A stretch of DNA of 64,000 nt from positions 1-64,000 of IMG/VR virus record IMGVR_UViG_3300044981_000204; one strand, given 5' to 3'. Made by a program: the position numbers and the translations under genes. Origin of the DNA: a virus. The notes beneath the pieces are model-generated. The model was not told the origin of the DNA and did not search any database. It was given only the letters and a program-made list of their open reading frames with translations. Below are positions 1 to 64,000 of this stretch, piece after piece; within the stretch, counting starts at the first letter, position 1, and every line of letters starts with the position of its first letter.

Positions 1-360
1 CTCCTTCCTCAGCTGGTACTTGCGCCCAGCCTTGACCGAGCGGACCCCCTGGACAGGGGGTTTGCCTAGCTCAGCTTCGACGAGGCCCAACGCGTCCGGC
101 GCCCAGCAGGCGAGGTCCTTGGCGCCGCAATCGTAACACCACCACGTGAAGCCGCTAAACTGTGGGTCATAGGCTCGATAGATATTTAGCCCGGTGAGGT
201 AGCGCAAAACAAACCCACCGGACTTCGTCTCCACCTCCTCGGTAATTGCACAAAAGGCGCAGCCCTTGAACACTGAGCCGCACCGGTATCCCACCTTGGA
301 CAGCGCCAAAGCCTGTCGCCGCGGGGAAGACTCCTTCATCGCGGCTTGTAGTCTGGTCAT
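1..360 (-). CDS. Cysteine-rich zinc-binding-type protein, 3' part beyond the window
   Basis: An open frame starts at the ATG at 360 on the minus strand behind the site GGAGGTAAA and runs off the left edge, so about 120 codons are visible. It has two cysteine clusters: CGSVFKGCAFC near residues 27-37 and CYDC near residues 77-80, with tryptophans close by. This looks like a structural zinc ribbon. The start overlaps the TGA of the preceding gene (ATGA), which implies translational coupling. The function is not recognised. A 16-base palindrome lies inside the coding sequence near the left edge and encodes Pro-Pro-Val-Gln-Gly. Confidence 0.6.
   Translation of the reverse strand, partial: MTRLQAAMKESSPRRQALALSKVGYRCGSVFKGCAFCAITEEVETKSGGFVLRYLTGLNIYRAYDPQFSGFTWWCYDCGAKDLACWAPDALGLVEAELGKPPVQGVRSVKAGRKYQLRKE
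45..60. repeat. 16-base palindrome, copy A
   Basis: CCCCCTGGACAGGGGG has 7-bp complementary arms and a two-base centre. It lies inside a coding sequence, and an identical copy is at 3043-3058 inside an unrelated gene. Both are read in the frame that gives PPVQG. Confidence 0.8.
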
Positions 361-680
361 TTTACCTCCTCACCTAACTTCGCGATCTGCCTCGGCACAT
401 CGCCGCTGTAGTCCCACAGCCCAAAGCCGGGATCCTCACCATAGGTGAGCCACCCCTCATCGCTGTTGTGGGCCATGGTCTCAACGTGCAGCTCACTCTG
501 CAGCGTCACAATTAGCCTTGCTCGCTCGCCTCCTGGCCAATCTAGTTTGTCGACGACCTCGTTCCATAAGTCGCTGGGGAACTTGCCATCCTCGAATTGA
601 ACGTCAAGGTCGAACTCCTCCTTTCCCTTCATAACTTCTACATCATTTTCATCAAACACCAGATAATTTACCTTCAACAT
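357..680 (-). CDS. Hypothetical acidic protein, 107 aa
   Basis: The start at 680 (MLKVNYLVFDENDVEVMKGK) is preferred over the longer frame to 761 because AGAAGGAAGGAT precedes it and the longer form would read through two hairpins. The protein is acidic, with an E/D-rich middle and several tryptophans, and has no signal peptide or membrane segment. The stop overlaps the next start (ATGA). No family is recognised. Confidence 0.65.
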   Translation of the reverse strand: MLKVNYLVFDENDVEVMKGKEEFDLDVQFEDGKFPSDLWNEVVDKLDWPGGERARLIVTLQSELHVETMAHNSDEGWLTYGEDPGFGLWDYSGDVPRQIAKLGEEVK

Positions 681-706
681 ATCCTTCCTTCTAGCCTGAT
701 CTTCAA

Positions 707-756
707 CCCGCGGAGGCCATCCCGCGGGGACGGGGCGACTAGCGCGCTCGCCCCGT
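707..756 (-). promoter_or_regulatory. Tandem hairpins in the leader of the 107-aa gene
   Basis: Read on the minus strand, the first hairpin has arms ACGGGGCG/CGCCCCGT (730-756) and the second CCGCGGG/CCCGCGG (707-728). The first follows the upstream stop codon by about 8 bases. Its loop contains GCGCTAGT, which also occurs in the loop of the hairpin at 2213-2241 although the stems differ. No U-run follows, so a processing or translational control element fits better than a terminator. Confidence 0.6.
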
Positions 757-763
757 TTCACTG

Positions 764-1195
764 CTAGTTGTCTTCTTCCTCACCTCCATGTAGATCGTCG
801 TACACCGCGCCGCCAAACTTCCCGGTTGCCTTGAGCTCGGCGATGACTGCTTGGTCGCAGCCGTGACAACTGTACTCATCGATTAAGTCAGCATCGATGA
901 GGTCCCCCAACAAGCCCTGCGCATGGTCGTACTCCAGTCCATCATACATGAAGTTGTTGACGGCGAACTCCTTGAGGAAGACCTGGTCGTTGAGGATCTT
1001 CTCACGCAGCTCGTCGCTGATCAAGCGCTCCGGTTCCTCGACAACGTTGAAGGTCTCCTTTGCGACGTCGACCACTGCAGCAGTAAATGTGCTGCAGTGA
1101 GCATTGAGCGAAGGATCTCGCCTCAGCGCCTCCCAAACGTCCTCGGCCAACTTCTCGACGTGGACGCGCCAAATAGTCTGCTTCTTGTTTTCCAT
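764..1195 (-). CDS. Hypothetical protein, 143 aa
   Basis: Starts MENKKQTIWRVHVEKLAEDV behind AAAGGAGAAGCC. The protein is acidic, probably all-helical, with an acidic tail (GGEEEDN) and a CHGC pair near residue 110. No recognisable domain. Part of the minus-strand mini-gene operon. Confidence 0.65.
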   Translation of the reverse strand: MENKKQTIWRVHVEKLAEDVWEALRRDPSLNAHCSTFTAAVVDVAKETFNVVEEPERLISDELREKILNDQVFLKEFAVNNFMYDGLEYDHAQGLLGDLIDADLIDEYSCHGCDQAVIAELKATGKFGGAVYDDLHGGEEEDN

Positions 1196-1205
1196 GGCTT
1201 CTCCT

Positions 1206-1745
1206 TTAGCTGTTGACTCGCTCGATGTTGCCGTGCGCCTCGAGCCCGCGGCTGTGCTTCCCCTTGTAGTACTCCCAGATCCGAACGCCGCCCTGCCTCG
1301 TGGCCAGGACCCTCTCGTTCGCGACCATCATCTTGTGGATGTCCTCCTCGGCGACGACCTCACCGACTCGGACGTGCGCGCCCAAGATCTGGACGATGGT
1401 GTGCACCTGCGGAGTCGCACACCACCTGACCTCTGTGCTGAGCAGGCGGTACTTCGCCGTGCTTACCCGCTTCTCGACGACGGTCGGCGGAGGAACCCCC
1501 CTCACCGCCCCAGCCTCGACCAGCAGCTCCTCCAGCTGCCTCCTGGCCTCAGCGAGCTCAGCGCTGGGCGCCAGCTTGCGCAGCCTTGGCACGTTCCTCT
1601 TCATGGTCGCGACCACGTCGGGGTCGTCGGCGTAGGCCCTGTTCTCCTCGCTCGCGAGCAGGTCGCACGCGATCGCCTTGAACTCCGCGCAGGACTCGGC
1701 CTCGCCGAACTCCGCGATGATTGCTTGCTTTCTTTCTTGATTCAC
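1206..1745 (-). CDS. Hypothetical protein, 179 aa
   Basis: Starts MNQERKQAIIAEFGEAESCA behind AGAAAGGATGACC. The start overlaps the stop of the YeiW-like gene (ATGA). The N-terminal half looks helical with a charged stretch (ELAEARRQLEELLVEAG). The C-terminal half is richer in hydrophobic beta-type residues. No family recognised. Confidence 0.65.
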   Translation of the reverse strand: MNQERKQAIIAEFGEAESCAEFKAIACDLLASEENRAYADDPDVVATMKRNVPRLRKLAPSAELAEARRQLEELLVEAGAVRGVPPPTVVEKRVSTAKYRLLSTEVRWCATPQVHTIVQILGAHVRVGEVVAEEDIHKMMVANERVLATRQGGVRIWEYYKGKHSRGLEAHGNIERVNS

Positions 1746-1990
1746 TTGGTCATCCTTTCTAGTCTTCGAATTTGGTAGAAGGCTTCCCTAGCACTGCTGC
1801 CGCAGAAGGCCTCCTCTGCACTAAATGATGAGCACACCTTCGGCCTCTCAGGTCGACCGAACAGTGAGCAAAGTCCATTGGTCAAGTTCACGCACCGAAC
1901 GCCGGCAGGTTTCCCTGCCGGCATCCCAGGTATGGGTGAGCTGATCGAGATCGCGACACAGCAAGCACCGCACCCAGTCCTGCAGTCCAT
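1742..1990 (-). CDS. YeiW/YkgJ-family cysteine-cluster protein
   Basis: This 82-aa protein opens with MDCRTGCGACCVAISISSPI and continues with PGMPAGKPAGVRC. That closely matches the N-terminus of the E. coli YeiW-type members of the YkgJ (UPF0153) family, including the C-x3-C-x2-CC cluster, the SSPIPGMP segment and the later RPKVC and CG motifs. The family is thought to bind zinc or an iron-sulfur cluster; its biochemical role is not established. Length agrees with YeiW (about 84 aa). Its presence among phage early-type genes suggests an acquired host gene. Family assignment is firm, function is not. Confidence 0.85.
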   Translation of the reverse strand: MDCRTGCGACCVAISISSPIPGMPAGKPAGVRCVNLTNGLCSLFGRPERPKVCSSFSAEEAFCGSSAREAFYQIRRLERMTK

Positions 1991-1992
1991 GG

Positions 1993-2184
1993 CTACCTCG
2001 CTATCACCACCAGCGCATCATACAGCTGGTCCATCTCAACCTGCGTGCTCCTCGGGTACGACGCACAGCCGCGGATCGACTCCTCGCGCCGCCGGTACTC
2101 GTCGACCAGCGCCTTGGCATATGCAGGAACCTCCCGCTCGCCGCGGATGTACTCAACAACTACGGTCTCTCTGTCATTCTGCAT
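1993..2184 (-). CDS. Hypothetical protein, 63 aa
   Basis: Starts MQNDRETVVVEYIRGEREVP behind TTAAGGAGAACAAACCAA. Small, mixed charge, probably helical, no motif recognised. Its leader contains the hairpin at 2213-2241 and repeat copy 1 at 2257-2290. Confidence 0.6.
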   Translation of the reverse strand: MQNDRETVVVEYIRGEREVPAYAKALVDEYRRREESIRGCASYPRSTQVEMDQLYDALVVIAR

Positions 2185-2212
2185 TTGGTTTGTTCTCCTT
2201 AAGACTGTTGAA

Positions 2213-2241
2213 GGAGGGCAGACTAGCGCTCTCCGCCCTCC
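2213..2241 (-). promoter_or_regulatory. Leader hairpin with conserved loop
   Basis: GGAGGGC and GCCCTCC form a 7-bp stem. The loop contains AGCGCTAGT on the minus strand, matching the loop of the hairpin at 730-756 although the stems differ. It lies 29 bases upstream of the 63-aa gene. Different stem with same loop suggests a selected RNA fold. Confidence 0.6.
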
Positions 2242-2256
2242 GTTGGTCGCTCATTC

Positions 2257-2290
2257 GCCCCACCCATGGTCTCCCATCGAGCAGCGAGGG
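2257..2290 (-). repeat. Intergenic direct repeat, copy 1
   Basis: The core GATGGGAGACCATGGGTG (minus strand) with flanking CCTCGCTGCTC is shared almost exactly with 2517-2552 and in part with 3772-3810. All three lie between a stop codon and the next leader of the mini-gene cluster. Confidence 0.8.
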
Positions 2291-2303
2291 ACTAACATGT
2301 CGA

Positions 2304-2447
2304 CTAATTTTCTTCTATCAAATAGTCAACATTCTCAATTGCTGGACTTAATCCAGCGACGTCGACTAGAACCTTTATGATTGATTCAAACCCTTCTTTC
2401 GACAACTCCGGGGACTTGTCTAAGTAGACTGTGATAGTTGCTTTCAT
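2304..2447 (-). CDS. Small hypothetical protein, 47 aa
   Basis: ATG at 2447 behind AGGAGAAAAGCAAA, ending TAG. It begins MKATITVYLDKSPELSKEGF and reads as a beta strand followed by an amphipathic helix and an acidic end (YLIEEN), which would fit a compact alpha/beta fold. Flanked on both sides by the repeat and hairpin cassette. No family recognised. Confidence 0.6.
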   Translation of the reverse strand: MKATITVYLDKSPELSKEGFESIIKVLVDVAGLSPAIENVDYLIEEN

Positions 2448-2472
2448 TTTGCTTTTCTCCTATTTAGTTATG

Positions 2473-2501
2473 GGAGGACGAGTGTCGCTCTTTAGCCCTC
2501 C
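2473..2501 (-). promoter_or_regulatory. Leader hairpin, third member
   Basis: A 5-bp GGAGG/CCTCC stem encloses a loop containing AGAGCGACACTCGT. The right half resembles the hairpin at 2213-2241. It lies just upstream of the ribosome binding site of the 47-aa gene at 2447. Confidence 0.4.
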
Positions 2502-2516
2502 ATCGATTTGCTGTTT

Positions 2517-2552
2517 GCCCACACCCATGGTCTCCCATCGAGCAGCGAGGGG
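2517..2552 (-). repeat. Intergenic direct repeat, copy 2
   Basis: Carries the same core as copy 1, CTCGATGGGAGACCATGGGT, on the minus strand. It is followed by the GGAGGG hairpin, so repeat plus hairpin form a duplicated module. Confidence 0.8.
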
Positions 2553-2565
2553 CTTTTCCGCATAG

Positions 2566-2709
2566 CTAGTTCAGTTGCTCTAGTGCTTCCTTGCACTCGA
2601 AGAGTTGCTGCTGGACCCAGTCACAGTCGACCGGCTCCTCATTGTCCCTCGCAGAACCTACGTGGATCCAGACATCCCACATCTTGTCGATGATCTGTTG
2701 CTTGTTCAT
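2566..2709 (-). CDS. Small hypothetical protein, 47 aa
   Basis: ATG at 2709 behind AAAAGGAGAAATA gives MNKQQIIDKMWDVWIHVGSA. The longer upstream frame lacks a ribosome binding site. Predicted helical, with two tryptophan-containing amphipathic segments and a C-terminal LFECKEALEQLN helix. No family recognised. Confidence 0.6.
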   Translation of the reverse strand: MNKQQIIDKMWDVWIHVGSARDNEEPVDCDWVQQQLFECKEALEQLN

Positions 2710-2728
2710 TATTTCTCCTTTTTCTTCG

Positions 2729-3148
2729 TTAACCCTTGATGAAGTTCCGCGCGACGAACCCTGCTCGCACCCCATCGTTCTTCAACCCCCTGTAGTACCT
2801 AAACACGTACGTGGGGTCCTGCTTGCTCTTGCAGAGGCTGGGGTACTCGCCGCTACCATCCACCAGCATGGCGAAGACCTCCGGCTCAGCGTACTCGCGG
2901 TTGAGCTCCATGCCCTTGCTGAGTATCGCCGCGACGTCGGCCTGCTGCTGCGGAACCTTGCCCCAGGACTGCATCGACTTCGCGAGGAGGACGTACTTCC
3001 TAGTTGGGTCCGCCTTGCCTGGGCGCTGGTTCTTCTTGACCGCCCCCTGGACAGGGGGGTTGGCTTGGTCCTGCTCCTTGGTGAGCTCGGCGAGCTGCTT
3101 GCGCAGCAGGGCGAGCTGGACGTCTTCTACCTGCTCTATGTTGATCAT
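2729..3148 (-). CDS. Hypothetical protein, 139 aa, single-stranded-nucleic-acid-binding-like tail uncertain
   Basis: Begins MINIEQVEDVQLALLRKQLA with a leucine-rich coiled-coil-like helix. A basic Pro/Gln/Lys linker follows that includes PPVQG, encoded by palindrome copy B. The C-terminal domain is basic and aromatic (TYVFRYYRGLKND), which could be a nucleic-acid or protein contact surface, but no family is recognised. Confidence 0.6.
   Translation of the reverse strand: MINIEQVEDVQLALLRKQLAELTKEQDQANPPVQGAVKKNQRPGKADPTRKYVLLAKSMQSWGKVPQQQADVAAILSKGMELNREYAEPEVFAMLVDGSGEYPSLCKSKQDPTYVFRYYRGLKNDGVRAGFVARNFIKG
3043..3058. repeat. 16-base palindrome, copy B
   Basis: Identical to 45-60 (CCCCCTGGACAGGGGG) and read in the same frame relative to the coding sequence (PPVQG). 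The two host genes otherwise do not resemble each other. Confidence 0.8.
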
Positions 3149-3149
3149 G

Positions 3150-3389
3150 CTAGTTCTCCTTTGCTTCTTTCATCAGTTTCTCATGCAACACCTTGAAGAA
3201 GTACTTGCCGCCGAGTGGCGCCGCAATCCCTCCCCTCAGCAGCTCCGCCTCCTCGCAAGCCGCCATGTAGGTGAACGACCTGCCGAAGTAGTCCAGCCAC
3301 TGCTGCCTGACCACCTTCCCGTCGACCGACGTGAGGCAGTAGGCGACGCGGAAGCGGGCCTTCTTGACGAGCTCACTCTTTTGGCTCAT
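3150..3389 (-). CDS. Hypothetical protein, 79 aa
   Basis: Starts MSQKSELVKKARFRVAYCLT, overlapping the previous stop by ATGA, behind AAGGAGGCTGT. Basic N-terminus, an aromatic centre (WLDYFGRSFTYM) and a C-terminal lysine-rich helix. No family recognised. Confidence 0.6.
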   Translation of the reverse strand: MSQKSELVKKARFRVAYCLTSVDGKVVRQQWLDYFGRSFTYMAACEEAELLRGGIAAPLGGKYFFKVLHEKLMKEAKEN

Positions 3390-3589
3390 ACAGCCTCCTT
3401 CTTACTATTGTACTCCATGCTGCCGACGAATGACACGGAATAGCCAGTTGCCATGTCCACTCTGATGCCTGCCGGGCCCTTCAGCCTCGGCCAAGAGACG
3501 GGCTTGCGGCGGAGTTTGTATCCTGAGCGGCGGAGGGCGTCTGCCATCGCACTGCTCTTTACTGTTGAGTTGATTCCTACTAAGCTCAT
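3386..3589 (-). CDS. Hypothetical basic protein, 67 aa
   Basis: The start at 3589 (MSLVGINSTVKSSAMADALR) is preferred because it sits behind AAGGAGAACGC and overlaps the previous stop as ATGA. The protein is rich in Arg and Lys (RRSGYKLRRKPVSWPRLKG), suggesting nucleic-acid contact. No family recognised. Confidence 0.6.
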   Translation of the reverse strand: MSLVGINSTVKSSAMADALRRSGYKLRRKPVSWPRLKGPAGIRVDMATGYSVSFVGSMEYNSKKEAV

Positions 3590-3744
3590 GCGTTCTCCTT
3601 CTTCTGCAATACCACTAGTCCAATCACCAGGACGAGTACGACCGCGCCCACGGCGCGCCACTCCTCGCCAAAGCCAACACTCTTGGGCGCGAAGGTCAGG
3701 ACCAAGCCCAACACGGCGCCGACAGCTGCTGTTAACATAGTCAT
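3586..3744 (-). CDS. Small two-helix membrane protein, 52 aa
   Basis: ATG at 3744 behind AAAGGAGAAACGAAC. Two hydrophobic helices (about residues 4-19 and 30-47) flank a short charged turn (KSVGFGEEWR), and the tail is QKKENA. This is the topology of small phage inner-membrane effectors or holin-like peptides; function unknown. A longer frame to 4038 reads through another small gene and is rejected. Confidence 0.6.
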   Translation of the reverse strand: MTMLTAAVGAVLGLVLTFAPKSVGFGEEWRAVGAVVLVLVIGLVVLQKKENA

Positions 3745-3771
3745 GTTCGTTTCTCCTTTATTGATCAGAGG

Positions 3772-3810
3772 GCCCCACCCATGGTCTCCCATCGCGCGCG
3801 AGGAGCCCCT
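3772..3810 (-). repeat. Intergenic direct repeat, copy 3 (diverged)
   Basis: Shares GATGGGAGACCATGGGTGGGG with the other two copies, but the left flank is GCTCCTCGCGCGC. GAGGG and CCCTC arms surround it. It lies between the stop of the 47-aa gene and the leader of the membrane protein. Confidence 0.7.
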
Positions 3811-3815
3811 CGGTC

Positions 3816-3959
3816 CTACCTTACCTCGAACCACCACAGCACGACCCTCGCGTTCAGCACGATGGCCATGACCACGTTGTTGTTCCGCAGTTTCTCGATC
3901 GCGCGAGTCAGGGACATCTTTCCCACGACCGCACCATTCTCCAACTTCAGTGAGTACAT
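3816..3959 (-). CDS. Small hypothetical protein, 47 aa
   Basis: ATG at 3959 behind CTAAAGGAGAATTCGA; starts MYSLKLENGAVVGKMSLTRA and ends with an aromatic VVLWWFEVR strand. First gene of the minus-strand cluster, immediately downstream of the inverted repeat at 4019-4040. No family recognised. Confidence 0.55.
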   Translation of the reverse strand: MYSLKLENGAVVGKMSLTRAIEKLRNNNVVMAIVLNARVVLWWFEVR

Positions 3960-4018
3960 TCGAATTCTCCTTTAGGTTCATCAGCAAAACTTCACACGCG
4001 AGTCGGCACGCGGCCTCA

Positions 4019-4040
4019 GCATGGTCAGGGATGACCATGC
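4019..4040. promoter_or_regulatory. Perfect inverted repeat at the head of the minus-strand cluster
   Basis: GCATGGTCA and TGACCATGC are 9-bp arms around GGGA. It lies 60 bases upstream of the first minus-strand start codon. A dimeric repressor operator or a leader hairpin would both fit. Confidence 0.6.
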
Positions 4041-4763
4041 AGGGGGTCAGGTGTGTAAGATTGTGTAAAGAATCGCCTCAGCCCTGCGAACGCTTATGGG
4101 GCGAATAAAGGAAGATCTGATTTGTAAATTTGGGTAAACTATATCGGGGGTTGTGGTTGCTATATATAATCGCGCGCGTCACGCCCGAGCGTATATTATG
4201 TGTACGGAGAAAAAACGAAGACAAGAACAAGACGCGAGGGATTGACCCCCTGTTAAAGTGTGATTTTCTATGTTTTCAACAAGTTATTTGTAAGATATTG
4301 AGGCTTTATTGGATGTTGGAAAGAGTCAAGTCGTTTTTTTTCTTAAACATAGGTGCGCGTACGATTGGGGGATTGGACTATTGACTCCCTCGACCGGATT
4401 TTAGAAAAAATCCTATAAAACTCTTCGAATCAATACGCCAATAAACTGATTTCTAACTTGTTGGAATTGTTGAGCTCGACACTGCGCTTGAACCAATTTT
4501 TCGGCAATACTTGCCAATATTGGAAGCGTCCAAGTTGTTGAACCGAAAGAACAAGGCACTTGAACCGATCCAATATCGTATTCGCTTGTGCGAGGTTGTT
4601 CTGTGTTTTGGGGACGATGCGCGATGGAGGGAACTGCTCTTGTCGCACCAGGACCATACTATCCCCTGTTGAGCCCAAAGTAAACGACAACGTTCCCAAC
4701 TAGTCGCTCGTTGGAGCCCCGCGTTCCCGACTTAGCCGACCTTGCCCATGCTACGATGGTGGG
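4041..4763. other. AT-rich divergent intergenic region
   Basis: About 720 bases between the divergent gene clusters, visibly more AT-rich than its surroundings. I see no convincing gene: the two open frames present lack ribosome binding sites and family features. It holds a hairpin GGATTTT/AAAATCC (4396-4413), three direct repeats TTGAACC(A/G)A at about 4488, 4538 and 4560, and a palindrome CCAATATTGG near 4514. An origin, an early control region or a non-coding RNA are possible. Confidence 0.6.
4752..4757 (+). promoter_or_regulatory. -10 element placed for a leaderless transcript
   Basis: TACGAT is followed by exactly six bases and the GTG start at 4764. No ribosome binding site is present. 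Confidence 0.5.
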
Positions 4764-4958
4764 GTGACAGCACACCCCACCCCCTTCGCCTGCCCGTGCT
4801 GTCGCGGTCCCCTCGAGCAGCTCGGCGACGTCGTCGTCCCAAGTGTCGAAGACCCCGAGGTGTGGGTCCCGTCGAACCTCTACCGCTGTCAGGACTGTCC
4901 GTTCGGGAAGAACCGCTATCGCCTCGACGACCGAGGGAAACTGGTGGCCGTAATTTGA
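4764..4958 (+). CDS. Small zinc-ribbon protein, 64 aa
   Basis: GTG start with -10 TACGAT six bases upstream and no Shine-Dalgarno. Residues about 9-13 (CPCC) and 42-45 (CQDC) form a two-pair zinc ribbon. The rest is a short beta-rich domain. First gene of the plus-strand cluster. Exact role unknown. Confidence 0.6.
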   Translation: MTAHPTPFACPCCRGPLEQLGDVVVPSVEDPEVWVPSNLYRCQDCPFGKNRYRLDDRGKLVAVI

Positions 4959-4983
4959 CCGATGTTGGCGAACGGTCGCGTGG

Positions 4984-4989
4984 TACTAT
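4984..4989 (+). promoter_or_regulatory. -10 element overlapping an annotated ATG
   Basis: TACTAT is followed by seven bases and GTG at 4997. The in-frame ATG at 4988 overlaps the -10 box and so could not be transcribed from this promoter, which favours the GTG. Confidence 0.45.
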
Positions 4990-4996
4990 GGCCTTC

Positions 4997-5161
4997 GTGA
5001 AGAAGGTCGACCCATCTATTCGATGCGCCTACTGCGGCGGCCCGCACGACGAGGAGGTGTGCCCGAAGACCTGGCCTGGGTCGGTCGCTAGGCGCGACCT
5101 GAGGTGCTCGTATTGCGGCTCGAGGGAGCACGACTACGAGGACTGTCCCAAGCACGCGTAG
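4997..5161 (+). CDS. Double zinc-knuckle (CCHC) protein
   Basis: GTG at 4997 is chosen over the in-frame ATG at 4988, which overlaps the -10 box. The 54-aa product contains two CCHC knuckles: CAYCGGPHDEEVC (C-x2-C-x3-H-x4-C) and CSYCGSREHDYEDC (C-x2-C-x4-H-x4-C). Such knuckles bind single-stranded nucleic acid in retroviral Gag and related proteins. They are uncommon as a stand-alone phage protein. Target is unknown. Confidence 0.65.
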   Translation: MKKVDPSIRCAYCGGPHDEEVCPKTWPGSVARRDLRCSYCGSREHDYEDCPKHA

Positions 5162-5202
5162 GCAACTTATCCACGCCGTCGCGCGCCCTCCCGTGGTACT
5201 AT
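5161..5202 (+). promoter_or_regulatory. Promoter with upstream GGCAACTT element
   Basis: GGCAACTT at 5161 and TACTAT at 5197 are 36 bases apart, the spacing seen at four other promoters here. It drives the 91-aa gene, which has a proper leader and GGAGG site. Confidence 0.55.
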
Positions 5203-5223
5203 ATTGCTGGGAGGAACCAACCA

Positions 5224-5499
5224 ATGTCTTGGAGCGTGGGAGCCGTGGGGCGGACGCCAGCCGTGGCGGATGACCTAGTTAGGCAGTTGAACCAGTACAA
5301 GTGCAGCGAACCGGAGGAATCAGTCAAGCAGGCGGCCGGCGCAACCCTGGCGGCGGCCCTGGCCGCGCAGGAGCCGGGGACGGTGGTGAAGGTGCTGGCG
5401 TCGGGAAGCCAGAGCCAGTACCAGGGGAAGGACGGTTCGCCAGTCTATAAGAACCAGCTCAGCCTCTCAGTCGAACCCCTATACAACTTCATCGAGTAG
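5224..5499 (+). CDS. Hypothetical protein, 91 aa
   Basis: The start MSWSVGAVGRTPAVADDLVR follows GGGAGGAACCAACCA. An Ala-rich helical middle is followed by beta-type sequence (GTVVKVLASGSQSQYQGKDG). The longer upstream frame is ignored because it precedes the promoter. No family recognised. Confidence 0.6.
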   Translation: MSWSVGAVGRTPAVADDLVRQLNQYKCSEPEESVKQAAGATLAAALAAQEPGTVVKVLASGSQSQYQGKDGSPVYKNQLSLSVEPLYNFIE

Positions 5500-5546
5500 G
5501 CCCTGCGTCCCGAAGATTTCTCCGACATCGCTACTAGATCCCATGG

Positions 5547-5552
5547 TATGAT
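5547..5552 (+). promoter_or_regulatory. -10 element placed for a leaderless transcript
   Basis: TATGAT, then six bases, then the ATG at 5559; no ribosome binding site. Confidence 0.5.
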
Positions 5553-5558
5553 CATATC

Positions 5559-6059
5559 ATGCTACTGGTAAAGACGACGGCCTTGGCGAGGCTTGTCCTC
5601 GTCGGGACTTTTTCGTGGGTTTTTCTATGGTCGGAATCCCCAAAACCTTCAGCGGGTCCAACATACGTCAGGGCCACCGTCGCGGACCTGTTGGTTCTAC
5701 AGGCAGCCCTGCCCGTGCTGGACCAGGTTGAGGCGCCAACATTTAGGGCGGCCCAAAGGATCGCGCAGTTCAAGGCGGCCGCGACCGCCGCCATAGCTGC
5801 CGCCAACAAGGCGAAGATGGACCTGTTCAAGAAGTGGGGAAAGGACGACGGCAGGGGAAATATCCAGGTTCCGCCGGAGAAGATGGACGAGTTCCAGCCG
5901 GCGCTCCAAAAACTCCTATCGGAGCGGGTGGACGTTCAGCTGGAGCCCTTGCCGGTGTCGCTCCTGGACGGGATGACGAAGGTGCGCGTTGAGCTGGCGA
6001 CCGTGCTCGCGCCCTTCCTCGTAGACGACGCCAAGGCCCCCGCTGCGCCCGTCAAGTGA
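5559..6059 (+). CDS. Hypothetical phage protein, 166 aa, DUF1617-like pattern
   Basis: Leaderless-type ATG. After a hydrophobic N-terminus (about residues 8-25), a helical region reaches a segment with VPPEKMDEFQPALQKLLSER followed by VDVQLEPLPVSLLDG. The form 'polar-EF..-LL-E-V-hydrophobic strand' resembles DUF1617-type phage proteins, which is only a pattern impression. Other possibility: an unrelated small structural or regulatory protein. Confidence 0.5.
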   Translation: MLLVKTTALARLVLVGTFSWVFLWSESPKPSAGPTYVRATVADLLVLQAALPVLDQVEAPTFRAAQRIAQFKAAATAAIAAANKAKMDLFKKWGKDDGRGNIQVPPEKMDEFQPALQKLLSERVDVQLEPLPVSLLDGMTKVRVELATVLAPFLVDDAKAPAAPVK

Positions 6060-6073
6060 CCTAGGAAATTTTG

Positions 6074-6087
6074 GGAAAAATTTTTCC
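6074..6087. promoter_or_regulatory. A-tract palindrome
   Basis: GGAAAAATTTTTCC is a perfect 14-base palindrome, 15 bases after the stop of the 166-aa gene and about 25 bases upstream of the next -10 box. It could be an operator or UP-like element. Confidence 0.45.
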
Positions 6088-6111
6088 GAGCGCAGTTGGG
6101 TCGATCGATGG

Positions 6112-6117
6112 TACAAT
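6112..6117 (+). promoter_or_regulatory. -10 element placed for a leaderless transcript
   Basis: TACAAT, six bases, then the ATG at 6124. No Shine-Dalgarno site. Confidence 0.5.
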
Positions 6118-6123
6118 GGTCGC

Positions 6124-6852
6124 ATGCGTGAACTAGATAGGCGGTCGCTGTTGATGATGTCTATGGGGCTTCCCGTCGCCATATCTTCTGCTGTTCCAAA
6201 TGACTACCCGAGCCTTGGCGGTTCGGTCGGCTTCGCCGGCTACGCTCTTGGCGCTGTGCGGCGTCCCTCGTCGCTGGTTGAGGTGGACGGCTCGGTCGAG
6301 GTCGCGGAGCGGTCGGAAGATGGCGCAGTAGTAGGTCCTGGGCCCGAGCTTGCCGGTTTTAGGCCCGATCTCGCCCACCCGATCATATTAGACGTGGAGG
6401 CGCTCGTCCGGACGATCGCCGAAGAGGCGTCGATCGCGCTCATGGAGGGGCTGCAGGGGGAGTGCCCCCTAGTGCGGCCGAACTTCTGGTGCGTTGCTAG
6501 GCGAGGGGACCGGGTCTGGGTTGATCTTCCAGACGGCCCTTGCGCTGTGCCGCTCGACCGCTCCATCGTCGCCAGGGTCCGCCTGCGCGACGGCCTCAAG
6601 CTGTTCGACCGGGCGTACCGGTCGCTCGTTTGCGGACCCGCCCATCAGGCGCTGGTCAACTACGTGGCCAAGGTCCTCCGCGGGTCCATCGCGTGCGTGT
6701 CCGCTAGTCAACAGGTTCCCCTTGTTGGGGCAGTGGGCGCCGTGTCGTCGCCGGTCGGCTCCCCGTGGAGGGTCCGCGCGGTGCTGTACTATGATCCTGA
6801 AACCCTAACTCAGCGGCTTGACTTCGATCTGCTGCTGGGGGTGCTGTCGTGA
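6124..6852 (+). CDS. Hypothetical protein, 242 aa
   Basis: Starts MRELDRRSLLMMSMGLPVAI, which resembles a twin-arginine or Sec-type start (RR followed by a hydrophobic run), though the run is short. A Pro/Glu/Val-rich linker and an alpha/beta region around residues 80-240 follow. The stop overlaps the next start. No family recognised. Confidence 0.55.
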   Translation: MRELDRRSLLMMSMGLPVAISSAVPNDYPSLGGSVGFAGYALGAVRRPSSLVEVDGSVEVAERSEDGAVVGPGPELAGFRPDLAHPIILDVEALVRTIAEEASIALMEGLQGECPLVRPNFWCVARRGDRVWVDLPDGPCAVPLDRSIVARVRLRDGLKLFDRAYRSLVCGPAHQALVNYVAKVLRGSIACVSASQQVPLVGAVGAVSSPVGSPWRVRAVLYYDPETLTQRLDFDLLLGVLS

Positions 6853-7046
6853 TGGTGGGCGACGTCCTCGTCACCGCGTCCAAGAAGCAGTTCAGGGTCG
6901 TTGAATCGCAGCTCGTCGTCGAGGGCCAGGACTCCGAGGTCTTCGAAAAGTTGGAGGGGTCAGGTGCCACGGTGGGGGCGTTCGTCAGCGTGTTGCTGAG
7001 GGGGACTGGTTTCGTGGGGACCATTCGGTTCAAGAGGCTGGAGTAA
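6849..7046 (+). CDS. Hypothetical protein, 65 aa
   Basis: GTG at 6849 (or ATG at 6852) overlaps the previous stop. The product is beta-rich (DVLVTASKKQFRVVESQLVV) with a charged middle. No motif recognised. Confidence 0.5.
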   Translation: MMVGDVLVTASKKQFRVVESQLVVEGQDSEVFEKLEGSGATVGAFVSVLLRGTGFVGTIRFKRLE

Positions 7047-7056
7047 CGATCGTTGG

Positions 7057-7395
7057 TTGGGGTGTCCGTTGTTGGTTGGTTGGAAAAAATTCAAGCAGCT
7101 GGAGGCGAAGGTGGACGCTAACGCGCAAGCATTGGCCGCGGTGCAGTCCGCGGTGGCGAAGTACTCGGGGGACGTGGGTAAGCTGTTGTCCGACGTAAAG
7201 GACGCCCTGGCAAGGGCCCAGGCGTCGTTGGACTCGCTTAAGGCCCAGATAGCTGCCGGTAGTTCTGACGTGTCGGGGCCGCTCAACGAACTGGCTCAGG
7301 CGCTGGGACAGGCCGATTCTGCCGCGACTACCGCGGACTCGACCGTGGTGGCGTTCGACGTGCCTCCCGCGGCACCCGCGCCGGTCCCAGCTTAG
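7057..7395 (+). CDS. Coiled-coil protein, about 112 aa
   Basis: Best read from a TTG at 7057, but the start is uncertain. Heptad-like Ala/Leu/Val repeats from about residue 12 to 90 (for example LEAKVDANAQALAAVQSAVA) form a long coiled coil, followed by a Pro/Ala tail. Similar short coiled-coil proteins are common in lysis and tail regions of siphophages. Confidence 0.5.
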   Translation: MGCPLLVGWKKFKQLEAKVDANAQALAAVQSAVAKYSGDVGKLLSDVKDALARAQASLDSLKAQIAAGSSDVSGPLNELAQALGQADSAATTADSTVVAFDVPPAAPAPVPA

Positions 7396-7403
7396 GGACC
7401 ACC

Positions 7404-7640
7404 ATGAAGAAGTTGACGATGATGGAGTTTCGCAAACAACCCGGCGAACGGATTACCGACATAGTTCGCAACGGCGACTCGTTTCTTATCACGAAACAAG
7501 GAAAACCTGTCGCCATCCTTGCGCCTCCTCAACTGCTCAAGGACTTGGATGAGCGAGAATGCGTCATCCGTTCAGATGGGAGTTTTTCGGGCGGCGTCCC
7601 CCTCACCTTTAGGCGAAACCTTGGGGAGGGCGGGTACTAG
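7404..7640 (+). CDS. Phd/YefM-type antitoxin without a partner toxin
   Basis: The 78-aa protein begins MKKLTMMEFRKQPGERITDI and continues with NGDSFLITKQGKPVAILAPP, the characteristic Phd/YefM N-terminal DNA-binding fold (residues about 1-45) with the 'K.G.PVA.L' strand. No toxin-like gene is adjacent: the next gene overlaps its end by one base and is a lipase. A lone antitoxin could neutralise a host toxin or act as a repressor. Confidence 0.75.
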   Translation: MKKLTMMEFRKQPGERITDIVRNGDSFLITKQGKPVAILAPPQLLKDLDERECVIRSDGSFSGGVPLTFRRNLGEGGY

Positions 7641-8347
7641 TGGCTACCTTCGACCGTGACCAGTGCGTCAGGGAGCTCCTTCCCCTCGCCATGGCAGCGT
7701 ACTCGTTGGACCCCGGGTCGCAGCTTCCCTCGGGCTGGGGGTTGGTCTCAACAATTCAGCCCGACAACTTTGGGTTCATCGCCTCGAGGGTTGATGGGTC
7801 GGCCGGGTGCGCCTCTTTTAGGGGAACTAGGCAGCTGGACGAGTGGCTGGAGGACGCCGACTTCATCCCCACAGACTTCCTCTACGGCCCAGGCATCGTG
7901 CACTCCGGGTTCCAGGAGGCGTATGAGAAGGTGAGGCAGAGCGCCATGTCGGGCGTCGCATCGTTGTCGAAGGCTGCCGAACTTTGGGTGGTCGGGCACT
8001 CCCTAGGCGGCGCCCTAGCTCAGCTGCTTGCGGCAGAGCTGACGAGGGCCAGGACATGGACCTTCGCTTCCCCTCGGGCCGGCAAGGCGTCTTTCGCCGG
8101 GCAGTTCGCGAACCGCGAAGTCTGGAGGATCGCCAACGACCTGGACGTGGTGCCGCACCAGCCGAACACCTTCCTTGGGTATGCGGACGTTGGCAGCACT
8201 GTCCTGGTGCACCATTCCCCCACTCCCGAAGACGTTGCCAAGCTGTCTGGCCACCACGCAGCGTGGCTATCGGCCGTGCACTCGCTGGAGATCTCGTACC
8301 TCCCGGGCCTCCTTGCCTGGGGCGGCGCGCCCACGCCGGGCGCCTAG
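7640..8347 (+). CDS. Class 3 lipase (alpha/beta hydrolase)
   Basis: A 235-aa lipase_3-type esterase. It shows SFRGT (residues 59-63), HSGF (88-91), the nucleophile elbow GHSLGG with Ser121, Asp169 in NDLDVVP and His214 in HSLEISY, so the triad is complete. There is no signal peptide. GTG start at 7640, one base into the antitoxin stop. It lies directly before the GH25 lysozyme, so attack on host membrane lipids or an esterified envelope component during lysis is the natural inference. Phage lipases of this class are uncommon; mycobacteriophage LysB is a functional parallel only. Confidence 0.85.
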   Translation: MATFDRDQCVRELLPLAMAAYSLDPGSQLPSGWGLVSTIQPDNFGFIASRVDGSAGCASFRGTRQLDEWLEDADFIPTDFLYGPGIVHSGFQEAYEKVRQSAMSGVASLSKAAELWVVGHSLGGALAQLLAAELTRARTWTFASPRAGKASFAGQFANREVWRIANDLDVVPHQPNTFLGYADVGSTVLVHHSPTPEDVAKLSGHHAAWLSAVHSLEISYLPGLLAWGGAPTPGA

Positions 8348-8355
8348 CGCGGTCG

Positions 8356-8398
8356 GGCAACTTCCCAGTGTACTCGCGGTCCCGCCGCGCCGTACTAT
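8356..8398 (+). promoter_or_regulatory. Promoter with upstream GGCAACTT element
   Basis: GGCAACTT at 8356 and TACTAT at 8393 (37 bases apart) precede the lysozyme ATG at 8407 by only 8 bases after the -10 box, giving a near-leaderless transcript. Confidence 0.55.
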
Positions 8399-8406
8399 GG
8401 TAGTCG

Positions 8407-9090
8407 ATGGCCACGAACCAAACACCGGTCCTCCCGGGCTACAGCGGCGTGGTGGACCTATCACACTGGCAGGCCGAGGTGGACTTCGCGGCGGCGAAGG
8501 AGGGCGGCATCGTCGCCGTGGTCGTAAAGTGTACCCAGGGCACGAACTGGCTGGACGCGAAGTACTATGAGAGGTTCCAGGCGGCGACCGAGGCGGAACT
8601 CCTCGTCGGCAGCTACCACTTTGGTACCAACGAACCGGTAGCAGATCAGGTGGCGAACTTCCTCTCCCACGCCCACCACGGGCCAAGGGACCTGCTCGCC
8701 CAGGACTTTGAGTGGTTCGCCAAGTCCCAGGAGTCGCTGGACCAGGCGAGGGATTTCGCCGCGGAGGTTGAGCAGAAGGTTGGGAGGCCCATGGTCCTCT
8801 ACTCGGGCGCGGCGTTCCTCAAGCAGATGGGCGAGTTCGCCGCCGACTCGGTGCTCAACAGGTGCCCGCTGTGGGTTGCCGACTACAGGGTCCTCCCACA
8901 ACCCCCCGTTCCCCCTGGTTGGTCCACCTGGACCATGTGGCAGTACACTGATGGGTCGTCGGGTCACCATCCCCACGCGACCAAGGGTGTTGGGCCGTGC
9001 GACAGGAGCACGTTCAATGGATCGGCGGAGGACCTGGCCGCGTTCTTTTCGTCGGGAGGCGTGGTGCTGCCGCAGGTGGCGGGTGGCTGA
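8407..9090 (+). CDS. GH25-family endolysin (muramidase)
   Basis: The 227-aa protein is a glycosyl hydrolase family 25 lysozyme cleaving the MurNAc-GlcNAc bond of peptidoglycan. Visible signatures: VVDLSHWQ with Asp17, QDFEW with Asp100 and Glu102 (the DxE catalytic pair), WVADYR and the WQYTDG end of the barrel. No signal peptide and no separate cell-wall-binding domain, so release through a holin is expected. It overlaps the following membrane-protein gene. Confidence 0.9.
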   Translation: MATNQTPVLPGYSGVVDLSHWQAEVDFAAAKEGGIVAVVVKCTQGTNWLDAKYYERFQAATEAELLVGSYHFGTNEPVADQVANFLSHAHHGPRDLLAQDFEWFAKSQESLDQARDFAAEVEQKVGRPMVLYSGAAFLKQMGEFAADSVLNRCPLWVADYRVLPQPPVPPGWSTWTMWQYTDGSSGHHPHATKGVGPCDRSTFNGSAEDLAAFFSSGGVVLPQVAGG

Positions 9091-9361
9091 GGCTAGCAAC
9101 GGCGGGAGGCGGGTCTCGCTGAGCGTTGCGGTGCTGGGGCCGCTCGTGGCGGTCGTGTTGTGGCTCTTGGCTGATCGGTTCGTGGTGGGTACCCAGCTGA
9201 CGGCTGTTTCCGTCCGAGTCGCGGTCGTCGAGGAGGATTTTAGGCACTTCAGGGACCTGTGGGAGGTGCACATGCGGGACCATAGGTCCATAGAAGAGGG
9301 GCTGTCGACCATCAAGCAGCGCCAGAACCAGGTGTTCGACAAGCTCAAGATGTCTAGGTAA
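9083..9361 (+). CDS. Single-pass membrane protein with coiled coil (holin or spanin candidate)
   Basis: GTG at 9083 overlaps the lysozyme stop. One membrane segment (about residues 12-34, VAVLGPLVAVVLWLLADRF) is followed by a charged helical domain (HFRDLWEVHMRDHRSIEEG). This topology is seen in type III holins and in spanin-like phage proteins. Position supports a lysis role; no family is recognised. Confidence 0.6.
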   Translation: MAEASNGGRRVSLSVAVLGPLVAVVLWLLADRFVVGTQLTAVSVRVAVVEEDFRHFRDLWEVHMRDHRSIEEGLSTIKQRQNQVFDKLKMSR

Positions 9362-9375
9362 GTTGGAGGGTTGGT

Positions 9376-9429
9376 ATGTCGAACTTGCAAGATCCCCAGC
9401 GCCTGCTCGGCGACCTGTTGGGTCCGTGA
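9376..9429 (+). CDS. Tiny open frame, 17 aa, first of three coupled frames
   Basis: ATG behind GGAGGGTTGGT, reading MSNLQDPQRLLGDLLGP. Its TGA overlaps the next GTG (GTGA). It may instead be the true start of one gene whose frame has shifted. Confidence 0.35.
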   Translation: MSNLQDPQRLLGDLLGP

Positions 9430-9590
9430 CGGTACAGATTGAGCAGTTGAAGGTTGCCTGGAGGGAGGTGTCGGACGCGGCCGCCGAGCTCAGGGCACTG
9501 GATGAGCATGTCGTTGCCCTCCGGAGGACTGGGGCCGCGGTGACGGCCGCTGACATGGCCGCCGTCGACAGGAGTTGTCCGGCCTGGTGA
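9426..9590 (+). CDS. Coiled-coil protein, 54 aa, second of three coupled frames
   Basis: GTG start, TVQIEQLKVAWREVSDAAAE onward: a coiled-coil heptad pattern typical of small phage coiled-coil proteins. Its stop overlaps the GTG of the third frame. Confidence 0.45.
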   Translation: MTVQIEQLKVAWREVSDAAAELRALDEHVVALRRTGAAVTAADMAAVDRSCPAW

Positions 9591-9730
9591 GGAAGCTCTC
9601 GACCGCCGCGGCGAGGCTGGTGGCGGCGATCGGCAACCTTGAGAACGCGGTGGCGGCGGCAATCCTGCCGCTGTCCCTGCCCGACCCGGCACTTTCCACC
9701 GCTGTCCCGGTCTTGTCGGCTAAGAAGTAA
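9587..9730 (+). CDS. Ala-rich helical protein, 47 aa, third of three coupled frames
   Basis: GTG overlapping the previous TGA (GTGA). Reads RKLSTAAARLVAAIGNLENA, then a Pro/Leu tail ending SAKK. The helical pattern continues that of the previous frame, so a single ancestral gene with two -1 shifts is possible. Confidence 0.4.
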   Translation: MRKLSTAAARLVAAIGNLENAVAAAILPLSLPDPALSTAVPVLSAKK

Positions 9731-9740
9731 GGAGGCTCGC

Positions 9741-9929
9741 GTGATAGTTCTGATACCTGTGTTCGTGCTGCTGGTGGGCTTGCTGATGTACGTCATGTCG
9801 GCTAGGCCCGAGATAAAGATGATGGGGATTATCCTGTTTGCCTGCGGGGCCCTGGTGACCACTGAGTGCTTGGCGGGGGTCTGGGTGAAGCCACTCCCGG
9901 GGTCGAGCCAGGGCTCGGGCGGAAGGTAG
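9741..9929 (+). CDS. Two-helix membrane protein, 62 aa (holin-like)
   Basis: GTG at 9741 behind AAGGAGGCTCGC. Two hydrophobic helices (residues about 2-19 and 28-48) are joined by a short charged turn (SARPEIKMM), with a Gly/Ser tail. This is class II holin topology. Position after the endolysin supports the call. Confidence 0.6.
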   Translation: MIVLIPVFVLLVGLLMYVMSARPEIKMMGIILFACGALVTTECLAGVWVKPLPGSSQGSGGR

Positions 9930-9938
9930 GCTGAGCTG

Positions 9939-10439
9939 GTGGACTGGATAAAGCAGATATTGTTGCTCTTTATAGGCGGCTTGGTGAGCGCGAGCGTTGC
10001 GCTGTACCTATACAATAAGAAGCAACAAAACGAGAAGGAGAAGGACATCGCCCAGGACCACGAGAGGTTGGAGCGGCGCGTCGTGGAGCTTGAGAAGGCC
10101 CTGGCGTTGGTTAGTCAGACAGTTCTGCCGATATCCACTGTCTACCAAGCTATGTTGGTGCGGGAGTTGACGCACGCCCACACCCCCGTCGTCGATGCCC
10201 TGTTGGCGAAGGTTGGCATCCCCGGTGCCCTGTCCGAGCAGGACATGTTGGAACTTCAGAAGGCCCTCGAGCGACGCTATTCTGAGGTAGATCCTCAAAT
10301 TGGCGACGACGAGAGGGATGCGGCCAGGATATTCCCCATCATCATGAAGCGCGCGAAGGTTGAGCAAATGGTCATTGGGGCAGGACCGCTCAAGATAAAG
10401 TTTGCGACGGTTGCGGCTATTCCGCTGGAGGTCAAGTAG
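9939..10439 (+). CDS. Membrane-anchored coiled-coil protein, 166 aa
   Basis: GTG start. One N-terminal membrane helix (residues about 6-24), then a charged heptad coil (NEKEKDIAQDHERLERRVVE) and a mostly helical C-terminal domain. Could be a spanin-like or other lysis accessory protein. No family recognised. Confidence 0.55.
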   Translation: MDWIKQILLLFIGGLVSASVALYLYNKKQQNEKEKDIAQDHERLERRVVELEKALALVSQTVLPISTVYQAMLVRELTHAHTPVVDALLAKVGIPGALSEQDMLELQKALERRYSEVDPQIGDDERDAARIFPIIMKRAKVEQMVIGAGPLKIKFATVAAIPLEVK

Positions 10440-10460
10440 TGGGGGTTCGAGGGAGGCAGT

Positions 10461-10814
10461 GTGTCGGTTAACCTTGGCAACTTCGGCAGGTTGGACTTCG
10501 GCGACTGGCTCTATGGCCTGTTCGCCGCGATCATCGGCGGCGGCGCCACGGTTGTGGCATCGGCGTTTGGGCTCGTCATGATCGATCCTTCCCACTTCAA
10601 CCTACAGTCTCCGCAGTTCTACAAGGCCATCGGGACCATGTTCTTGGCAAGTGGCATCGTCAACGGCTTCATGTTCCTGCGCACGAAGCCACTGCCTGAT
10701 AAGGTAAAGACCACCGTCTTCACTAGCGAGAAGACCGACACGTCCGTTCCAAAGGTCAAGGAAGTCATGACCGTGAGGGAGACCACGGTGGAGAGCGTTC
10801 CTCCCGAAAAATAG
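10461..10814 (+). CDS. Two-helix membrane protein, 117 aa (holin candidate)
   Basis: GTG start behind GGGAGGCAGT. Hydrophobic helices at about residues 17-42 (LYGLFAAIIGGGATVVASAF) and 54-73, then a hydrophilic Lys/Thr/Val/Glu tail of about 40 residues. I have the impression that similar proteins occur in Acidobacteriota, but cannot verify it. Confidence 0.6.
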   Translation: MSVNLGNFGRLDFGDWLYGLFAAIIGGGATVVASAFGLVMIDPSHFNLQSPQFYKAIGTMFLASGIVNGFMFLRTKPLPDKVKTTVFTSEKTDTSVPKVKEVMTVRETTVESVPPEK

Positions 10815-10851
10815 TTGTTCGCCATCCCGCAACCCGATCGCCTCACCGTGG

Positions 10852-10857
10852 TAGTAT
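10852..10857 (+). promoter_or_regulatory. -10 element placed for a leaderless transcript
   Basis: TAGTAT, six bases, then the ATG at 10864; no ribosome binding site. Confidence 0.5.
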
Positions 10858-10863
10858 GGTATT

Positions 10864-11283
10864 ATGGTGGATATCAAGGATAGGCTGAGGTCGATGTTTC
10901 GGCAAGGGCCCGAGGGGCACTGGTTCTTGGAGGGGCGGGAGGTCGTTAGGCTAGATTCGGGCGAGGTCGTAACCACCATGCGGGCCGTGCACGCGGCATT
11001 CCTTGGACCGGTCCCGGGCGACGCTTGTGTAGTTTCGTCGTGTGATTTTAGGCTGTGCGGGGCCCCGGACCACCTCAAGCTTAGGCCGTCGAGTCGCAGG
11101 ATGCGGCCCCTAGACCTCAGCAATGTCGCAGGAGAACAAGGACGAGCGCAACAAGAGGTAGCCCCGAAGCACGGCGTGGCGCGGGAAGTGGGGAGGTTGT
11201 TCGACCTGGGAAATAGCCCGTCGCAGATTGGTTTGCGCCTCAACATCCCACTCGTGGACGTCCTCAAGTCGCTGAATTCTTGA
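10864..11283 (+). CDS. HNH-like DNA-binding protein with C-terminal helix-turn-helix
   Basis: The 139-aa protein has the layout of phage HNH proteins: a conserved 'AFLGPVPGDACVV' strand and then CDFRLCGAPDHLKL, matching the 'C...C..P.HL' half of HNH motifs. The first catalytic histidine is replaced by serine, so cleavage may be lost. The last 40 residues (VAREVGRLFDLGNSPSQIGL) resemble a helix-turn-helix. It may be a DNA-binding regulator derived from an HNH endonuclease. Confidence 0.55.
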   Translation: MVDIKDRLRSMFRQGPEGHWFLEGREVVRLDSGEVVTTMRAVHAAFLGPVPGDACVVSSCDFRLCGAPDHLKLRPSSRRMRPLDLSNVAGEQGRAQQEVAPKHGVAREVGRLFDLGNSPSQIGLRLNIPLVDVLKSLNS

Positions 11284-11299
11284 GGATCGAGGCGCGGTT

Positions 11300-11341
11300 G
11301 GCAACTTGTTGTGTTCGCGCAAGACAACTTGGCGCTACAAT
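11300..11341 (+). promoter_or_regulatory. Promoter with upstream GGCAACTT element
   Basis: GGCAACTT at 11300 and TACAAT at 11336 are 36 bases apart. A 36-base leader with TTAGGAGGTGG follows, ahead of the ATG at 11377. Confidence 0.6.
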
Positions 11342-11376
11342 GGGGGTGTTGTCGACTTTGTTAGGAGGTGGTTCAT

Positions 11377-11499
11377 ATGGCAGACGATGGCGGCGAGGTT
11401 CCTCCGGTTCCCCCAAATTCTCCCGTTCCCCCAGAAGCTTCTCCTGCTCCTGTTTCCGATCCTGTTGAGCAGGAAGATGGCGACGAAGACGGTAAGTAG
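11377..11499 (+). CDS. Proline-rich acidic peptide, 40 aa
   Basis: ATG behind a strong AGGAGGTGGTTCAT site. The product is almost entirely Pro, Glu, Asp, Ser and Val (for example PPVPPNSPVPPEASPAPVSD), so it is disordered. It precedes a membrane coiled-coil gene. Function unknown. Confidence 0.55.
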   Translation: MADDGGEVPPVPPNSPVPPEASPAPVSDPVEQEDGDEDGK

Positions 11500-11505
11500 C
11501 GTCCG

Positions 11506-11925
11506 ATGTCGTCTAGCGGTGACGGCGGTGGCTTCAGCTGGCCCATTTGGTTGGCTGGGATAGTTGGCATGGCCGTCACCGCCGCGCTCAACATCCTATA
11601 CAAGGCGCTGAGTATCCCTAGGCCCAAGGGGTTGGACCTAAGGAATGGTAGGAATGGGTCCGAGGAGTACTACAACTATGTGAGGAAGGTTAGACAGGAC
11701 CTGATGTCCGAGATCGCTGCGCTGAGGAACCAACGCGACAACGCGGCAGTTGAGTCGGACTCTAAGTTCTTGGACCTTAAGGAAGCCATGTCGTGCATAG
11801 AGCGCCAGCACCAGAAGGATAGGAGGGACATGCTGGAGAAGCTGGACGAGGTGGAGAGGACCCAAGCGGCCATCAGGAGGTTGCTTGAGTCTGGCGGGCC
11901 TTCGAGGTCCTCAGTACCACTATGA
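11506..11925 (+). CDS. Membrane-anchored coiled-coil protein, 139 aa
   Basis: One membrane helix at about residues 11-32 (WPIWLAGIVGMAVTAALNIL), then a basic segment and a long coiled coil (residues about 55-125). Last gene of the plus-strand lysis region. Its 3' end overlaps the reverse-strand membrane gene by 53 bases. Spanin or holin-accessory role is an inference from position. Confidence 0.55.
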   Translation: MSSSGDGGGFSWPIWLAGIVGMAVTAALNILYKALSIPRPKGLDLRNGRNGSEEYYNYVRKVRQDLMSEIAALRNQRDNAAVESDSKFLDLKEAMSCIERQHQKDRRDMLEKLDEVERTQAAIRRLLESGGPSRSSVPL

Positions 11926-12532
11926 CCCAAGCAATGAGGCACGAGAACCTAACGATGGCGAATGCCAGGTGGACCGTGAGCCACTTGATGTCTTCTCCTT
12001 TTTTGATGTTGACCATCCCAAGTAGGGCGTAGTTCATCAACCATAACGCTGTTATTCTTAGGTTCGAGGTCCCTGGTGGTCTGACTATGGTTGGCCTAAC
12101 TACCCAGTATGCTGCGGTAGAAACCGCAACGGTCGCAGCCGCGACGTAGAACCCTTGCCTATAGCTGTATAGTATGCTGAGGTTGAACTGGCTCTTGTAC
12201 GCTAGCATGGTTGAGGTCGTTACTCCCACGGCGAATAGGAGGCTCAACTTGAGAACGTAGGTTGGTTCGGTCTTCTTGAGGATGTACACAGTCCTCATGT
12301 GAAGCACTTCTGACGACTTGTAGCTTGCCTCAAGTATCATCAACACCTGGGAGGGGATCACCGCCACTAGGTCCATCCAGGCCCACGCGACGTAGCTGAA
12401 TTCGGCCGAAACTTGGGCTATTAGGTCAATCGCCATGCATAGCGTTAGGGACGGGAACTCGTAGCATAGTTTTGTCCTGAACACCAATAGGTATAGGAAG
12501 TACATGTGTGGTAGGTAGCAAGCCCTAATCAT
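11873..12532 (-). CDS. Polytopic membrane protein, reverse strand, 219 aa
   Basis: ATG at 12532 with AAGGA upstream and TATAAT at 12546-12551 (minus strand), so it has its own promoter. About five to six hydrophobic segments are visible, at about residues 10-50, 50-70, 95-112, 125-145, 165-178 and 185-207. It stands alone against the direction of its neighbours, convergent with the lysis genes and divergent from the fibre genes, which is the position of a moron. No family recognised. Confidence 0.6.
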   Translation of the reverse strand: MIRACYLPHMYFLYLLVFRTKLCYEFPSLTLCMAIDLIAQVSAEFSYVAWAWMDLVAVIPSQVLMILEASYKSSEVLHMRTVYILKKTEPTYVLKLSLLFAVGVTTSTMLAYKSQFNLSILYSYRQGFYVAAATVAVSTAAYWVVRPTIVRPPGTSNLRITALWLMNYALLGMVNIKKGEDIKWLTVHLAFAIVRFSCLIAWVIVVLRTSKARQTQATS

Positions 12533-12545
12533 GTGAATCCTTGCT

Positions 12546-12551
12546 ATTATA
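12546..12551 (-). promoter_or_regulatory. -10 element of the reverse-strand membrane gene
   Basis: Consensus TATAAT on the minus strand, 13 bases before the ATG at 12532, leaving a very short leader with AAGGA. Confidence 0.55.
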
Positions 12552-12552
12552 C

Positions 12553-12571
12553 AACACCTTTATGTGGTGTT
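12553..12571. promoter_or_regulatory. Inverted repeat between divergent promoters
   Basis: AACACC and GGTGTT arms around TTTATGT. It lies directly upstream of the minus-strand TATAAT and 15 bases before the plus-strand GGCAACTT. Operator for one or both promoters is possible. Confidence 0.4.
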
Positions 12572-12585
12572 TTCATCTTTGTTTT

Positions 12586-12627
12586 GGCAACTTAGCCAAT
12601 TACCCAAGGATTTCAGCAGTATATAAT
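12586..12627 (+). promoter_or_regulatory. Promoter with upstream GGCAACTT element
   Basis: GGCAACTT at 12586, then consensus TATAAT at 12622, 36 bases apart. Six bases after the -10 box is an in-frame GTG (12634), again the leaderless spacing; an ATG at 12628 touches the -10 box. Confidence 0.6.
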
Positions 12628-12633
12628 ATGTCC

Positions 12634-15600
12634 GTGACCGGACGATCCTGGATCTACCTAATAGTCTCGGTATGGGTGCTAGCTCTTGCGTTGGTTGGTC
12701 AAGAAACCGTCGACTATAGGGGCGCCGAGCGGGTTTTTCCTTATCCCCTAAAAGAGAGGGAGCCAGGAACTTGCACCACGAGTCAATTTTACATAAATTC
12801 TGTCACGGGAAAAATAAGGTATTGTCTTGCTGCTAACCAATGGGTTGATTATCCCTATTTGGTGGGGGCAATGCTTGGAACTGATCAAGCTACCCCGTCT
12901 GTTGCTCCTCCTGCTGGAGAAACTTGGCTATACCCTAAGGGAGGAAAGTGGTGCTCACTTTCTCCTGCGCTTGTTGAGGCGTGCACTGGCGGGAGCGGCG
13001 GTGGGGGTGGTGCCACGATACCCTCAACTACGCACGTTATAGTTGGTGATGGCGGCGGCAATGGCGCAGATTCCAAGGTGGCGCTAACGGCGCCAACTAC
13101 TCTTTGGACCATAACCCCTGTAGCAGATAATCAGTCAACGATAATCCCAGGCGGAACGCTGTTCAACAATTCTCGAGCCATAAACACCTCGGCGCCCCTT
13201 GCTGGGGGTGGTGCTCTATCGTCTGACCTAACACTAACGTGCGGGGTTGCGTCTGGGTCGTCGGCTGGGTGCATCTCTGCTGCCGATTGGACGACGTTCA
13301 ACAACAAGGTTCCTACGTCTACTACTGTGAACGGTCACGCGCTATCGTCCAACGTGACTGTCACGCAGACCGATGTGGGGCTCGCTAGCGTTACAAACGA
13401 CGCGCAGACCAAGGCCTCCGTAATGCCGAACACTGCGCCATTGGCCGGGCAATTTCCGGTCGGTAACGCGGGAGGAACAGCCTATGCTCCCGTCACACTA
13501 TCGCAAGACTGTACCCTTACTAGCGCTGGAGCGATCACGTGCTTGAAAACTAACAATGTTGCGTTTGGTACTGCGGCAACGCAGAACACCGGAACTAGCG
13601 GGGCGACGTTGGGCTTGCTAAACGGCAACCTGACTTTTGGAGGAACGAACGCCTACGGGACTCCGGCGAGTATTACGCTCACGAATGCGACCGGACTTCC
13701 TTTGGGAGGAATGGCGAATCTCGCGGCTAATAGTTTTATCGGCAATAACACTGGGTCTCCAACAACTCCGCTCGCGTTAACGATCGCACAAAGTAAGTCG
13801 CTCTTGGCAATTGCCTGTGGGGACCTGACCAACGCTACGGTTCTCTGTTCAACTGCTCCCGGAACTGGAGTCGCAACGTTTCTGATCACACCGAGTGGCG
13901 CTAATCTCGCATCGGCTCTGACAAGTGCGTTGACGGTTCCGGCAGGCGGTACTGGGGCGGGAACATTTATCGCGAATGCTCCACTGATTGGTAATACGAC
14001 CGGCGCGATCGGGGTCGGCACACGCTCCGGTAACACAACCAGCTTCGCGACGACAAGCGGAACTCTAACGAACGGTCATTGCACTCAGATCGACGCCAGT
14101 GGCAATATCGTGGATTCGGGTTCGTCCAACTGCGGTGGCGGTGGATCGACGGCGTGGTCCGCGATCTCAAACGCGGCTGGCGCGCTGACGCTTGCAAACG
14201 GCACAAACGCGACTACATTCAATCAGACCAATGCCACGGTTTGGACCTGGGCCAACACTACCGCGGCAGTGGTCGGCACCAGTCAGAGTTCTCCAATTGC
14301 GACTTGGTGCGGCACGGCATTTCACGGCAGCGCGAGCGTCCAGGACTGCTTGACGCTTCAGAATCAGCCGGGTAACGGCAACGACGCGGCCATTACGTTC
14401 GCGGTCGGCCACACGGGAACCAGCACCGGCACCGTGACAACGACGTTTCCCGGACCAATAACGGCCACATCGGTGACGAGCAACGGCAGTTCCGCTGGAA
14501 TGTTGTCACTAACCAATAGCGCCACTCCCAGCAGCGTGGTTGCAAACTCCTGGGGCTGGACAGGCAACGCTAGTACAACAACGTCTTGGTATGGACAGAA
14601 TCCAAATGCAAGTCCTGTCGCGAACCAGATCATGCTGTTCCCGGCTCCCACGAGCAGCGTGAGTCAATGGGCATGGACAACGTTCAGCAGTACAAATCTG
14701 ACCGATACGGCAAGCCTAGTCCGCAATAACGCGGCGAACACCTATACAACTGGCGCGCAAGACTTTACCTCTGCTACCAGCATTCTCGTCTCAACGCAAA
14801 CCGCGTCGGACAATTCCACCAAGGCCGCTTCGACGGCATATGTCACGACCGGGATCGCGAATGCTATTGCCGCTGTTGATCCAGCCGTCGCAGTACAAGC
14901 GGCGAGTGCGGCAGTTCTTCCAAATACACCAACTTATAGCAATGGCGTGGCCGGTGTGGGAGCCACGCTCACCTCCGCGACCAATAGCGCCTTGGTTGTG
15001 GACGGCTACACGGTGCTGCTCAACGATCGTGTGCTGGTCAAGAACCAGGCGACGGCGGCGAATAATGGGGTCTACACCCAGACGACACTGGGCGTGGGCG
15101 GATCAGTTGCCTGGGTGCTGACGCGTGCGACTGATTTCAACTCCTCTACCAACATGAACAACACGGGCGCGATCCCGGTCGTGAACGGAACGGCCAACGC
15201 CTCAACCCAGTGGCTTTTGACCTCTAAGGTCACAACGGTAGGCACCGATGCCGTGACGTTCACAGAATTTGCCTTGAATCCGACGACGCTTGTAACAACG
15301 ACTGCAACTCCAAGCGCAGGTGTAGGGCACTTCGCAGGTAGCACGCAGACAATCACGAGTTCGGCGGTCAATCTAGCGGGTGGATCGACCGAAGTTACGG
15401 GTGTACTCCCAACGGCAAATATAGCCGTGGCGCTCGCCAACCAGACCAGCATCAACGGCCTTGGAATCACGGCGAGCACTGGAACGCTCACAATAGCAAA
15501 CGCGAAAACGCTGACAGCGAGCAACACGTTAGAAGTTGCGGGAAGTGCTGCGGATAATGGAGGGGTTGTCTGGTCGAATGCGAGCGGTTATGTAATACTC

Positions 15601-16353
15601 GCTCACACCACGACCGCGAATCTCCCTTTGCTGTCCGGTAACGCCGCAACTCCGGCATGGGCGGCAATTACCTATCCAACGAGTGCGACGAGCGGTGGCG
15701 TCCCGTACTTCTCCTCAACGACTGCAATGGCATCGAGTGCGGCGGGAACGGCCAAGCAATTAATGCTCTGGGGTGGTGCGGGATCTGCTCCGACCGCCAT
15801 CGACTTTCCAGAGCGATACATGATCCCGTTCGCGAATTGCAATAATACGACCGCAGCCGCCGGTGTCTCGATTGGATCTGGAGGAACGGTCACCTGCCGC
15901 GCTGGTACGAATAACCTTGGCGGTTATGTTTCGATCACCGATACTGCCTCAACGTTCGCACAGTTTCAAATCTCGATTCCGACCGACTGGGACACGGCGA
16001 CCAATCCGTACATCTCCTTCGCGTTTATCTCCGTCACCGATACGACCAACGGTCACACGGTCATTCCGCAGATCAAGGTCTCCTGCCCAACAGCGACCAA
16101 CGGGACGGTTACTGACGACCACGCCTTTGCAGCGGCTCACAGCGCAACGACAGTGACCTTCGGGGCGAGCGCGGTGGCAAACGGGTTCTACACCACGTCG
16201 GTCCAGATGAACTCGACAGACATGACCGGCTGCGTGGCCGGTGGAATGATGATTGTGCAGGTTGGGAGGGCTACCGACACGGCGACTGGAACGATCGGAT
16301 TCGAGTATGCTGATGTCACGTTCCCGAGATTGCTAGTGGTGCAGGCAAACTAA
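12634..16353 (+). CDS. Giant tail-fibre-type protein with N-terminal signal peptide
   Basis: About 1,240 aa from the GTG at 12634. The N-terminus (RSWIYLIVSVWVLALALVG, then Q) is a Sec-type signal or membrane anchor. The body is Ser/Thr/Ala/Gly-rich repeats with fibre-type motifs such as TDVGLASVTNDAQTKA and LAANSFIGNNTGSP. Residues about 750-880 form the fibre module with LVVDGYTVLLNDRVLVKNQA and WVLTRATDF. The C-terminal 180 residues look like a jelly-roll receptor-binding domain with paired cysteines. Arginine codons are AGG-type in the first ~80 codons and mostly CGN afterwards, suggesting a chimera. Host-surface binding is the likely role. Confidence 0.7.
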   Translation: MTGRSWIYLIVSVWVLALALVGQETVDYRGAERVFPYPLKEREPGTCTTSQFYINSVTGKIRYCLAANQWVDYPYLVGAMLGTDQATPSVAPPAGETWLYPKGGKWCSLSPALVEACTGGSGGGGGATIPSTTHVIVGDGGGNGADSKVALTAPTTLWTITPVADNQSTIIPGGTLFNNSRAINTSAPLAGGGALSSDLTLTCGVASGSSAGCISAADWTTFNNKVPTSTTVNGHALSSNVTVTQTDVGLASVTNDAQTKASVMPNTAPLAGQFPVGNAGGTAYAPVTLSQDCTLTSAGAITCLKTNNVAFGTAATQNTGTSGATLGLLNGNLTFGGTNAYGTPASITLTNATGLPLGGMANLAANSFIGNNTGSPTTPLALTIAQSKSLLAIACGDLTNATVLCSTAPGTGVATFLITPSGANLASALTSALTVPAGGTGAGTFIANAPLIGNTTGAIGVGTRSGNTTSFATTSGTLTNGHCTQIDASGNIVDSGSSNCGGGGSTAWSAISNAAGALTLANGTNATTFNQTNATVWTWANTTAAVVGTSQSSPIATWCGTAFHGSASVQDCLTLQNQPGNGNDAAITFAVGHTGTSTGTVTTTFPGPITATSVTSNGSSAGMLSLTNSATPSSVVANSWGWTGNASTTTSWYGQNPNASPVANQIMLFPAPTSSVSQWAWTTFSSTNLTDTASLVRNNAANTYTTGAQDFTSATSILVSTQTASDNSTKAASTAYVTTGIANAIAAVDPAVAVQAASAAVLPNTPTYSNGVAGVGATLTSATNSALVVDGYTVLLNDRVLVKNQATAANNGVYTQTTLGVGGSVAWVLTRATDFNSSTNMNNTGAIPVVNGTANASTQWLLTSKVTTVGTDAVTFTEFALNPTTLVTTTATPSAGVGHFAGSTQTITSSAVNLAGGSTEVTGVLPTANIAVALANQTSINGLGITASTGTLTIANAKTLTASNTLEVAGSAADNGGVVWSNASGYVILAHTTTANLPLLSGNAATPAWAAITYPTSATSGGVPYFSSTTAMASSAAGTAKQLMLWGGAGSAPTAIDFPERYMIPFANCNNTTAAAGVSIGSGGTVTCRAGTNNLGGYVSITDTASTFAQFQISIPTDWDTATNPYISFAFISVTDTTNGHTVIPQIKVSCPTATNGTVTDDHAFAAAHSATTVTFGASAVANGFYTTSVQMNSTDMTGCVAGGMMIVQVGRATDTATGTIGFEYADVTFPRLLVVQAN

Positions 16354-17067
16354 ATGAGATATCTATTTTTGGCGCTATTTCTATTGTGCGGAAGCGTATC
16401 ATATTCTCAGTACGTTTCATCTGCTTACAATAGCGGCGCTGGCGCTGGCGGAACCTGGACGCTTACGCAAAATCCTACCGGTGTAGCCTCCTCGGGGGGC
16501 ACCTGCGTGATCTCCACCGGAAGCAATGTCACTTTGGGAAACCTCCTCGTTGCTTCTGGCTTAATTGGAGCATCGGCAACTTTAACAATCGCGGACAACC
16601 ACGGCAACACGTGGACGCAGGTGCAAAAAAACGGTTTTGTGGGCATGTGGTTTCTAATAGCGCCGTCCACACAATCCATGATTGTGACCATCACTTTTAC
16701 CGGTTCTGGGGCCGGTAACGCCTGCGTGCTCCAAGAGTGGAACGGAAATAAGGCGTCTAGCCCTCTTGATACTTCAGGAATCGCGACGGCTTCTGAGGCG
16801 GGAGGGGCCGTGTCGGTCACGACAGCGGGCAACCTCACGGCAAACAGCGACCTCTTACTGGGATGGATCTTTGGAGACAATGGGGGGATTTCTTCAACAT
16901 CCAACGGAGCGGGATTTACCGCCCCCGCTGTGAATCATTTTAACAACTACGGGATGCAGGAATATCAAGTCTTGACTACCGGCTCTGGTGCTACGGCATC
17001 GGCGACTTGGACAACGACTGGCACGGAGTCAAATTACAAAATCGTAGCCGCGTTTCTTCACTCATGA
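16354..17067 (+). CDS. Secreted-type beta-sandwich protein, 237 aa
   Basis: Starts directly after the previous stop. Signal peptide MRYLFLALFLLCGSVSYSQ (SYSQ cleavage context). The mature part has the pattern GNLLVASGL...LTIADNHGNTW...EWNG...SPLD...NSDLLLGW, shared with the protein at 51961-52629, so the two are the same domain family, probably a carbohydrate-binding or adhesin-type beta sandwich. It overlaps the next gene by ATGA. No catalytic motif seen. Confidence 0.6.
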   Translation: MRYLFLALFLLCGSVSYSQYVSSAYNSGAGAGGTWTLTQNPTGVASSGGTCVISTGSNVTLGNLLVASGLIGASATLTIADNHGNTWTQVQKNGFVGMWFLIAPSTQSMIVTITFTGSGAGNACVLQEWNGNKASSPLDTSGIATASEAGGAVSVTTAGNLTANSDLLLGWIFGDNGGISSTSNGAGFTAPAVNHFNNYGMQEYQVLTTGSGATASATWTTTGTESNYKIVAAFLHS

Positions 17068-20012
17068 AAGTCCTCAGCATATTATTCTTCAGCGTGCTAG
17101 CAGGCGCTCAGGGATTCGTAGTAGAGAACTTCTCTGGCGGAGTAAACGGCACGAACCCAACGGCCACGCAAATTGCCAAGGGCTACTTCGGCTCACTAAG
17201 CGGGATTAATGACAATAGTGCGTGTAACTTGGCATCATCCTCTACCAAGTGCCTTGACATCGGGTCCAACAACAACAGTTTCACCGCGATCAGTCTCACA
17301 AACACGTGGCGTTGCTCGGACGGCATTCCCTCCAACAGCGGCGGCTCCTCTGCGCTGTACTTCGACTATGACGGCTCAGTCGGTGGTGGTCATCAGAACA
17401 TTTATATAGGTTTTGAACTTCCCAGTTCGGACAACGGCGGCAGCGCGGTCCAGATGTTAGTCGAGTGGACTTGCATCCCCACGTTGATGACCAACAGCGG
17501 CACAATTGACGATGCGACGATCACCGGTACCGGAACGAGCGCGCTGTCCAACCTAGTGTTCTCTGGCGGCACGGGGCATTATCGGCTGGAAGGAACCTGC
17601 GGGCAAAACGGCTGGCCAGCGGGAGACTGCGACATACCGGCTCCGATCAACACGACCTTTCAGCTCGCCGTCTATCTCCCGATCAAGGGCGCGTGCAGCG
17701 GCACGATCAACACGATTGCGGATGCGGTCGCCGCGAGTTGCATTATCATTGCGACCTACGACAGAACCGGTAGTTTGCTCGGGTTCGCCTACAAGTCCAC
17801 GGGAGGCACCCCTGGAACGGCGTGCAGCGGTACTTGCCAGCCGACCGGCTTCACAATGGGTGATCTCAACGGCGCCATCACGTCAAGCGGGCACATCCAG
17901 CACGCGAACCTGAAGATGTGTCAGGTTGGCTGCACATCCTCTCAATTTCCGTTGCTTGAAACCCCAGTTCCATTATGGGACGGAATTATCACGCCGCCGC
18001 GCGCCACGGACTGGACGCAAGCCGGAATCTCGGGTGGAATCCCGTCTGGCAGTTGGACGCAGTGCGGCAGCACGTTGGCGGCGGGTTCCTATAACGGCTC
18101 GACGATCACTACCACGCTCGCCGGATGTGGAGCGAACACATACTACCTTCTCGGATCAGGTACGTTCAATGTTAGTGGCGCGATTCAACTACCCACTGCC
18201 GGGCATGTGGAGTTGAGAGGATCGGGATCGAACTCGACCTTTCTCGTGATGAGCGGAACCATCGCCACGTGCGGGCAGGTAGCGAGCGCGGTTTGCATGG
18301 TGAGTTCCGATACGACATACTCACAGACGCCTCCGGCCAATACGTTTACGTGGACAGCGGGGTTCGCACAATCCAGCACTTCAGTGACGCTCTCTACCTT
18401 AGCTGGATCTGGTCCGACGGCGATCAGCACGACAAACCCCACGCTAATCTGGTTCGACCAGTGCGACACGGGTTATAGCGGCGTAGCGTGTGCTACGGGA
18501 AATGCCACCGATAATTCGCAGATGTACGTCTGCGGCGACACCTATAACGCCACTGGTCCGCATGGCTGCTCAGCGAACGGCGGCGGAAGCGGGGCGCGTC
18601 CGCATCGTGACCAGCTTGAGGTTCACATCGCAACTGCCGTCAACACGGGAACAGGTGTTGTAACGCTGGCCACGCCGATCATTGGACCAAACTGGGTGTC
18701 GGGGCAGAACCCGCAGGCGTGGCTGGTCAATCCAGCGACCCAACTCGGAGTGAGCAATCTGTCCATCGACCCGAGTGGAGCGACGAGCGGAGGTACAGGC
18801 AAGGCGTGCGTAGACGGATTCAACCTTTACCAATTCTGGGTCTCGCAGGTCCGGTGCATCAATCCTAACAACCGTGGTATCAACATCGCCGAGTCGGCCT
18901 CTGGGATCGTTGTCAGCAATTACGTTTATGGCACAACAGGGACGCAGCCGTCAATCTACGGAATCCGCATGAACGGGGTTGGACTAGTTCGTGTCGAGAA
19001 CAACATCCTGCAACAGTCAGGCCCGATCTTTCACGACGGCGCAGCTTCTGGTAACGTAATCGCCTACAATTTTTGCCAGAACGGTTCTTCGTTCATCGAC
19101 CCGAGCAATGCGCTTACCGCGTGCATCACGGACCACGCCTACGACTATTTCAATCTGTTTGAGGGAAATGTAGTCAATCAAGTCGGCAGTGACGATATCC
19201 ATGCATCAGCCGACATGGAGACGCGCTTTCGGAACTTCCTAACTGGCTGGGATTCAGTTCCAAGTGCCCCGATCACCAGCTTTACTAACTCCGTTGGAGA
19301 CTTTGCCTATGCCCGCTACGCGAACAACATTGCGAGCGTTATGGGCACCCCGACTTACCACACTGGCTATTCAGCAGCCTCAAACGCCCTGGACATCTAT
19401 TGGGAAGGCGGTGGCCCCGGTAGCGTTCCGACCGATAGCCTGACAAAATCCACATCAATCTTCTGGGGAAGCTACGACACAGTTACCGCGGCAGTTCGAT
19501 ATTGCGGAAATTCTACCGACACTGGATGGAGCACGACCTGTTCGAGCACAGCGGAGAGCGCATTCTCAGCGAGCACCTACCCCGGATTCGTCCCGGTCCT
19601 CGGTGACACCTCAGCGGGCCAAGACGCACTCCCGGCATCCCTTTATCTCAGCACCAAGCCCTCCTGGTGGTTTCCCCTTACGATCCCATTCCCAGCGGTC
19701 GGGCCCGACATCAGTAGCGGCAACGTTGGAGTGTGTTCGGGAACCATTAACACGGTGGGGCACTATTCGGGAGTTCCAGCTACGGCCAACGGTCAATGCA
19801 CTGGGACTTCCTTGATGGCGAGCGCTTGGGGTGGACACGTAAACGCGATCCCGGCGATGAACTGCTACCTCAACACGATGTCGGGTCCGCCAGATGGAAG
19901 CGGGAGTGCCCTTAGCTTCGACGCGGGCATCTGCTACGCCGGCACCAATGCAGCAGGCGGCAGCACCGCGGGCGGCTCCGTCACAATCAGCGGCAGCGCT
20001 CAGGTACACTAA
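17064..20012 (+). CDS. Secreted-type right-handed beta-helix protein
   Basis: ATG at 17064 overlaps the previous stop; the longer frame from 17007 is not needed. About 982 aa with signal peptide MKVLSILFFSVLAGAQG. The N-terminal ~300 residues look like a lectin or jelly-roll domain. From about residue 390 comes a parallel beta-helix of the pectate-lyase type (HVELRGSGSNSTFLVMSG, then NIAESASGIVVSNYVYG and LVRVENNILQQSGPIF). Such helices in phages often bind or cleave polysaccharide. No AGG arginine codon appears among the roughly sixteen I read. Enzyme activity is unproven. Confidence 0.65.
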   Translation: MKVLSILFFSVLAGAQGFVVENFSGGVNGTNPTATQIAKGYFGSLSGINDNSACNLASSSTKCLDIGSNNNSFTAISLTNTWRCSDGIPSNSGGSSALYFDYDGSVGGGHQNIYIGFELPSSDNGGSAVQMLVEWTCIPTLMTNSGTIDDATITGTGTSALSNLVFSGGTGHYRLEGTCGQNGWPAGDCDIPAPINTTFQLAVYLPIKGACSGTINTIADAVAASCIIIATYDRTGSLLGFAYKSTGGTPGTACSGTCQPTGFTMGDLNGAITSSGHIQHANLKMCQVGCTSSQFPLLETPVPLWDGIITPPRATDWTQAGISGGIPSGSWTQCGSTLAAGSYNGSTITTTLAGCGANTYYLLGSGTFNVSGAIQLPTAGHVELRGSGSNSTFLVMSGTIATCGQVASAVCMVSSDTTYSQTPPANTFTWTAGFAQSSTSVTLSTLAGSGPTAISTTNPTLIWFDQCDTGYSGVACATGNATDNSQMYVCGDTYNATGPHGCSANGGGSGARPHRDQLEVHIATAVNTGTGVVTLATPIIGPNWVSGQNPQAWLVNPATQLGVSNLSIDPSGATSGGTGKACVDGFNLYQFWVSQVRCINPNNRGINIAESASGIVVSNYVYGTTGTQPSIYGIRMNGVGLVRVENNILQQSGPIFHDGAASGNVIAYNFCQNGSSFIDPSNALTACITDHAYDYFNLFEGNVVNQVGSDDIHASADMETRFRNFLTGWDSVPSAPITSFTNSVGDFAYARYANNIASVMGTPTYHTGYSAASNALDIYWEGGGPGSVPTDSLTKSTSIFWGSYDTVTAAVRYCGNSTDTGWSTTCSSTAESAFSASTYPGFVPVLGDTSAGQDALPASLYLSTKPSWWFPLTIPFPAVGPDISSGNVGVCSGTINTVGHYSGVPATANGQCTGTSLMASAWGGHVNAIPAMNCYLNTMSGPPDGSGSALSFDAGICYAGTNAAGGSTAGGSVTISGSAQVH

Positions 20013-20016
20013 CCAT

Positions 20017-20136
20017 ATGCGAATCCTTCTCACCATCCTCGCACTCGCCGCTGGCCTCGCGGCACAGGACACGACCAGCGGAAAACTATCAGCATCAGGT
20101 GTTGGCACGGTGACAATAACTCGCCATGCTCATTGA
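20017..20136 (+). CDS. Orphan signal-peptide mini-protein, 39 aa
   Basis: MRILLTILALAAGLAAQDTT is a clear signal peptide with an AAQ end, followed by only about 20 residues (SGKLSASGVGTVTITRHAH). It is either a secreted peptide or the remnant of a fibre gene whose body was lost. Confidence 0.5.
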   Translation: MRILLTILALAAGLAAQDTTSGKLSASGVGTVTITRHAH

Positions 20137-20161
20137 GACTTATTTCTCATATCCACATTTC

Positions 20162-20201
20162 GAAAATAGATAATCTTGAAGATTCGTCATCTGTAATTTT
20201 C
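20162..20201. promoter_or_regulatory. Nested inverted repeat upstream of the terminase operon
   Basis: GAAAAT/ATTTTC outer arms, AGAT/ATCT inner arms and AATCTT-G-AAGATT in the centre. A hairpin ahead of the packaging operon; no clear U-run. Confidence 0.35.
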
Positions 20202-20206
20202 CTATG

Positions 20207-20212
20207 TACTAT
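20207..20212 (+). promoter_or_regulatory. -10 element of the packaging operon
   Basis: TACTAT, 44 bases before the ATG at 20256, with a leader that includes CTTGGAGGTTCGAGAGCT. Confidence 0.45.
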
Positions 20213-20255
20213 GGTTCGTGCTTCGTGATATAGTGTTCTTGGAGGTTCGAGAGCT

Positions 20256-20600
20256 ATGGCATATAGGAGGAGTGTTCGTATTGCTGCCCGAGAGGCGATG
20301 CAGAAGTTCAACTACGACCCCCTGGATGTATTGGTGCAGTTTGCTCAGCTTGAGACGACCAACCAAGACACCAAGCTCGAGATTGCTCAAACGCTCTTGC
20401 CGTACATGTATCCTAAGCTCTCAAACGTGACCATGGACGCTGAGGTGTCGGTCAACGAGAGGTCCGACAACCAAGCGGCGCTTCTTAGGCGCATCCTTGA
20501 GAATCCGGAACTTGCAGACGCTGCCCAGCGACTCAGCATAGCGGCGGCTGAGGCCTCCCTTGAGTTGGATAGCTCAAGCGTCGGTGGTATGATTCAGTAG
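20256..20600 (+). CDS. terS: Terminase small subunit-like protein, 114 aa
   Basis: The central segment YDPLDVLVQFAQLETTNQDT and ALLPYMYPKLSNV-like stretch (TLLPYMYPKLSNV) match small-terminase-type proteins that precede the large terminase in many siphophages. The C-terminus is a helical Ala/Leu-rich oligomerisation-type region. Position immediately upstream of the large terminase supports it. It would recognise phage DNA and regulate packaging. Confidence 0.65.
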   Translation: MAYRRSVRIAAREAMQKFNYDPLDVLVQFAQLETTNQDTKLEIAQTLLPYMYPKLSNVTMDAEVSVNERSDNQAALLRRILENPELADAAQRLSIAAAEASLELDSSSVGGMIQ

Positions 20601-20615
20601 AAAGGAGAAAACAAG

Positions 20616-20804
20616 GTGGACGAGAAACAATTCCTTGAGTCGTTCGTTCGACTCACGTTGAACTACTTCAAGAAGCACGGCGACGTGCACGACTTCGATG
20701 CGGCGGACGACCTCTTGGCGCAGATGGATGTGCTGTTTCCTAAGTCAGAAGCAGTTCCTGTGCCGGTGGTCGAGGGTGAGCAAGAACCTGCTGCTGAGCA
20801 GTGA
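20616..20804 (+). CDS. Hypothetical acidic protein, 62 aa
   Basis: GTG behind AAAGGAGAAAACAAG. Starts DEKQFLESFVRLTLNYFKKH and ends in a Pro/Val/Glu tail. Helical N-terminus, acidic overall. No family recognised. Confidence 0.5.
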   Translation: MDEKQFLESFVRLTLNYFKKHGDVHDFDAADDLLAQMDVLFPKSEAVPVPVVEGEQEPAAEQ

Positions 20805-20859
20805 AAGACGAGGCTGATTGGGAAGTTCGTCCGAGCACCTTAATCTAGCCTAGGAGAGC

Positions 20860-20982
20860 ATGATCGAGGTTGGTCCCACCACTCAGATGATGATGGAGGG
20901 CGGACTTTTTTCGTCCGTTCTTTGGAAGGCTTCACCTGCGTCCATGGTTGTGCTTCTCTTTAGTGGAAAAAGCAATTCATGA
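20860..20982 (+). pseudogene. Truncated first copy of the large terminase N-terminus
   Basis: ATG behind TAGGAGAGC. It encodes MIEVGPTTQMMMEGGLFSSV and LWKASPASMVV, then departs into LLFSGKSNS and stops. It matches the start of the second copy at 21655 residue for residue over about 30 codons, while most synonymous positions differ. Its codons are phage-like (GAG, CCC, TCG, TCC), so this looks like the original terminase start, cut off by the homing endonuclease insertion. Its stop overlaps the endonuclease start (ATGA). Confidence 0.8.
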
Positions 20983-21662
20983 AAAAGTTTTTTTGTCGAA
21001 GTGATGTTTTTCAAGTGCTTACTCCTGAAGCTTGTTATTGGGCGGGAGTGTTGGCTTCAGATGGCTGTATTCGTATTAAGGGAAAAAACTCGCGAATAGT
21101 TGTATTGAAGGTCGATGATCGATCTTTGGTTGATTCATTCAAAAGTTTTCTTCAGTCTGAAGCAACAATCTTTTCGGGGGAAAGGTTTAATGGGAAGCAT
21201 TGGTACTTACTTCAAGTTTCTGATAGTCAGATTTTCTTTGACTTATGTACTCAGGGAATTGTCCCTAATAAGTCGTTGACTTTGAAAGTTTCTCAAAGAT
21301 TGGCCATGGACCGTGATTTTTGGCGAGGTGTCATGGATGGGGATGGTTGTCTTTGCATCAAGTCGAGTGGATACTTCTCCTTGCTGCTTTGCTCTGCTTC
21401 ATGGGATTTTATCCTTCAATTTAGTGATTTTCTTGGTAGTTTGGGAATTGTTCGTAAAATTACAGTTGATAGCCGTAAGCGTTCACCATTGTACAGTATT
21501 CAACTTTCTGGTTGGCAAGCTAGAACACTTGTTAAGGAGCTATACCGCGATTGTTGTATGGCTTTGGATAGGAAGTTGAGTATAGCTGAAGCAGTGATGG
21601 ATGCAAAAGGTGTACGGATGGTCGGCGTAACCGCTAAGGAGGAACTTGGGCATCATGATTGA
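20979..21662 (+). CDS. LAGLIDADG homing endonuclease inserted in the terminase gene
   Basis: A 227-aa two-motif LAGLIDADG endonuclease: YWAGVLASDGCIR (about residues 19-31) and FWRGVMDGDGCLC (about residues 110-122), each providing the acidic catalytic residue at its end. The AT-rich codon use is unlike the surrounding genes, indicating recent arrival. The ATG overlaps the stop of the truncated terminase copy, and the 3' end overlaps the second terminase start by 8 bases. Its last codons include AAGGAGGAACT, which serves as the ribosome binding site of that copy. No intron core or intein domain is seen around it. Confidence 0.85.
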   Translation: MKKFFCRSDVFQVLTPEACYWAGVLASDGCIRIKGKNSRIVVLKVDDRSLVDSFKSFLQSEATIFSGERFNGKHWYLLQVSDSQIFFDLCTQGIVPNKSLTLKVSQRLAMDRDFWRGVMDGDGCLCIKSSGYFSLLLCSASWDFILQFSDFLGSLGIVRKITVDSRKRSPLYSIQLSGWQARTLVKELYRDCCMALDRKLSIAEAVMDAKGVRMVGVTAKEELGHHD

Positions 21663-21861
21663 AGTCGGACCTACTACGCAAATGATGTTGGAGGATAGTA
21701 TGTTTTCATCTGTGCTTTGGAAGGCATCTCCTGCATCAATGGCCGTGAAATTGAGTGGTGGACAGTTTAAGACCTGGAATTATGTTCAGTTGTTGTCTAG
21801 GAAGTTGATTGATGTTGCAGTTGGTCGCTGTAGGCGATTGATAGTCGTGATGCCCCCGTGA
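21655..21861 (+). CDS. terL: Large terminase, second copy of the N-terminus, ends at an in-frame TGA
   Basis: Starts MIEVGPTTQMMLEDSMFSSV, followed by a stretch typical of large terminase ATPase N-termini and ending CRRLIVVMPP. The next codons are TGA TCG CGT CAT GGT AAA TCA, so the expected P-loop 'MPPRHGKS' is broken by TGA-TCG between PP and RHGKS. The downstream part continues in the same frame. AT-rich codons like the endonuclease gene. Possibilities: stop-codon read-through, a repair scar, an inactivated gene, or an assembly error. Confidence 0.8.
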   Translation: MIEVGPTTQMMLEDSMFSSVLWKASPASMAVKLSGGQFKTWNYVQLLSRKLIDVAVGRCRRLIVVMPP

Positions 21862-23325
21862 TCGCGTCATGGTAAATCAGAAATGGTCTCTAAGTGGTTT
21901 CCCGTGTGGTATTTGGAGACCTTCCAGGATAAGCGATTCATTTTAGCATCATACGAGATGGAGTTCGCGTCTAGGTGGGGGGCTAAGGCGAGGGACATAG
22001 TTGCTGAGAACCAGGACTTGTTAACATTGCGGTTTAAAGACAAGAATCCCGCTCGACATCACTGGGAGACAACAGCCGATGGTTCTATGGTGTGCGCAGG
22101 GGTTGGCGGCCCTCTTACCGGCAAAGGAGCCGATGTTTTAGTCATCGACGATCCGTGTAAGAACAGTGAGGAAGCTAACTCACTCACAATGAGGGAGAAA
22201 GCTTGGGATTGGTACACGTCGACCGCCAGGACAAGGTTGGAGCCCGGTGGTTCTATAGTGGTGATGTCCACTCGCTGGCATTCTGACGACTTAGTGGGTC
22301 GCCTCATCAATCCTGAGTTTTCTAGCAATAAGGGAGTAAGGGAGGAGTGGGAGGTGTTTTGTTTTCCTGCGTGTGCTGAACCGGAGTCTGAGAGGCACTA
22401 CCTCAACTTTGGCGCCAGGACCAATGACCTTAGGACCGGGGCTGTGTCTACGACTGCAGATCATAGGTCGAGGTCTATAAGGGACGTACTTGCTGAAGAA
22501 GCCAACCCAGAGTGGCGCGATATGTTAGGTCGCCGACGCGGACAGGCTTTGTGCCCCGATAGGTTCGACGAGGACGACCTGGCGAAGTTTCGCAGCGTTA
22601 GCCTTAGTGATTGGTTCGCAATGTATCAACAGCGCCCTGGGGATGAGGCCGATGAGGGGAACGTGTATCATCGGTTTGATGAAAAGACCCACTGCAGGCC
22701 GTTGAATCGCGAGGAAGGCATGCAGCTGTTTGTGGCGATGGACTTCAACGTCGACCCTATGTCGGTGCTGATTGGCCAGTACGACCGTGGTAGTGGGGTT
22801 CGTCAAATGGAGCGTTGCGAGTTCTTGGAGGAGCTTATACTTCCAAATAGCAACACCCCCTCCATGATGATGGAATTGCTGCAGCTGCTGAAGAAGTACC
22901 AGTACGGGTACACGCTTGAGGTTGAGGTGTATGGAGATGCTGCTGGTACCCAGAGGTCTTCGCAGAGCCAGAAGAGCAATTGGCAGATAGTTGCGGAGTA
23001 TTTCCAACTTGATGGAACCATACACTACGCCTTCCGTCGGCGCAAGGCAAACCCCATGATAGTGGACAGGGTCGGCGCAGTCAATACGATGCTTAAGTCG
23101 GCGGATGGCACCGTTAGGATGTGGGTAGATGACGTTAGGTGCCCCGAGTTGGTCAAGGACCTGAAAAAGGTTCGGTGGCAGGTTGATTCCGGAGGAAGTA
23201 GCACTGGACTCTTGGATAAGTCCGACAAGCGCCGAACGCACGTTAGTGACGCGGCAGGCTATGCTGTCGAGTACTTGTTCAGTTTGAGGGTTCGCGGCGG
23301 TGAGCGAAAAGGTATCTTACAATAG
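21862..23325 (+). CDS. terL: Large terminase, ATPase and nuclease body
   Basis: Continues in frame from the interrupted P-loop (SRHGKSEMVSKW). The first available ATG is at 21883; numbering here is from that ATG. Walker B is VLVIDDP (85-91) and the coupling motif is SIVVMSTRWH (about 124-133). The RNase H-fold nuclease has Asp287 in AMDFNVDP, Asp352 in YGDAAG and Asp456 in HVSDAAGYAVEY. The motor pumps DNA into the prohead and cuts it. If only the part from 21883 were made, it would lack Walker A and could not hydrolyse ATP. Confidence 0.9.
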   Translation, partial: SRHGKSEMVSKWFPVWYLETFQDKRFILASYEMEFASRWGAKARDIVAENQDLLTLRFKDKNPARHHWETTADGSMVCAGVGGPLTGKGADVLVIDDPCKNSEEANSLTMREKAWDWYTSTARTRLEPGGSIVVMSTRWHSDDLVGRLINPEFSSNKGVREEWEVFCFPACAEPESERHYLNFGARTNDLRTGAVSTTADHRSRSIRDVLAEEANPEWRDMLGRRRGQALCPDRFDEDDLAKFRSVSLSDWFAMYQQRPGDEADEGNVYHRFDEKTHCRPLNREEGMQLFVAMDFNVDPMSVLIGQYDRGSGVRQMERCEFLEELILPNSNTPSMMMELLQLLKKYQYGYTLEVEVYGDAAGTQRSSQSQKSNWQIVAEYFQLDGTIHYAFRRRKANPMIVDRVGAVNTMLKSADGTVRMWVDDVRCPELVKDLKKVRWQVDSGGSSTGLLDKSDKRRTHVSDAAGYAVEYLFSLRVRGGERKGILQ

Positions 23326-23341
23326 GATTTGGAGGTTTTCG

Positions 23342-23650
23342 ATGCTCTGGGTTGGACTTGGGAAGGTTGCCGTTGCTACTGCTGGAGTTCCAGTGCCTCT
23401 CAGCACCCTATACGCTCCCACGTTGAAGGTCAACACTGTGATGGTGACATACGACCCTGCTGATGGATCGTCGACCGTCATCGTGAAGGATAGGGCGGGA
23501 AACATCATGGCCAATATGTCCTCCGTGCAGGCGCCTCCAACCGTGTTTACTGCTCCTGGAGGAGACCAGTTGGACCTCCGCGATTTCCAAATAGACGTTG
23601 CTAGTGGGTCGAATGGCAAGGGGCCTACCGTTGCCCTGGGCATCAATTGA
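23342..23650 (+). CDS. Hypothetical protein, 102 aa
   Basis: ATG at 23342 behind TTGGAGGTTTTCG is chosen over a GTG at 23300 inside the terminase. The product is beta-rich (VNTVMVTYDPADGSSTVIVK, then AGNIMANMSSV), probably a small structural domain. No family recognised. Confidence 0.55.
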   Translation: MLWVGLGKVAVATAGVPVPLSTLYAPTLKVNTVMVTYDPADGSSTVIVKDRAGNIMANMSSVQAPPTVFTAPGGDQLDLRDFQIDVASGSNGKGPTVALGIN

Positions 23651-23652
23651 CG

Positions 23653-23847
23653 ATGGCGCAAAAGAAGTCGTACCAGTACAAGGCCGAGGTCGTAGACGAT
23701 CGCGGGCACCTCGATGACCCCGAATTTCTCGCCATGTTGAACAAGGAGGGAGCCGAGGGTTGGAAGCACAAGGAGGATCAGCCCAAGGGGTCGAGGCAGC
23801 TAGTGGTCTTGCTTGAGAGGGAAGTCCTGGTAGACGATGACAAATAA
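23653..23847 (+). CDS. DUF4177-like small protein, 64 aa
   Basis: MAQKKSYQYKAEVVDDRGHL begins with a strand. It ends with the 'L-N-x-E-G-A-E-G-W ... L-L-x-R' arrangement (LNKEGAEGWKHKED, then QLVVLLER) that is typical of DUF4177-type beta-alpha-beta proteins found in phages and bacteria. Function unknown. It overlaps the next gene. Confidence 0.55.
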   Translation: MAQKKSYQYKAEVVDDRGHLDDPEFLAMLNKEGAEGWKHKEDQPKGSRQLVVLLEREVLVDDDK

Positions 23848-24226
23848 GCTATTGATCAAGGTTGAGTTGATCGACCACGTTGACCAGCGGTATCCTACGG
23901 CCGGGGACTGGCAATATGACCAGGACGGGGTCCTTTGCGTGAGGGTCTCAAACACCGGCATTGAGCTGGATTCTATCTTGGTCGGCATCCACGAGGTTGT
24001 CGAGGCTGTCCTTTGCAAGGTGCACGGGGTCAGGGAGGCGGACGTTGATGCGTTCGACTCGACATTCGCAGGCGATGGTGAACCTGGTGAAGACCCGTTA
24101 GCCCCGTACAGGAATGAGCACGCCGTGGCAGATGTCGTGGAACGAGCGGTTGCTCAGGCGGCTGGGGTGCCATGGGCGGAGTACAACGACAGGGTGGAGG
24201 GTTTGTTCGTTAAGGAGGACCGTTGA
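23837..24226 (+). CDS. Hypothetical phage protein, 129 aa
   Basis: Starts MTNKLLIKVELIDHVDQRYP. The N-terminal half has alternating strands (GDWQYDQDGVLCVRVSNTGI) followed by a helical HEVVEAVLCKVHG segment that is often seen in phage proteins near terminases. It overlaps the ATP-grasp gene by 4 bases. Possible metal-site histidines, but no family is certain. Confidence 0.55.
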   Translation: MTNKLLIKVELIDHVDQRYPTAGDWQYDQDGVLCVRVSNTGIELDSILVGIHEVVEAVLCKVHGVREADVDAFDSTFAGDGEPGEDPLAPYRNEHAVADVVERAVAQAAGVPWAEYNDRVEGLFVKEDR

Positions 24227-25563
24227 AGTTCCTTATTGTTAGCAATGCAGCAGAGGGTGCCCACATTGGCAAGATCATTGCTAACGAGGGCAACGACGTT
24301 GAGCTCTACATCCGTGAGCCGGGCTACCGCCAGTGCTGGAACGGGCTCCTTCCCAAGGCGAAGAAGATCAACCCGAGCAAGGACACGGTCGTGATATTCG
24401 ATCAGAGCGGCATGGGGGCCGAGGCGGATAAGTTGAAGAAAGCAGGCCATTTCGTGGTGGGGGCGTCCAAGTGGGCCGACCGGCTCGAACACGACCGTGA
24501 GTTCGGGTTCGAGGTCATGGAACAGTGCGGCATAAAGTTTCCGTTCACTACCGAGTTCGACGACTTTGGTCGGGTGGGAGAATTCTTGAAGGAGAATGAC
24601 GAAGACGATGATGGGTGCCCGAGGAGGTTCGTCTTCAAGCCCGAGGGCGACGACCTGCCGGCCCACCTGACATATTGCTCCCTTGACAGCGAGGACTTGT
24701 TGAAGTACCTTGAGTACGTGAAGAAGAACTACTCCAAATCGGTAAAGAACTTCATACTTCAGGAGTTCGTCGAGGGATCCGTGGTTTCGTCGGAGATGTG
24801 GTCCGACGGGTCCCGGTTCATCCGACCCTCGAACCACACGGTTGAGGCGAAGAAGTTCATGGACGGGGACCTTGGTCCCGCCACTGGTTGCAGTGGCAAC
24901 TTGGTCTGGGTTGAGGACGGATCTTGCAGGATCGTGTCGAATGGCATACTTAAGCTTGAGGAATTGGCTGCTGAGGAAGGTCACGTTGGACCCTTGGACC
25001 TCAATGCGGTCGTGAACGATGAGGGAGTTTTTGGCCTCGAGTGGACTCCCCGCTTTGGTTATGCTGCCACCCCCACTCTGATGTTCCTCATGCACGATGG
25101 ATCAATAGGTAAGTTCTTTAGTGATCTAGCAAGAGGCCAGGTGTCGGGGGATATGCCGCTGCGTGACATGTTTGCGGCGGCAATAACAGTGTCCATACCT
25201 CCTTATCCCTTAGAGGCGCCTAGCGTTGAGGATGTCCAGAGGGTTAGGCCAAACGTCGGAATACCTATAAGGGGGTTGGACAATAAGAATGCTGGCTCAT
25301 TCTACTTCTACGAGGTGGAGGAGCAAGATGGTCAGCTGCTCCACTCGACCGGTTCAGGCGCCCTCGGCCTGGCCGTGGGCGTCGGTGAAACCCCCTGGGA
25401 GGCCTTCCGTGGACCTTGTCACGCCTTGGGGGAGTTGATGGTGCCGGAAAAGCAGTACCGAACGGACCTATGTGAGGTTCTATCGTGGCAGTACGAGATG
25501 GTTGAGCACCAGGACGCCATGTCCCTAGGGACTTTGCCTGGTGTTGAGCTTGGGGCGGATTGA
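24223..25563 (+). CDS. PurD-like ATP-grasp ligase
   Basis: A 446-aa protein with the layout of phosphoribosylamine-glycine ligase-type ATP-grasp enzymes. It has an N-terminal Rossmann-like part (FLIVSNAAEGAHIGKIIANE), an ATP-binding strand (RRFVFKPEGDDLPAHL), a catalytic loop region (ILQEFVEGSVVSSEMWSDG) and a metal-ligand strand (DLNAVVNDEGVFGLEWTPRF). It differs from true PurD in many positions and there are no purine genes nearby. Its position between terminase and portal, with 4-base overlaps on both sides, ties it to the head genes. It may ligate an amino acid or peptide to a virion or host component; substrate unknown. Confidence 0.7.
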   Translation: MKFLIVSNAAEGAHIGKIIANEGNDVELYIREPGYRQCWNGLLPKAKKINPSKDTVVIFDQSGMGAEADKLKKAGHFVVGASKWADRLEHDREFGFEVMEQCGIKFPFTTEFDDFGRVGEFLKENDEDDDGCPRRFVFKPEGDDLPAHLTYCSLDSEDLLKYLEYVKKNYSKSVKNFILQEFVEGSVVSSEMWSDGSRFIRPSNHTVEAKKFMDGDLGPATGCSGNLVWVEDGSCRIVSNGILKLEELAAEEGHVGPLDLNAVVNDEGVFGLEWTPRFGYAATPTLMFLMHDGSIGKFFSDLARGQVSGDMPLRDMFAAAITVSIPPYPLEAPSVEDVQRVRPNVGIPIRGLDNKNAGSFYFYEVEEQDGQLLHSTGSGALGLAVGVGETPWEAFRGPCHALGELMVPEKQYRTDLCEVLSWQYEMVEHQDAMSLGTLPGVELGAD

Positions 25564-27248
25564 TGTCTTCAGCCATTAGTCCGATATTGTCGTTTCCAGC
25601 AAATTACATGAGCCAAGTGCTCAATGAGGGTGGTGCAGCTGGAGGACCTGGGCCAGGTAATGTAAAGGTGAAGGACCTCGACGTGAGGCATCCCGAGTAT
25701 GAGGCGAGGTACGGTGCTTGGTTGGACCTGAGCCTCTTGTATGAGGGTGGGGCGGCCCTCAAGGCCCAAGCTGACCGACTCTTGAAGAAGAGACCGAGGG
25801 AAGATGACGACGTCTATACGGCTCGATTGGACAGGTTCACATACCAGAACATACTAGGGACCGGGCTCGGTTGGTACGGGGCAGCGATGTTCGACACGGT
25901 TCCCGAATTCTTCTTCAACGGTGGATCTGGCTCAAAATTCTATACCGATTTTTTGCAAGATTGCGACGGAGTGGGCACGACGTACGTTGACTTCTTCAAG
26001 AGGGCGTTCCAGGCGCAGTTGACTTACGGCGCGTGTTGGGTTCTCACGGACTTGAGGTCTTTGGGAGAAGGCGAGGAGGAGCCCCGTACTTTAGAAGACC
26101 AGAGATCAAGGGGCTTACTGGATCCGCATGTGGCTTACTACACCCCACTGAACGTGATCAATTGGCAGGTGGACGCACTAGGTCAGCTTAGGTGGGCCGT
26201 GGTGAGGGTCGAGTCCCAGAGGCAGGAGTTCTTGGGTGAGCCCATGGTGGTCACCGCGTGGTACTACTACGACCGAGTTGGTTACAAGGTTTATGAGGAC
26301 GTGAGGAGCGTCGAGGAGCAGGTAAAGGTTGCTAGGGATGAGGGGAGGATGGCAAAATTGGTGAGGAGCGGTACCCATTGCCTGCAGCATGTGGAAAGGG
26401 TGCCTTTGAGGCGGTTGGCCTTGAGCGGTGGTCTGTGGATAGCCAACAGGTCCTACCTACTGTTGGTTGACCACTTGAACCAGGACAATACCCTCGGCTG
26501 GGCGCTGTTTATGTCCAACCTCGCTATGCCGGTGATAATTGGGGATTTTGATGCGTCGGGCATGACCGCTAATGAGGCGGGATTTATGCAGTTTCCTGCT
26601 GGCACGACCTATGAGTGGTCTGAGCCAGAGGGAAAGAGCTTCATACACTCGGCGAAGAGGGTTGAGTCGCTGCGCGAGGAATGCTTTAGGTCGATGAACT
26701 TGCAAGCCCAGGGCAGGAGCATGAAGGCCACTCCCGCTATGCAGTCGGGAAGGAGTAAGATCCTTGAGATGGCCCCCGCTAAGCAGATCTTAGCGGGGAT
26801 GGGGGACGACCTAAGGCAGCACATGCAAGATGTGCTGAACGATGTCAAGGACGCGCGCAGGGAACCCGAAGTGGAACCGGACGTTAGGGGGTTTAGCTTT
26901 CAGGACGACATGAGCACCGAGGAGGTGTTCGCCGTAAATTCTCTTATAAGCATGAAGATACCTTCCCCAACCCTGGAGCGCTACGTCTATAGGAAGGTAG
27001 CCAAGGCCTGGATGCCGGACGCCAACCGGGATCAACTCAAGAAAGTGTACGATGAGATCGAAGAGGGTCCAACTCGTGAGGAGAGGGAGAAGCAGGAATT
27101 AGGCGACCGTGTGGAGTTGGCAAGGTCGGGAATGGCGGAGGCCCTCAAGGATAAGGGACAACCCTTGCAACCTCCGGGTCGCGGGGGGTCGGGACCATCG
27201 GTAAAATCAAAGTCCGCGGGAAAGAGTACTAACGTAAAGGAGAAGTAG
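25563..27248 (+). CDS. Portal protein
   Basis: ATG at 25563 overlaps the previous stop (TGATG). The 561-aa protein has the portal order: an N-terminal clip/wing region, the beta-rich VAYYTPLNVINWQVDALGQL segment common to portal proteins, a long helical stem (about residues 300-450, including LNQDNTLGWALFMSNLAMPV) and a charged C-terminal coil ending in a Gly/Lys tail. Position between the terminase and scaffold supports the call. It forms the dodecameric DNA channel. Confidence 0.8.
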   Translation: MSSAISPILSFPANYMSQVLNEGGAAGGPGPGNVKVKDLDVRHPEYEARYGAWLDLSLLYEGGAALKAQADRLLKKRPREDDDVYTARLDRFTYQNILGTGLGWYGAAMFDTVPEFFFNGGSGSKFYTDFLQDCDGVGTTYVDFFKRAFQAQLTYGACWVLTDLRSLGEGEEEPRTLEDQRSRGLLDPHVAYYTPLNVINWQVDALGQLRWAVVRVESQRQEFLGEPMVVTAWYYYDRVGYKVYEDVRSVEEQVKVARDEGRMAKLVRSGTHCLQHVERVPLRRLALSGGLWIANRSYLLLVDHLNQDNTLGWALFMSNLAMPVIIGDFDASGMTANEAGFMQFPAGTTYEWSEPEGKSFIHSAKRVESLREECFRSMNLQAQGRSMKATPAMQSGRSKILEMAPAKQILAGMGDDLRQHMQDVLNDVKDARREPEVEPDVRGFSFQDDMSTEEVFAVNSLISMKIPSPTLERYVYRKVAKAWMPDANRDQLKKVYDEIEEGPTREEREKQELGDRVELARSGMAEALKDKGQPLQPPGRGGSGPSVKSKSAGKSTNVKEK

Positions 27249-27249
27249 C

Positions 27250-27477
27250 ATGGCACAGCTGAACTATACAAGGTTGACCACCGCCGCGTTGAATACCTTG
27301 AACGCGACGACGTTGGGAAACCTTCAACCGTACCAGATCAAGCAAGTCCAGGAGTACCTCAACAGGGTCAACTGGGGAAACGCCAATAGCGTCGCGGGGG
27401 AGGGATCCCAGTCTGACGTAGGTTCTCAACCCACTATCGCTCAGATCGTGACGTTGATGGGTTCCAATAACCCGTAG
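27250..27477 (+). CDS. Small hypothetical head-region protein, 75 aa
   Basis: Starts just after the portal stop, behind AAAGGAGAAGTAGC. MAQLNYTRLTTAALNTLNAT with Asn/Thr/Gln-rich sequence. No family recognised; perhaps a small head or portal partner. Confidence 0.55.
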   Translation: MAQLNYTRLTTAALNTLNATTLGNLQPYQIKQVQEYLNRVNWGNANSVAGEGSQSDVGSQPTIAQIVTLMGSNNP

Positions 27478-27498
27478 CGCAAAGACCGCAATTGGGTC

Positions 27499-27540
27499 GG
27501 CAACATAGTTGTTTCAACTGACCCGAAGATGGGGTACAAT
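27499..27540 (+). promoter_or_regulatory. Promoter with upstream GGCAACAT element
   Basis: GGCAACAT at 27499 and TACAAT at 27535, 36 bases apart. A short leader with AAAAGGAGGGCG precedes the scaffold gene, so the head genes have a separate promoter. Confidence 0.6.
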
Positions 27541-27568
27541 AAGGACTTAGGGAAAAGGAGGGCGCCCA

Positions 27569-28333
27569 ATGGGGGTACTCGACGGTAAGAAGAAGGAAGA
27601 TGGGTCGGGAGAAGGTGGTGGGTTGACCCTAGAAGCGGTCATGGCCAAGGTCAACGAGGTCTTGGATGTAAAGGTAAGTGCCAAGTTCGACGACTTCGCC
27701 AAGACGAAACTACCTGATCAGATCAAGGCCCAGATCCAGCCGGTGAACGACCAGCTCACGACGATGAATGAGTCGTTGGCGAAGCTGGTTGGTGGGCAGG
27801 GTCAAGGTGGCCAAGGTGGTGGCCAGGGCGGCGACGGCAAGGGGATTTCTCCCGAAGTCAACCAAACCATCAAGACCATGCAGGATAGGCTGAAGCTTCA
27901 GGATGAGAAAATCACCGGACTCCAGACTGCGAAGGAAGAGGCCGAGAAGCGAGCAGAACAGACGGATCGGCATTCGAACATTCGTACCGTTCTTACCGGG
28001 TTGAACTTCGTCAATGAGCAGGCGGCCAGGACCGCTTTTGGTATCATCGAGCCCCACGTGAGGCGCCTCGACGACGGCAGCTTGGTGGCGGGGATCGATG
28101 GTGACAATTTTCCGGTCGATGCCTTTACCAAGGACTACCTCCAGAAGGAGCACAGCTACCTTTTCAAGCCCACCGGGTCGTCGGGATCCGGGGTGCCGCA
28201 GAGTGGTGGCGGCATCAGGATGGGGGCAAAGGCCGACACCAACATGATCAAGTCGGGGATGAAGCCCGCTGAACGAGAGGCTGTGGTAGCAGGCATCCAA
28301 AATGCGTTAGCTTCCGTGGGCGTTGAGTCGTAA
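27569..28333 (+). CDS. Head scaffolding protein
   Basis: 254 aa, highly charged, with a coiled coil around residues 95-135 (TIKTMQDRLKLQDEKITGLQ). A glycine/glutamine-rich low-complexity linker precedes it and a basic C-terminal tail follows, with GAKADTNMIKSGMKPAEREA suggesting a capsid-binding helix-loop-helix. It lies directly before the major capsid gene, the classic scaffold position. Confidence 0.75.
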   Translation: MGVLDGKKKEDGSGEGGGLTLEAVMAKVNEVLDVKVSAKFDDFAKTKLPDQIKAQIQPVNDQLTTMNESLAKLVGGQGQGGQGGGQGGDGKGISPEVNQTIKTMQDRLKLQDEKITGLQTAKEEAEKRAEQTDRHSNIRTVLTGLNFVNEQAARTAFGIIEPHVRRLDDGSLVAGIDGDNFPVDAFTKDYLQKEHSYLFKPTGSSGSGVPQSGGGIRMGAKADTNMIKSGMKPAEREAVVAGIQNALASVGVES

Positions 28334-28405
28334 TAGCTCGACGGGAGTTTGTTTTGTGCCGCCAGCGCGGTGCGTGAGTTGTGTAGAACATAAGGAGAAA
28401 AAGAG

Positions 28406-29305
28406 ATGGCGGCAATTACGTCGGCGAATGTTGCGGACGCTATAGTAAAGTTGGTTGCTGTTGATGCGTTGCCTGCGCTAGTGGGCAACCTCGTGATGGG
28501 CAACCTGGTAAACAGGAGCTTTGAGGCAGACCTGGCCAACCAGGGGGACACCGTCAACATACCGATCCCACCGACGATGGCCGCTAACAACGTGGCGGAG
28601 GGCGGGTCGGTGACTCCCCAAACTCCCTCGCTCGGTAATGCGCAGGTGGTCATCAACACGCACGCTGAGTCCTCGTTCCAAATCCCCGACGTGACGAGGA
28701 TCCTCGCCCATCCGGCACTCCTCGAGATGTACATGATGCCGGCTATCATCTCCCTCGCGGAGCGGATTGAGCAGGACCTCTTGCAGCTGTACCTGAACCT
28801 TACGGCCAACGCCGCATCCGGTACCTCCAACACCACGATCACTGAGTCGGTGGTGGACAGCGCTGAGACGACTCTCTTTAGCGCCAAGGTTCCGGAATCC
28901 TTGCCAAAGTTCTTGGTGGTCAGCGCCGGTACGTATTCCGACATGCGTCAGATCCAGAGGTTCTCGGAGGACAAGGTCTCCCCCGAGATGGCCAGCGTCA
29001 TACCGAGTGGGCAGGTTGGCAAGCTGAAATCGTTCTACGTCATGCGGTCGCAGTACGTGCAGAAGGTTGTGAACACCACGTACAACCTTGGGTTTGCGCG
29101 TGATGCGTTCGCGTTGGTCATGCGCCAGTTGCCCCGACCCCTTCCCAATACTGGCGCCGTCGCGGAGTACGCCACCATGGGCAACTTCGGGATGCGCGTG
29201 GTGTTGAGTTATGCTCCGAACACGCTAGCTCAGCAGTTCACCGTGGATTGCTTGTATGGCGTAGCGGTTCTCCGCAACGTGTACGGGCTGCAGGTTCTAT
29301 CGTAA
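28406..29305 (+). CDS. Major capsid protein, P22 coat-like family
   Basis: 299 aa, starting MAAITSANVADAIVKLVAVD behind AAGGAGAAAAAGAG. The pattern matches P22 coat-type capsids: N-terminal helices, GDTVNIPIPPTM, and VNTTYNLGFARDAFALVMRQ with LSYAPNTLAQQFTVDCLYGV near the end, where the HK97-fold A-domain closes. It forms the icosahedral shell. Confidence 0.8.
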   Translation: MAAITSANVADAIVKLVAVDALPALVGNLVMGNLVNRSFEADLANQGDTVNIPIPPTMAANNVAEGGSVTPQTPSLGNAQVVINTHAESSFQIPDVTRILAHPALLEMYMMPAIISLAERIEQDLLQLYLNLTANAASGTSNTTITESVVDSAETTLFSAKVPESLPKFLVVSAGTYSDMRQIQRFSEDKVSPEMASVIPSGQVGKLKSFYVMRSQYVQKVVNTTYNLGFARDAFALVMRQLPRPLPNTGAVAEYATMGNFGMRVVLSYAPNTLAQQFTVDCLYGVAVLRNVYGLQVLS

Positions 29306-29315
29306 GGAGTGACAG

Positions 29316-29726
29316 ATGGATTTGCGACAGTACTACAAGGACCTTCGAGAGACCGAGGCGAAGCTAGAAAGGGAGTTCCCTAGCGGCGAGGTGCACGTGA
29401 CGTCCCTGTTCCACAGGGAGCGGGCCTCCACTGCCGGAAGTACGGTCAGTGCCACTTGTCGGAATGCGGCAAGGGTAATCACCGACGGCACTCACCGCCT
29501 GGCGAATGAGGATGAGATCAGGGAGTTCTTGCTTCATCAGCAGCGGGAACTTCGCAAGAACACCCTCATGGAGCAGCAGAAGAAGCGCCAGTATATCACG
29601 GTGATCGCTGGCGAGGAAGATCCCGTCGAGGCCATCACCGGGGTTCCCGGGATGGTGGCCCGCAAAGGGGTGAGGATCCGGCAGGGCCCGGCTACCGTGG
29701 GTGAGGAAGCTCAAACCTCGGCATAG
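29316..29726 (+). CDS. Hypothetical head protein, 136 aa
   Basis: Starts MDLRQYYKDLRETEAKLERE with a charged coiled-coil N-terminus. A basic middle (TVSATCRNAARVITDGTHRL) and helical REFLLHQQRELRKNTLMEQQ follow. Immediately after the capsid gene, so a head completion or decoration role is likely. No family recognised. Confidence 0.6.
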   Translation: MDLRQYYKDLRETEAKLEREFPSGEVHVTSLFHRERASTAGSTVSATCRNAARVITDGTHRLANEDEIREFLLHQQRELRKNTLMEQQKKRQYITVIAGEEDPVEAITGVPGMVARKGVRIRQGPATVGEEAQTSA

Positions 29727-29803
29727 ACGTTTGGCGCCAGGTGGTGCCTAGGTAGTCAATTTGAGAAGGAGGCAACGGAAACGACCCTCCAGGAGTATGT
29801 AAG

Positions 29804-30163
29804 ATGACCCTTACTGAAGTTCAATCGCGCACCACTAAGACGGCGTCCTTTACCGGGTCCGGGCTCGATGTTTCCGGAATCACGGGAGATTGGACCATCA
29901 AGTTCCAGCTGGAGTCGCTGACGGCGGCTAAGCAAGCCAGGTTCACGTTCGAGGACACGATCACAGACTACACGGCATCGCTCGCCGGTCCAACCATCAA
30001 CTTCAAGGGTGAGACCGAAAAGTCCTACGACCGAGTCAAGAGCTTCAAGAAGCAGGATTTTCCGGGTCTTCGGCTCGGCGTTGCGAGCGCCCAGCTCAGG
30101 TTGAAGTTGTCGGACATGGACTCCGGCGCGACCGCGATATACCGCTCTTGGCTTGAGTACTAA
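29804..30163 (+). CDS. Hypothetical head protein, 119 aa (decoration candidate)
   Basis: Beta-rich small protein (TKTASFTGSGLDVSGITGDW, then WTIKFQLESLTAA). The all-beta character and the position after the capsid gene fit a capsid decoration protein. No family recognised. A hairpin with terminator features follows. Confidence 0.5.
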   Translation: MTLTEVQSRTTKTASFTGSGLDVSGITGDWTIKFQLESLTAAKQARFTFEDTITDYTASLAGPTINFKGETEKSYDRVKSFKKQDFPGLRLGVASAQLRLKLSDMDSGATAIYRSWLEY

Positions 30164-30193
30164 AGAAAGTCCAAATTCGCAAGGATCGCCAAC

Positions 30194-30238
30194 ATGGGGC
30201 GCTGCGCAACGCGCGGTCGCCCCATCTTGGTTTTGGGC
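30194..30238 (+). terminator. Rho-independent-type terminator after the capsid genes
   Basis: ATGGGGCG and CGCCCCAT form an 8-bp GC-rich stem around a 16-base loop, followed by CTTGGTTTTGG. It lies between the 119-aa gene and the next operon segment. The T-run is only moderate. Confidence 0.6.
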
Positions 30239-30246
30239 CACAACCA

Positions 30247-31224
30247 ATGCTAATGACCGACAGCATATACGTAACCAGCAGCGATCTCTCTCGGATAGAT
30301 TCTGAGGTGGCGACGGTTGCTGCTGCCGAGGGAATCACCCTAGACGGTGCCGGTGGACTCATACGCGGGGCCGTTGAGGAGGTAGCCAACGAACTTTCCA
30401 AGTTGATAGTCGCCTTTGGCGGGTACCTGTCTGGCGGCGATTGGTCTGTGAACCACTTGGCTGCCGTGTTCAACTACGGCCTGGGCACCTCGGTGAAGAT
30501 GAAGGCAGCCCTCTCCCAGGTCGTGGTGTCCGGAAACTCATCTAGTGAGTGGAACCACGTAAAGCAGTGGGCTGTCTTTTGGACCCTGAGGTCCTTCTAC
30601 CGAGACGCCTTCGGGCGCACTGTGAAGGACAGGTACAAGGACAAGATGGTTTTCTTCAAGGAGGAGATAGACAGGAGGCTGAAGGCGAACCTTTGGACCC
30701 TCGGCGTGCCTTGCGTGATACGGCCGCTAGCACGACCTGCGGCGATGTTCGAGAGGGGCTCCGGTTCCTGGTCCACGTCTAACATCTCGCTGGTGGCGGG
30801 ATCTGGCACTAGGACCGACAAGGTGGATGTGGCCATAACGTACGTCGACATGTCGCAGCCCAACTTCTATGCCAGTGAGTCTAGTAACGGGAACTCTGAA
30901 TCTGATGCTTCGGACACCTTGACGCAGCTGATGGTAGCGGGACACAACTTGCACGTCGATATCTCGACCCTGAATCCGCCGACGGGAGTGCAGGACAAGT
31001 CACAGCAACTGATCGTCGTGATAGCCCCGCTCAAGGCAACGCACTGGAACGTGTGGGCTGGAACAAGCGGCAGTACCCTGTACCTGCAAAATGCCGCTCC
31101 AATATCCATAGCGACGACGAGCTACACGCTACCGGCGGACCCATTGCTAAGTGGTCCGGCTGTCGGGATTGGTCAGTATTCTGATCGAAGGCTGGCGCTC
31201 TTGCCACTGAGGCAGAGGGCCTAG
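30247..31224 (+). CDS. Head-tail connector-region protein, 325 aa
   Basis: ATG at 30247 (or 30253). The N-terminal half is helical (EEVANELSKLIVAFGGYLSG, then NHLAAVFNYGLG), as in head completion proteins. The C-terminal half is Ser/Thr-rich and fibronectin-like (HWNVWAGTSGSTLYLQNAAP). Position between capsid and minor head genes suggests a connector or decoration role. Confidence 0.5.
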   Translation: MLMTDSIYVTSSDLSRIDSEVATVAAAEGITLDGAGGLIRGAVEEVANELSKLIVAFGGYLSGGDWSVNHLAAVFNYGLGTSVKMKAALSQVVVSGNSSSEWNHVKQWAVFWTLRSFYRDAFGRTVKDRYKDKMVFFKEEIDRRLKANLWTLGVPCVIRPLARPAAMFERGSGSWSTSNISLVAGSGTRTDKVDVAITYVDMSQPNFYASESSNGNSESDASDTLTQLMVAGHNLHVDISTLNPPTGVQDKSQQLIVVIAPLKATHWNVWAGTSGSTLYLQNAAPISIATTSYTLPADPLLSGPAVGIGQYSDRRLALLPLRQRA

Positions 31225-31226
31225 CC

Positions 31227-31994
31227 ATGCTATCGTCGGTCGCTGTGGAGGCCCACGCTTCGTTGGTGGACGAGGCCGTGGAGTCCTTCGTGAACTATGT
31301 TTCTGTGGAAGTGGAGTCCGTGGTGGGTGAGGTCTCCCACTACATAGGTAAGCTATCCTCTAGGCGCGCCAAGGTCTTGCTTGAGTTGGCTTCGGTGGGC
31401 GACACTTTCGAGAGGTCCCTTGCCTCGTCGAACTACTTTCCAGCCATACTGGCCTTTGCGGCAAAATTCGTCGATCAGGTTGATGCGTTCGAAGGGATGT
31501 ACTCCGACATGGCGTCCGGCCTAGGGTTGCCGGAGTTCGTGATTACGGACCACGGTAGGTCGGTGTTGTCGGAAAAAGCCGCAGAGGCGGTGACCTCCAT
31601 AGAGGGGGTGTCTCGCAGGGTTGGCCTCACCTTGCAAAGGTACTTGGGCCGCTCCATTGGTGAGCCAATGACCCAAGCCATGGCCAATGGTGCCATAGAT
31701 ATCGTTCGGAAGACGCGTGAGGTGGGGCTCGTGGCAAGGGATAGTATTATGTCATGGTTTAGGACCTTGTGCGGTCTCGTGTATAGGAACTTGGAAGATT
31801 CTGGCACTAGGCTGAGGTATGCCTACGTTGGTTCTTTTGTCAAGGACTCGCGCGATTTCTGCTCTAACTTGATGGGGAAAGTTCTTACGCTCGGTGAGGT
31901 GGACTCCTTAGAAAATGGCCAAGTTCCTGGTGCTATGGCGAATGGCGGCGGGTATGGGTGCGTGCACTTTTGGTCGATAGTCGGGAGGATTTAG
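31227..31994 (+). CDS. Minor head protein, Mu F/SPP1 gp7-like
   Basis: 255 aa. The C-terminal motif RYAYVGSFVKDSRDFCSNLM and GQVPGAMANGGGYGCVHFW matches the end of Mu gpF-type head morphogenesis proteins ('R..FC..L.GK...GG..C.H.W'). The helical N-terminus resembles the portal-associated region. It is expected inside the head near the portal. Confidence 0.7.
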   Translation: MLSSVAVEAHASLVDEAVESFVNYVSVEVESVVGEVSHYIGKLSSRRAKVLLELASVGDTFERSLASSNYFPAILAFAAKFVDQVDAFEGMYSDMASGLGLPEFVITDHGRSVLSEKAAEAVTSIEGVSRRVGLTLQRYLGRSIGEPMTQAMANGAIDIVRKTREVGLVARDSIMSWFRTLCGLVYRNLEDSGTRLRYAYVGSFVKDSRDFCSNLMGKVLTLGEVDSLENGQVPGAMANGGGYGCVHFWSIVGRI

Positions 31995-31997
31995 CCG

Positions 31998-32528
31998 GTG
32001 TCACTAAACGCTCTGTCTAGTCAGGTATTGAACGCCGTCTACGCTCGACTTAGTGCGTCGGGCTCGGGGTTCAACGACGGCGTGGTCGCCAACGCGCCAA
32101 ACTACGGGCTTCCGGTAGACTTCATCTCGGTTGATTGGACCACGTCCAGTCTCAACTTCATGAAGGCCCAAATAGACCCCCAGTTGCTCGAGAAGTCCGG
32201 GACCTTCAAGTACCCGTTCTCGTGCTTGTACGTGCTTGAGTCGAACTTTACGGGGGAGCAGAAGTTCAACCAATGGTCGGGGTCTGTGATATGCGTATTT
32301 GACGTGTACCTATCTTGGGTTCCGATAAAGGGTCTCCAAAACCATGAGGCCTATAGCTTGTGCGTTGAGGACGTGGTGACCGACGTCATCAACAGAAAGG
32401 AAAACCAGAACTGGTCTCCCGTGGTGTACAACGGAATGATAAAGTGCAGGAGGGGTCCGCTCGACTTCGGCGGTGAGAACTTTAAGCAGAGGGTGGCCTT
32501 CGCCATGACCTTTGGGCTGCACCAATGA
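31998..32528 (+). CDS. Head-tail joining or tail terminator-like protein, 176 aa
   Basis: GTG start. Position just before the tail tube gene and an alpha/beta pattern (VNAVYARLSASG at the N-terminus, then strands WSGSVICVFDVYLSWVP) suggest a tail terminator or completion protein. No family recognised. Confidence 0.5.
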   Translation: MSLNALSSQVLNAVYARLSASGSGFNDGVVANAPNYGLPVDFISVDWTTSSLNFMKAQIDPQLLEKSGTFKYPFSCLYVLESNFTGEQKFNQWSGSVICVFDVYLSWVPIKGLQNHEAYSLCVEDVVTDVINRKENQNWSPVVYNGMIKCRRGPLDFGGENFKQRVAFAMTFGLHQ

Positions 32529-32577
32529 TGTTTGCCACTTAGCAAAATTTTGTTTCACTTGCGGGGGGACGTCGGGG

Positions 32578-32583
32578 TACAAT
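32578..32583 (+). promoter_or_regulatory. -10 element before the tail genes
   Basis: TACAAT with TTCACT upstream (18-base spacing) and a short leader carrying TTAAGGAGTTG ahead of the ATG at 32602. A diverged version of the upstream element may be present. Confidence 0.45.
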
Positions 32584-32601
32584 TGGACTTAAGGAGTTGA
32601 A

Positions 32602-32964
32602 ATGGTAAAGTGTCGGTATGTTGGAGGAGACTGTTCGACCATCGGTCTTGGCGATGGTGAGGTGGAATACGACACGATTGGTCAGAGAGCCACGATGACC
32701 GAGCGAGGGTTTCGAGAGGCTGTGCTAGGCGGCGCTCCGTTCATCCCAGATGAGTACTTCGACAGGGTCGATTTCACTCCCCAAGAGCTGTCGCAGTGGG
32801 GACAGGTGGGAGTGCGCGTCGACACCTCGACTAGGTTCGAGGAGAAGCTGGGAGTCGCCCAAGAGATGTTCAGGGACCTCTGCGCGCGGATGCGAGCTAA
32901 CCAAAGTCTGACGCTTGCGGAGCTCCTTGACCGCGGCGTTTCCGAAGTTGAGCTGGTTGGTTGA
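32602..32964 (+). CDS. Hypothetical protein, 120 aa
   Basis: Begins MVKCRYVGGDCSTIGLGDGE (a Cys pair) with a beta-rich N-terminus; the C-terminal helical part is RFEEKLGVAQEMFRDLCARM. Between the joining and tail tube genes. No family recognised. Confidence 0.55.
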   Translation: MVKCRYVGGDCSTIGLGDGEVEYDTIGQRATMTERGFREAVLGGAPFIPDEYFDRVDFTPQELSQWGQVGVRVDTSTRFEEKLGVAQEMFRDLCARMRANQSLTLAELLDRGVSEVELVG

Positions 32965-32984
32965 TAGCAGGAGACACATAGAAG

Positions 32985-34274
32985 ATGCCGAACTATTCTT
33001 TCTCGCGCCTAGAGCGTGCATACCTACAAAATCAACCGGTGTTTGGCACCATTCCCAACGCGTCCGGGACCGCTTCTGTCGGCAACTCAAACGCGTGCCG
33101 CTTCATGAAGATGGAGCTGCAGAACGAGGTTGCGCTGCTGGAGCGCCCCGACAAGACAGGCACCAGGTCGATGGAGGGGATGGTCGGTGGTAGGAAGGTT
33201 GGTAGGTGGAGCATAGAGATGTCCACTGCCGCGAACGGCGTCTCTGGCGTCGTGCCGGACTGCGACCCCATACTGGAGGCCGCGTTTGGGCAGGCCGCCG
33301 CGGTGGGTGCGGGGACCACGGCCATAACGAGCTCGACCGATGCTACCCCAATTGTTCTGACTTGCGGGAGCGCCCATGGCATAGCGTCCGGGGCGTTCGA
33401 GGTTGTGTCGGTGTCGGGCCACACCACCAACACCAACGCCAACGGGGTATGGTTGGCGTATGCGCCCAGCACCACCACTCTTACGCTTGTTGGTTCTGCT
33501 GGCAACGGCAACGGCGCAGGAGCTAGCGGAAATGTTAGCAGGGTCAAGGTGACGTACACCTTCGTAGACGCGATTACGCACTTTACGCTTTGGTCGTTCA
33601 GGACTGCCGCAACGTTGGATCAAAGGGTGGCGCACACCTGCGTAGTCACTGAGATGACGTTCAACCTCAACCAGGACGTGGCCACGTGGCAGGCGAACGG
33701 GGATTGTCTGTGGGTCTTACGAAGCAAGGACTTTGGCGTGTCGGACGTCACGCAGAAGGGGGGGCTCGGGGCGTTCCCAACCGAACCGTCCGCGCCAGTC
33801 ACGAACGGCAACCTATTACCCGGGTTCGCCGGCAGGTTCGTCGCAGGCCAGTCGGTGGCCTCGTCGACGGCGGCCGGGTTCGCCGCTGGCGCGTCCACGT
33901 TTCCCACCATAAGGAACGTGACCGTTCGCATCCAGACCCAGAACATGCTGGTGAAGGACACGTTCGGGTCATACTATGCGACGCTCACCGAGGGCGATGT
34001 GCGGAACATCTCGGTTTCGTTCAACATCTACGACGACGATTCGGTCGCCACAAACCAACTAAAGACCTACGGAGACAACAAGACTCCAGTGGACTTGGTG
34101 TTGAACCTCGGCACGGTGATTGGCACAGTCCACGTCTTCTACCTCAAGAACGTGTACCTAGCGTCCCACGTGCTGGGGGACGGGCAGCTGAGGTTCGACG
34201 CTAGCTACGGCGATAGTCGCGCCACGACGACCACACTGAGCGTGAGGGATGAGTTCGAACTAGACATCGTTTAG
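32985..34274 (+). CDS. Major tail tube protein
   Basis: 429 aa with a two-part beta-rich fold. The N-terminal tube-like region has FMKMELQNEVALLERPDKTG, and a Gly/Ser/Thr-rich inserted domain (about residues 95-175, AITSSTDATPIVLTCGSAHG) resembles an Ig-like surface domain. The tube fold closes with VRNISVSFNIYDDDSVATNQ. It directly precedes the frameshifting tail chaperone, which fits siphovirus gene order. Confidence 0.75.
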   Translation: MPNYSFSRLERAYLQNQPVFGTIPNASGTASVGNSNACRFMKMELQNEVALLERPDKTGTRSMEGMVGGRKVGRWSIEMSTAANGVSGVVPDCDPILEAAFGQAAAVGAGTTAITSSTDATPIVLTCGSAHGIASGAFEVVSVSGHTTNTNANGVWLAYAPSTTTLTLVGSAGNGNGAGASGNVSRVKVTYTFVDAITHFTLWSFRTAATLDQRVAHTCVVTEMTFNLNQDVATWQANGDCLWVLRSKDFGVSDVTQKGGLGAFPTEPSAPVTNGNLLPGFAGRFVAGQSVASSTAAGFAAGASTFPTIRNVTVRIQTQNMLVKDTFGSYYATLTEGDVRNISVSFNIYDDDSVATNQLKTYGDNKTPVDLVLNLGTVIGTVHVFYLKNVYLASHVLGDGQLRFDASYGDSRATTTTLSVRDEFELDIV

Positions 34275-34287
34275 GAAGGAAGGATCT

Positions 34288-34830
34288 GTGGAACCCTACA
34301 AGTACACAACTACCCGAAAGGTCGAGTCTGAGGCATTTCCAGGCGTGTCGTACGTCCTTCGGAAGATGACCGAGGGTCGGCGCATGGAGCTCAGGAAGAC
34401 CATGGGTGAGGCCAATAGGCGTATTCGTGAGATCATGCGCGAGCAGGCGGTCATCGAGAAGCAGCCCGAGGAGTCCAAGGACCTGGTGAAGTGGCTGGAG
34501 CTGCAGGACGAGTTCGACATGATCCGCCTGGAGGTCGTCAACCCCGCGTGGATCCAGTGGGGGGTCAAGCAGATCGAGGGACTTGAAGCTGATGGTGTGG
34601 TCCTGGGGGTTGAAGACTGGAGCTCGTGGCCGTCCGCCCTGGTAGAGGAGGTCGCGAGCGCAGTGCAGGCCGAGTCTGATTTGTCGGGCCAGGAAAAAAA
34701 ACCATTAAGCTCTCCTATCACTTCTGGCGGACAGGAGCCTCCGAAAGCCCACTTTTCGACTGCGTCGAGTGCAAGCGAAGAGGGTATTACAGAGATCGAA
34801 ACTGCTCCTGGTATTTCCCAGATCGTGTAG
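34288..34830 (+). CDS. Tail assembly chaperone G
   Basis: 180-aa frame of the frameshifting chaperone pair: a charged helical N-terminal domain (RKMTEGRRMELRKTMGEANR) and a C-terminal Ser/Pro/Glu-rich tail. The sequence GAA AAA AAA CCA at 34693 marks the frameshift site. Chaperones of this type hold the tape measure during tube polymerisation. Confidence 0.8.
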   Translation: MEPYKYTTTRKVESEAFPGVSYVLRKMTEGRRMELRKTMGEANRRIREIMREQAVIEKQPEESKDLVKWLELQDEFDMIRLEVVNPAWIQWGVKQIEGLEADGVVLGVEDWSSWPSALVEEVASAVQAESDLSGQEKKPLSSPITSGGQEPPKAHFSTASSASEEGITEIETAPGISQIV

Positions 34831-35159
34831 ACCCAAACAGAAATATCTGTTGGGAAGCTTCCTATAGGAGCAGCAATGGAAATCAGTTCGTAATCTTCGA
34901 CAGTGCGACTAACGACTGTCCTCAAATCGTATCAGCTCCGTTCACAGAGTTGATACAATTGTTCGCCCGGTCTAAGCTGATGAAAGAGGCCGTTGGCGCA
35001 GCCCCATACGGCGGGGATCTTAATAAATGGCCGTCACGCCTAGTGGACGCGTTCATCATCCTTCAAGGTGAGGCGCAGAGGGTTGACCACATGATGGTTG
35101 CTCCTCAAGCGACTCAGCAGCAAAATCCCAGACAACCTATTCCTATGAGACGAAGATAG
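34288..35159 (+). CDS. Tail assembly chaperone GT, by -1 frameshift
   Basis: From 34288 to about 34701, then -1 and on to 35159. After the slip the reading continues ACC ATT AAG CTC TCC and stays open for 153 codons up to the TAG. The extension contains CVECKRRGYYRDRNC, a Cys-x2-Cys/Cys cluster, and ends with a proline- and arginine-rich tail (PRQPIPMRRR). It lies just before the tape measure, the conserved siphovirus position. Total about 290 aa. Confidence 0.85.
34693..34702 (+). other. Slippery sequence for -1 ribosomal frameshift
   Basis: GAAAAAAAAC (eight A). In the zero frame it reads GAA AAA AAA C, allowing an A-AAA-AAA slip. It lies at the point where the -1 frame becomes open to 35159. 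Confidence 0.8.
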
Positions 35160-35196
35160 TGTACGGTATCATCTATCTTATAACGAACATAATCAA

Positions 35197-38100
35197 ATGC
35201 CTCTTAATGATTCTTTTTTAGGACAAATTACTGATGCTTTAGTGAATAGGGTTGCGGAACCAAATAAGCTTGAAGATGTTACTGTAAAGATCCGTGAGGT
35301 CGTCTCCAGCCTCCAGCGTTCGGCTACCGTCTTTGACAAGTTCAGCGCTCAGATCTCAAAGGACTTCTCATCGGCAGTAAAAGCAGCTCAACGCGCCCCG
35401 GGGGCCAAGCCCCTCGACTCCCGCGAGATCCACGACGCCTTTAAGAAGTTGGTCGTACCCCTGCGGGACGAGGTCCAACTACTTTCGAGGATGACCAGGG
35501 CCCAGGTGACCCCCGCCACCAACACTAAGCAGAGGGAGTTCGAGCGGTCCGTGAGGGACTCGTTCGTGAGACTGCAAGCAAGGCTTGAGTCGAGGGAGTC
35601 ACGTACCGCCTCTAGGGCCTCCCTTCCAGAGGACGTCAAGTCGATACAGTCGCAGCTCAGGAGGTCCTGGCAAGAACTGCAGAAGTCGACGACCGACCTA
35701 AGTCGCACCACTAAGAAGTCCGCTATTGGTATCGCGGCAGTGGTCGACACCGAGACCACCTATAGGAAGTCCCAGGCGAGGTTGACCAGTTCCATGAAGC
35801 ACCTTGAGAACCAGGTCCTTCAGGTCGGAGTGCAGCTGTTGTCATACAGCAAGAGGACTGGCCAGATCCTCAACGAGAACGTCGCCTCATACCACGGCAT
35901 GCACGAGCTGAACAAGAAGCTCTTGCGTGACTCAGATGTCCTGTACAGTAAGCAGGTTGCAGCGGCGGCAGTCGGGCAGAGGATAGACTGGGGCAAGGTA
36001 AGGGCACTCCTCAACGTGGCGGACTTTGCCGTGGCGCACAACGCGGCATTCGACAAGTCCTTTACCCAGGCAAGGGTTGCTTCCGCAGGGAACATGCCGT
36101 GGTTGGACTCAATGCGGGGTGTGCCCTGGCGTGAGATTGGTCACGCAGGTAGGGCGCTGCAGTCCCTCCTCCCCGCGTATGGTATACGCCCCGGACAAGC
36201 TCACACTGCGTCTGCCGACGTCCAGTCCCTCGTCTCCCTGCTCAAGGCCCGTACCGAGGGAGTGCCGCACATGGCGATGCTCCTCGGGTCGCAGGGACCA
36301 CTGAACCAGTCCCAGCGCCTCCTGTCTGTGGTCGGGGAGCAGGTCAAGTCCCTCCGCGCTGACATCGAGACCAGGCTCGGTAGGGAGAGGTCGCAGTATG
36401 TGCGCAACGCCCAGGGGGACCTCGAGGTTAGGCCAACTGCCAGGGCCCAGTACAGGACCCCCTCCCGGGTGATCGGCGCTGGAAACATATCTTCTCAGAT
36501 CATTGAAGCCATAGAGGGTGGCATAGAGGCAAGGGCGAGGAGGCCTGCTCGCTCCACAGACTACGGAACCAAGTTCGGTTCGGGCGAGGCGCCGGAGTCA
36601 ACTCCCGGGCTGGTTGGTACCGCCGCCATCGGCCTAGACCGGCACATCGGGACTATCAACACCTTCCTGCGCAACATGGCCATTTTGTCCGGCCCAGCCG
36701 CATCTGAGAAGCTCCTGTCGGTCATCACAGAGCAGCAGAGCTTCCAGGAGGGCGTGCAGGCCCACAGGGGCAGGGGCCTACAGACCAAGGCCAACATCCG
36801 CACCGCAGAGGGCCTCCAGCTCGCGATGATGTCGGGCGTGAACACGCGCCTTGAGAACGAGCGACTCGGCGTCCCGAAGAACTTCCAGGACCCGTTCGAG
36901 CAGTCGGACAGGAGGATGGCGCTGCGCAGGGAGCAGTTTGCGGCTCAGCTGGCCTCACAGCCGTGGGCAAGGCCCACCAGGGCTTTCGGCGAGGGCGAGG
37001 TCGCCGAGTTCGTTGGCAGGTTCGGCGGAACAACCCCCTGGCCCCCTGGCACAGGCCACCGGGGCATCATCAGCAGCGCAGCGCAGATGGCAACCTCCGT
37101 GGGCCCTGGGCACCCCCACTTCGACGCCTTGACCGGTATCATCACGAGGGGGCAGATGCGCGGGCGTGCGGCCAACTTCGCCCAGGCCGAGGCCGAAAAG
37201 CAAAGGGCGGTGGAGCTATTGGCCGGGGGCGTACCTCCCGCGGGCGGGTCCAGGTTCGGGAGGTTCGCCAAGGAGCTGTTGAGCGGTGAGGAGGGGTCGA
37301 TCAACCTTACTCGCATTGGTGAGCTCCTTGGTAGGTTCAAGAGGCAGAGGGGGCAGGCCGCGCGAGCTGAGTCGGCCATGGGCTATGGTGATCGAGCCAG
37401 GGGCGATATCCCCTACCCCACGGACCTGCGGGCGCAGCTGCGCCGCGACGTCCTCGACTCCAAGCTCAAGAAGCTGGCCGACGGCGCCGAGGGTGCTGCC
37501 AAGGCACTCAAGCAGTTCGAGGCGGCGGCGGGTGGCAAGGCCAAGGAGGCGATCGGCAGGGGGGCGCTGAGGGACCAAGGCATATCCAGCGCGCTGACGG
37601 ATAAGCAGGCCTCCTTGGACGCTAAGGTCGCCGCCATCTCTGAGCGGAGGGCCAGGTCCCAAGCGGCCTCCATGAGGCGCGAGAACGACGTCAGGGAGGC
37701 GTCCACAGCCAAGTACACCAACCTGGCCAAGGCCGAGCTGAGGGCGTCAGAGTCGTACGATGCTGCGCTGGCCAGGCAGGACAGACTGAGGGCCCGACTT
37801 GGTTCCTCCAAAGCCTACCAGAACATTACTCCAGAAGAGAAGAACAGGATGCTGGAGTCGGTGGTCAGGCCGTCGCTGATGAGGCTGACGAGGGCCAGGT
37901 ATGAGGCAACGGCCTCAGAAGTCACCGATCCTGAGCAGCTGGCGAAGTTGAGGTCGTCCGTGGCGGCTAGGGCCGCCATACAGAGGTTTGGGTCGGGGTC
38001 GGGCGAGGCAACCTACCAGGGGCGGGTGAGGCCCCTTGAGGAGCTCCGCAAGGAGTACAGGGACCGGGTCGCCCAGTCCCTCGGCGGCAGGACGGTCGCC

Positions 38101-41100
38101 CAGGCGGAGGCCGAGAAGGTTGGCAGGATCAGGGAGGAACAGGCCCTCAAGCAAAAGGCCTACGATGAGCAGGAGGTCGGCGTTGCGCAGAAGAGGGCCT
38201 CGGCGGAGGAGGGGGCATCCAGGAAGAGGTCCGAGAACGCCCAGAAGGTGAATGCAACCGTTGGCCGGCTCGAGGAGCAGGTAAACCAGCGCAGGGAGAA
38301 ATCTCAGAAGAAGCAAGTCGATGCTGAGGAGAAGATCCACCAGCTGAAGGTGGCGCACCTGAAGAGGGAGGATATCGCTTCTGGAGGAGGCGGGGGAGGG
38401 GGTGCTGGTGGGGCTGGGGGAAGGGGCCAGTTCGCGAGCCGCACAGGGATGGGGATGGGGCTCGGGTTTGCTGCATTTGCTGGGGCGTCGAAGGGCTTGT
38501 GGGACCTGGTGAAGGCCGCGACTGAATATTCCGCTAGGACTGAGGTGATGGCCTTTACGACCGCCAACATGGCGAAGGTTAACAAGCTAAACGTCGACGA
38601 GGTGAATGCAGAAGTTGAGGCAATCAAGAACCTCAACCTGACCACGCAGGCTGCACACACCACTGTCCAGAAGATGATGTTTGCGCAGTTGGACCTTGCC
38701 AAGGCCTCTAAGTTGGCGAGGGTCGCGCAGGACGTCGCGGTCATGGGAGGCATCGACCCGTCCGAGGCGCTGGAGAAGTTGATACGCGGTGTCACGACGG
38801 GGTACACCATACAGCTGCACAGGATGGGTTTGCTGATTAGCCAGATCCAAACCATCAGGGAACTCAAGATAGAGAAGCGGGCTAAGGGAGAAGCGGGTGA
38901 GCCGACCGAAGTTGAGAAGCGCCAAGCCCTGATGAACAAGGTGCTCATCGAGGGCGCTAAACTAACTGGGGCGTATGAGAAGTCGATGCTGTTGGTTGGC
39001 GGCAGGTTTGCGTACCTCTCGAAGGAAGTCCAAGAGGCCAAGAACGCGCTCGGTTCTGCATTCTTGCCGACGTTCAACAAGTTCGTCACCATGGTCACCG
39101 GGGGTGCTAGGTTCGTGCAGCAGCACGGTGACGCGGTCGCGGCGCTGACTAAGCAGCTGATGTCCCTTGGGGCTGCCGCAGGGACCATCGGCACCCTGGC
39201 CTTCTTCAGGTGGCTGATGATGTCCGGCAGCGTGCCGATATGGGCCAAGGTCGCTGGCGGGGTGGTGTACGCGCTGACCAACATCGGGTTGAGCGCCAAC
39301 GCGTCGTCCGAGGCGATGAAGAACGCCAAGGATCAGATGGATGCCCTCGAGAAGAAGATCAAGGAGCTGAGGGAGGAGCGCAAGGCCTTGTTCAAGGCCC
39401 CCGAAAAGGGAAGTGAGTGGCAGTCGCAGGTCGATGCCAACTATCAGGCGTTGAAGTCGGCGTCGGAGATGGAGGTCGACATAGTCAAGGACACCACCCG
39501 GAAATTGGCCGCGGAGTGGCAGAAGCAGGTCAATGACAAGAAGAATGCTGTCTCCGCTTTGGCGAACGAGGACCTCTTTAGGCAAGGTTTCGGGCTTCCC
39601 CCCTCTCAGAAACCGATCAAGGACGTGCGTAAGCAGATTGAGGCCATGGATGATGACTACTTCACAGTTAGGGGCATGTCGAAGAAGGACGTCTTGGCCG
39701 AGTTCGACCGCCAGCAGCGGGAGAAGGAGCGCCTGAAGCAGCCAGGGGCTGCTCAGATAGTTAACAAGGAGAATGAAAAGGCTGACAGAATTAAGTCGGA
39801 CCTACTCGAGCTCGAGACAGAATTAACGAAGCTCGACTTGGCGCAGTCGGAGCGCGGTCGAGCTGGCCTTAAGGCTCGCAAGGCCTTCGGCACCCCCAGG
39901 GAGAAGATACAGCTCGATTATGAGTTCGAGATTGCGAAGATAAAGGACCGAGACAAGGAGATCAGGAAACTCCAAGAGGACGCAGCTAAGGGGGACGTTA
40001 GTGCGCAGGCCGTGCTTGAGCGCGTTTATTCTGGCACCCCCGGGGGAAAGGAGGGGGTTGAAGCGTCGCTTGCTAAGCAGGGGATTGCCGTAGATGAGGC
40101 GGCCAAGAACAGGGACATCGAGCTTGGGAAGCTTACAGCTCAGACCAACGCGCACATCAAACAGATCCAGTCGCAGACGGCCATCGAGAGGATCCTTGGA
40201 CAGGTGGTGCAGGGGAACTACACCTCGGAGCAGAATGCTGTTGAGCAGGTCTTCAACGCCCGCAAGAAGTTGCTTGACTCTATCAAGGAAACGATCGGGG
40301 TCGACGAGTACAGGAAGCAGTTGGAGGAGGCGGAAGCTGAGCGTGCCAAGTCCTTGTTGGATGTTGAGAAGAGGCGTCGGGATGCGAACAGGGAAAGGAC
40401 CCTGGACGAGGCGAAGTATCCAGCGGATCGTGGGGCGCAGGACATCATGGAGGGGCCGAGGTCGGCCGAGGTAGCTACACACCTTGCATTCGACCTGAAG
40501 CGACAAGCAGCTGCGCTCGACCTGGACGAGGAGCGCAGGATAGATAGGATCATCGAGCTGAACCGCGAGGAGGACGAGGCAATCAAGCAGCTGGGGCGCG
40601 ACAAGGCAAAGATGAATGCCGAGTCGAGGATCGATGAGTTCAAGAACCTGCAGCAACTGCAGTCAGAAGTGGACCGCATCGTGTATGGTCGAGGGAAGGG
40701 CTCGGACACCCAGGAGGCGATGGCCGAGATTGAGAGGAACAGGCTCAGGGCTTGGGCTGCTGCTTCCTTTGAGTTCACCCAAAGGATGGGTTTGCCACAC
40801 ACAGCTATACAAGGAGCTGATTTAGCGGAGTCGAGGGTTGCAGCTGAGCGTGCGGCAGATGTTCAAGCGACAGTGGACACCGTCAAGCGCCTCGAGCAGC
40901 ACGAGGAGTCCTCCCGCTCCAAGCTCCAGGACACCTACCAGCGACAGCTGCAGCAGGCGTCGCGCGTAGGTGAGCTGCAGGCGGTGAACATTGCCGACCA
41001 AGACGCGGCCGCCCACCGCGCCTACCTGATGCGGCTGGAGTTCATCAAGAAGGAGTTCGAGGCCAGCAAGCAAGCTGTCGAGGACGTCCACAAGCGCGAC

Positions 41101-42579
41101 CTCGAGCTCCAGCAGGCGGAGTTCGACGAGTGGCAGCGGCTGCAGGAGCAGAAGAAGCAGAAGCTGGAGGAGCTGCGCGGGTTCTCGGGCAACATCTTCG
41201 ACATCGTCACCTCGAGGACCCCTGACAGGGCGCGGCAGGCCAGGGACTATGCCATCGGGCTGGGCAAGGGCGTGGGGCGGACGGTGTTCCAGAACCTTTC
41301 TGTTGAGACGTTTAAGAACGTGGGCGGTATGCTGGGGAACGTGATACCCCAAGGCACGCAAGGTCACCCGAACTTCATCGCTAAGCTACTCGGCGGTACT
41401 CCGTTCGCTAAGCAGTACGACCCACAAGCTCAGCTGGCGAAGGCCACGATAGATAGTACTTCTGCTGAACAGGACCTGACGAAGGCCATTCAGAGCTTGG
41501 ATGAGGCGGTGAGGAGCGTGGGTGGGCTTCCTGGAGGAGTCCCAGGATCGGGATCGACCGGTTCGGGCCTATCGTTCGTTCCCGGCGTTGGGACGTTCAT
41601 GAACGCAATCAGCGCTGGAGGAGGTGTGCCGGCCATGTCTGCAGTTCCGGGGTTGGGATCCTTTATGTCTGTCGCATCTACAGCGGGTTCCTTGGCCAGG
41701 GTACTGCAGGGTTCTGGCGGTAGTGGGTCGACTTCCGGCTTATCGCTTGTTCCAGGAATCGGCACATTGATGGACTTAGCTAGCTCAGGGACTAGCTCTG
41801 GAGGGGGAGCTCCGGCTGATGCAATAGTTTCTTCCGGCATATTGGGGAATAAGGGTGGTGGAATGGGTAAGGTCGCCGGCATAGGGATGGCGGCAGGCGG
41901 GGCCTACCAGGCGATCACCGGATTTAAGAAGGGTGGGGTTGGGGGCATATCTAGCGGCATAGGAGGAGTACTATCTTCGGCGGCAGGAATAACGGCCATG
42001 ATACCCGGGGCCCAGATAGCTGCGCCATTCCTCATGGCGGGATCCATGATAGCGGACTTCATAGGGTCCATGTTCGGCAACTCAAGGGAGCAAAGGGCCA
42101 TCGACATACAGAAATACTCCGACCAGAGCAAGTACATCGCCCCCGTGCAGATAAATAGGGAGATGAGCGCCAGCGGCGACTTGCTCAGCTACAACAAGTA
42201 CGGGATGGCCCGCGACTCGGGCATAGGGGCGTTCCCGATACCGATCTCTCCTACGCAGTACGGCAGGACGCCGTCTAAGACGTGGGCGAACCCGAACATT
42301 CCAGAGTACTACACGATCCCGGGTCAGGTTGTTCCTCCCTCCTCGTCGGCACCCGGCGGGGTGGGGTCCTCCTACATCTCCCCCGGGCAGGTGCCGTCGA
42401 CCGTAACGGCGCCAAGTGGTGGAGGGGGCCACACCACCATCATAAACATCCCGGTCCACGCCATCGACGCAAAAGACATCATGTCTCGGTCCGCCGTCTT
42501 TGCTCAGGCCATAAACAAGGAGCTCAAGAGTGGATCAGATCTTGCCATAGGAATTACCCAGGCGGTATTCGGGGCATAG
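35197..42579 (+). CDS. Tape measure protein with an embedded DnaQ-like 3'-5' exonuclease domain
   Basis: 2,460 aa. The ends and middle are classic tape measure: long charged coiled coils (about 1,400-1,990), hydrophobic membrane-like stretches near 1,320-1,365 and 2,220-2,295, and three 'VPGxGxFM/LM' repeats near 2,122-2,200. Unusual is residues about 178-345: AAVVDTETTYR (Asp184, Glu186), AHNAAFD (Asp286) and HTASAD (His336, Asp341) give the complete DEDDh set of DnaQ/RNase T exonucleases, with VGVQLLSY and the internal helix in the right order. It would act on single-stranded DNA or RNA. The first ~90 bases of the gene are AT-rich, unlike what follows. There is no ribosome binding site; TATAAC lies 12 bases upstream of the ATG. 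Confidence 0.85.
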   Translation: MPLNDSFLGQITDALVNRVAEPNKLEDVTVKIREVVSSLQRSATVFDKFSAQISKDFSSAVKAAQRAPGAKPLDSREIHDAFKKLVVPLRDEVQLLSRMTRAQVTPATNTKQREFERSVRDSFVRLQARLESRESRTASRASLPEDVKSIQSQLRRSWQELQKSTTDLSRTTKKSAIGIAAVVDTETTYRKSQARLTSSMKHLENQVLQVGVQLLSYSKRTGQILNENVASYHGMHELNKKLLRDSDVLYSKQVAAAAVGQRIDWGKVRALLNVADFAVAHNAAFDKSFTQARVASAGNMPWLDSMRGVPWREIGHAGRALQSLLPAYGIRPGQAHTASADVQSLVSLLKARTEGVPHMAMLLGSQGPLNQSQRLLSVVGEQVKSLRADIETRLGRERSQYVRNAQGDLEVRPTARAQYRTPSRVIGAGNISSQIIEAIEGGIEARARRPARSTDYGTKFGSGEAPESTPGLVGTAAIGLDRHIGTINTFLRNMAILSGPAASEKLLSVITEQQSFQEGVQAHRGRGLQTKANIRTAEGLQLAMMSGVNTRLENERLGVPKNFQDPFEQSDRRMALRREQFAAQLASQPWARPTRAFGEGEVAEFVGRFGGTTPWPPGTGHRGIISSAAQMATSVGPGHPHFDALTGIITRGQMRGRAANFAQAEAEKQRAVELLAGGVPPAGGSRFGRFAKELLSGEEGSINLTRIGELLGRFKRQRGQAARAESAMGYGDRARGDIPYPTDLRAQLRRDVLDSKLKKLADGAEGAAKALKQFEAAAGGKAKEAIGRGALRDQGISSALTDKQASLDAKVAAISERRARSQAASMRRENDVREASTAKYTNLAKAELRASESYDAALARQDRLRARLGSSKAYQNITPEEKNRMLESVVRPSLMRLTRARYEATASEVTDPEQLAKLRSSVAARAAIQRFGSGSGEATYQGRVRPLEELRKEYRDRVAQSLGGRTVAQAEAEKVGRIREEQALKQKAYDEQEVGVAQKRASAEEGASRKRSENAQKVNATVGRLEEQVNQRREKSQKKQVDAEEKIHQLKVAHLKREDIASGGGGGGGAGGAGGRGQFASRTGMGMGLGFAAFAGASKGLWDLVKAATEYSARTEVMAFTTANMAKVNKLNVDEVNAEVEAIKNLNLTTQAAHTTVQKMMFAQLDLAKASKLARVAQDVAVMGGIDPSEALEKLIRGVTTGYTIQLHRMGLLISQIQTIRELKIEKRAKGEAGEPTEVEKRQALMNKVLIEGAKLTGAYEKSMLLVGGRFAYLSKEVQEAKNALGSAFLPTFNKFVTMVTGGARFVQQHGDAVAALTKQLMSLGAAAGTIGTLAFFRWLMMSGSVPIWAKVAGGVVYALTNIGLSANASSEAMKNAKDQMDALEKKIKELREERKALFKAPEKGSEWQSQVDANYQALKSASEMEVDIVKDTTRKLAAEWQKQVNDKKNAVSALANEDLFRQGFGLPPSQKPIKDVRKQIEAMDDDYFTVRGMSKKDVLAEFDRQQREKERLKQPGAAQIVNKENEKADRIKSDLLELETELTKLDLAQSERGRAGLKARKAFGTPREKIQLDYEFEIAKIKDRDKEIRKLQEDAAKGDVSAQAVLERVYSGTPGGKEGVEASLAKQGIAVDEAAKNRDIELGKLTAQTNAHIKQIQSQTAIERILGQVVQGNYTSEQNAVEQVFNARKKLLDSIKETIGVDEYRKQLEEAEAERAKSLLDVEKRRRDANRERTLDEAKYPADRGAQDIMEGPRSAEVATHLAFDLKRQAAALDLDEERRIDRIIELNREEDEAIKQLGRDKAKMNAESRIDEFKNLQQLQSEVDRIVYGRGKGSDTQEAMAEIERNRLRAWAAASFEFTQRMGLPHTAIQGADLAESRVAAERAADVQATVDTVKRLEQHEESSRSKLQDTYQRQLQQASRVGELQAVNIADQDAAAHRAYLMRLEFIKKEFEASKQAVEDVHKRDLELQQAEFDEWQRLQEQKKQKLEELRGFSGNIFDIVTSRTPDRARQARDYAIGLGKGVGRTVFQNLSVETFKNVGGMLGNVIPQGTQGHPNFIAKLLGGTPFAKQYDPQAQLAKATIDSTSAEQDLTKAIQSLDEAVRSVGGLPGGVPGSGSTGSGLSFVPGVGTFMNAISAGGGVPAMSAVPGLGSFMSVASTAGSLARVLQGSGGSGSTSGLSLVPGIGTLMDLASSGTSSGGGAPADAIVSSGILGNKGGGMGKVAGIGMAAGGAYQAITGFKKGGVGGISSGIGGVLSSAAGITAMIPGAQIAAPFLMAGSMIADFIGSMFGNSREQRAIDIQKYSDQSKYIAPVQINREMSASGDLLSYNKYGMARDSGIGAFPIPISPTQYGRTPSKTWANPNIPEYYTIPGQVVPPSSSAPGGVGSSYISPGQVPSTVTAPSGGGGHTTIINIPVHAIDAKDIMSRSAVFAQAINKELKSGSDLAIGITQAVFGA

Positions 42580-42580
42580 C

Positions 42581-42985
42581 ATGCCAACCTTTCCAACCCT
42601 ATCTTCCGGATCCATGGTCGTGGCACCATCCCTGTCCGGCCAAGCGATCGCCATGTACCCCGCGACCCTTAGGAGCTCGTTCGTCACGAGGGTAATCAAG
42701 TTCGTCAACGACACGGAGCAGCGGTGGGTTGTGAGGGGTAGGTTGTTCTCGGCCGTGTTACAGTTACACGACCTCAATGGGTACGACACAAGCCTATTGG
42801 TGAACTTCTTCAACACGATGAGGGGTGAGTATGTCGATGCGGCGCTGACCAATGTTTTCGACATCACCATCGACGGCGTTCAGTACTTCTGGTGCGTCTT
42901 CGACCAAGACGTTTTGCAGGTGCAGGAGGAGCCAGGCCTCAAGTATTCTTTCCAAATGGCGATCAGGCAATTGAGGCCCAACTAG
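42581..42985 (+). CDS. Minor tail protein, 134 aa
   Basis: Starts two bases after the tape measure stop. Beta-rich with aromatic residues (YPATLRSSFVTRVIKFVNDT, then VQYFWCVFDQDVLQVQEEPG). Gene order after the tape measure suggests a distal tail component. Exact family uncertain. Confidence 0.6.
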   Translation: MPTFPTLSSGSMVVAPSLSGQAIAMYPATLRSSFVTRVIKFVNDTEQRWVVRGRLFSAVLQLHDLNGYDTSLLVNFFNTMRGEYVDAALTNVFDITIDGVQYFWCVFDQDVLQVQEEPGLKYSFQMAIRQLRPN

Positions 42986-42987
42986 TC

Positions 42988-43845
42988 ATGCCAACATATT
43001 TTCCTCAAATAAACAGCAATCTTATAATGACCCAGCTCCCGTACTCGACTGATCAGGGGTTTGGCACGATAGTCCAGGACGTGGAGAGTGGTCCGAGGTT
43101 CACGTACCCCATGAGGGGTGCTGGCCACTCCGGGTTTCCCACGGGGCCGCTTGGCAGGTTCAACTTGAATTTTCCGAACATAACGGACGCTGAGGTATCG
43201 ACGCTTAAGGCGTTCCACGCCTCCATGAGTGGGCGGTGGGGGGCGTTCAGGTTCCTTGACCCGGGAGGCAACTTGCTGCAGTACAGCGAGGACTTCACAC
43301 AGACATATTGGGACAAATCCAACGGGCCAGTAACCGTTGGCGGCTTGGTTGCTGATCCGCTTGGCGGAGGACAGTGCTACTCACTAACGTCTGGAGCTAG
43401 CATATCAGCTGTGCTTGGGCAAGTTGGGCCTGCCGACGGTGGGATGTCCGGGTTCATCATGTGCGTTTCGGCCTGGATACAGGTTCAGGACCCAAATCAG
43501 CTCATATTCATTGGCTTCGCGAATTCGTCGTTCGTGCTGAGGGGGGAGTACTACCGACCTACCCAGGGGGTTTGGGTGAGGATCAAGCACACGGAGGTTT
43601 TGTGGGACAACAACGCGTTCAGGGCTATCATAGGAGGGGCGCAGTCAACGTTCCAGGGAGGTAGGCAGATGTATGTCTTCGGCGCCCAGGTGGTTCCAAT
43701 GAAGGGGGAAGGAGCAAGGGTGGCGGCGCCTAGTCGCTGGGGTTATCACGCCAATTGTCGATTTGACGTGGACATGTTCGAGAGACAGGTTGGGGGACCA
43801 AATCAGAACACTCTGTCGCTTCCGGTAGTGGAGTTCAATGTTTAG
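42988..43845 (+). CDS. Tail tip protein, DUF2460-like, 285 aa
   Basis: ATG at 42988; the longer frame from 42892 lies in the previous gene. The segment HASMSGRWGAFRFLDPGGNL resembles the 'G.w.afRF.D' motif of DUF2460-type tail proteins. The C-terminal half is a beta-sandwich-like domain (FIMCVSAWIQVQDPNQLIFI), perhaps carbohydrate-binding. Lies between the tape measure and the tail hub. Confidence 0.6.
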   Translation: MPTYFPQINSNLIMTQLPYSTDQGFGTIVQDVESGPRFTYPMRGAGHSGFPTGPLGRFNLNFPNITDAEVSTLKAFHASMSGRWGAFRFLDPGGNLLQYSEDFTQTYWDKSNGPVTVGGLVADPLGGGQCYSLTSGASISAVLGQVGPADGGMSGFIMCVSAWIQVQDPNQLIFIGFANSSFVLRGEYYRPTQGVWVRIKHTEVLWDNNAFRAIIGGAQSTFQGGRQMYVFGAQVVPMKGEGARVAAPSRWGYHANCRFDVDMFERQVGGPNQNTLSLPVVEFNV

Positions 43846-43901
43846 GCTTCCTGAGCGAGGGGTCTGGTTCCGTGCCATAATGATAAAGGAAATCACTTAA
43901 G

Positions 43902-46900
43902 ATGGCTTCAATCGGATCTATTCTTACCGCAAAAGAGCAATCTCAGACCTATCGTCCTCTTCTCCTATGTGAATTTACGTTCAAATCAGGCCGCATCCTT
44001 CGCGTGTCTACAGATCCTCTCTCTTCAACTTACTATGGGACTCCTACAGCCGGTACATATGAGTTCCAAGGAGCCCCTTGGTATCCACGTGTTTTGAATC
44101 AGGACATTGGTGCCACGCAAAGTATGAGTGATGTGGGAATTGATACTGTTCCAACTGTCACTATCGTGTTGGATGATCCTGACAAAAATTTGTACTTGAA
44201 CTGGGAGCAGAATGAGGGGTTTAAGGGGAGCACGCTTCGGCTCTATAGTACGATGTGGGACCCCACGAACAGGGCAACCGGTTCTTTCTCCAGTGATGGT
44301 TTGACCTTGATCAAATTTATCGGGATTTGCAGCAGTCCAAGCATGGACGATCGAACGTTGACCGTTTCCGTGACTTCACTGCTTAATATGACGCAATCCC
44401 AAATGCCGGCCCTGCGCATACAACCTCTCTGCTCGTGGACGTTTGCAGGAACTCCTGCGAATCAGATCGATGGTCAGAGCGATGATTCTAGTCCGTTTTT
44501 CCAATGTGGTTATGGGTACGGTGTTGGTGGGCCCGGAAATCCTTCTTCTGGTACAGCGGCATTTACCTTTTGCACGTACGATTTTGACGCTTGCATATCT
44601 AGGCTTGGTAACGCCGGCGCGCCCATACCTATTCTGCAGGATCAGTTTGGCAATCATACTGGTAGGTTCGGAGGGTTTAGGTTCGTGCCGAGCTTGAATG
44701 TTGGGCTCCAAAGACCCTATGTTTCAGGTAAATGGGAACAGATCATAAACGTAAACGCCAATGACACCAAGTATGGCGACGCGGTGCCGTTGGCCTATGG
44801 AACGACTTGGGTTACGCCTCCGGTCATGGGAGTATGGGGCGATGGCAACTACACGGGCATAGAGGTCCTACTCTCATTTGGCCAGATAAATCGCGTTAAG
44901 AAGGTGGTCGTGAACGGGCACGAGGTCGCCCAGATCGCGGACGAGTTCTCCACGCAGCCGAACAACTACCTTCCCAGCGACGCTACGGTGTCTGACTTCA
45001 AGAACGGCTTCTGGAAGACCGTCAACAATGGCCAGCGAAACGGCACCCCTAGTCCGCAACCGGGCTGGCAGAGCCTTGGGGATCCGTATGGCAGCACGTG
45101 CGCGATCTACATAGAGGTCCTTCGGCAAATAGCTTCAGAAGGGTCCCTTCCACAGGTTCAGGTGCTTGTGGAGGGCCAGCAGCTTCGGGTCTATACGAAC
45201 CCTACGACGTTCACTAAGATCTTTACGCAGAATCCTGCCTGGATCCTCTTGGACGTGCTGACGTGGGCCACGTGGCGCTACCAGGACATCGACCTCCAAT
45301 CGTTCATAGATGCTGCGCAAATCTGTGATCAGCAAATAAACTTCTTTAGGATGGACGGGATTTTCTCAAACGTTTATTCCGACTCTGGAAACCCTCCGTA
45401 TGCCAAGTACTCCGTGGGTTTTTGTATTCAGCAAAGGACCTCCATAGGGGAACTAGTCCGTGGGTTGCGCAACGCCATGAAGGCGATGTTGTTCTTCGAC
45501 TACCAATCTGGTAAGTTGAAGCTGGTCATCAAGCAGACAATAGCGTCACAGCAGCCCAATCCTATCCCCGGCTCTAACTTCAACACCCCTGTTCCATCTG
45601 TGACCGTGGCGGGCGTCTCTCAGACTGGCTATGTGGCATATAGTTTTGACGCAAGCAACATTACTAAGTCGGACGACGGTCGCCTTTCCCTGAATATCAG
45701 GCAACTGACGAACCAGGACGCTGCGAGCAAGGCGTCAGTTACGTTCCAGAACCGCGAGAACTCGTTCTCACAAGATAGCGCGACCATAGTCGACACTGAA
45801 GATGTTGCTAGGCTTGGGTTCGAGGTTGCGTCCGGCAACTTCACGGTGGTGGGACCTCAAACCTTCGACCACGTTAGACGGGTGGTTCTGACGTGGATGG
45901 CTGAGAACTACAGGGGAAATGCTCGGTTGGACTATACCGGATCTGCCATAGGTGATACTGGCGGCACGTTGATCGCTGAACTAGAGACCACAGTGAAAGC
46001 GATCCATCTTGTGGTTGGTCACATAGTGATGTTGTCCGACCTCCAGCATGGGTTGGTGAACCAGCCATTTCGCATCATTAAGGTGCAACCGTCTGTCAAC
46101 TTTGAAACGTGCAAGGTCACGATGACGTTTCACAACGACAATTGGTTTCAAGATTCATATGGTCAGGCAAACCAGCCCAAGTACTCCCGAGTCCAGACCC
46201 TGGTCACCAGACCCCCGTTTGCCTTGCGTCCCGGCATAGAGCAGCCAATAGTTGGTGACGCATACTATGGCAGGACGGACCTTGGGTTCGGGGTGCAGGA
46301 GTCGTTCACCGTAGCGGCTGACAAGAGCGTGATCGCGCAGGTTCTTGTGACCACGAAGGTCCCCGTGAACTCATTCCCAACCGCACCCGGGCGACCCAAG
46401 TTGGAGCTGGCGGGAGCGCAGGCAAGTGGTGGCGGCTACCCGCCAAGCACCACGTATTATGCGGCCTTATCAGCACTGCAGGGGGTCGGGACGTCGTCGC
46501 TAATGTCGGCGCTTTCCGACCCTGTTCCGATCACCCTCGACGGGTCCCACGGGGCCCTGAGCTTCAGCGTGCAGCACTGGCCGGACAACCCATCCGGGTA
46601 CTTCGCGTTCGCGGGGGACGACCCGTTCGACATGTCGTACCAAGCCCAATCGACCGCTAACCCCTCGTCAGTGGTGCTGACCAACAACTACAACAAAGCG
46701 TCGTGGGGACCTCCAGATGAGGCCGCGTCCAATTTTAGGTGGGAGATATTTCGCATTCGACACTCGGGAGTTTGGGGTGCCTCGGTCTTAGCAGTGTCCT
46801 CAACCACCATCCAGGTACCGGTTTTCCCGGGGTGGGGCTTCTTGAGCAACCAGTGGGCGGGTAGGGTGTTGTCTGTGCTCGGGATAGCTACAACGGACGC

Positions 46901-47996
46901 GAGTCCCGAACCGTTCGTGCCAATTGCCAACTTCCCCGTGGTGAGCAACACCTCGGATACCATGACGTTGTCTGCTGGGGATCCTACCACGTGTGTTCAG
47001 GGCGCTTCCCTAAAGGCTGGCGACGTGGTGGTCATGAGATCCTTGTTCACGTTCGGCCAGGACTCGGTAGGTAATTACTTCGAAGACCTGCTGTGGGTCA
47101 ATGCGCTAAATCCTCTCTTCGACCCGTGGCAGGTGTCAGGCGCCACGAACGCATCCCCCATCGTTCTGACCATAGCGGTTCCCACTGGTGAAGCGTTCCC
47201 ATTCTCTAATGGGGACACGGTAGTTGCGCAAGGGGTGCAGGGCAATTCGGCGGCGAATGGTGGATGGGTGGCTGCGAACGTGGATGCTGTGGCAGGAACG
47301 CTCGAGCTGTCTGGGTCAACAGGCAGCGGTGCTTATACCCTTGGAGGAACCGTTGCTAAGCAGGACAGGGGTTTGAAGCCAAACGACGAGGTCGGAGCCT
47401 TTGCGTTCATCATCGCCGGCACGGGACGTGGCACCGGGGCAAAGATCAAGTACAACACGAGCACTCGGATCTACATCTCGGGCGATTGGCCAATTGCTCC
47501 AGATTCCACCAGCCAGATAATCATCATAGAGGGAACTTCCGTGGTCGATACGCCATCGAAGCCTTTCAGCAACCAAACCCCTCAACTTGTTGTTAGTTAC
47601 GGCGTTGACGTCAGCAACTTCGAGGACGAGCCCCTCTTGGTCAGGGTCCACGTGCAGTCCCAGAATGGCACCGTAAACCCGATGCCGCTATCTCCGTTCA
47701 GGGAAATGTGGGCATTTGGTCAGGGGAGTCAGACCCTTTCGCTGACAGTGGTGTCCAATACAGTCCTTGTTGATGCTACATATGGCATCATAAATTGTGA
47801 TGCTTCGGCCGGACCATTCACAGTAACCATGCCGCCGGGCGCGTCATTCGTGGGCGAAAGTATAGTTTTGAACAAGGTTGATGCTACCGCAAACATCGTC
47901 ACCGTACAGGCCAATGGGTCCGAAACCTTCGCGTTTGGGACCAGCATGCAGCTGCAGCTGCAGGGTGACTCTGTGGCAATCTTCGGCGATCATTAG
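43902..47996 (+). CDS. Tail tip protein: gpL-like iron-sulfur-type head fused to gpJ-like fibre body
   Basis: 1,364 aa. N-terminal ~300 residues follow the DUF2163/lambda gpL-type layout: LCSWTFAGTP, FQCGYGYG, and CTYDFDACISRLGN followed by FGGFRFVPS. The four cysteines correspond to those that bind an iron-sulfur cluster in lambda gpL. Then come hub-type domains and, from about residue 780, fibronectin-like repeats, ending with a beta-rich domain (FTVTMPPGASFVGESIVLNK) typical of trimeric tail spikes. Acts at the tail tip in receptor contact and DNA passage. The first ~800 bases are more AT-rich. Confidence 0.7.
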   Translation: MASIGSILTAKEQSQTYRPLLLCEFTFKSGRILRVSTDPLSSTYYGTPTAGTYEFQGAPWYPRVLNQDIGATQSMSDVGIDTVPTVTIVLDDPDKNLYLNWEQNEGFKGSTLRLYSTMWDPTNRATGSFSSDGLTLIKFIGICSSPSMDDRTLTVSVTSLLNMTQSQMPALRIQPLCSWTFAGTPANQIDGQSDDSSPFFQCGYGYGVGGPGNPSSGTAAFTFCTYDFDACISRLGNAGAPIPILQDQFGNHTGRFGGFRFVPSLNVGLQRPYVSGKWEQIINVNANDTKYGDAVPLAYGTTWVTPPVMGVWGDGNYTGIEVLLSFGQINRVKKVVVNGHEVAQIADEFSTQPNNYLPSDATVSDFKNGFWKTVNNGQRNGTPSPQPGWQSLGDPYGSTCAIYIEVLRQIASEGSLPQVQVLVEGQQLRVYTNPTTFTKIFTQNPAWILLDVLTWATWRYQDIDLQSFIDAAQICDQQINFFRMDGIFSNVYSDSGNPPYAKYSVGFCIQQRTSIGELVRGLRNAMKAMLFFDYQSGKLKLVIKQTIASQQPNPIPGSNFNTPVPSVTVAGVSQTGYVAYSFDASNITKSDDGRLSLNIRQLTNQDAASKASVTFQNRENSFSQDSATIVDTEDVARLGFEVASGNFTVVGPQTFDHVRRVVLTWMAENYRGNARLDYTGSAIGDTGGTLIAELETTVKAIHLVVGHIVMLSDLQHGLVNQPFRIIKVQPSVNFETCKVTMTFHNDNWFQDSYGQANQPKYSRVQTLVTRPPFALRPGIEQPIVGDAYYGRTDLGFGVQESFTVAADKSVIAQVLVTTKVPVNSFPTAPGRPKLELAGAQASGGGYPPSTTYYAALSALQGVGTSSLMSALSDPVPITLDGSHGALSFSVQHWPDNPSGYFAFAGDDPFDMSYQAQSTANPSSVVLTNNYNKASWGPPDEAASNFRWEIFRIRHSGVWGASVLAVSSTTIQVPVFPGWGFLSNQWAGRVLSVLGIATTDASPEPFVPIANFPVVSNTSDTMTLSAGDPTTCVQGASLKAGDVVVMRSLFTFGQDSVGNYFEDLLWVNALNPLFDPWQVSGATNASPIVLTIAVPTGEAFPFSNGDTVVAQGVQGNSAANGGWVAANVDAVAGTLELSGSTGSGAYTLGGTVAKQDRGLKPNDEVGAFAFIIAGTGRGTGAKIKYNTSTRIYISGDWPIAPDSTSQIIIIEGTSVVDTPSKPFSNQTPQLVVSYGVDVSNFEDEPLLVRVHVQSQNGTVNPMPLSPFREMWAFGQGSQTLSLTVVSNTVLVDATYGIINCDASAGPFTVTMPPGASFVGESIVLNKVDATANIVTVQANGSETFAFGTSMQLQLQGDSVAIFGDH

Positions 47997-48004
47997 ATAG
48001 ACCC

Positions 48005-51000
48005 ATGCCTACCTTAACTCCCAACTTAGTTGTCATCGGCACCAGCGGAACCCCCTTGTCTCCTGCCTCCCCACCAGCTCCTCCCGGAGTCGTGTCTGTC
48101 GGTCCTCCTACCATAACCGTAGACAACGCCGGTCAGGTCCGACTGGACTTCAACGTCGTGTATCCTGCCATACTTGGAACAATGACGGACTTGAACGTGC
48201 GCGTGGAGATGCCATACTCGGGCAATAAGAGCGGGGACACTTCCGTCAATGTCCCGCCCCAGACTACCGTGGACGTGCAGGGACCTTACCCATTGGCCGT
48301 AGTTTTGGGGGTTGTTCAGAACCCGGTCGCGACGGTGATTGAGCCAGCACCTGCTACTCCCCAGACCTGGGCAGCTTGGTTCTACACGTCGTCCAAGGTG
48401 TATAGCAACCTTTACACTGACCCAAGCGCTGTGCTAGTGACGTTCGAGGTTGATCCAACTACCGGACTTACGGCGGGTGCCGAATGGGCCCCCAACCCCC
48501 TCAACCTACAACTAACGGTCGATCGCCAGGTGCGGGTCGGAGCGGAGCAGTGGTGGAGACCGAACCTAGCTTGGGTGGACCCAAACACCGACCCTTTGTT
48601 TAGCAACGTTGCGAAGTGGAACATCGGACTCTTGGACCCCCTCATCGGGGCACTGGACGTGGAGGACGACATCATCACGCTGGGGTCCGTGACGCCCGAC
48701 AATACCAGCTATCAGTCGGGGTGGATCAAGGTTGGGGATGGTCCAGTCGACTTCGTCCTGATGGTCCGTCCCGTGACGGCTGATGGGTTCCAAAACTCGT
48801 ATGTTCCGGGCACTACGGCGGCGATCAAGGTCACCATTGGACCGACGGCCCCGCTGCAGGATGTGTCGGGGTTCTCCGTGTCTGCCTCGTATGGCTCGTT
48901 CGATGCGACCGGGAAGACGGCATTGATCGTAGTACCGAACTTTGTGCCGCCTGCTGATGACCCGACTTGGGCCAACATCGACTTCTGGTGGCAAGACCCT
49001 TCTGGCGCCTGGAAGGTGCTCAACTCCCCCGCAGTTGGGGGAGTGGCTAGTGAGGCGGTCATTTCTCAGCTTCCCACGGCGGCGTTCTCCACCAACTTTT
49101 TAGCGGTGTCGAAGGACGCGAACGGACTGGATAGGGACGGCAATGCCTCGACCGACCCGACGATGCCACCAGCCGGCACTCCCGCGTTCGGCCCCCTGAA
49201 CATAGAACCCCCCAATGTTGCTGTTCCGCTGAGCGATGTTACTAACTTCTCGGTATCGTTCACCTATAGCGCTCCCGACAACGACGGTAAGTTCAACCTG
49301 CTCGAGGTTCCCTCATTCACGCCCCCCGTCTCAACGCAATGGGGTTGGATAGAGTTCTGGGGGACGGACGCGGGGCAATCGTGGCGAGTTTTGGGGGATC
49401 CGTCTAGTCCGGGGGCAGCGGGGGAGGCCGTGATACCGCAACTACCCTCTGCCGCGTTCAACGCCGTGTTTTTGGCGGTCTCACAGGACGTAAACGGAAA
49501 AGATAAGAATGGCAATGCTGCTACTCCCACTGGGCACTGCAACACGTCCGGCAACATGGTAGCGTGGGTCGATGGTATAACTTTTACGGCGGCGATGAAT
49601 GGAAAAACTTTCTGGATTGGTAATACTGCGTATATGGTCGCGGCGAGCGGGTTCATCGACCAGCACAACTTGACCCTGACATCTAGTCCCGGGAACCAAT
49701 CTGGTGCCAGCTGGGTATGTCCAGCGCAAGGCACGCCGTCGTTCGGCCCCCTGACCATCACGCCGCCAGGGTTAGGGAGCTTGGGTCAGGAGTTTGCGGG
49801 GGTCGTCACTGGGCAAGGCATCTCCATAGGCCCGAATCAGCCAAGGGCGGACGGGTCCTACAACCAGCCCATTACACCAACGTTCATTCCTCCCGCGAAC
49901 GACACCAGGTGGTTCTCGGTCGACATCGTGATCAAATATGCAGATGGATCTGTGTGGACTCTCGCTAGGGCGGTGCGCAACAGCGGTGAGACGTTCACCT
50001 GGAACGTGGTTGCGGGATCTCAGACAGCGCGCTTCTACTTCGTGTCGCGTAATGTTGCGGGAGACAAGAACTCTATACAGGATCCGGGGGTTACTCCCTT
50101 CGTCGACAAGGTGGTTGGTAGCACCTCGCAGCTTGACTTCAGTCAGGCTAAGCTATCGTCCTTTAACCAGAACCAATTGCGCATCAATCCGTCAACAGGC
50201 CAATTTGAGGCCTACACCATTGACTCCGCCATCATTGGGTTCCTCCAAATAGGTGGCGGAAATGCGAACGGACTCTGCAGCACCACGACCGCAAACAACA
50301 TAGTAACTAGCACGTCTGGGTCGTTCGGATCCTATATGCCGCACACCCTCCTATGGATCAGGGGGGTGAACTACGTAGTTACGGCATTCATCGATGCCGC
50401 GCACGTGATAATAGACCGCAACGCAGGAAACTCAACCAACGTCCCTTGGTCGTGGGGCATGAATCCCCAGCTCAAGGTATTCGATCGGGGAGGGTTGCAG
50501 ATAGGTTTTTGGGGGGACGACTCGTTCAACACCGGGTTCGTGGGGCTGTTCGCCGGGCGAAACGTTAGGCTCGGCGGAACCATTAGCAGCCCTATTTTGC
50601 AGGTAGACTCGGCTGGAGCGGTCACCATAAACGGTGCAACGTTCACACTCGTGCTGAACGGGGTTATGACTCAAATAAATAATCAAGCTGGATTTGGCCC
50701 CGGAGGAGGCTATGTGGGGGGCTTGGTGGTGACGCACCAAGCAACTGGATTGGCCATAGGTATAACCGGCAATTCGATGATATTTGTCGGTTCTTCTTTT
50801 GTTAGTGGAGGAACCTCCGGGTTTTTCAGGACAGGGTCTGGTTGGTCGTTGCTCATGGACCAGGTTTCCTGCTTAACGCTGGTTGGGTCGACCCTAAAGT
50901 TTCTTCAAAACATACCAGCTCCTACTACAGCAACAGGAGGTAGTGGGGTGCTCCCAACAAATCCCGTAGGATTTTTGCTATTTACTGATACCTCCGGAAA

Positions 51001-51031
51001 CACGAGGAAGATACCGTACTATGCTAATTGA
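48005..51031 (+). CDS. Tail fibre with repeated beta-sandwich modules
   Basis: 1,008 aa, no signal peptide. After a Pro-rich start (SPASPPAPPGVVSVGPPT) come at least three related modules beginning DVSGFSVSASYGSFDATGKT and DVTNFSVSFTYSAPDNDGKF, each containing the pattern 'NFxPPxxxxWxxIxFWxxD', likely fibronectin-type. The C-terminal 300 residues are Gly/Thr-rich with beta-helix-like short repeats, ending near a receptor-binding tip. Confidence 0.65.
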   Translation: MPTLTPNLVVIGTSGTPLSPASPPAPPGVVSVGPPTITVDNAGQVRLDFNVVYPAILGTMTDLNVRVEMPYSGNKSGDTSVNVPPQTTVDVQGPYPLAVVLGVVQNPVATVIEPAPATPQTWAAWFYTSSKVYSNLYTDPSAVLVTFEVDPTTGLTAGAEWAPNPLNLQLTVDRQVRVGAEQWWRPNLAWVDPNTDPLFSNVAKWNIGLLDPLIGALDVEDDIITLGSVTPDNTSYQSGWIKVGDGPVDFVLMVRPVTADGFQNSYVPGTTAAIKVTIGPTAPLQDVSGFSVSASYGSFDATGKTALIVVPNFVPPADDPTWANIDFWWQDPSGAWKVLNSPAVGGVASEAVISQLPTAAFSTNFLAVSKDANGLDRDGNASTDPTMPPAGTPAFGPLNIEPPNVAVPLSDVTNFSVSFTYSAPDNDGKFNLLEVPSFTPPVSTQWGWIEFWGTDAGQSWRVLGDPSSPGAAGEAVIPQLPSAAFNAVFLAVSQDVNGKDKNGNAATPTGHCNTSGNMVAWVDGITFTAAMNGKTFWIGNTAYMVAASGFIDQHNLTLTSSPGNQSGASWVCPAQGTPSFGPLTITPPGLGSLGQEFAGVVTGQGISIGPNQPRADGSYNQPITPTFIPPANDTRWFSVDIVIKYADGSVWTLARAVRNSGETFTWNVVAGSQTARFYFVSRNVAGDKNSIQDPGVTPFVDKVVGSTSQLDFSQAKLSSFNQNQLRINPSTGQFEAYTIDSAIIGFLQIGGGNANGLCSTTTANNIVTSTSGSFGSYMPHTLLWIRGVNYVVTAFIDAAHVIIDRNAGNSTNVPWSWGMNPQLKVFDRGGLQIGFWGDDSFNTGFVGLFAGRNVRLGGTISSPILQVDSAGAVTINGATFTLVLNGVMTQINNQAGFGPGGGYVGGLVVTHQATGLAIGITGNSMIFVGSSFVSGGTSGFFRTGSGWSLLMDQVSCLTLVGSTLKFLQNIPAPTTATGGSGVLPTNPVGFLLFTDTSGNTRKIPYYAN

Positions 51032-51034
51032 CCG

Positions 51035-51193
51035 TCACTTGCAGGTGTGCGTCCAAAAGCATGGTGGTACTGCCAAGGGTGGACACGTTGGGCAGTATTG
51101 GTTTCCCCAAGGAGGAGGATTTCCCGGCTCGCATCCCGTGAGGGATAGCATGAAAACTATCACTATTGCAAGAAAGAGGGTTTTGAGTCTCAT
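51035..51193 (-). CDS. Small lipoprotein, reverse-strand moron candidate
   Basis: ATG at 51193 on the minus strand, with TACAAT exactly seven bases upstream (leaderless type). The 52-aa product begins MRLKTLFLAIVIVFMLSLTG and then Cys21: a lipobox LTGC. The mature 32 residues are Pro/Cys/Trp-rich (NQYCPTCPPLAVPPCFWTHT) and could be disulfide-bonded. It sits alone on the reverse strand within the tail operon. Small phage lipoproteins such as T5 Llp block receptor or entry functions, so superinfection exclusion is a plausible role. Confidence 0.65.
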   Translation of the reverse strand: MRLKTLFLAIVIVFMLSLTGCEPGNPPPWGNQYCPTCPPLAVPPCFWTHTCK

Positions 51194-51200
51194 GCAACCC

Positions 51201-51206
51201 ATTGTA
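51201..51206 (-). promoter_or_regulatory. -10 element of the lipoprotein gene
   Basis: TACAAT on the minus strand, seven bases before the ATG at 51193. Confidence 0.5.
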
Positions 51207-51280
51207 CATCGGACCCTATGTCGGGTGAGGTATTTGTGCCATCCACGGACCTTTTTGGTTTCCGCCCTGAGTTCTAGTGT

Positions 51281-51286
51281 TACAAT
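51281..51286 (+). promoter_or_regulatory. -10 element of the distal tail-operon segment
   Basis: TACAAT followed by 11 bases and the ATG at 51298. With the lipoprotein promoter it forms a small divergent pair. Confidence 0.45.
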
Positions 51287-51297
51287 CAAGGTTTAGC

Positions 51298-51588
51298 ATG
51301 CGTACTTTAATAGCACCACATGTCGCTGATCGAATCCGCCACTTGCAGAGTCAAATAGCTACCTTGACCAACGCCAGTGCCCAGGTAGCCATGTACGTGG
51401 CCTGGAGTGAGGAGTTAGCGGTTCGTAAGCGGGAGGTGGTCCTTGCTGCTGGGCGTAGGCCAGACGAGTTCTTGGGAGTCGACTTCATCGAGTCGCCTGA
51501 GGGGATGGTGGGTGAAGCGCAGGAGAGGCCAACTCTAGCTAGTGTTGAAGCGTCCGATGAGCGGGACCGCCCCGGGGAGGACAACTAA
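51298..51588 (+). CDS. Hypothetical protein, 96 aa
   Basis: ATG at 51298 preferred over a GTG at 51277 that lies upstream of the -10 box. Helical with a charged middle (NASAQVAMYVAWSEELAVRK); the C-terminus is acidic (DERDRPGEDN). No family recognised. Confidence 0.5.
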   Translation: MRTLIAPHVADRIRHLQSQIATLTNASAQVAMYVAWSEELAVRKREVVLAAGRRPDEFLGVDFIESPEGMVGEAQERPTLASVEASDERDRPGEDN

Positions 51589-51592
51589 TCCT

Positions 51593-51961
51593 ATGCATGC
51601 TGTGGTTGAGTGGGGGGTGGTCGATCGCCCACAGAGGTACCCTGAGTTCATCTGCGGCAATATCTTCGTCCGCCCCAATTGTCTCACAAACGTGGGGGAT
51701 AGGCTGCCCGGTCATACCCACAACTTCGACCACGTGATGTTGGTCCTGAAGGGTTCCTTCCTAATCACTGTGAAGTACCCGGACGGCACCGCTAGGGGTA
51801 GGACGTTCAAGGCCCCGAGCTGGGCACTCATACGGGCCGAGATGGAGCACGAGGTCGAGGCGCTCGAGAAGGACTCAATCTTCTGGTGTGTGTACAGCCA
51901 CCGTGACCCGCAGGGTCGGGTCACGCAGGAAGTGACTGGTTGGGAGGAGGCCTACTCCTGA
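51593..51961 (+). CDS. Cupin-fold protein, 122 aa
   Basis: ATG behind GGGGAGGACAAC. Residues about 36-60 contain GDRLPGHTHNFDHVMLVLKG, the cupin motif 1 with HxH followed at the usual Glu position by His, and residues about 75-95 (KAPSWALIRAEMEHEVEAL) form motif 2 with another His. The His set suggests bound metal. Cupins occur sporadically in phage tail regions, perhaps for virion-bound ligand or metal handling. Substrate unknown. Confidence 0.7.
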   Translation: MHAVVEWGVVDRPQRYPEFICGNIFVRPNCLTNVGDRLPGHTHNFDHVMLVLKGSFLITVKYPDGTARGRTFKAPSWALIRAEMEHEVEALEKDSIFWCVYSHRDPQGRVTQEVTGWEEAYS

Positions 51962-52629
51962 TGTCCTGGGCGTTCGTGCAAGGGAAGGAAGGGGCCGTGT
52001 CCCAGGCCTCCAACTTCACCATAGTTCTACCCGGGAACACGGTTGCGGGCGACACCATCATCGTCATGTTCAACCAGGACGTGGGCGGAACCCCGTCGGT
52101 GACGGACTCGCAGGGCAACACCTATACGTCCTGCGGAACTCAGCCATCCATATCTCTGCCAACTACTGAGGTATTCTTCATCTTTACTGCTCCCGTATCC
52201 TCTAGCGCCGCGTGCACCATCAACATCAACGTTGGGGGAGCTACCGTGAGGACCTCGTGGGCCCTCGAGTACTCTGGGCTGGTGTCAAATCCTTACGACG
52301 TCCAGAGTGCGACAGCAAATAGCGCCAACGACTGCGTGACGGGGGCCATGACCACGGCAGCAACAAATGAGCTGGTAATCTCCTATTTTGCTGCTGCAAC
52401 GTCTCCTACGTTCACGTTCGGCAGCGGCACGACGAGGCTAACCAACACCAATAATCAGATATGTCAAGATCAGAACCAAGCGAGCGCTGGATCCGTGAAT
52501 CCTCAAGCTACGGCCTCATCAGTCAGCGGTACGTATAGGGTCGGCGCATATGGTGCAACGTTCAAGCAGACAGCTGCGGCAGGGGGAGTTCGCCGCTCTG
52601 GGTTTGACGGGGGATTCCGAGGGATTTGA
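51961..52629 (+). CDS. Beta-sandwich surface protein, 222 aa
   Basis: Overlaps the cupin stop (TGATG). No signal peptide. The pattern GDTIIVMFNQDVGGTPSVTD, SQGNTYTSC and the ALEYSGLVSNPYDV region matches the family of 16354-17067 (GN-LLV, D-xxGNTWT, EWNG..SP.D). Probably a carbohydrate-binding or adhesin-type domain in the tail tip. Positions with a hydrophobic C-terminus and basic end (GVRRSGFDGGFRGI). Confidence 0.6.
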   Translation: MSWAFVQGKEGAVSQASNFTIVLPGNTVAGDTIIVMFNQDVGGTPSVTDSQGNTYTSCGTQPSISLPTTEVFFIFTAPVSSSAACTININVGGATVRTSWALEYSGLVSNPYDVQSATANSANDCVTGAMTTAATNELVISYFAAATSPTFTFGSGTTRLTNTNNQICQDQNQASAGSVNPQATASSVSGTYRVGAYGATFKQTAAAGGVRRSGFDGGFRGI

Positions 52630-52644
52630 CGAGGTGAAGACCTG

Positions 52645-53952
52645 ATGAAGATAATACTCAAGCAAGGGCAGACAAGTCAGCGAATAGTGGTGTTCATCCA
52701 GGATTCTTCGGTAACCACCGGTGCTGGGCTGACGGGACTTACATTCAGCAGCTCTGGGTTGGTCTGGTACTACTGGAGGGAGGACTCCGGAAACGCGGGA
52801 GGCACCTCCGTGACCCTTGCTACCGCCACTCGGGGCACGTGGTCCACCGGAGGATTCATTGAGATCGACTCCGCCAACCTTCCCGGGTTCTACGAGCTAG
52901 GCGTTCCTAACGCTGTTCTCTCGGCATCCAACACACCCAAGTGGGCGGTCATGATGCTGAAGGGCGCCGCGAACATGGTGCAGACCGCGGTCGAGGTTCA
53001 ACTCGTTCCTTGGGATCCTACGGACGCGGTTAGGTTGGGGCTCTCGGCTCTTCCCAACTCAGCAGCAGCCTCGGCCGGGGGATTGCCAACGGTGGGCACC
53101 GGGGCCTCCCAACTGGATGTAGACGCGAGCGGTCGAGTCAACATTGGCAAGATCTTGGGAGGGGTGGTGCCGGCACCCAACGTCACCGGCATTCCCAAGG
53201 TGGACGTAAGCGATTGGCTGGGAGTCGCGCCAAACGTCCTTATCAGCGGACGAGTGGACGCGAGCACCGGAGCCGTAGGAGATAAGACCGGCTACTCCCT
53301 GTCTGCGCTAGAGTCGCCAATAGTTGAGTCAGGAACCGCCCAGGCAGGAGCTTCGTCGACCATCACGCTGCGCTCTGGGGCGTCGGCCACAGACAATCTG
53401 TTTCGTAGTCTGGAGATAAAGATCTATGGCGGTACCGGCGCTGGTCAGGCGAGGACCATCACCGGCTATGTCGGCAGCACTAAGGTGGCAACGGTCGACA
53501 ACCCTTGGATAACCAATCCGGATGTGACGTCCACGTATGCAATCAGCGCACATCCGCTTGCAAAGCTCGATGGATCTCAGCAGGTCACGGCTGCGGCAGT
53601 AGCTAGCGTCTCGGGCTCGGTGGGCAGCGTAGCGGGTGCTGTCGGAAGCGTCACGGCTCCCGTGACCGTGGCATCTCAGCAGATACAAATCAAAAAGAAC
53701 GTCGCCCTTACCCTACCATTCTTCATGTTCGACTCGACGCTGCACCAATTGGTCACTGGAAAAACGGTCACCGTCAAGTACTCCATCGACGGCGGTGCGC
53801 AGTCATCGACAAGCAACGGAGTTGCCGAGGTTGGCGGCGGTGAGTACCGCATCGCGCTGTTGGCCGCAGAAATGAACGGCACGATCATAGCCTTGACCAT
53901 GACCGCGAGCGGATGCGACGACCAGGCGGTGACCATCTTCACTCAAGCGTGA
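52645..53952 (+). CDS. Tail baseplate or fibre protein, 435 aa
   Basis: Begins MKIILKQGQTSQRIVVFIQD. Pattern common in metagenomic phage tail proteins with a N-terminal beta domain (GFIEIDSANLPGFYELGVPN) followed by Ser/Thr/Val-rich repeats and the VASVSGSVGSVAGAVGSVTA coiled stretch. The C-terminus is a further beta domain (KTVTVKYSIDGGAQSS). Role in the tail tip is likely; BppU-like features are only an impression. Confidence 0.6.
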   Translation: MKIILKQGQTSQRIVVFIQDSSVTTGAGLTGLTFSSSGLVWYYWREDSGNAGGTSVTLATATRGTWSTGGFIEIDSANLPGFYELGVPNAVLSASNTPKWAVMMLKGAANMVQTAVEVQLVPWDPTDAVRLGLSALPNSAAASAGGLPTVGTGASQLDVDASGRVNIGKILGGVVPAPNVTGIPKVDVSDWLGVAPNVLISGRVDASTGAVGDKTGYSLSALESPIVESGTAQAGASSTITLRSGASATDNLFRSLEIKIYGGTGAGQARTITGYVGSTKVATVDNPWITNPDVTSTYAISAHPLAKLDGSQQVTAAAVASVSGSVGSVAGAVGSVTAPVTVASQQIQIKKNVALTLPFFMFDSTLHQLVTGKTVTVKYSIDGGAQSSTSNGVAEVGGGEYRIALLAAEMNGTIIALTMTASGCDDQAVTIFTQA

Positions 53953-53955
53953 GCT

Positions 53956-54885
53956 ATGCCGATAACATTACTATCTCCAGCAGTTTCGTGGCGTCGCCGA
54001 CCTGGCGTGGCGACCCCCATCACTTTTCCGCCTCCAGCATTCGCGTTTCTTCCGGCAGGGTCTGCTCCGGGGAGCCACACCGTTGACCAACCCACGTGGG
54101 ACGGACTTAGGCAGGCGACCAACACGGACTGGACGGACCGCAACGGGGCTAGTAAGAAGTACACCAACATCCAGGACATCTACTTCAACCGTTGGCTCGT
54201 GTCTAGGTCTGGCGCGGTTGGCATAGCGAACGCGCAAGCTTACAACTTCGTCGCGGCCCAGGGGGTGACGGTCCCCGACCACGGTCACTATGGGGTGTCC
54301 GTTGCCGGAGGGTCCATGACAGCCGGAATATCCGCCACCTTGACCTTGACCCCGGTGCCGTGGGGCGTCAACGGCGCCGACGTGGGGCATTCTATCACCA
54401 TCAATGATGGAGGAGCCACCGAAGTCGTCACGATAACGGGGGGAACTGCGGTCGCTGGCTCAAGCTCCGGCACCATAACTATCTTGCCTGCCCACAACCA
54501 CGTCGGAAGCACTTGGACCGTGGGGAGCGCGACGGCCGGGCTGTATGAGGCAAAGAACGACCTTCCTACGGACCTCACCAAGCTAAATGGCGCCCTCCTA
54601 CTAAGCAACGGGGTGCCGCAGTACTTCCAAGGTGGCGCTTGGCAGACGTTTAGCGGAGGTGGTGGCGGTAGACCGACCCAGCAAGACCTTAGCACTCCAT
54701 ACAACGCGGGAACCCTAACGTTGGCCATTAGTGGGGCGGCAACAATCCTGAACGTTTATAGGAACGGGCTTAAGCTGTTCGTAGGGGTTCATTACACGTT
54801 CGTGGGGGGAGCTAGCACCTTCACGATGATCCTTGGTCCGAGTTCTTCCCTAGATGACCAACTATTCGTGGAGTGGTGGGCATGA
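53956..54885 (+). CDS. Tail-fibre-type protein, 309 aa
   Basis: A C-terminal region DVGHSITINDGGATEVVTIT and FVGVHYTFVGGASTFTMI is typical of short tail-fibre modules. A Gly-rich linker (FSGGGGGRPTQQ) separates it from the N-terminus. No signal peptide. It overlaps the next gene by ATGA. Confidence 0.6.
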   Translation: MPITLLSPAVSWRRRPGVATPITFPPPAFAFLPAGSAPGSHTVDQPTWDGLRQATNTDWTDRNGASKKYTNIQDIYFNRWLVSRSGAVGIANAQAYNFVAAQGVTVPDHGHYGVSVAGGSMTAGISATLTLTPVPWGVNGADVGHSITINDGGATEVVTITGGTAVAGSSSGTITILPAHNHVGSTWTVGSATAGLYEAKNDLPTDLTKLNGALLLSNGVPQYFQGGAWQTFSGGGGGRPTQQDLSTPYNAGTLTLAISGAATILNVYRNGLKLFVGVHYTFVGGASTFTMILGPSSSLDDQLFVEWWA

Positions 54886-56816
54886 TGCGGCATATTGGGC
54901 TATTAACTTTCCTGGTTCCTTGTTCATTGCTTTCGCAGCCAATAGATTGGGTTACCGACATAAAAAACAAGCCCCTGTCTCCCTTGTCCGTTTCTTCGAC
55001 CTATTCGGCCACGGTCGCGAACTTCCAACAGTGCCGCACCATCGTGGTCCCGAGCGGCACATTTCCCATCACCTTGGTTCCTGCGGGATCTCAGCCTGCC
55101 AGGGCACAGTGCCTCGACGTCATCAACTTTGGGTCTGGCATAGTGACCGTGCAGAGGAACGGGCAGAGCATCAACGGGGGAGTGGCCCCAGTCCCTATTC
55201 CTGCCGGTTCGGCCGCTTCGCCGGCCTATGCCCACATAGTGTCAGATGGAGCAAACTACTTCATGGGCGTGTCTAGCACCGCGCTACCTGTCCCATTAAC
55301 TTTAAGCCGCAACGCGGGGTCTCCCAGCATTCCCGCTGGGGTAACCGCCAACGGCAACCTCTTCCTGCTAGGAGCAGATAACTCTTCTCCCGGGAGTGGC
55401 GTGTTTTCCTACGGAACAGGATTCGGGAGTACGCAGTTCTTTAGGGCGCGAGGAACGGGAGTTTCTCCATCGGCTGTGCAGGTGTTGGACGTGCTGGGCG
55501 GCGTGAGCGCCTCAGCATACGGCGCCACGGGGTTCAACGCAACGCCGGCAGGTTGCTACTTCGTACTAGTGGAAAATCCTCAGGCCACTGACACCGCGTC
55601 TGGAACGAGGTTCGATTGCTGGGTCATCAAGGACGGAACTACGACCCCACTGAATAGTCTCACGCTGGAGCACGACGGCAGCATCAAGATGGTGTCCATG
55701 TCGTCGCCCGGTACGCCTCCCGCTGGCTTCGCTAGGCAGTACGTGGACGCCACTAGTAAGAACGCGGCCGTCAAGAACGATGCTGGTACGATCAACCACA
55801 TGGTCCAGACTCAGTCGTGCCCGGGGGGCCAGGCTGCGGTCGGGATAAACGACGATGGGACCGTTTCATGCGCTGCGTTCTCGGGAGGTGGAGGCGCGGC
55901 GAGCGCCCTAACCGACTTTTCCATAGCTCGCACGTCATCCTCACTGGTCACTCTCACAACACCAACAGGTGGCAGCAACGTGTCGTTTGGGCCGGTCGTA
56001 AGGACCTTTGCCTCTGGTACTGCTACGATCTCGCTGGGTGCGGGATCCTGCGCTGCATCCGGCCTGATGTGGCTCGGGGCGAAATCGGACGGATCGCTCC
56101 AACTGGATGCCAACAGCAGCGTCACGTTCTCCAACGTCACTGTCTCAGGCATCACGAAGGTGTCTAACTCCGCGACCACAAACCCCCCCGACCTAAAAGC
56201 GCTGTACAAGATCGCGTGCGGCAACAACGCCGTGCCAACCGCGGCCGACCACTTCGACGTTGCCCCATTCACTGATTTTAGGGCCTTCCTCAGCATGCGC
56301 AACATTGGCGGGGGAACCTACGTGATCGCGACCGAGGACGCCTTGGGTAAGGTGACCGTGGACCTAGACCCCACCAAGGCCACCAACCTCATCACCCAAA
56401 CTTGCGTCATCCGCTTTGGTAAGGACAACGGGTCGGCGCTCGTGACGGGGGACATCCAACCCCAGAAGTCCGACTGTCAAGCCGCTGTTCCGTCCACGGT
56501 GAACGTCATCATAGTTAAGGCGAATGCGGGAGCTTCAACGGTCCAACTGGGATATAGGCACTCGACGGGCGGCTCCCCTTCTACTACTAGCTATACTTCT
56601 GCTGTGATGACGCCGACCACGGTCACCAACGTAACAGACAAGGTTGTGTGCGCAAATGCGGGCGGCACCTCGATCACGATCGACGGAGTGTCGGTCACGT
56701 GCGGCACCCTCGCTACGCAGGTTTGGAACGCTGGGGACTCCATAGAGACGGTCGGTGGTGCGGCGGACGCCACTACCGCAAGGCTCGTCATCTTTGTCCA
56801 GTATTCGGTGAACTAG
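54882..56816 (+). CDS. Secreted-type fibre protein with signal peptide, about 644 aa
   Basis: Start at 54882 or 54885, overlapping the previous stop. Signal peptide MMRHIGLLTFLVPCSLLSQP. Body of Thr/Ser/Gly-rich beta repeats with cysteines (ATVANFQQCRTIVVPSGTFP, then DVINFGSGIVTVQRNGQS) and a C-terminal beta domain (LGYRHSTGGSPSTTSYTSAV). Likely a surface adhesin. It resembles secreted proteins I associate with Acidobacteriota, unverified. Confidence 0.6.
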   Translation: MMRHIGLLTFLVPCSLLSQPIDWVTDIKNKPLSPLSVSSTYSATVANFQQCRTIVVPSGTFPITLVPAGSQPARAQCLDVINFGSGIVTVQRNGQSINGGVAPVPIPAGSAASPAYAHIVSDGANYFMGVSSTALPVPLTLSRNAGSPSIPAGVTANGNLFLLGADNSSPGSGVFSYGTGFGSTQFFRARGTGVSPSAVQVLDVLGGVSASAYGATGFNATPAGCYFVLVENPQATDTASGTRFDCWVIKDGTTTPLNSLTLEHDGSIKMVSMSSPGTPPAGFARQYVDATSKNAAVKNDAGTINHMVQTQSCPGGQAAVGINDDGTVSCAAFSGGGGAASALTDFSIARTSSSLVTLTTPTGGSNVSFGPVVRTFASGTATISLGAGSCAASGLMWLGAKSDGSLQLDANSSVTFSNVTVSGITKVSNSATTNPPDLKALYKIACGNNAVPTAADHFDVAPFTDFRAFLSMRNIGGGTYVIATEDALGKVTVDLDPTKATNLITQTCVIRFGKDNGSALVTGDIQPQKSDCQAAVPSTVNVIIVKANAGASTVQLGYRHSTGGSPSTTSYTSAVMTPTTVTNVTDKVVCANAGGTSITIDGVSVTCGTLATQVWNAGDSIETVGGAADATTARLVIFVQYSVN

Positions 56817-59800
56817 GTGCACAAACTAATCCTTCTTATTGCTGTGACTGGGCCCCTTTGGGCGACTAGTCCTCGAAACGTACGCGGCAGTGCCACAGCT
56901 CAGCAGTATGTTCTGGACTTCGACGTGGCTGTACCAACAGATGTGCTCACTTGCACTGTGGCGGTCTACGTAGATTCTGCAAGATCTACCATGATTGTTG
57001 ATTCCAACGCGGCCGTAGAGACCAACGCGCAGAAGTGCAACAGGGGGCTTTTGAGGTCCGATCTTTCGTCAATAGTCAGCGGCACGCACGTGCAGTTCAT
57101 AGTCGGTCGACGGGCGACGATGAAGAGCCAAGCAACAAACCTCCTAGCCTCGCTGTCGCTCTCACCCTCAACCCATTACTATGGCACGATTACGTCCGGA
57201 GGTGGTTCGGTGAACTTCGAGTTCGTCACGCTCAACATAGCGACGGGGCACAACTTCCCAGAGCAACCGCTATATGACTCGACGAACACCAACGTCCACG
57301 GTCTCCAATACCCTAACATGGTGGGTGGAGGACTTGTCACTGACCCTGTGACGGGACTGCAGGTTGCAATGGTTCCTAGCGCTCGCAACGACATGGCCAA
57401 CTCGGGGCCCGTCGCCCTGGGTACCACGGCGATAGACGTCACGGGGGGCAAGTGGACCAACGTACAGAACTGCGGCACAAACAACTCCTCAACCTGCTCA
57501 TCCACCGGGGCTGGTGCCACGGACTACTTGTTCGTGCCGCTTCCGAACATAGCCAATTATTCGGGGTGGAACCCTCAATATGTGGTGCAGGACATAGTCT
57601 TCTACATCTACTGCTCATCGCCCACAACTCAGCAGACTCTTAGGGTTTGGCTCACTCGCGACAGCAGTCAAACGGCAGATAGTGGCAATTTTTTCTCCGC
57701 CACGTGCCCCGTAGGATCTACGTCAACGACGACGATGTCCGACACAACCAACGGTTACCCACACCCGTGGTTCAGTCAGTGGGCTCCGTCGACTAAGTGG
57801 ATAAAGCCAGAGGTCGTTCCCGGGGCGGGGTCAGTCACTACGTCCAGCACCGCAGTAACGCGCGTGTCGGGAGATCCATTCATCACGTCGGTGCCGTCCG
57901 GCTCCAAGATCCTGATAAATGGCTCTTACTACACCATCTCTAGTTTTACCGATAGCTCTCACCTAACCCTGACAGGGTCAGCTGGCACGCAGTCGTCGCC
58001 TGTGGCATACCGCATGGCGGCCTCGGGGCTTCGCATCGCCAACGTGACTGGGACAGACAACGTCACCCTTAGCATCGGCTACAACGCCGCTACCACCACT
58101 CAGCCTGGCTACAGCACGTACAACGCGGACAAGCCAACCTGCAACCTTAATAGCACTTCGATCACCCACGACGCGTCAGGAGCCCCGATACCTGCTACCC
58201 CCGGGTACCTATGCTCGGACCTCGAAGGTTCCGTGTACCTGTACGTGCCGCAGAACGCAGACGGAACGGCGCGCCTCGAGATGCGGCCCCTCTCGCGCCT
58301 GACGTTCACGCCCGGGAGCCACGTCGATATGAATGGCGACGGAGCAAACCCGTTTGGGAACGGCACCAACGTGCTGTTTGGCGGGTGGGATTCGACCGAC
58401 CCCCTAACGCTGTACGGTTGGGTAGCTTACTACGGAGGTCGGCCAATAGTGAGGGCCCACTACGACACTACGATCAGTTCGGACTGCGCGAACTTCAAGG
58501 CTTATTCCAGTGGTCCTGCCAACGGATTCTCCGTCGGGTTGATCAACCCAGACTGCTTCTTGTACACGGTCATTACGCCAGCTCTTTCCATCCCTAGCAA
58601 GGCCGGCCGCTCCCAGGTGATAGCCGCCTATCCCACCGGCATCAACCAGTTGGGCCAGCAGGTTGGTGCCGCCCACCCGATCATGGGGGACGTTGGTTGG
58701 TTCCTCTACTTCGGCGACGGGTCGGGACTTGGCGTGGTTGGTTCCGCGGGGTGCATGCCGATGTTTTCGGAGACCGAGGGATTCAGCCTCAACGCGTGCT
58801 TCGACCTCAACACAGGGGTGCTCAAATCCTTGGTAGATAGCTTCAGCACGTGGCCGGCGATCGGCGGGGGTTCGCACGGGTGGAACGCACTAGCGGTCGG
58901 GGGGCTCACTTGGACCGAGGGAGGAGACCCTCCGGTGTTCGACGGATACAACCCCCTCATCCCGTTCAATCGACCCTTTCAAGCTGCCGTCTCACAGGTG
59001 AACCTAGCCGGCTTCGGCAGCCCCCCGAGCTGGACGTCCACCACCACGCTCCCATCCACCACTCAGCTAACATGCCCCCCGTTCACCGACCCAAAGGTCG
59101 CCACCTACTTTGGTGCGTACTCCGGCACCAACAACTGCGTACAGGTCCGCCTCAGCAGTCCCCTGTGCTCCCACGTTCCAGCGCCTAATGCTTCAGGTGG
59201 GGGGTATGACTTCGCGGGCGGAAAGTCAGAATCGCAAGCTTACCCGTGCAGCACTCCCGGGTTCGGGGTGTCCTCCTCGTCCCCTGACGCTACTGGGTGG
59301 TCCAAGTTGTGGGACATCTTCCCAGGCATGTGGCTTTGGGACATGGTTGGGACTCCCACCACCGGCGATAAGTATGGTGAAAACTTCGTCGTGGCAGCGG
59401 CGCCAACGTATAACGCAGCTAACAGCATCGACGTGTGGCTTCTGCGGTCGGTGAAGGCGAAGTACATGGTGCCTCGCAACGGGCCCACTCAGACTGATCC
59501 AGTCTGCGACGACTCGGGCGCGTCCTACGCCAACCACGCCAACGGTTGGACCCTGTCAGTCTTTCCGCCGTTCGCCTGCGGCTTCGTGGGTTACTGGTAC
59601 GACGTAAACGATCCAACAGCTCAGATGTTCTGGGGAAATACCCAAACTGGGCACGGGGTCATAGGCAATGGGTCCGTAGCCAACACGTTCACGGCCATAA
59701 GCTATGGCAATAACGGGTACTACTACGAGGTCCCGAACCAACCAGCGGGGGCGGACCCGAACGGGTTCATCAACGCCATCCCTGGCACGTTCATACCTAC

Positions 59801-60902
59801 GGTGGTGAAGTTTTCTAACTACTCGGGAACGTTCAATGGGTCGAGCATAGGCGGCACACAGTCCTATGGCAACATGACCTCGGCCACCACAGTGGCGGGG
59901 CCAAACGACAGGAAGTTCATCGACAATCGCGCGATCAACCCGACCCTAGGCATACTTGCTGAGGTTACTTCGGCTTCGGGTTGCTTCACCCCCCCGGGAG
60001 CGGCGGCACTACCAGCACCGCTTGCCGGAACGTCTCAGACGTACCTCTTGGCCGACGCCACGTCGACGGTGGCCCCCACCGACCCGCACAAGAGCACATT
60101 GACGGGTTGGGCTGGGTCGCACTACCTCAAGGACTACTCCAGCCCGGCGACGGGAAACGTTTTTGGCGACGCTCAGTCGTTCGGTTACTGCTTAGCTTGG
60201 CAGGCGGGGGAGTGTAGGTCCGGTTCGTCTGCTGGCAGCGCATATGTCAGCGTGCCCCTAGCCGAGAGTCCGAACTCGTGCATGCAGTCGGACCAAAACT
60301 CGATGGCGGTGCCGGGGTTGTTCAACCTTGCGTCGATCGCCGGACAAACCCTTCAAGCTGACCCGTATGCGTTCGACCCAAACCAGTTATTTGCTAGGAA
60401 GCTCGGGTTCGGGCTCAGGGCTCCCGGGATGCAGTACTCGTATCAGCACACGTGGGGCATGCCCGATGGCAAGGCCATAATGGGGAGGGTGGACTGGGCC
60501 GATGGCGTGGTGTCGGGACTATATTTGGCCGGAATACCTTCGTGGCCGAACCCGAGCAGTTCTACCTCTGGAGACTACCAAAAATATGAGATCTCCCTAG
60601 GACCTGGTCCGTCGGGATCTAACGCTAGAGCCTTGTTGGGGTACGACGAGGATGGTTCGACGCCCTCTGCTCTGTACTGCGCGTCGAGGAAGGATGCTTG
60701 CTCAACTGAGGCGACAGGATCCAACCCCTTCGCCTTCATTGGTACGTCGGGGGAAAGAACACTCGAGGCGTGCGCCGGAGGGTGCACGCTCACCGTGCCC
60801 ATCATACCGGGTAGGGTGGCATACTATCAGGTCCAGAGACTGGATGCCTCCGGGGTTTTGGTACTTTCCTCGGGCCCCATCACGGCCGTTGCCGCGCCGT
60901 AG
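56817..60902 (+). CDS. Giant secreted-type protein with signal peptide, 1,361 aa
   Basis: GTG at 56817 directly after the previous TAG. Signal peptide HKLILLIAVTGPLWATSPRN. The N-terminal ~120 residues are fibronectin-like (RNVRGSATAQQYVLDFDVAV to HYYGTITSGGGSVNFEFVTL). Long beta-rich domains with cysteines follow, and aromatic motifs (GWSKLWDIFPGMWLWDMVGT, FGYCLAWQAGECRSG) suggest carbohydrate contacts. No catalytic motif recognised. Probably an exported host-surface or extracellular matrix interaction protein. Confidence 0.55.
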   Translation: MHKLILLIAVTGPLWATSPRNVRGSATAQQYVLDFDVAVPTDVLTCTVAVYVDSARSTMIVDSNAAVETNAQKCNRGLLRSDLSSIVSGTHVQFIVGRRATMKSQATNLLASLSLSPSTHYYGTITSGGGSVNFEFVTLNIATGHNFPEQPLYDSTNTNVHGLQYPNMVGGGLVTDPVTGLQVAMVPSARNDMANSGPVALGTTAIDVTGGKWTNVQNCGTNNSSTCSSTGAGATDYLFVPLPNIANYSGWNPQYVVQDIVFYIYCSSPTTQQTLRVWLTRDSSQTADSGNFFSATCPVGSTSTTTMSDTTNGYPHPWFSQWAPSTKWIKPEVVPGAGSVTTSSTAVTRVSGDPFITSVPSGSKILINGSYYTISSFTDSSHLTLTGSAGTQSSPVAYRMAASGLRIANVTGTDNVTLSIGYNAATTTQPGYSTYNADKPTCNLNSTSITHDASGAPIPATPGYLCSDLEGSVYLYVPQNADGTARLEMRPLSRLTFTPGSHVDMNGDGANPFGNGTNVLFGGWDSTDPLTLYGWVAYYGGRPIVRAHYDTTISSDCANFKAYSSGPANGFSVGLINPDCFLYTVITPALSIPSKAGRSQVIAAYPTGINQLGQQVGAAHPIMGDVGWFLYFGDGSGLGVVGSAGCMPMFSETEGFSLNACFDLNTGVLKSLVDSFSTWPAIGGGSHGWNALAVGGLTWTEGGDPPVFDGYNPLIPFNRPFQAAVSQVNLAGFGSPPSWTSTTTLPSTTQLTCPPFTDPKVATYFGAYSGTNNCVQVRLSSPLCSHVPAPNASGGGYDFAGGKSESQAYPCSTPGFGVSSSSPDATGWSKLWDIFPGMWLWDMVGTPTTGDKYGENFVVAAAPTYNAANSIDVWLLRSVKAKYMVPRNGPTQTDPVCDDSGASYANHANGWTLSVFPPFACGFVGYWYDVNDPTAQMFWGNTQTGHGVIGNGSVANTFTAISYGNNGYYYEVPNQPAGADPNGFINAIPGTFIPTVVKFSNYSGTFNGSSIGGTQSYGNMTSATTVAGPNDRKFIDNRAINPTLGILAEVTSASGCFTPPGAAALPAPLAGTSQTYLLADATSTVAPTDPHKSTLTGWAGSHYLKDYSSPATGNVFGDAQSFGYCLAWQAGECRSGSSAGSAYVSVPLAESPNSCMQSDQNSMAVPGLFNLASIAGQTLQADPYAFDPNQLFARKLGFGLRAPGMQYSYQHTWGMPDGKAIMGRVDWADGVVSGLYLAGIPSWPNPSSSTSGDYQKYEISLGPGPSGSNARALLGYDEDGSTPSALYCASRKDACSTEATGSNPFAFIGTSGERTLEACAGGCTLTVPIIPGRVAYYQVQRLDASGVLVLSSGPITAVAAP

Positions 60903-60959
60903 TTTGCCGTATGTTGCCGCGCGCCCCAATGGCCCGTTCACTTCCCACAAACTTTGCGC

Positions 60960-60965
60960 TATAAT
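60960..60965 (+). promoter_or_regulatory. Promoter of the last two plus-strand genes
   Basis: TTCACT and TATAAT with 17-base spacing, followed by a leader with CTGGAGGAACCTAA and the GTG at 60984. Unlike the GGCAACTT class, it has a recognisable -35 region. Confidence 0.5.
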
Positions 60966-60983
60966 GGTGCTGGAGGAACCTAA

Positions 60984-61799
60984 GTGTCGACCCAATCTCC
61001 AACGCTAAGTACAAAAGACCCGCAACTACTCAACAAGGTGTTGGCGCTGTACCCAGCGCCGCAGCTCCCAGACCTATCGCAGACCATCAAGGTCTCAAAC
61101 CCCAAGGAGGGAGGCGAACTAACCCCCGAGATGTCCCAGTTCGTGGACTCAAACGGGCCTGGTTCTGCCATATTCAACCAGAACTTCAACCAGGCTGTGG
61201 AGTACGAGATGCGGGTCCCCAACTCACAAGCTTACGACGACTTCAACAATAGGCTGCACCAGTGGTGGTCGTCCTTGAACACCGACCACTCGCAGTTCTT
61301 CCCGAATCCCCCGCGGTACAAGGTGCTTGATCCCGCCCAGTACGTGCAGTGGTGGTCGCTGCTGCTCAGCAACATCACGCAGAACTTCATGGGGGCCGGG
61401 ATACCCGACGTGAATCCGCCGCACTTCTACCTAGTCGATGCTCCCACGCCTGTTGTTCCCACTATTTCCGATTCTCCTGCTGTTCCAGCCGCCTCGGCGT
61501 CATCGCCGGTAGGAAATTACATCGGCTCCGGACTCTGGGCGGCCACGGACATGGCCCGCCTATTTCCCGACGGCGAGCCGTGGCCGGCCCCTGACCAGAA
61601 CTCACCCACTGGCTGGTTGAAGCTAGTCTCGTACGTGTCGCCGTTTACCTTAGCCGTCGGCGTCCAGTACTGGGAGGTGGGGCCCGCGCCAGCATCAGCG
61701 ACCACGGCCGCTAGCCTACAGGCGGCGCTGCAGAACGTGTTGAATACCGCGCCAAAATCGGCTCCGGACGCCGTCAAGTCGGCTTTGACGACCACTTAG
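60984..61799 (+). CDS. Hypothetical protein, 271 aa
   Basis: GTG start. The N-terminal half has VSNPKEGGELTPEMSQFVDS and aromatic clusters (LHQWWSSLNTDHSQFFPNPP); the C-terminal half is Ala/Pro-rich. No signal peptide. No family recognised. Perhaps associated with the fibre genes. Confidence 0.5.
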   Translation: MSTQSPTLSTKDPQLLNKVLALYPAPQLPDLSQTIKVSNPKEGGELTPEMSQFVDSNGPGSAIFNQNFNQAVEYEMRVPNSQAYDDFNNRLHQWWSSLNTDHSQFFPNPPRYKVLDPAQYVQWWSLLLSNITQNFMGAGIPDVNPPHFYLVDAPTPVVPTISDSPAVPAASASSPVGNYIGSGLWAATDMARLFPDGEPWPAPDQNSPTGWLKLVSYVSPFTLAVGVQYWEVGPAPASATTAASLQAALQNVLNTAPKSAPDAVKSALTTT

Positions 61800-61819
61800 T
61801 CGGCGCAGAGGAATCCTGC

Positions 61820-62497
61820 ATGATTAGGCCAATGATCTTGTTGCTTGCGCCGTTGGCCCTAGCGGTGTCGCAGCCCACGGTGCAGCCCGGTGGCGTTCGC
61901 CATGTGACCGTCTCATTCAGCGCCCAGGGGGCGTTGGGGTCCTCCCTCACCGGGTTGAGCTTCACGGGCTATAGTGCCACGGTGTGCAGTGCAGATGGCC
62001 AGGGCATCGACGTGGGCGGTGGGAGGGTTTGGCAGGCGGCTGAGTCCTTGGGGTTGAGGCTCGTCACGCCCCACGTTGCCTCTCTAGCCGCAACACAAGC
62101 TAAGGCCAGATCAAAGTGGCAGATAATGGCCGTGTTGGGTGCTGAGCTGATGTTCGACATGGCCGTAGTAGCTGGCGCAGACATCGTTCACGTGAACCCT
62201 GCTAAGGTCGTTGGCAAGGTTTGGCGAATCACCCCAATCATCCTCAATAAGAAGCTGGGGGATTGGAACGCTCAGCAGGCCCTGGTCCACCCGGACCTGG
62301 TCTCATCCTTCGGAGACCTTGCCCTGTACCCGGACCACATCATCAGCGTGTCGTCCGGCGGAAACTGCCCACAGAGGCTGTTCCTCGCATCTTCGGGAGG
62401 ACCGGATGGTGGCTCGGTGGATCTGCAGATAGCTGTGCTGCCACCAGCAGTGGTGTTCGCCCCCACCCCACAAGCTGCTCCCGTTCTCGGGAAATAG
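61820..62497 (+). CDS. Signal-peptide protein, 225 aa
   Basis: Signal peptide MIRPMILLLAPLALAVSQ with a 'VSQ' end. The mature part has KARSKWQIMAVLGAELMFDM and VAGADIVHVNPAK, then a Pro/Ala tail. No family recognised. Last plus-strand gene, convergent with the helicase. Confidence 0.55.
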   Translation: MIRPMILLLAPLALAVSQPTVQPGGVRHVTVSFSAQGALGSSLTGLSFTGYSATVCSADGQGIDVGGGRVWQAAESLGLRLVTPHVASLAATQAKARSKWQIMAVLGAELMFDMAVVAGADIVHVNPAKVVGKVWRITPIILNKKLGDWNAQQALVHPDLVSSFGDLALYPDHIISVSSGGNCPQRLFLASSGGPDGGSVDLQIAVLPPAVVFAPTPQAAPVLGK

Positions 62498-62518
62498 TTC
62501 GCCGAGATTTCTCAACAA

Positions 62519-62543
62519 AAATTGACATAGTATATATCAATTT
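62519..62543. terminator. AT-rich hairpin between convergent genes
   Basis: AAATTGA and TCAATTT arms around an 11-base loop. AT-only stem, weak. It could serve as a bidirectional terminator-like element. Confidence 0.35.
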
Positions 62544-62621
62544 CAATTGGTTGGTTTCGGAAGGATATTCCTCTCATTCGGAGGGAATGGCCCAAGTTGA
62601 CGTCCCTTGTCACCCGGCCCG

Positions 62622-64000
62622 TCAATTTTGGGTGCCCTGGGCCGACACCCCCAGCAACCACTGCCAGTTAGAAGCCACCACATCGTCGGACAGCTTCTTC
62701 TTTGCCTTGAGCACCCGGATTATCTTATCATCGACTGTGCCCCGGCAGCGTAGGTCGACGTAGACGACCGACTTAGTTTGCCCGATTCGGTGCGACCGAT
62801 CCTCGCTCTGAGACCTGTGCTCTAGGTTGTAGCTATTAGAGTAGTACACCACTAGCTCTGGCTCGATCCACGTGTTTCCGAATTTTCCGGTGTCGGGGTT
62901 GGCGACTATCCACCGCACTGGTGAGCTAGGATCTTGGATGTTTCGCGTGGCCTCGCGCCTCTCGTCCTTGGTGGTCTCGCCGTAGTAGTGGGAGACCGAA
63001 TCTGCCCCAAATTTTTCTGATATTGCTGCAACTATCTGCCTGATGTTGTACCTGTAGGTCGCCCATATGATGGCCTTTCCACGGCATTGTGTGAGCAGTT
63101 CCATCAGTTGCTCCATCCGGTCGTTCGGTTCCCCGAACGGCACCTCGTCCATGTGGTCCGGCTTTATGAAGCCGCAGCTAATTTGATGGAGCCTCAGCAA
63201 CTGCGTCATGACCATGTTGGCGGTCACGTTCTGGGACTCGCTCAGCTGGATGAAGGCGTCCTCGCGCATCCTGCAGTAGGCTTCAGCCTGACGTGGGCCC
63301 ATCTCGACGTCGATGCTCTGGTAGATCTTTGGGGGGAGGTCGAGGCAGTCCTCCTTCTTTACGATGAATGAGAACTGACCCATAAGCCGCTTCAATGTGT
63401 CGAGGTCGCGATACCCGACGACGTGCTTGAATGATCGATTGCCGAACTTTTGGTCTTGCATCACCGCGAAGCGGTTGCGGAACGAGAAGTAGTTTCCGTA
63501 CCCCAGTATGTTGTGCCTGAGGAACTCGGCCTGACTATATAGGTCGAGCGGGCCATTTGGCATCGGGTTGCCGGAGCACACTCGACGGTACTCAGCATAC
63601 TTTCCCACGTTCGTGAGGATCTTAGTGCGCTTGGCGCTGGGGTTCTTGATGGTCGTCGACTCATCCACCGTGAGCATGCATGGGTACCGCTTCATGAAGG
63701 CCACGACCTCGTCCACGGCCCTCTCGCTGTTCATGGCCTCGACGTTGACGACGAGGGTCCTGAGGAAGTCGCCCTCCTCGTGGAGGTTCTTTAGGGATTT
63801 CTGCTCCTCCTTGTTGGCGTACGAGGACCAGTACGCCACCTTGGTTGGCACGGCCTCGGAGGTGTGGGCGGGAATCTGTTCTTCGGGCCAGCATAGGTAC
63901 ATACCCTTCGGGGCAACAACCACGCTCCCCCTGATCTTCCTGTTTAGGTAGAGGTGGCCAGCCGTGTCGATGACGACCTTCGACTTCCCCGTCCCCTGGT
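62622..64000 (-). CDS. SNF2-family helicase-like ATPase, 5' end beyond the window
   Basis: The frame runs from the right edge down to TGA at 62622. At the edge it reads QGTGKSKVVIDTAGHLYLNR, a Walker A motif GTGKSK. Then comes LTVDESTTIKN (DEST, Walker B type), GNPMPN (motif III region), GKAIIWATYRYNIRQIV (motif IV-like), and SQSEDRSHRIGQTKSVVYVD, the motif VI signature of SNF2 ATPases. Such phage SNF2 proteins act in DNA replication or recombination. Its start and N-terminus are not in the window. Confidence 0.85.
   Translation of the reverse strand, partial: QGTGKSKVVIDTAGHLYLNRKIRGSVVVAPKGMYLCWPEEQIPAHTSEAVPTKVAYWSSYANKEEQKSLKNLHEEGDFLRTLVVNVEAMNSERAVDEVVAFMKRYPCMLTVDESTTIKNPSAKRTKILTNVGKYAEYRRVCSGNPMPNGPLDLYSQAEFLRHNILGYGNYFSFRNRFAVMQDQKFGNRSFKHVVGYRDLDTLKRLMGQFSFIVKKEDCLDLPPKIYQSIDVEMGPRQAEAYCRMREDAFIQLSESQNVTANMVMTQLLRLHQISCGFIKPDHMDEVPFGEPNDRMEQLMELLTQCRGKAIIWATYRYNIRQIVAAISEKFGADSVSHYYGETTKDERREATRNIQDPSSPVRWIVANPDTGKFGNTWIEPELVVYYSNSYNLEHRSQSEDRSHRIGQTKSVVYVDLRCRGTVDDKIIRVLKAKKKLSDDVVASNWQWLLGVSAQGTQN

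Follow-up and report, generated by a model that had tools for sequence, protein, structure and literature searches.

Where siphophage tails have been solved, as for JBD30, the tube is filled by a trimer of the tape measure protein (TMP) that reaches into the baseplate with its C-terminal end (PMC11445458). In the model proposed for infection, this C-terminal domain comes out first and the remainder is expelled to form a DNA channel, deep within which the TMP is believed to hold the end of the DNA (PMC11445458). Enzyme domains are present in some TMPs, such as the metallopeptidase of T5 pb2 and the transglycosylases of enterococcal TMPs, which cut peptidoglycan (PMC10038345; PMC10194240). As far as the literature found here extends, the known TMP enzyme domains act on the cell wall. 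The locus described here likewise places an enzyme domain in a TMP, but this domain has a nuclease fold. The DNA analyzed (the window) comprises the first 64,000 nucleotides of the IMG/VR virus record IMGVR_UViG_3300044981_000204, which contains 120,021 bases in all. The TMP gene (35197..42579) is a single open frame of 2,460 codons without internal stops, encoding a 2460-aa protein whose N-terminal extension carries the exonuclease; this gene, its parts, and the adjoining tail genes are all on the + strand.

A DEDDh exonuclease domain in the tape measure frame

The sequence-only reading had identified a DEDDh (DnaQ-like) exonuclease inside the TMP from the motifs VVDTETT, AHNAAFD, and HTASAD. 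All three are present in order in the uninterrupted frame, and their coordinates were exact. The ExoI motif VVDTETT provides D184 and E186 (35746..35754), the ExoII motif AHNAAFD (36034..36054) provides H281, N282, and the catalytic D286, and the ExoIII-epsilon motif HTASAD (36202..36219) provides H336 and D341, giving a complete and ordered DEDDh signature with DxE in ExoI, D in ExoII, and HxxxxD in ExoIII. Position 35746 is the first base of the D184 codon and position 36219 the last base of the D341 codon; the homologous domain is broader than this earlier-noted D184–D341 span and extends over approximately residues 171–355 (35707..36261).

Comparison with the PHROGs resulted in a match of the window TMP domain to phrog_192, annotated as "DNA polymerase exonuclease subunit" (E 5.2e-9), and the homologous TMPs of two related phages described below match the same family over the full domain (E 1.3e-15 and 1.4e-18). 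The Pfam RNase_T model did not match the window copy and reached E 0.025 in the TMP of one relative. With tblastn, the domain matched proteins annotated as epsilon-like exonucleases in Rhizobium phages (E 2e-12) and in a Pseudoalteromonas phage (E 2e-6). In an alignment of 46 homologues, the only invariant columns were D184, E186, T188, H281, D286, H336, and D341 (TMP numbering), five of which are the predicted catalytic DEDDh residues and two their neighbors in the motifs. A profile made from this alignment matched PolC, DinG, ExoX, DnaQ/epsilon, RNase T, TREX, and other proteins in the PDB. The AlphaFold2 model of the domain, for which the input alignment contained the homologues as is usual for the method, has a pLDDT of 89.7 and a pTM of 0.88. 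Its best Foldseek matches are the DinG exonuclease, DnaQ, E. coli epsilon, RNase T, and TREX1/2, and each of the top 41 matches is a DEDD-type exonuclease or a protein with such a domain. The predicted structure is therefore DnaQ-like with an RNase H-like fold. With profile, tblastn, fold, and conserved active site in agreement, residues ~171–355 are confirmed as a DEDDh 3'-5' exonuclease domain for which activity is predicted, and the earlier identification was correct. Of the three TMP copies, that of the window diverges most: motif I is followed by an insertion of approximately 10 residues, and motif III has HT instead of HR.

Related phages and the architecture of the tape measure protein

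A search with the terminase identified five related contigs (66–69% identity), two of which (66% identity) are long, namely IMGVR_UViG_3300048819_000142 (116.8 kb) and IMGVR_UViG_3300036828_000755 (131.8 kb). The terminase succeeded where the whole TMP and the capsid protein, used as single queries against the viral contigs, did not find these relatives. Both long relatives, which come from other samples, encode homologous TMPs in uninterrupted open frames of 2,707 and 2,503 aa that are 32–38% identical to the window TMP. The exonuclease domain is in the same place in both, is 42–47% identical to the window copy, and has canonical motifs (DTESTGL/DTETTGL, AHNAPHD/AHNAPFD, and HRATDD/HRTQGD). 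Among the three TMPs, 54 of the 185 domain positions (29%) are invariant, and the five catalytic positions, which the survey of related TMPs could have found to vary, are all constant (hypergeometric P 0.002 for this occurring by chance, treating positions as equivalent). Maximum-likelihood analysis placed the TMP domains of all three phages in a single clade (100/99), with stand-alone exonucleases of viruses and bacteria around it. The same fusion in two relatives and the single clade rule out both chance and misassembly.

The known members of the fusion are these three only. The TMP without its exonuclease, searched with tblastn against 50,697 phage records, gave nothing at E up to 10. None of the exonuclease homologues in the same records (E up to 1) carries a tail protein annotation; they are labeled as exonucleases, polymerases, or hypothetical proteins. 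All 52 matches of the exonuclease profile in viral contigs are stand-alone ORFs of fewer than 400 aa. No TMP-like protein was apparent among 26 bacterial-genome matches of the exonuclease; three of these are in frames of ~920–1035 aa that are likely DnaQ-DinG type helicases. A second phrog_192 member was not found in the three records, which may be incomplete, nor was an RNase_T member found elsewhere in the record of the window phage.

The TMP consists of an N-terminal segment (residues 1–170), the exonuclease (171–355), a conserved stretch (431–535), a charged segment (~760–1060) that is probably a coiled coil, a Gly-rich linker, and the core. The conserved stretch (36487..36801) is the most conserved part of the protein, with 55% of its positions invariant among the three TMPs (RRPARSTDYG..GSG..PE.TPGL); it had no Pfam match, and a search of the viral contigs with it gave the same two relatives only. 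A structure model of residues 1–760 predicted from the three sequences had a mean pLDDT of 40 and was discarded. The linker ASGGGGGGGAGGAGGRG (residues ~1061–1077; 38377..38427) is present in all three fused TMPs and leads from the N-terminal extension to the TMP core. The core and C-terminal part (residues 1079–2460; 38431..42576) were aligned to L080 and L081 and are also matched by L112 and L114–L118.

These eight TMP-like proteins, retrieved with the TMP and with its conserved core as queries, are free of the exonuclease domain. The core match begins 80–170 residues into their open frames and at approximately residue 1,110 in the window TMP, which places the exonuclease in an N-terminal extension of ~1,060 aa. 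Contig ends interrupt several of the eight, always downstream of the core; truncation therefore does not account for the missing extension. Four of the six domain-free proteins that were tested match PHROGs for tail length tape measure proteins, L080 weakly. The window protein has no direct PHROG tape measure match; its homology to tape measures runs through L080 and L114, both of which match its core around residues 1109–1390, and phrog_3779 matches the shared core on L114 (E 3e-13). The earlier description of the exonuclease as embedded in the tape measure therefore has to be refined, as the domain is in an extension that precedes the core and is absent from eight related TMPs. Judged from these alignments, the protein is a normal TMP joined via a Gly-rich linker to an exonuclease-bearing extension, with a natural fusion site just ahead of the linker.

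The genomic context is that of a siphophage tape measure. Genes for terminase, portal, scaffold, and capsid proteins are upstream, and the gene directly upstream of the TMP, as in both relatives, encodes a G-like tail assembly chaperone (180-aa ORF; 34288..34830). This gene contains the slippery sequence GGAAAAAAAACC near 34693, and from there the -1 frame runs on for ~150 codons to a stop just before the TMP, giving a putative GT-like frameshift product (34691..35159). The same overlap is present in both relatives with the slippery sequence AAGAAAAAAC, and a conserved programmed -1 frameshift of the G/GT type is likely from these features. The TMP is followed by a distal-tail-like protein (42892..43845; phrog_1302 distal tail protein, E 3e-4) and thus occupies the usual position between the frameshift chaperone pair and the distal tail gene. 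Elsewhere, two phrog_4645 endonuclease-like genes, one just upstream of the terminase (window 20979–21662) and one beside the DNA polymerase (L006:11643-12485), are possibly homing endonucleases, and two very long ORFs of 1270 and 1001 aa within 12541–20012 of the window had no PHROG match.

The extension of the TMP of IMGVR_UViG_3300048819_000142 contains a further domain, similar to DUF4406 and nucleoside deoxyribosyltransferases (L076:2533-2838, open-frame residues 597–698; PF14359, E 2.4e-15; phrog_355, E 5.7e-21). This insertion follows the conserved stretch and precedes the coiled-coil part, and it is absent from the other two fused TMPs. Nucleoside monophosphates, the products of 3'-5' exonucleases, would be plausible substrates for such a domain. 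A second enzyme-like domain in the same extension suggests that the extension is a carrier region for enzymes. Among the exonuclease-free TMPs, L114 (L114:9500-16444; 2315 aa) has a lytic domain in the middle of the protein (phrog_873 endolysin, E 6e-29; phrog_7182 tail injection transglycosylase, E 1e-16), indicating that this TMP superfamily takes up varied enzyme domains.

Proposed delivery by the tail and alternative roles of the domain

As solved tails have the C-terminal end of the TMP at their tip, the exonuclease would by analogy be head-proximal, come out last, and adjoin the DNA end. The sequence-only reading had the domain leaving through the tip ahead of the DNA, which is only half right: by this analogy it would be at the head end of the TMP and would leave the tail last. 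The explanation we favor, and to which we lend slightly more belief than doubt, is that an exonuclease predicted to be catalytically intact from its unchanged active site is fused to the head-proximal end of the TMP as an enzyme of early infection delivered by the virion. The computed results behind it are the DnaQ-like fold, an active site that is conserved, three genomes with the fusion, the single clade, and related TMPs that do not have the extension. An ancestor of this lineage would have acquired the exonuclease once, from a stand-alone phage exonuclease, and the acquired domain would have become fused within the ~1,060-aa extension to the head-proximal TMP end. Each virion would then carry a few copies, presumably three per tail as in the solved cases. 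As the tail opens, the TMP would be expelled C-terminus first, and the exonuclease end would be driven into the periplasm or cytoplasm, either together with the first DNA end or immediately before it. In the cell, the enzyme would remove 3'-terminal nucleotides from single-stranded nucleic acid, most likely host nucleic acid or a defense based on nucleic acid. That the catalytic site is kept in three distantly related phages suggests a nuclease delivered into the cell with the DNA. Against this delivery model, a tail lumen of about 4 nm (PMC9022992) leaves little room for three folded domains of 185 aa, and the density inside the tail tube measures ~2 nm (PMC11445458). The narrow space is a serious problem for every model that keeps the domains folded in the tube. 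The domain may therefore be unfolded, staggered, or located in the neck or head.

Action on host nucleic acid or defense is preferred, and the main rival, likewise argued by analogy with solved tails, is action on the DNA end of the phage itself. The exonuclease might bind or trim the 3' end of the packaged genome, and its role would be to tether the DNA to the tape measure or to ready the end for entry. DEDDh enzymes bind the 3' ends of single-stranded DNA, and RNase T–ssDNA structures are among the Foldseek matches. The N-terminal location would by analogy put such a domain beside the genome end (PMC11445458). An active exonuclease near the genome would be a threat unless held off, however, and the DUF4406 domain of one relative would go unexplained; we consider this role unlikely but worth keeping in view. 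Function in the producing cell, either before assembly or after proteolytic release, is to us quite unlikely. The enzyme would then serve replication, recombination, or RNA turnover, and the fusion would be an expression arrangement, in keeping with the stand-alone nature of the nearest homologues (one beside replication and recombination genes), the lack of any other phrog_192 member in the three genomes or RNase_T member in the window phage, and the cleavage that the T5 TMP undergoes (PMC10038345). Yet the domain is kept in frame with a late structural protein, the tape measure, and the phage polymerase apparently has exonuclease motifs of its own.

An improbable alternative is that the fold survives as a non-catalytic spacer or neck plug. 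TMPs are structural proteins and the window copy is divergent, but the five catalytic residues are invariant in the 46 homologues and in three TMPs whose domains are only 29% invariant. The probability of a misassembly or a chance motif match, which a single uncultured record might raise, is negligible, as it is refuted by two independent records from other samples with such divergent TMPs and by significant profile and fold matches. A proofreading partner for the polymerase was also considered. The DNA polymerase A of the phage can be aligned with 7pbk over almost its entire length, and inspection by eye suggests the motifs LDCET, NLLYDEE, and YAEGDVD; the Pfam exonuclease model did not match it. 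As the polymerase thus seems to keep its own DEDD exonuclease motifs, proofreading by the TMP domain has no obvious need and is a less likely role, weakening this candidate.

A broader version of the delivery explanation, which we put forward tentatively and are inclined to doubt, is that the head-proximal end of the TMP could be a cargo bay that delivers nucleotide-acting enzymes ahead of the DNA, directed against host nucleic acids, nucleotides, or defense signals. This reading would cover the exonuclease in all three TMPs and the DUF4406 domain, a putative deoxynucleotide N-glycosidase, in one. A nuclease conserved at the head end would imply that the tail ruler is able to transport enzymes active in the cell or on the genome end, and delivery in this manner would be a route separate from that of head-borne ejection proteins. 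The fate of the N-terminal end of the TMP during infection also becomes testable.

Comparison with known systems

No earlier description of a nuclease in a tape measure was found in the open-access literature; the component families are known, and the combination, its N-terminal location, and its conservation appear to be new. The stand-alone phage DnaQ-like exonucleases, such as that of Rhizobium phage RHph_TM61 (QIG77821.1; phrog_192), have the same domain and motifs, including WxxSxxxxxW between ExoII and ExoIII. Those examined are single proteins of ~180–390 aa, however, rather than part of a 2,460-aa tail protein, and the RHph_TM61 gene is near genes for a 5'-3' exonuclease and a recombination endonuclease. 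The exonucleases of DnaQ/PolC and DinG, RNase T, and TREX1/2 share the DEDDh fold and active site with the TMP domain, at ~10–20% identity over the Foldseek matches, but are cellular proteins and not parts of a virion. Injected polyvalent proteins and internal head proteins travel from the head as separate proteins, whereas the carrier here would be the tape measure. Delivery of enzymes with the DNA is nevertheless the common idea (PMC7824862), and the proposed function would group the TMP exonuclease with these proteins, with the tail ruler as its carrier. Whereas the T5 TMP has its enzyme domain close to the C-terminus, toward the tip (PMC10038345), the exonuclease is in the N-terminal part of the protein, which by analogy would be on the head side.
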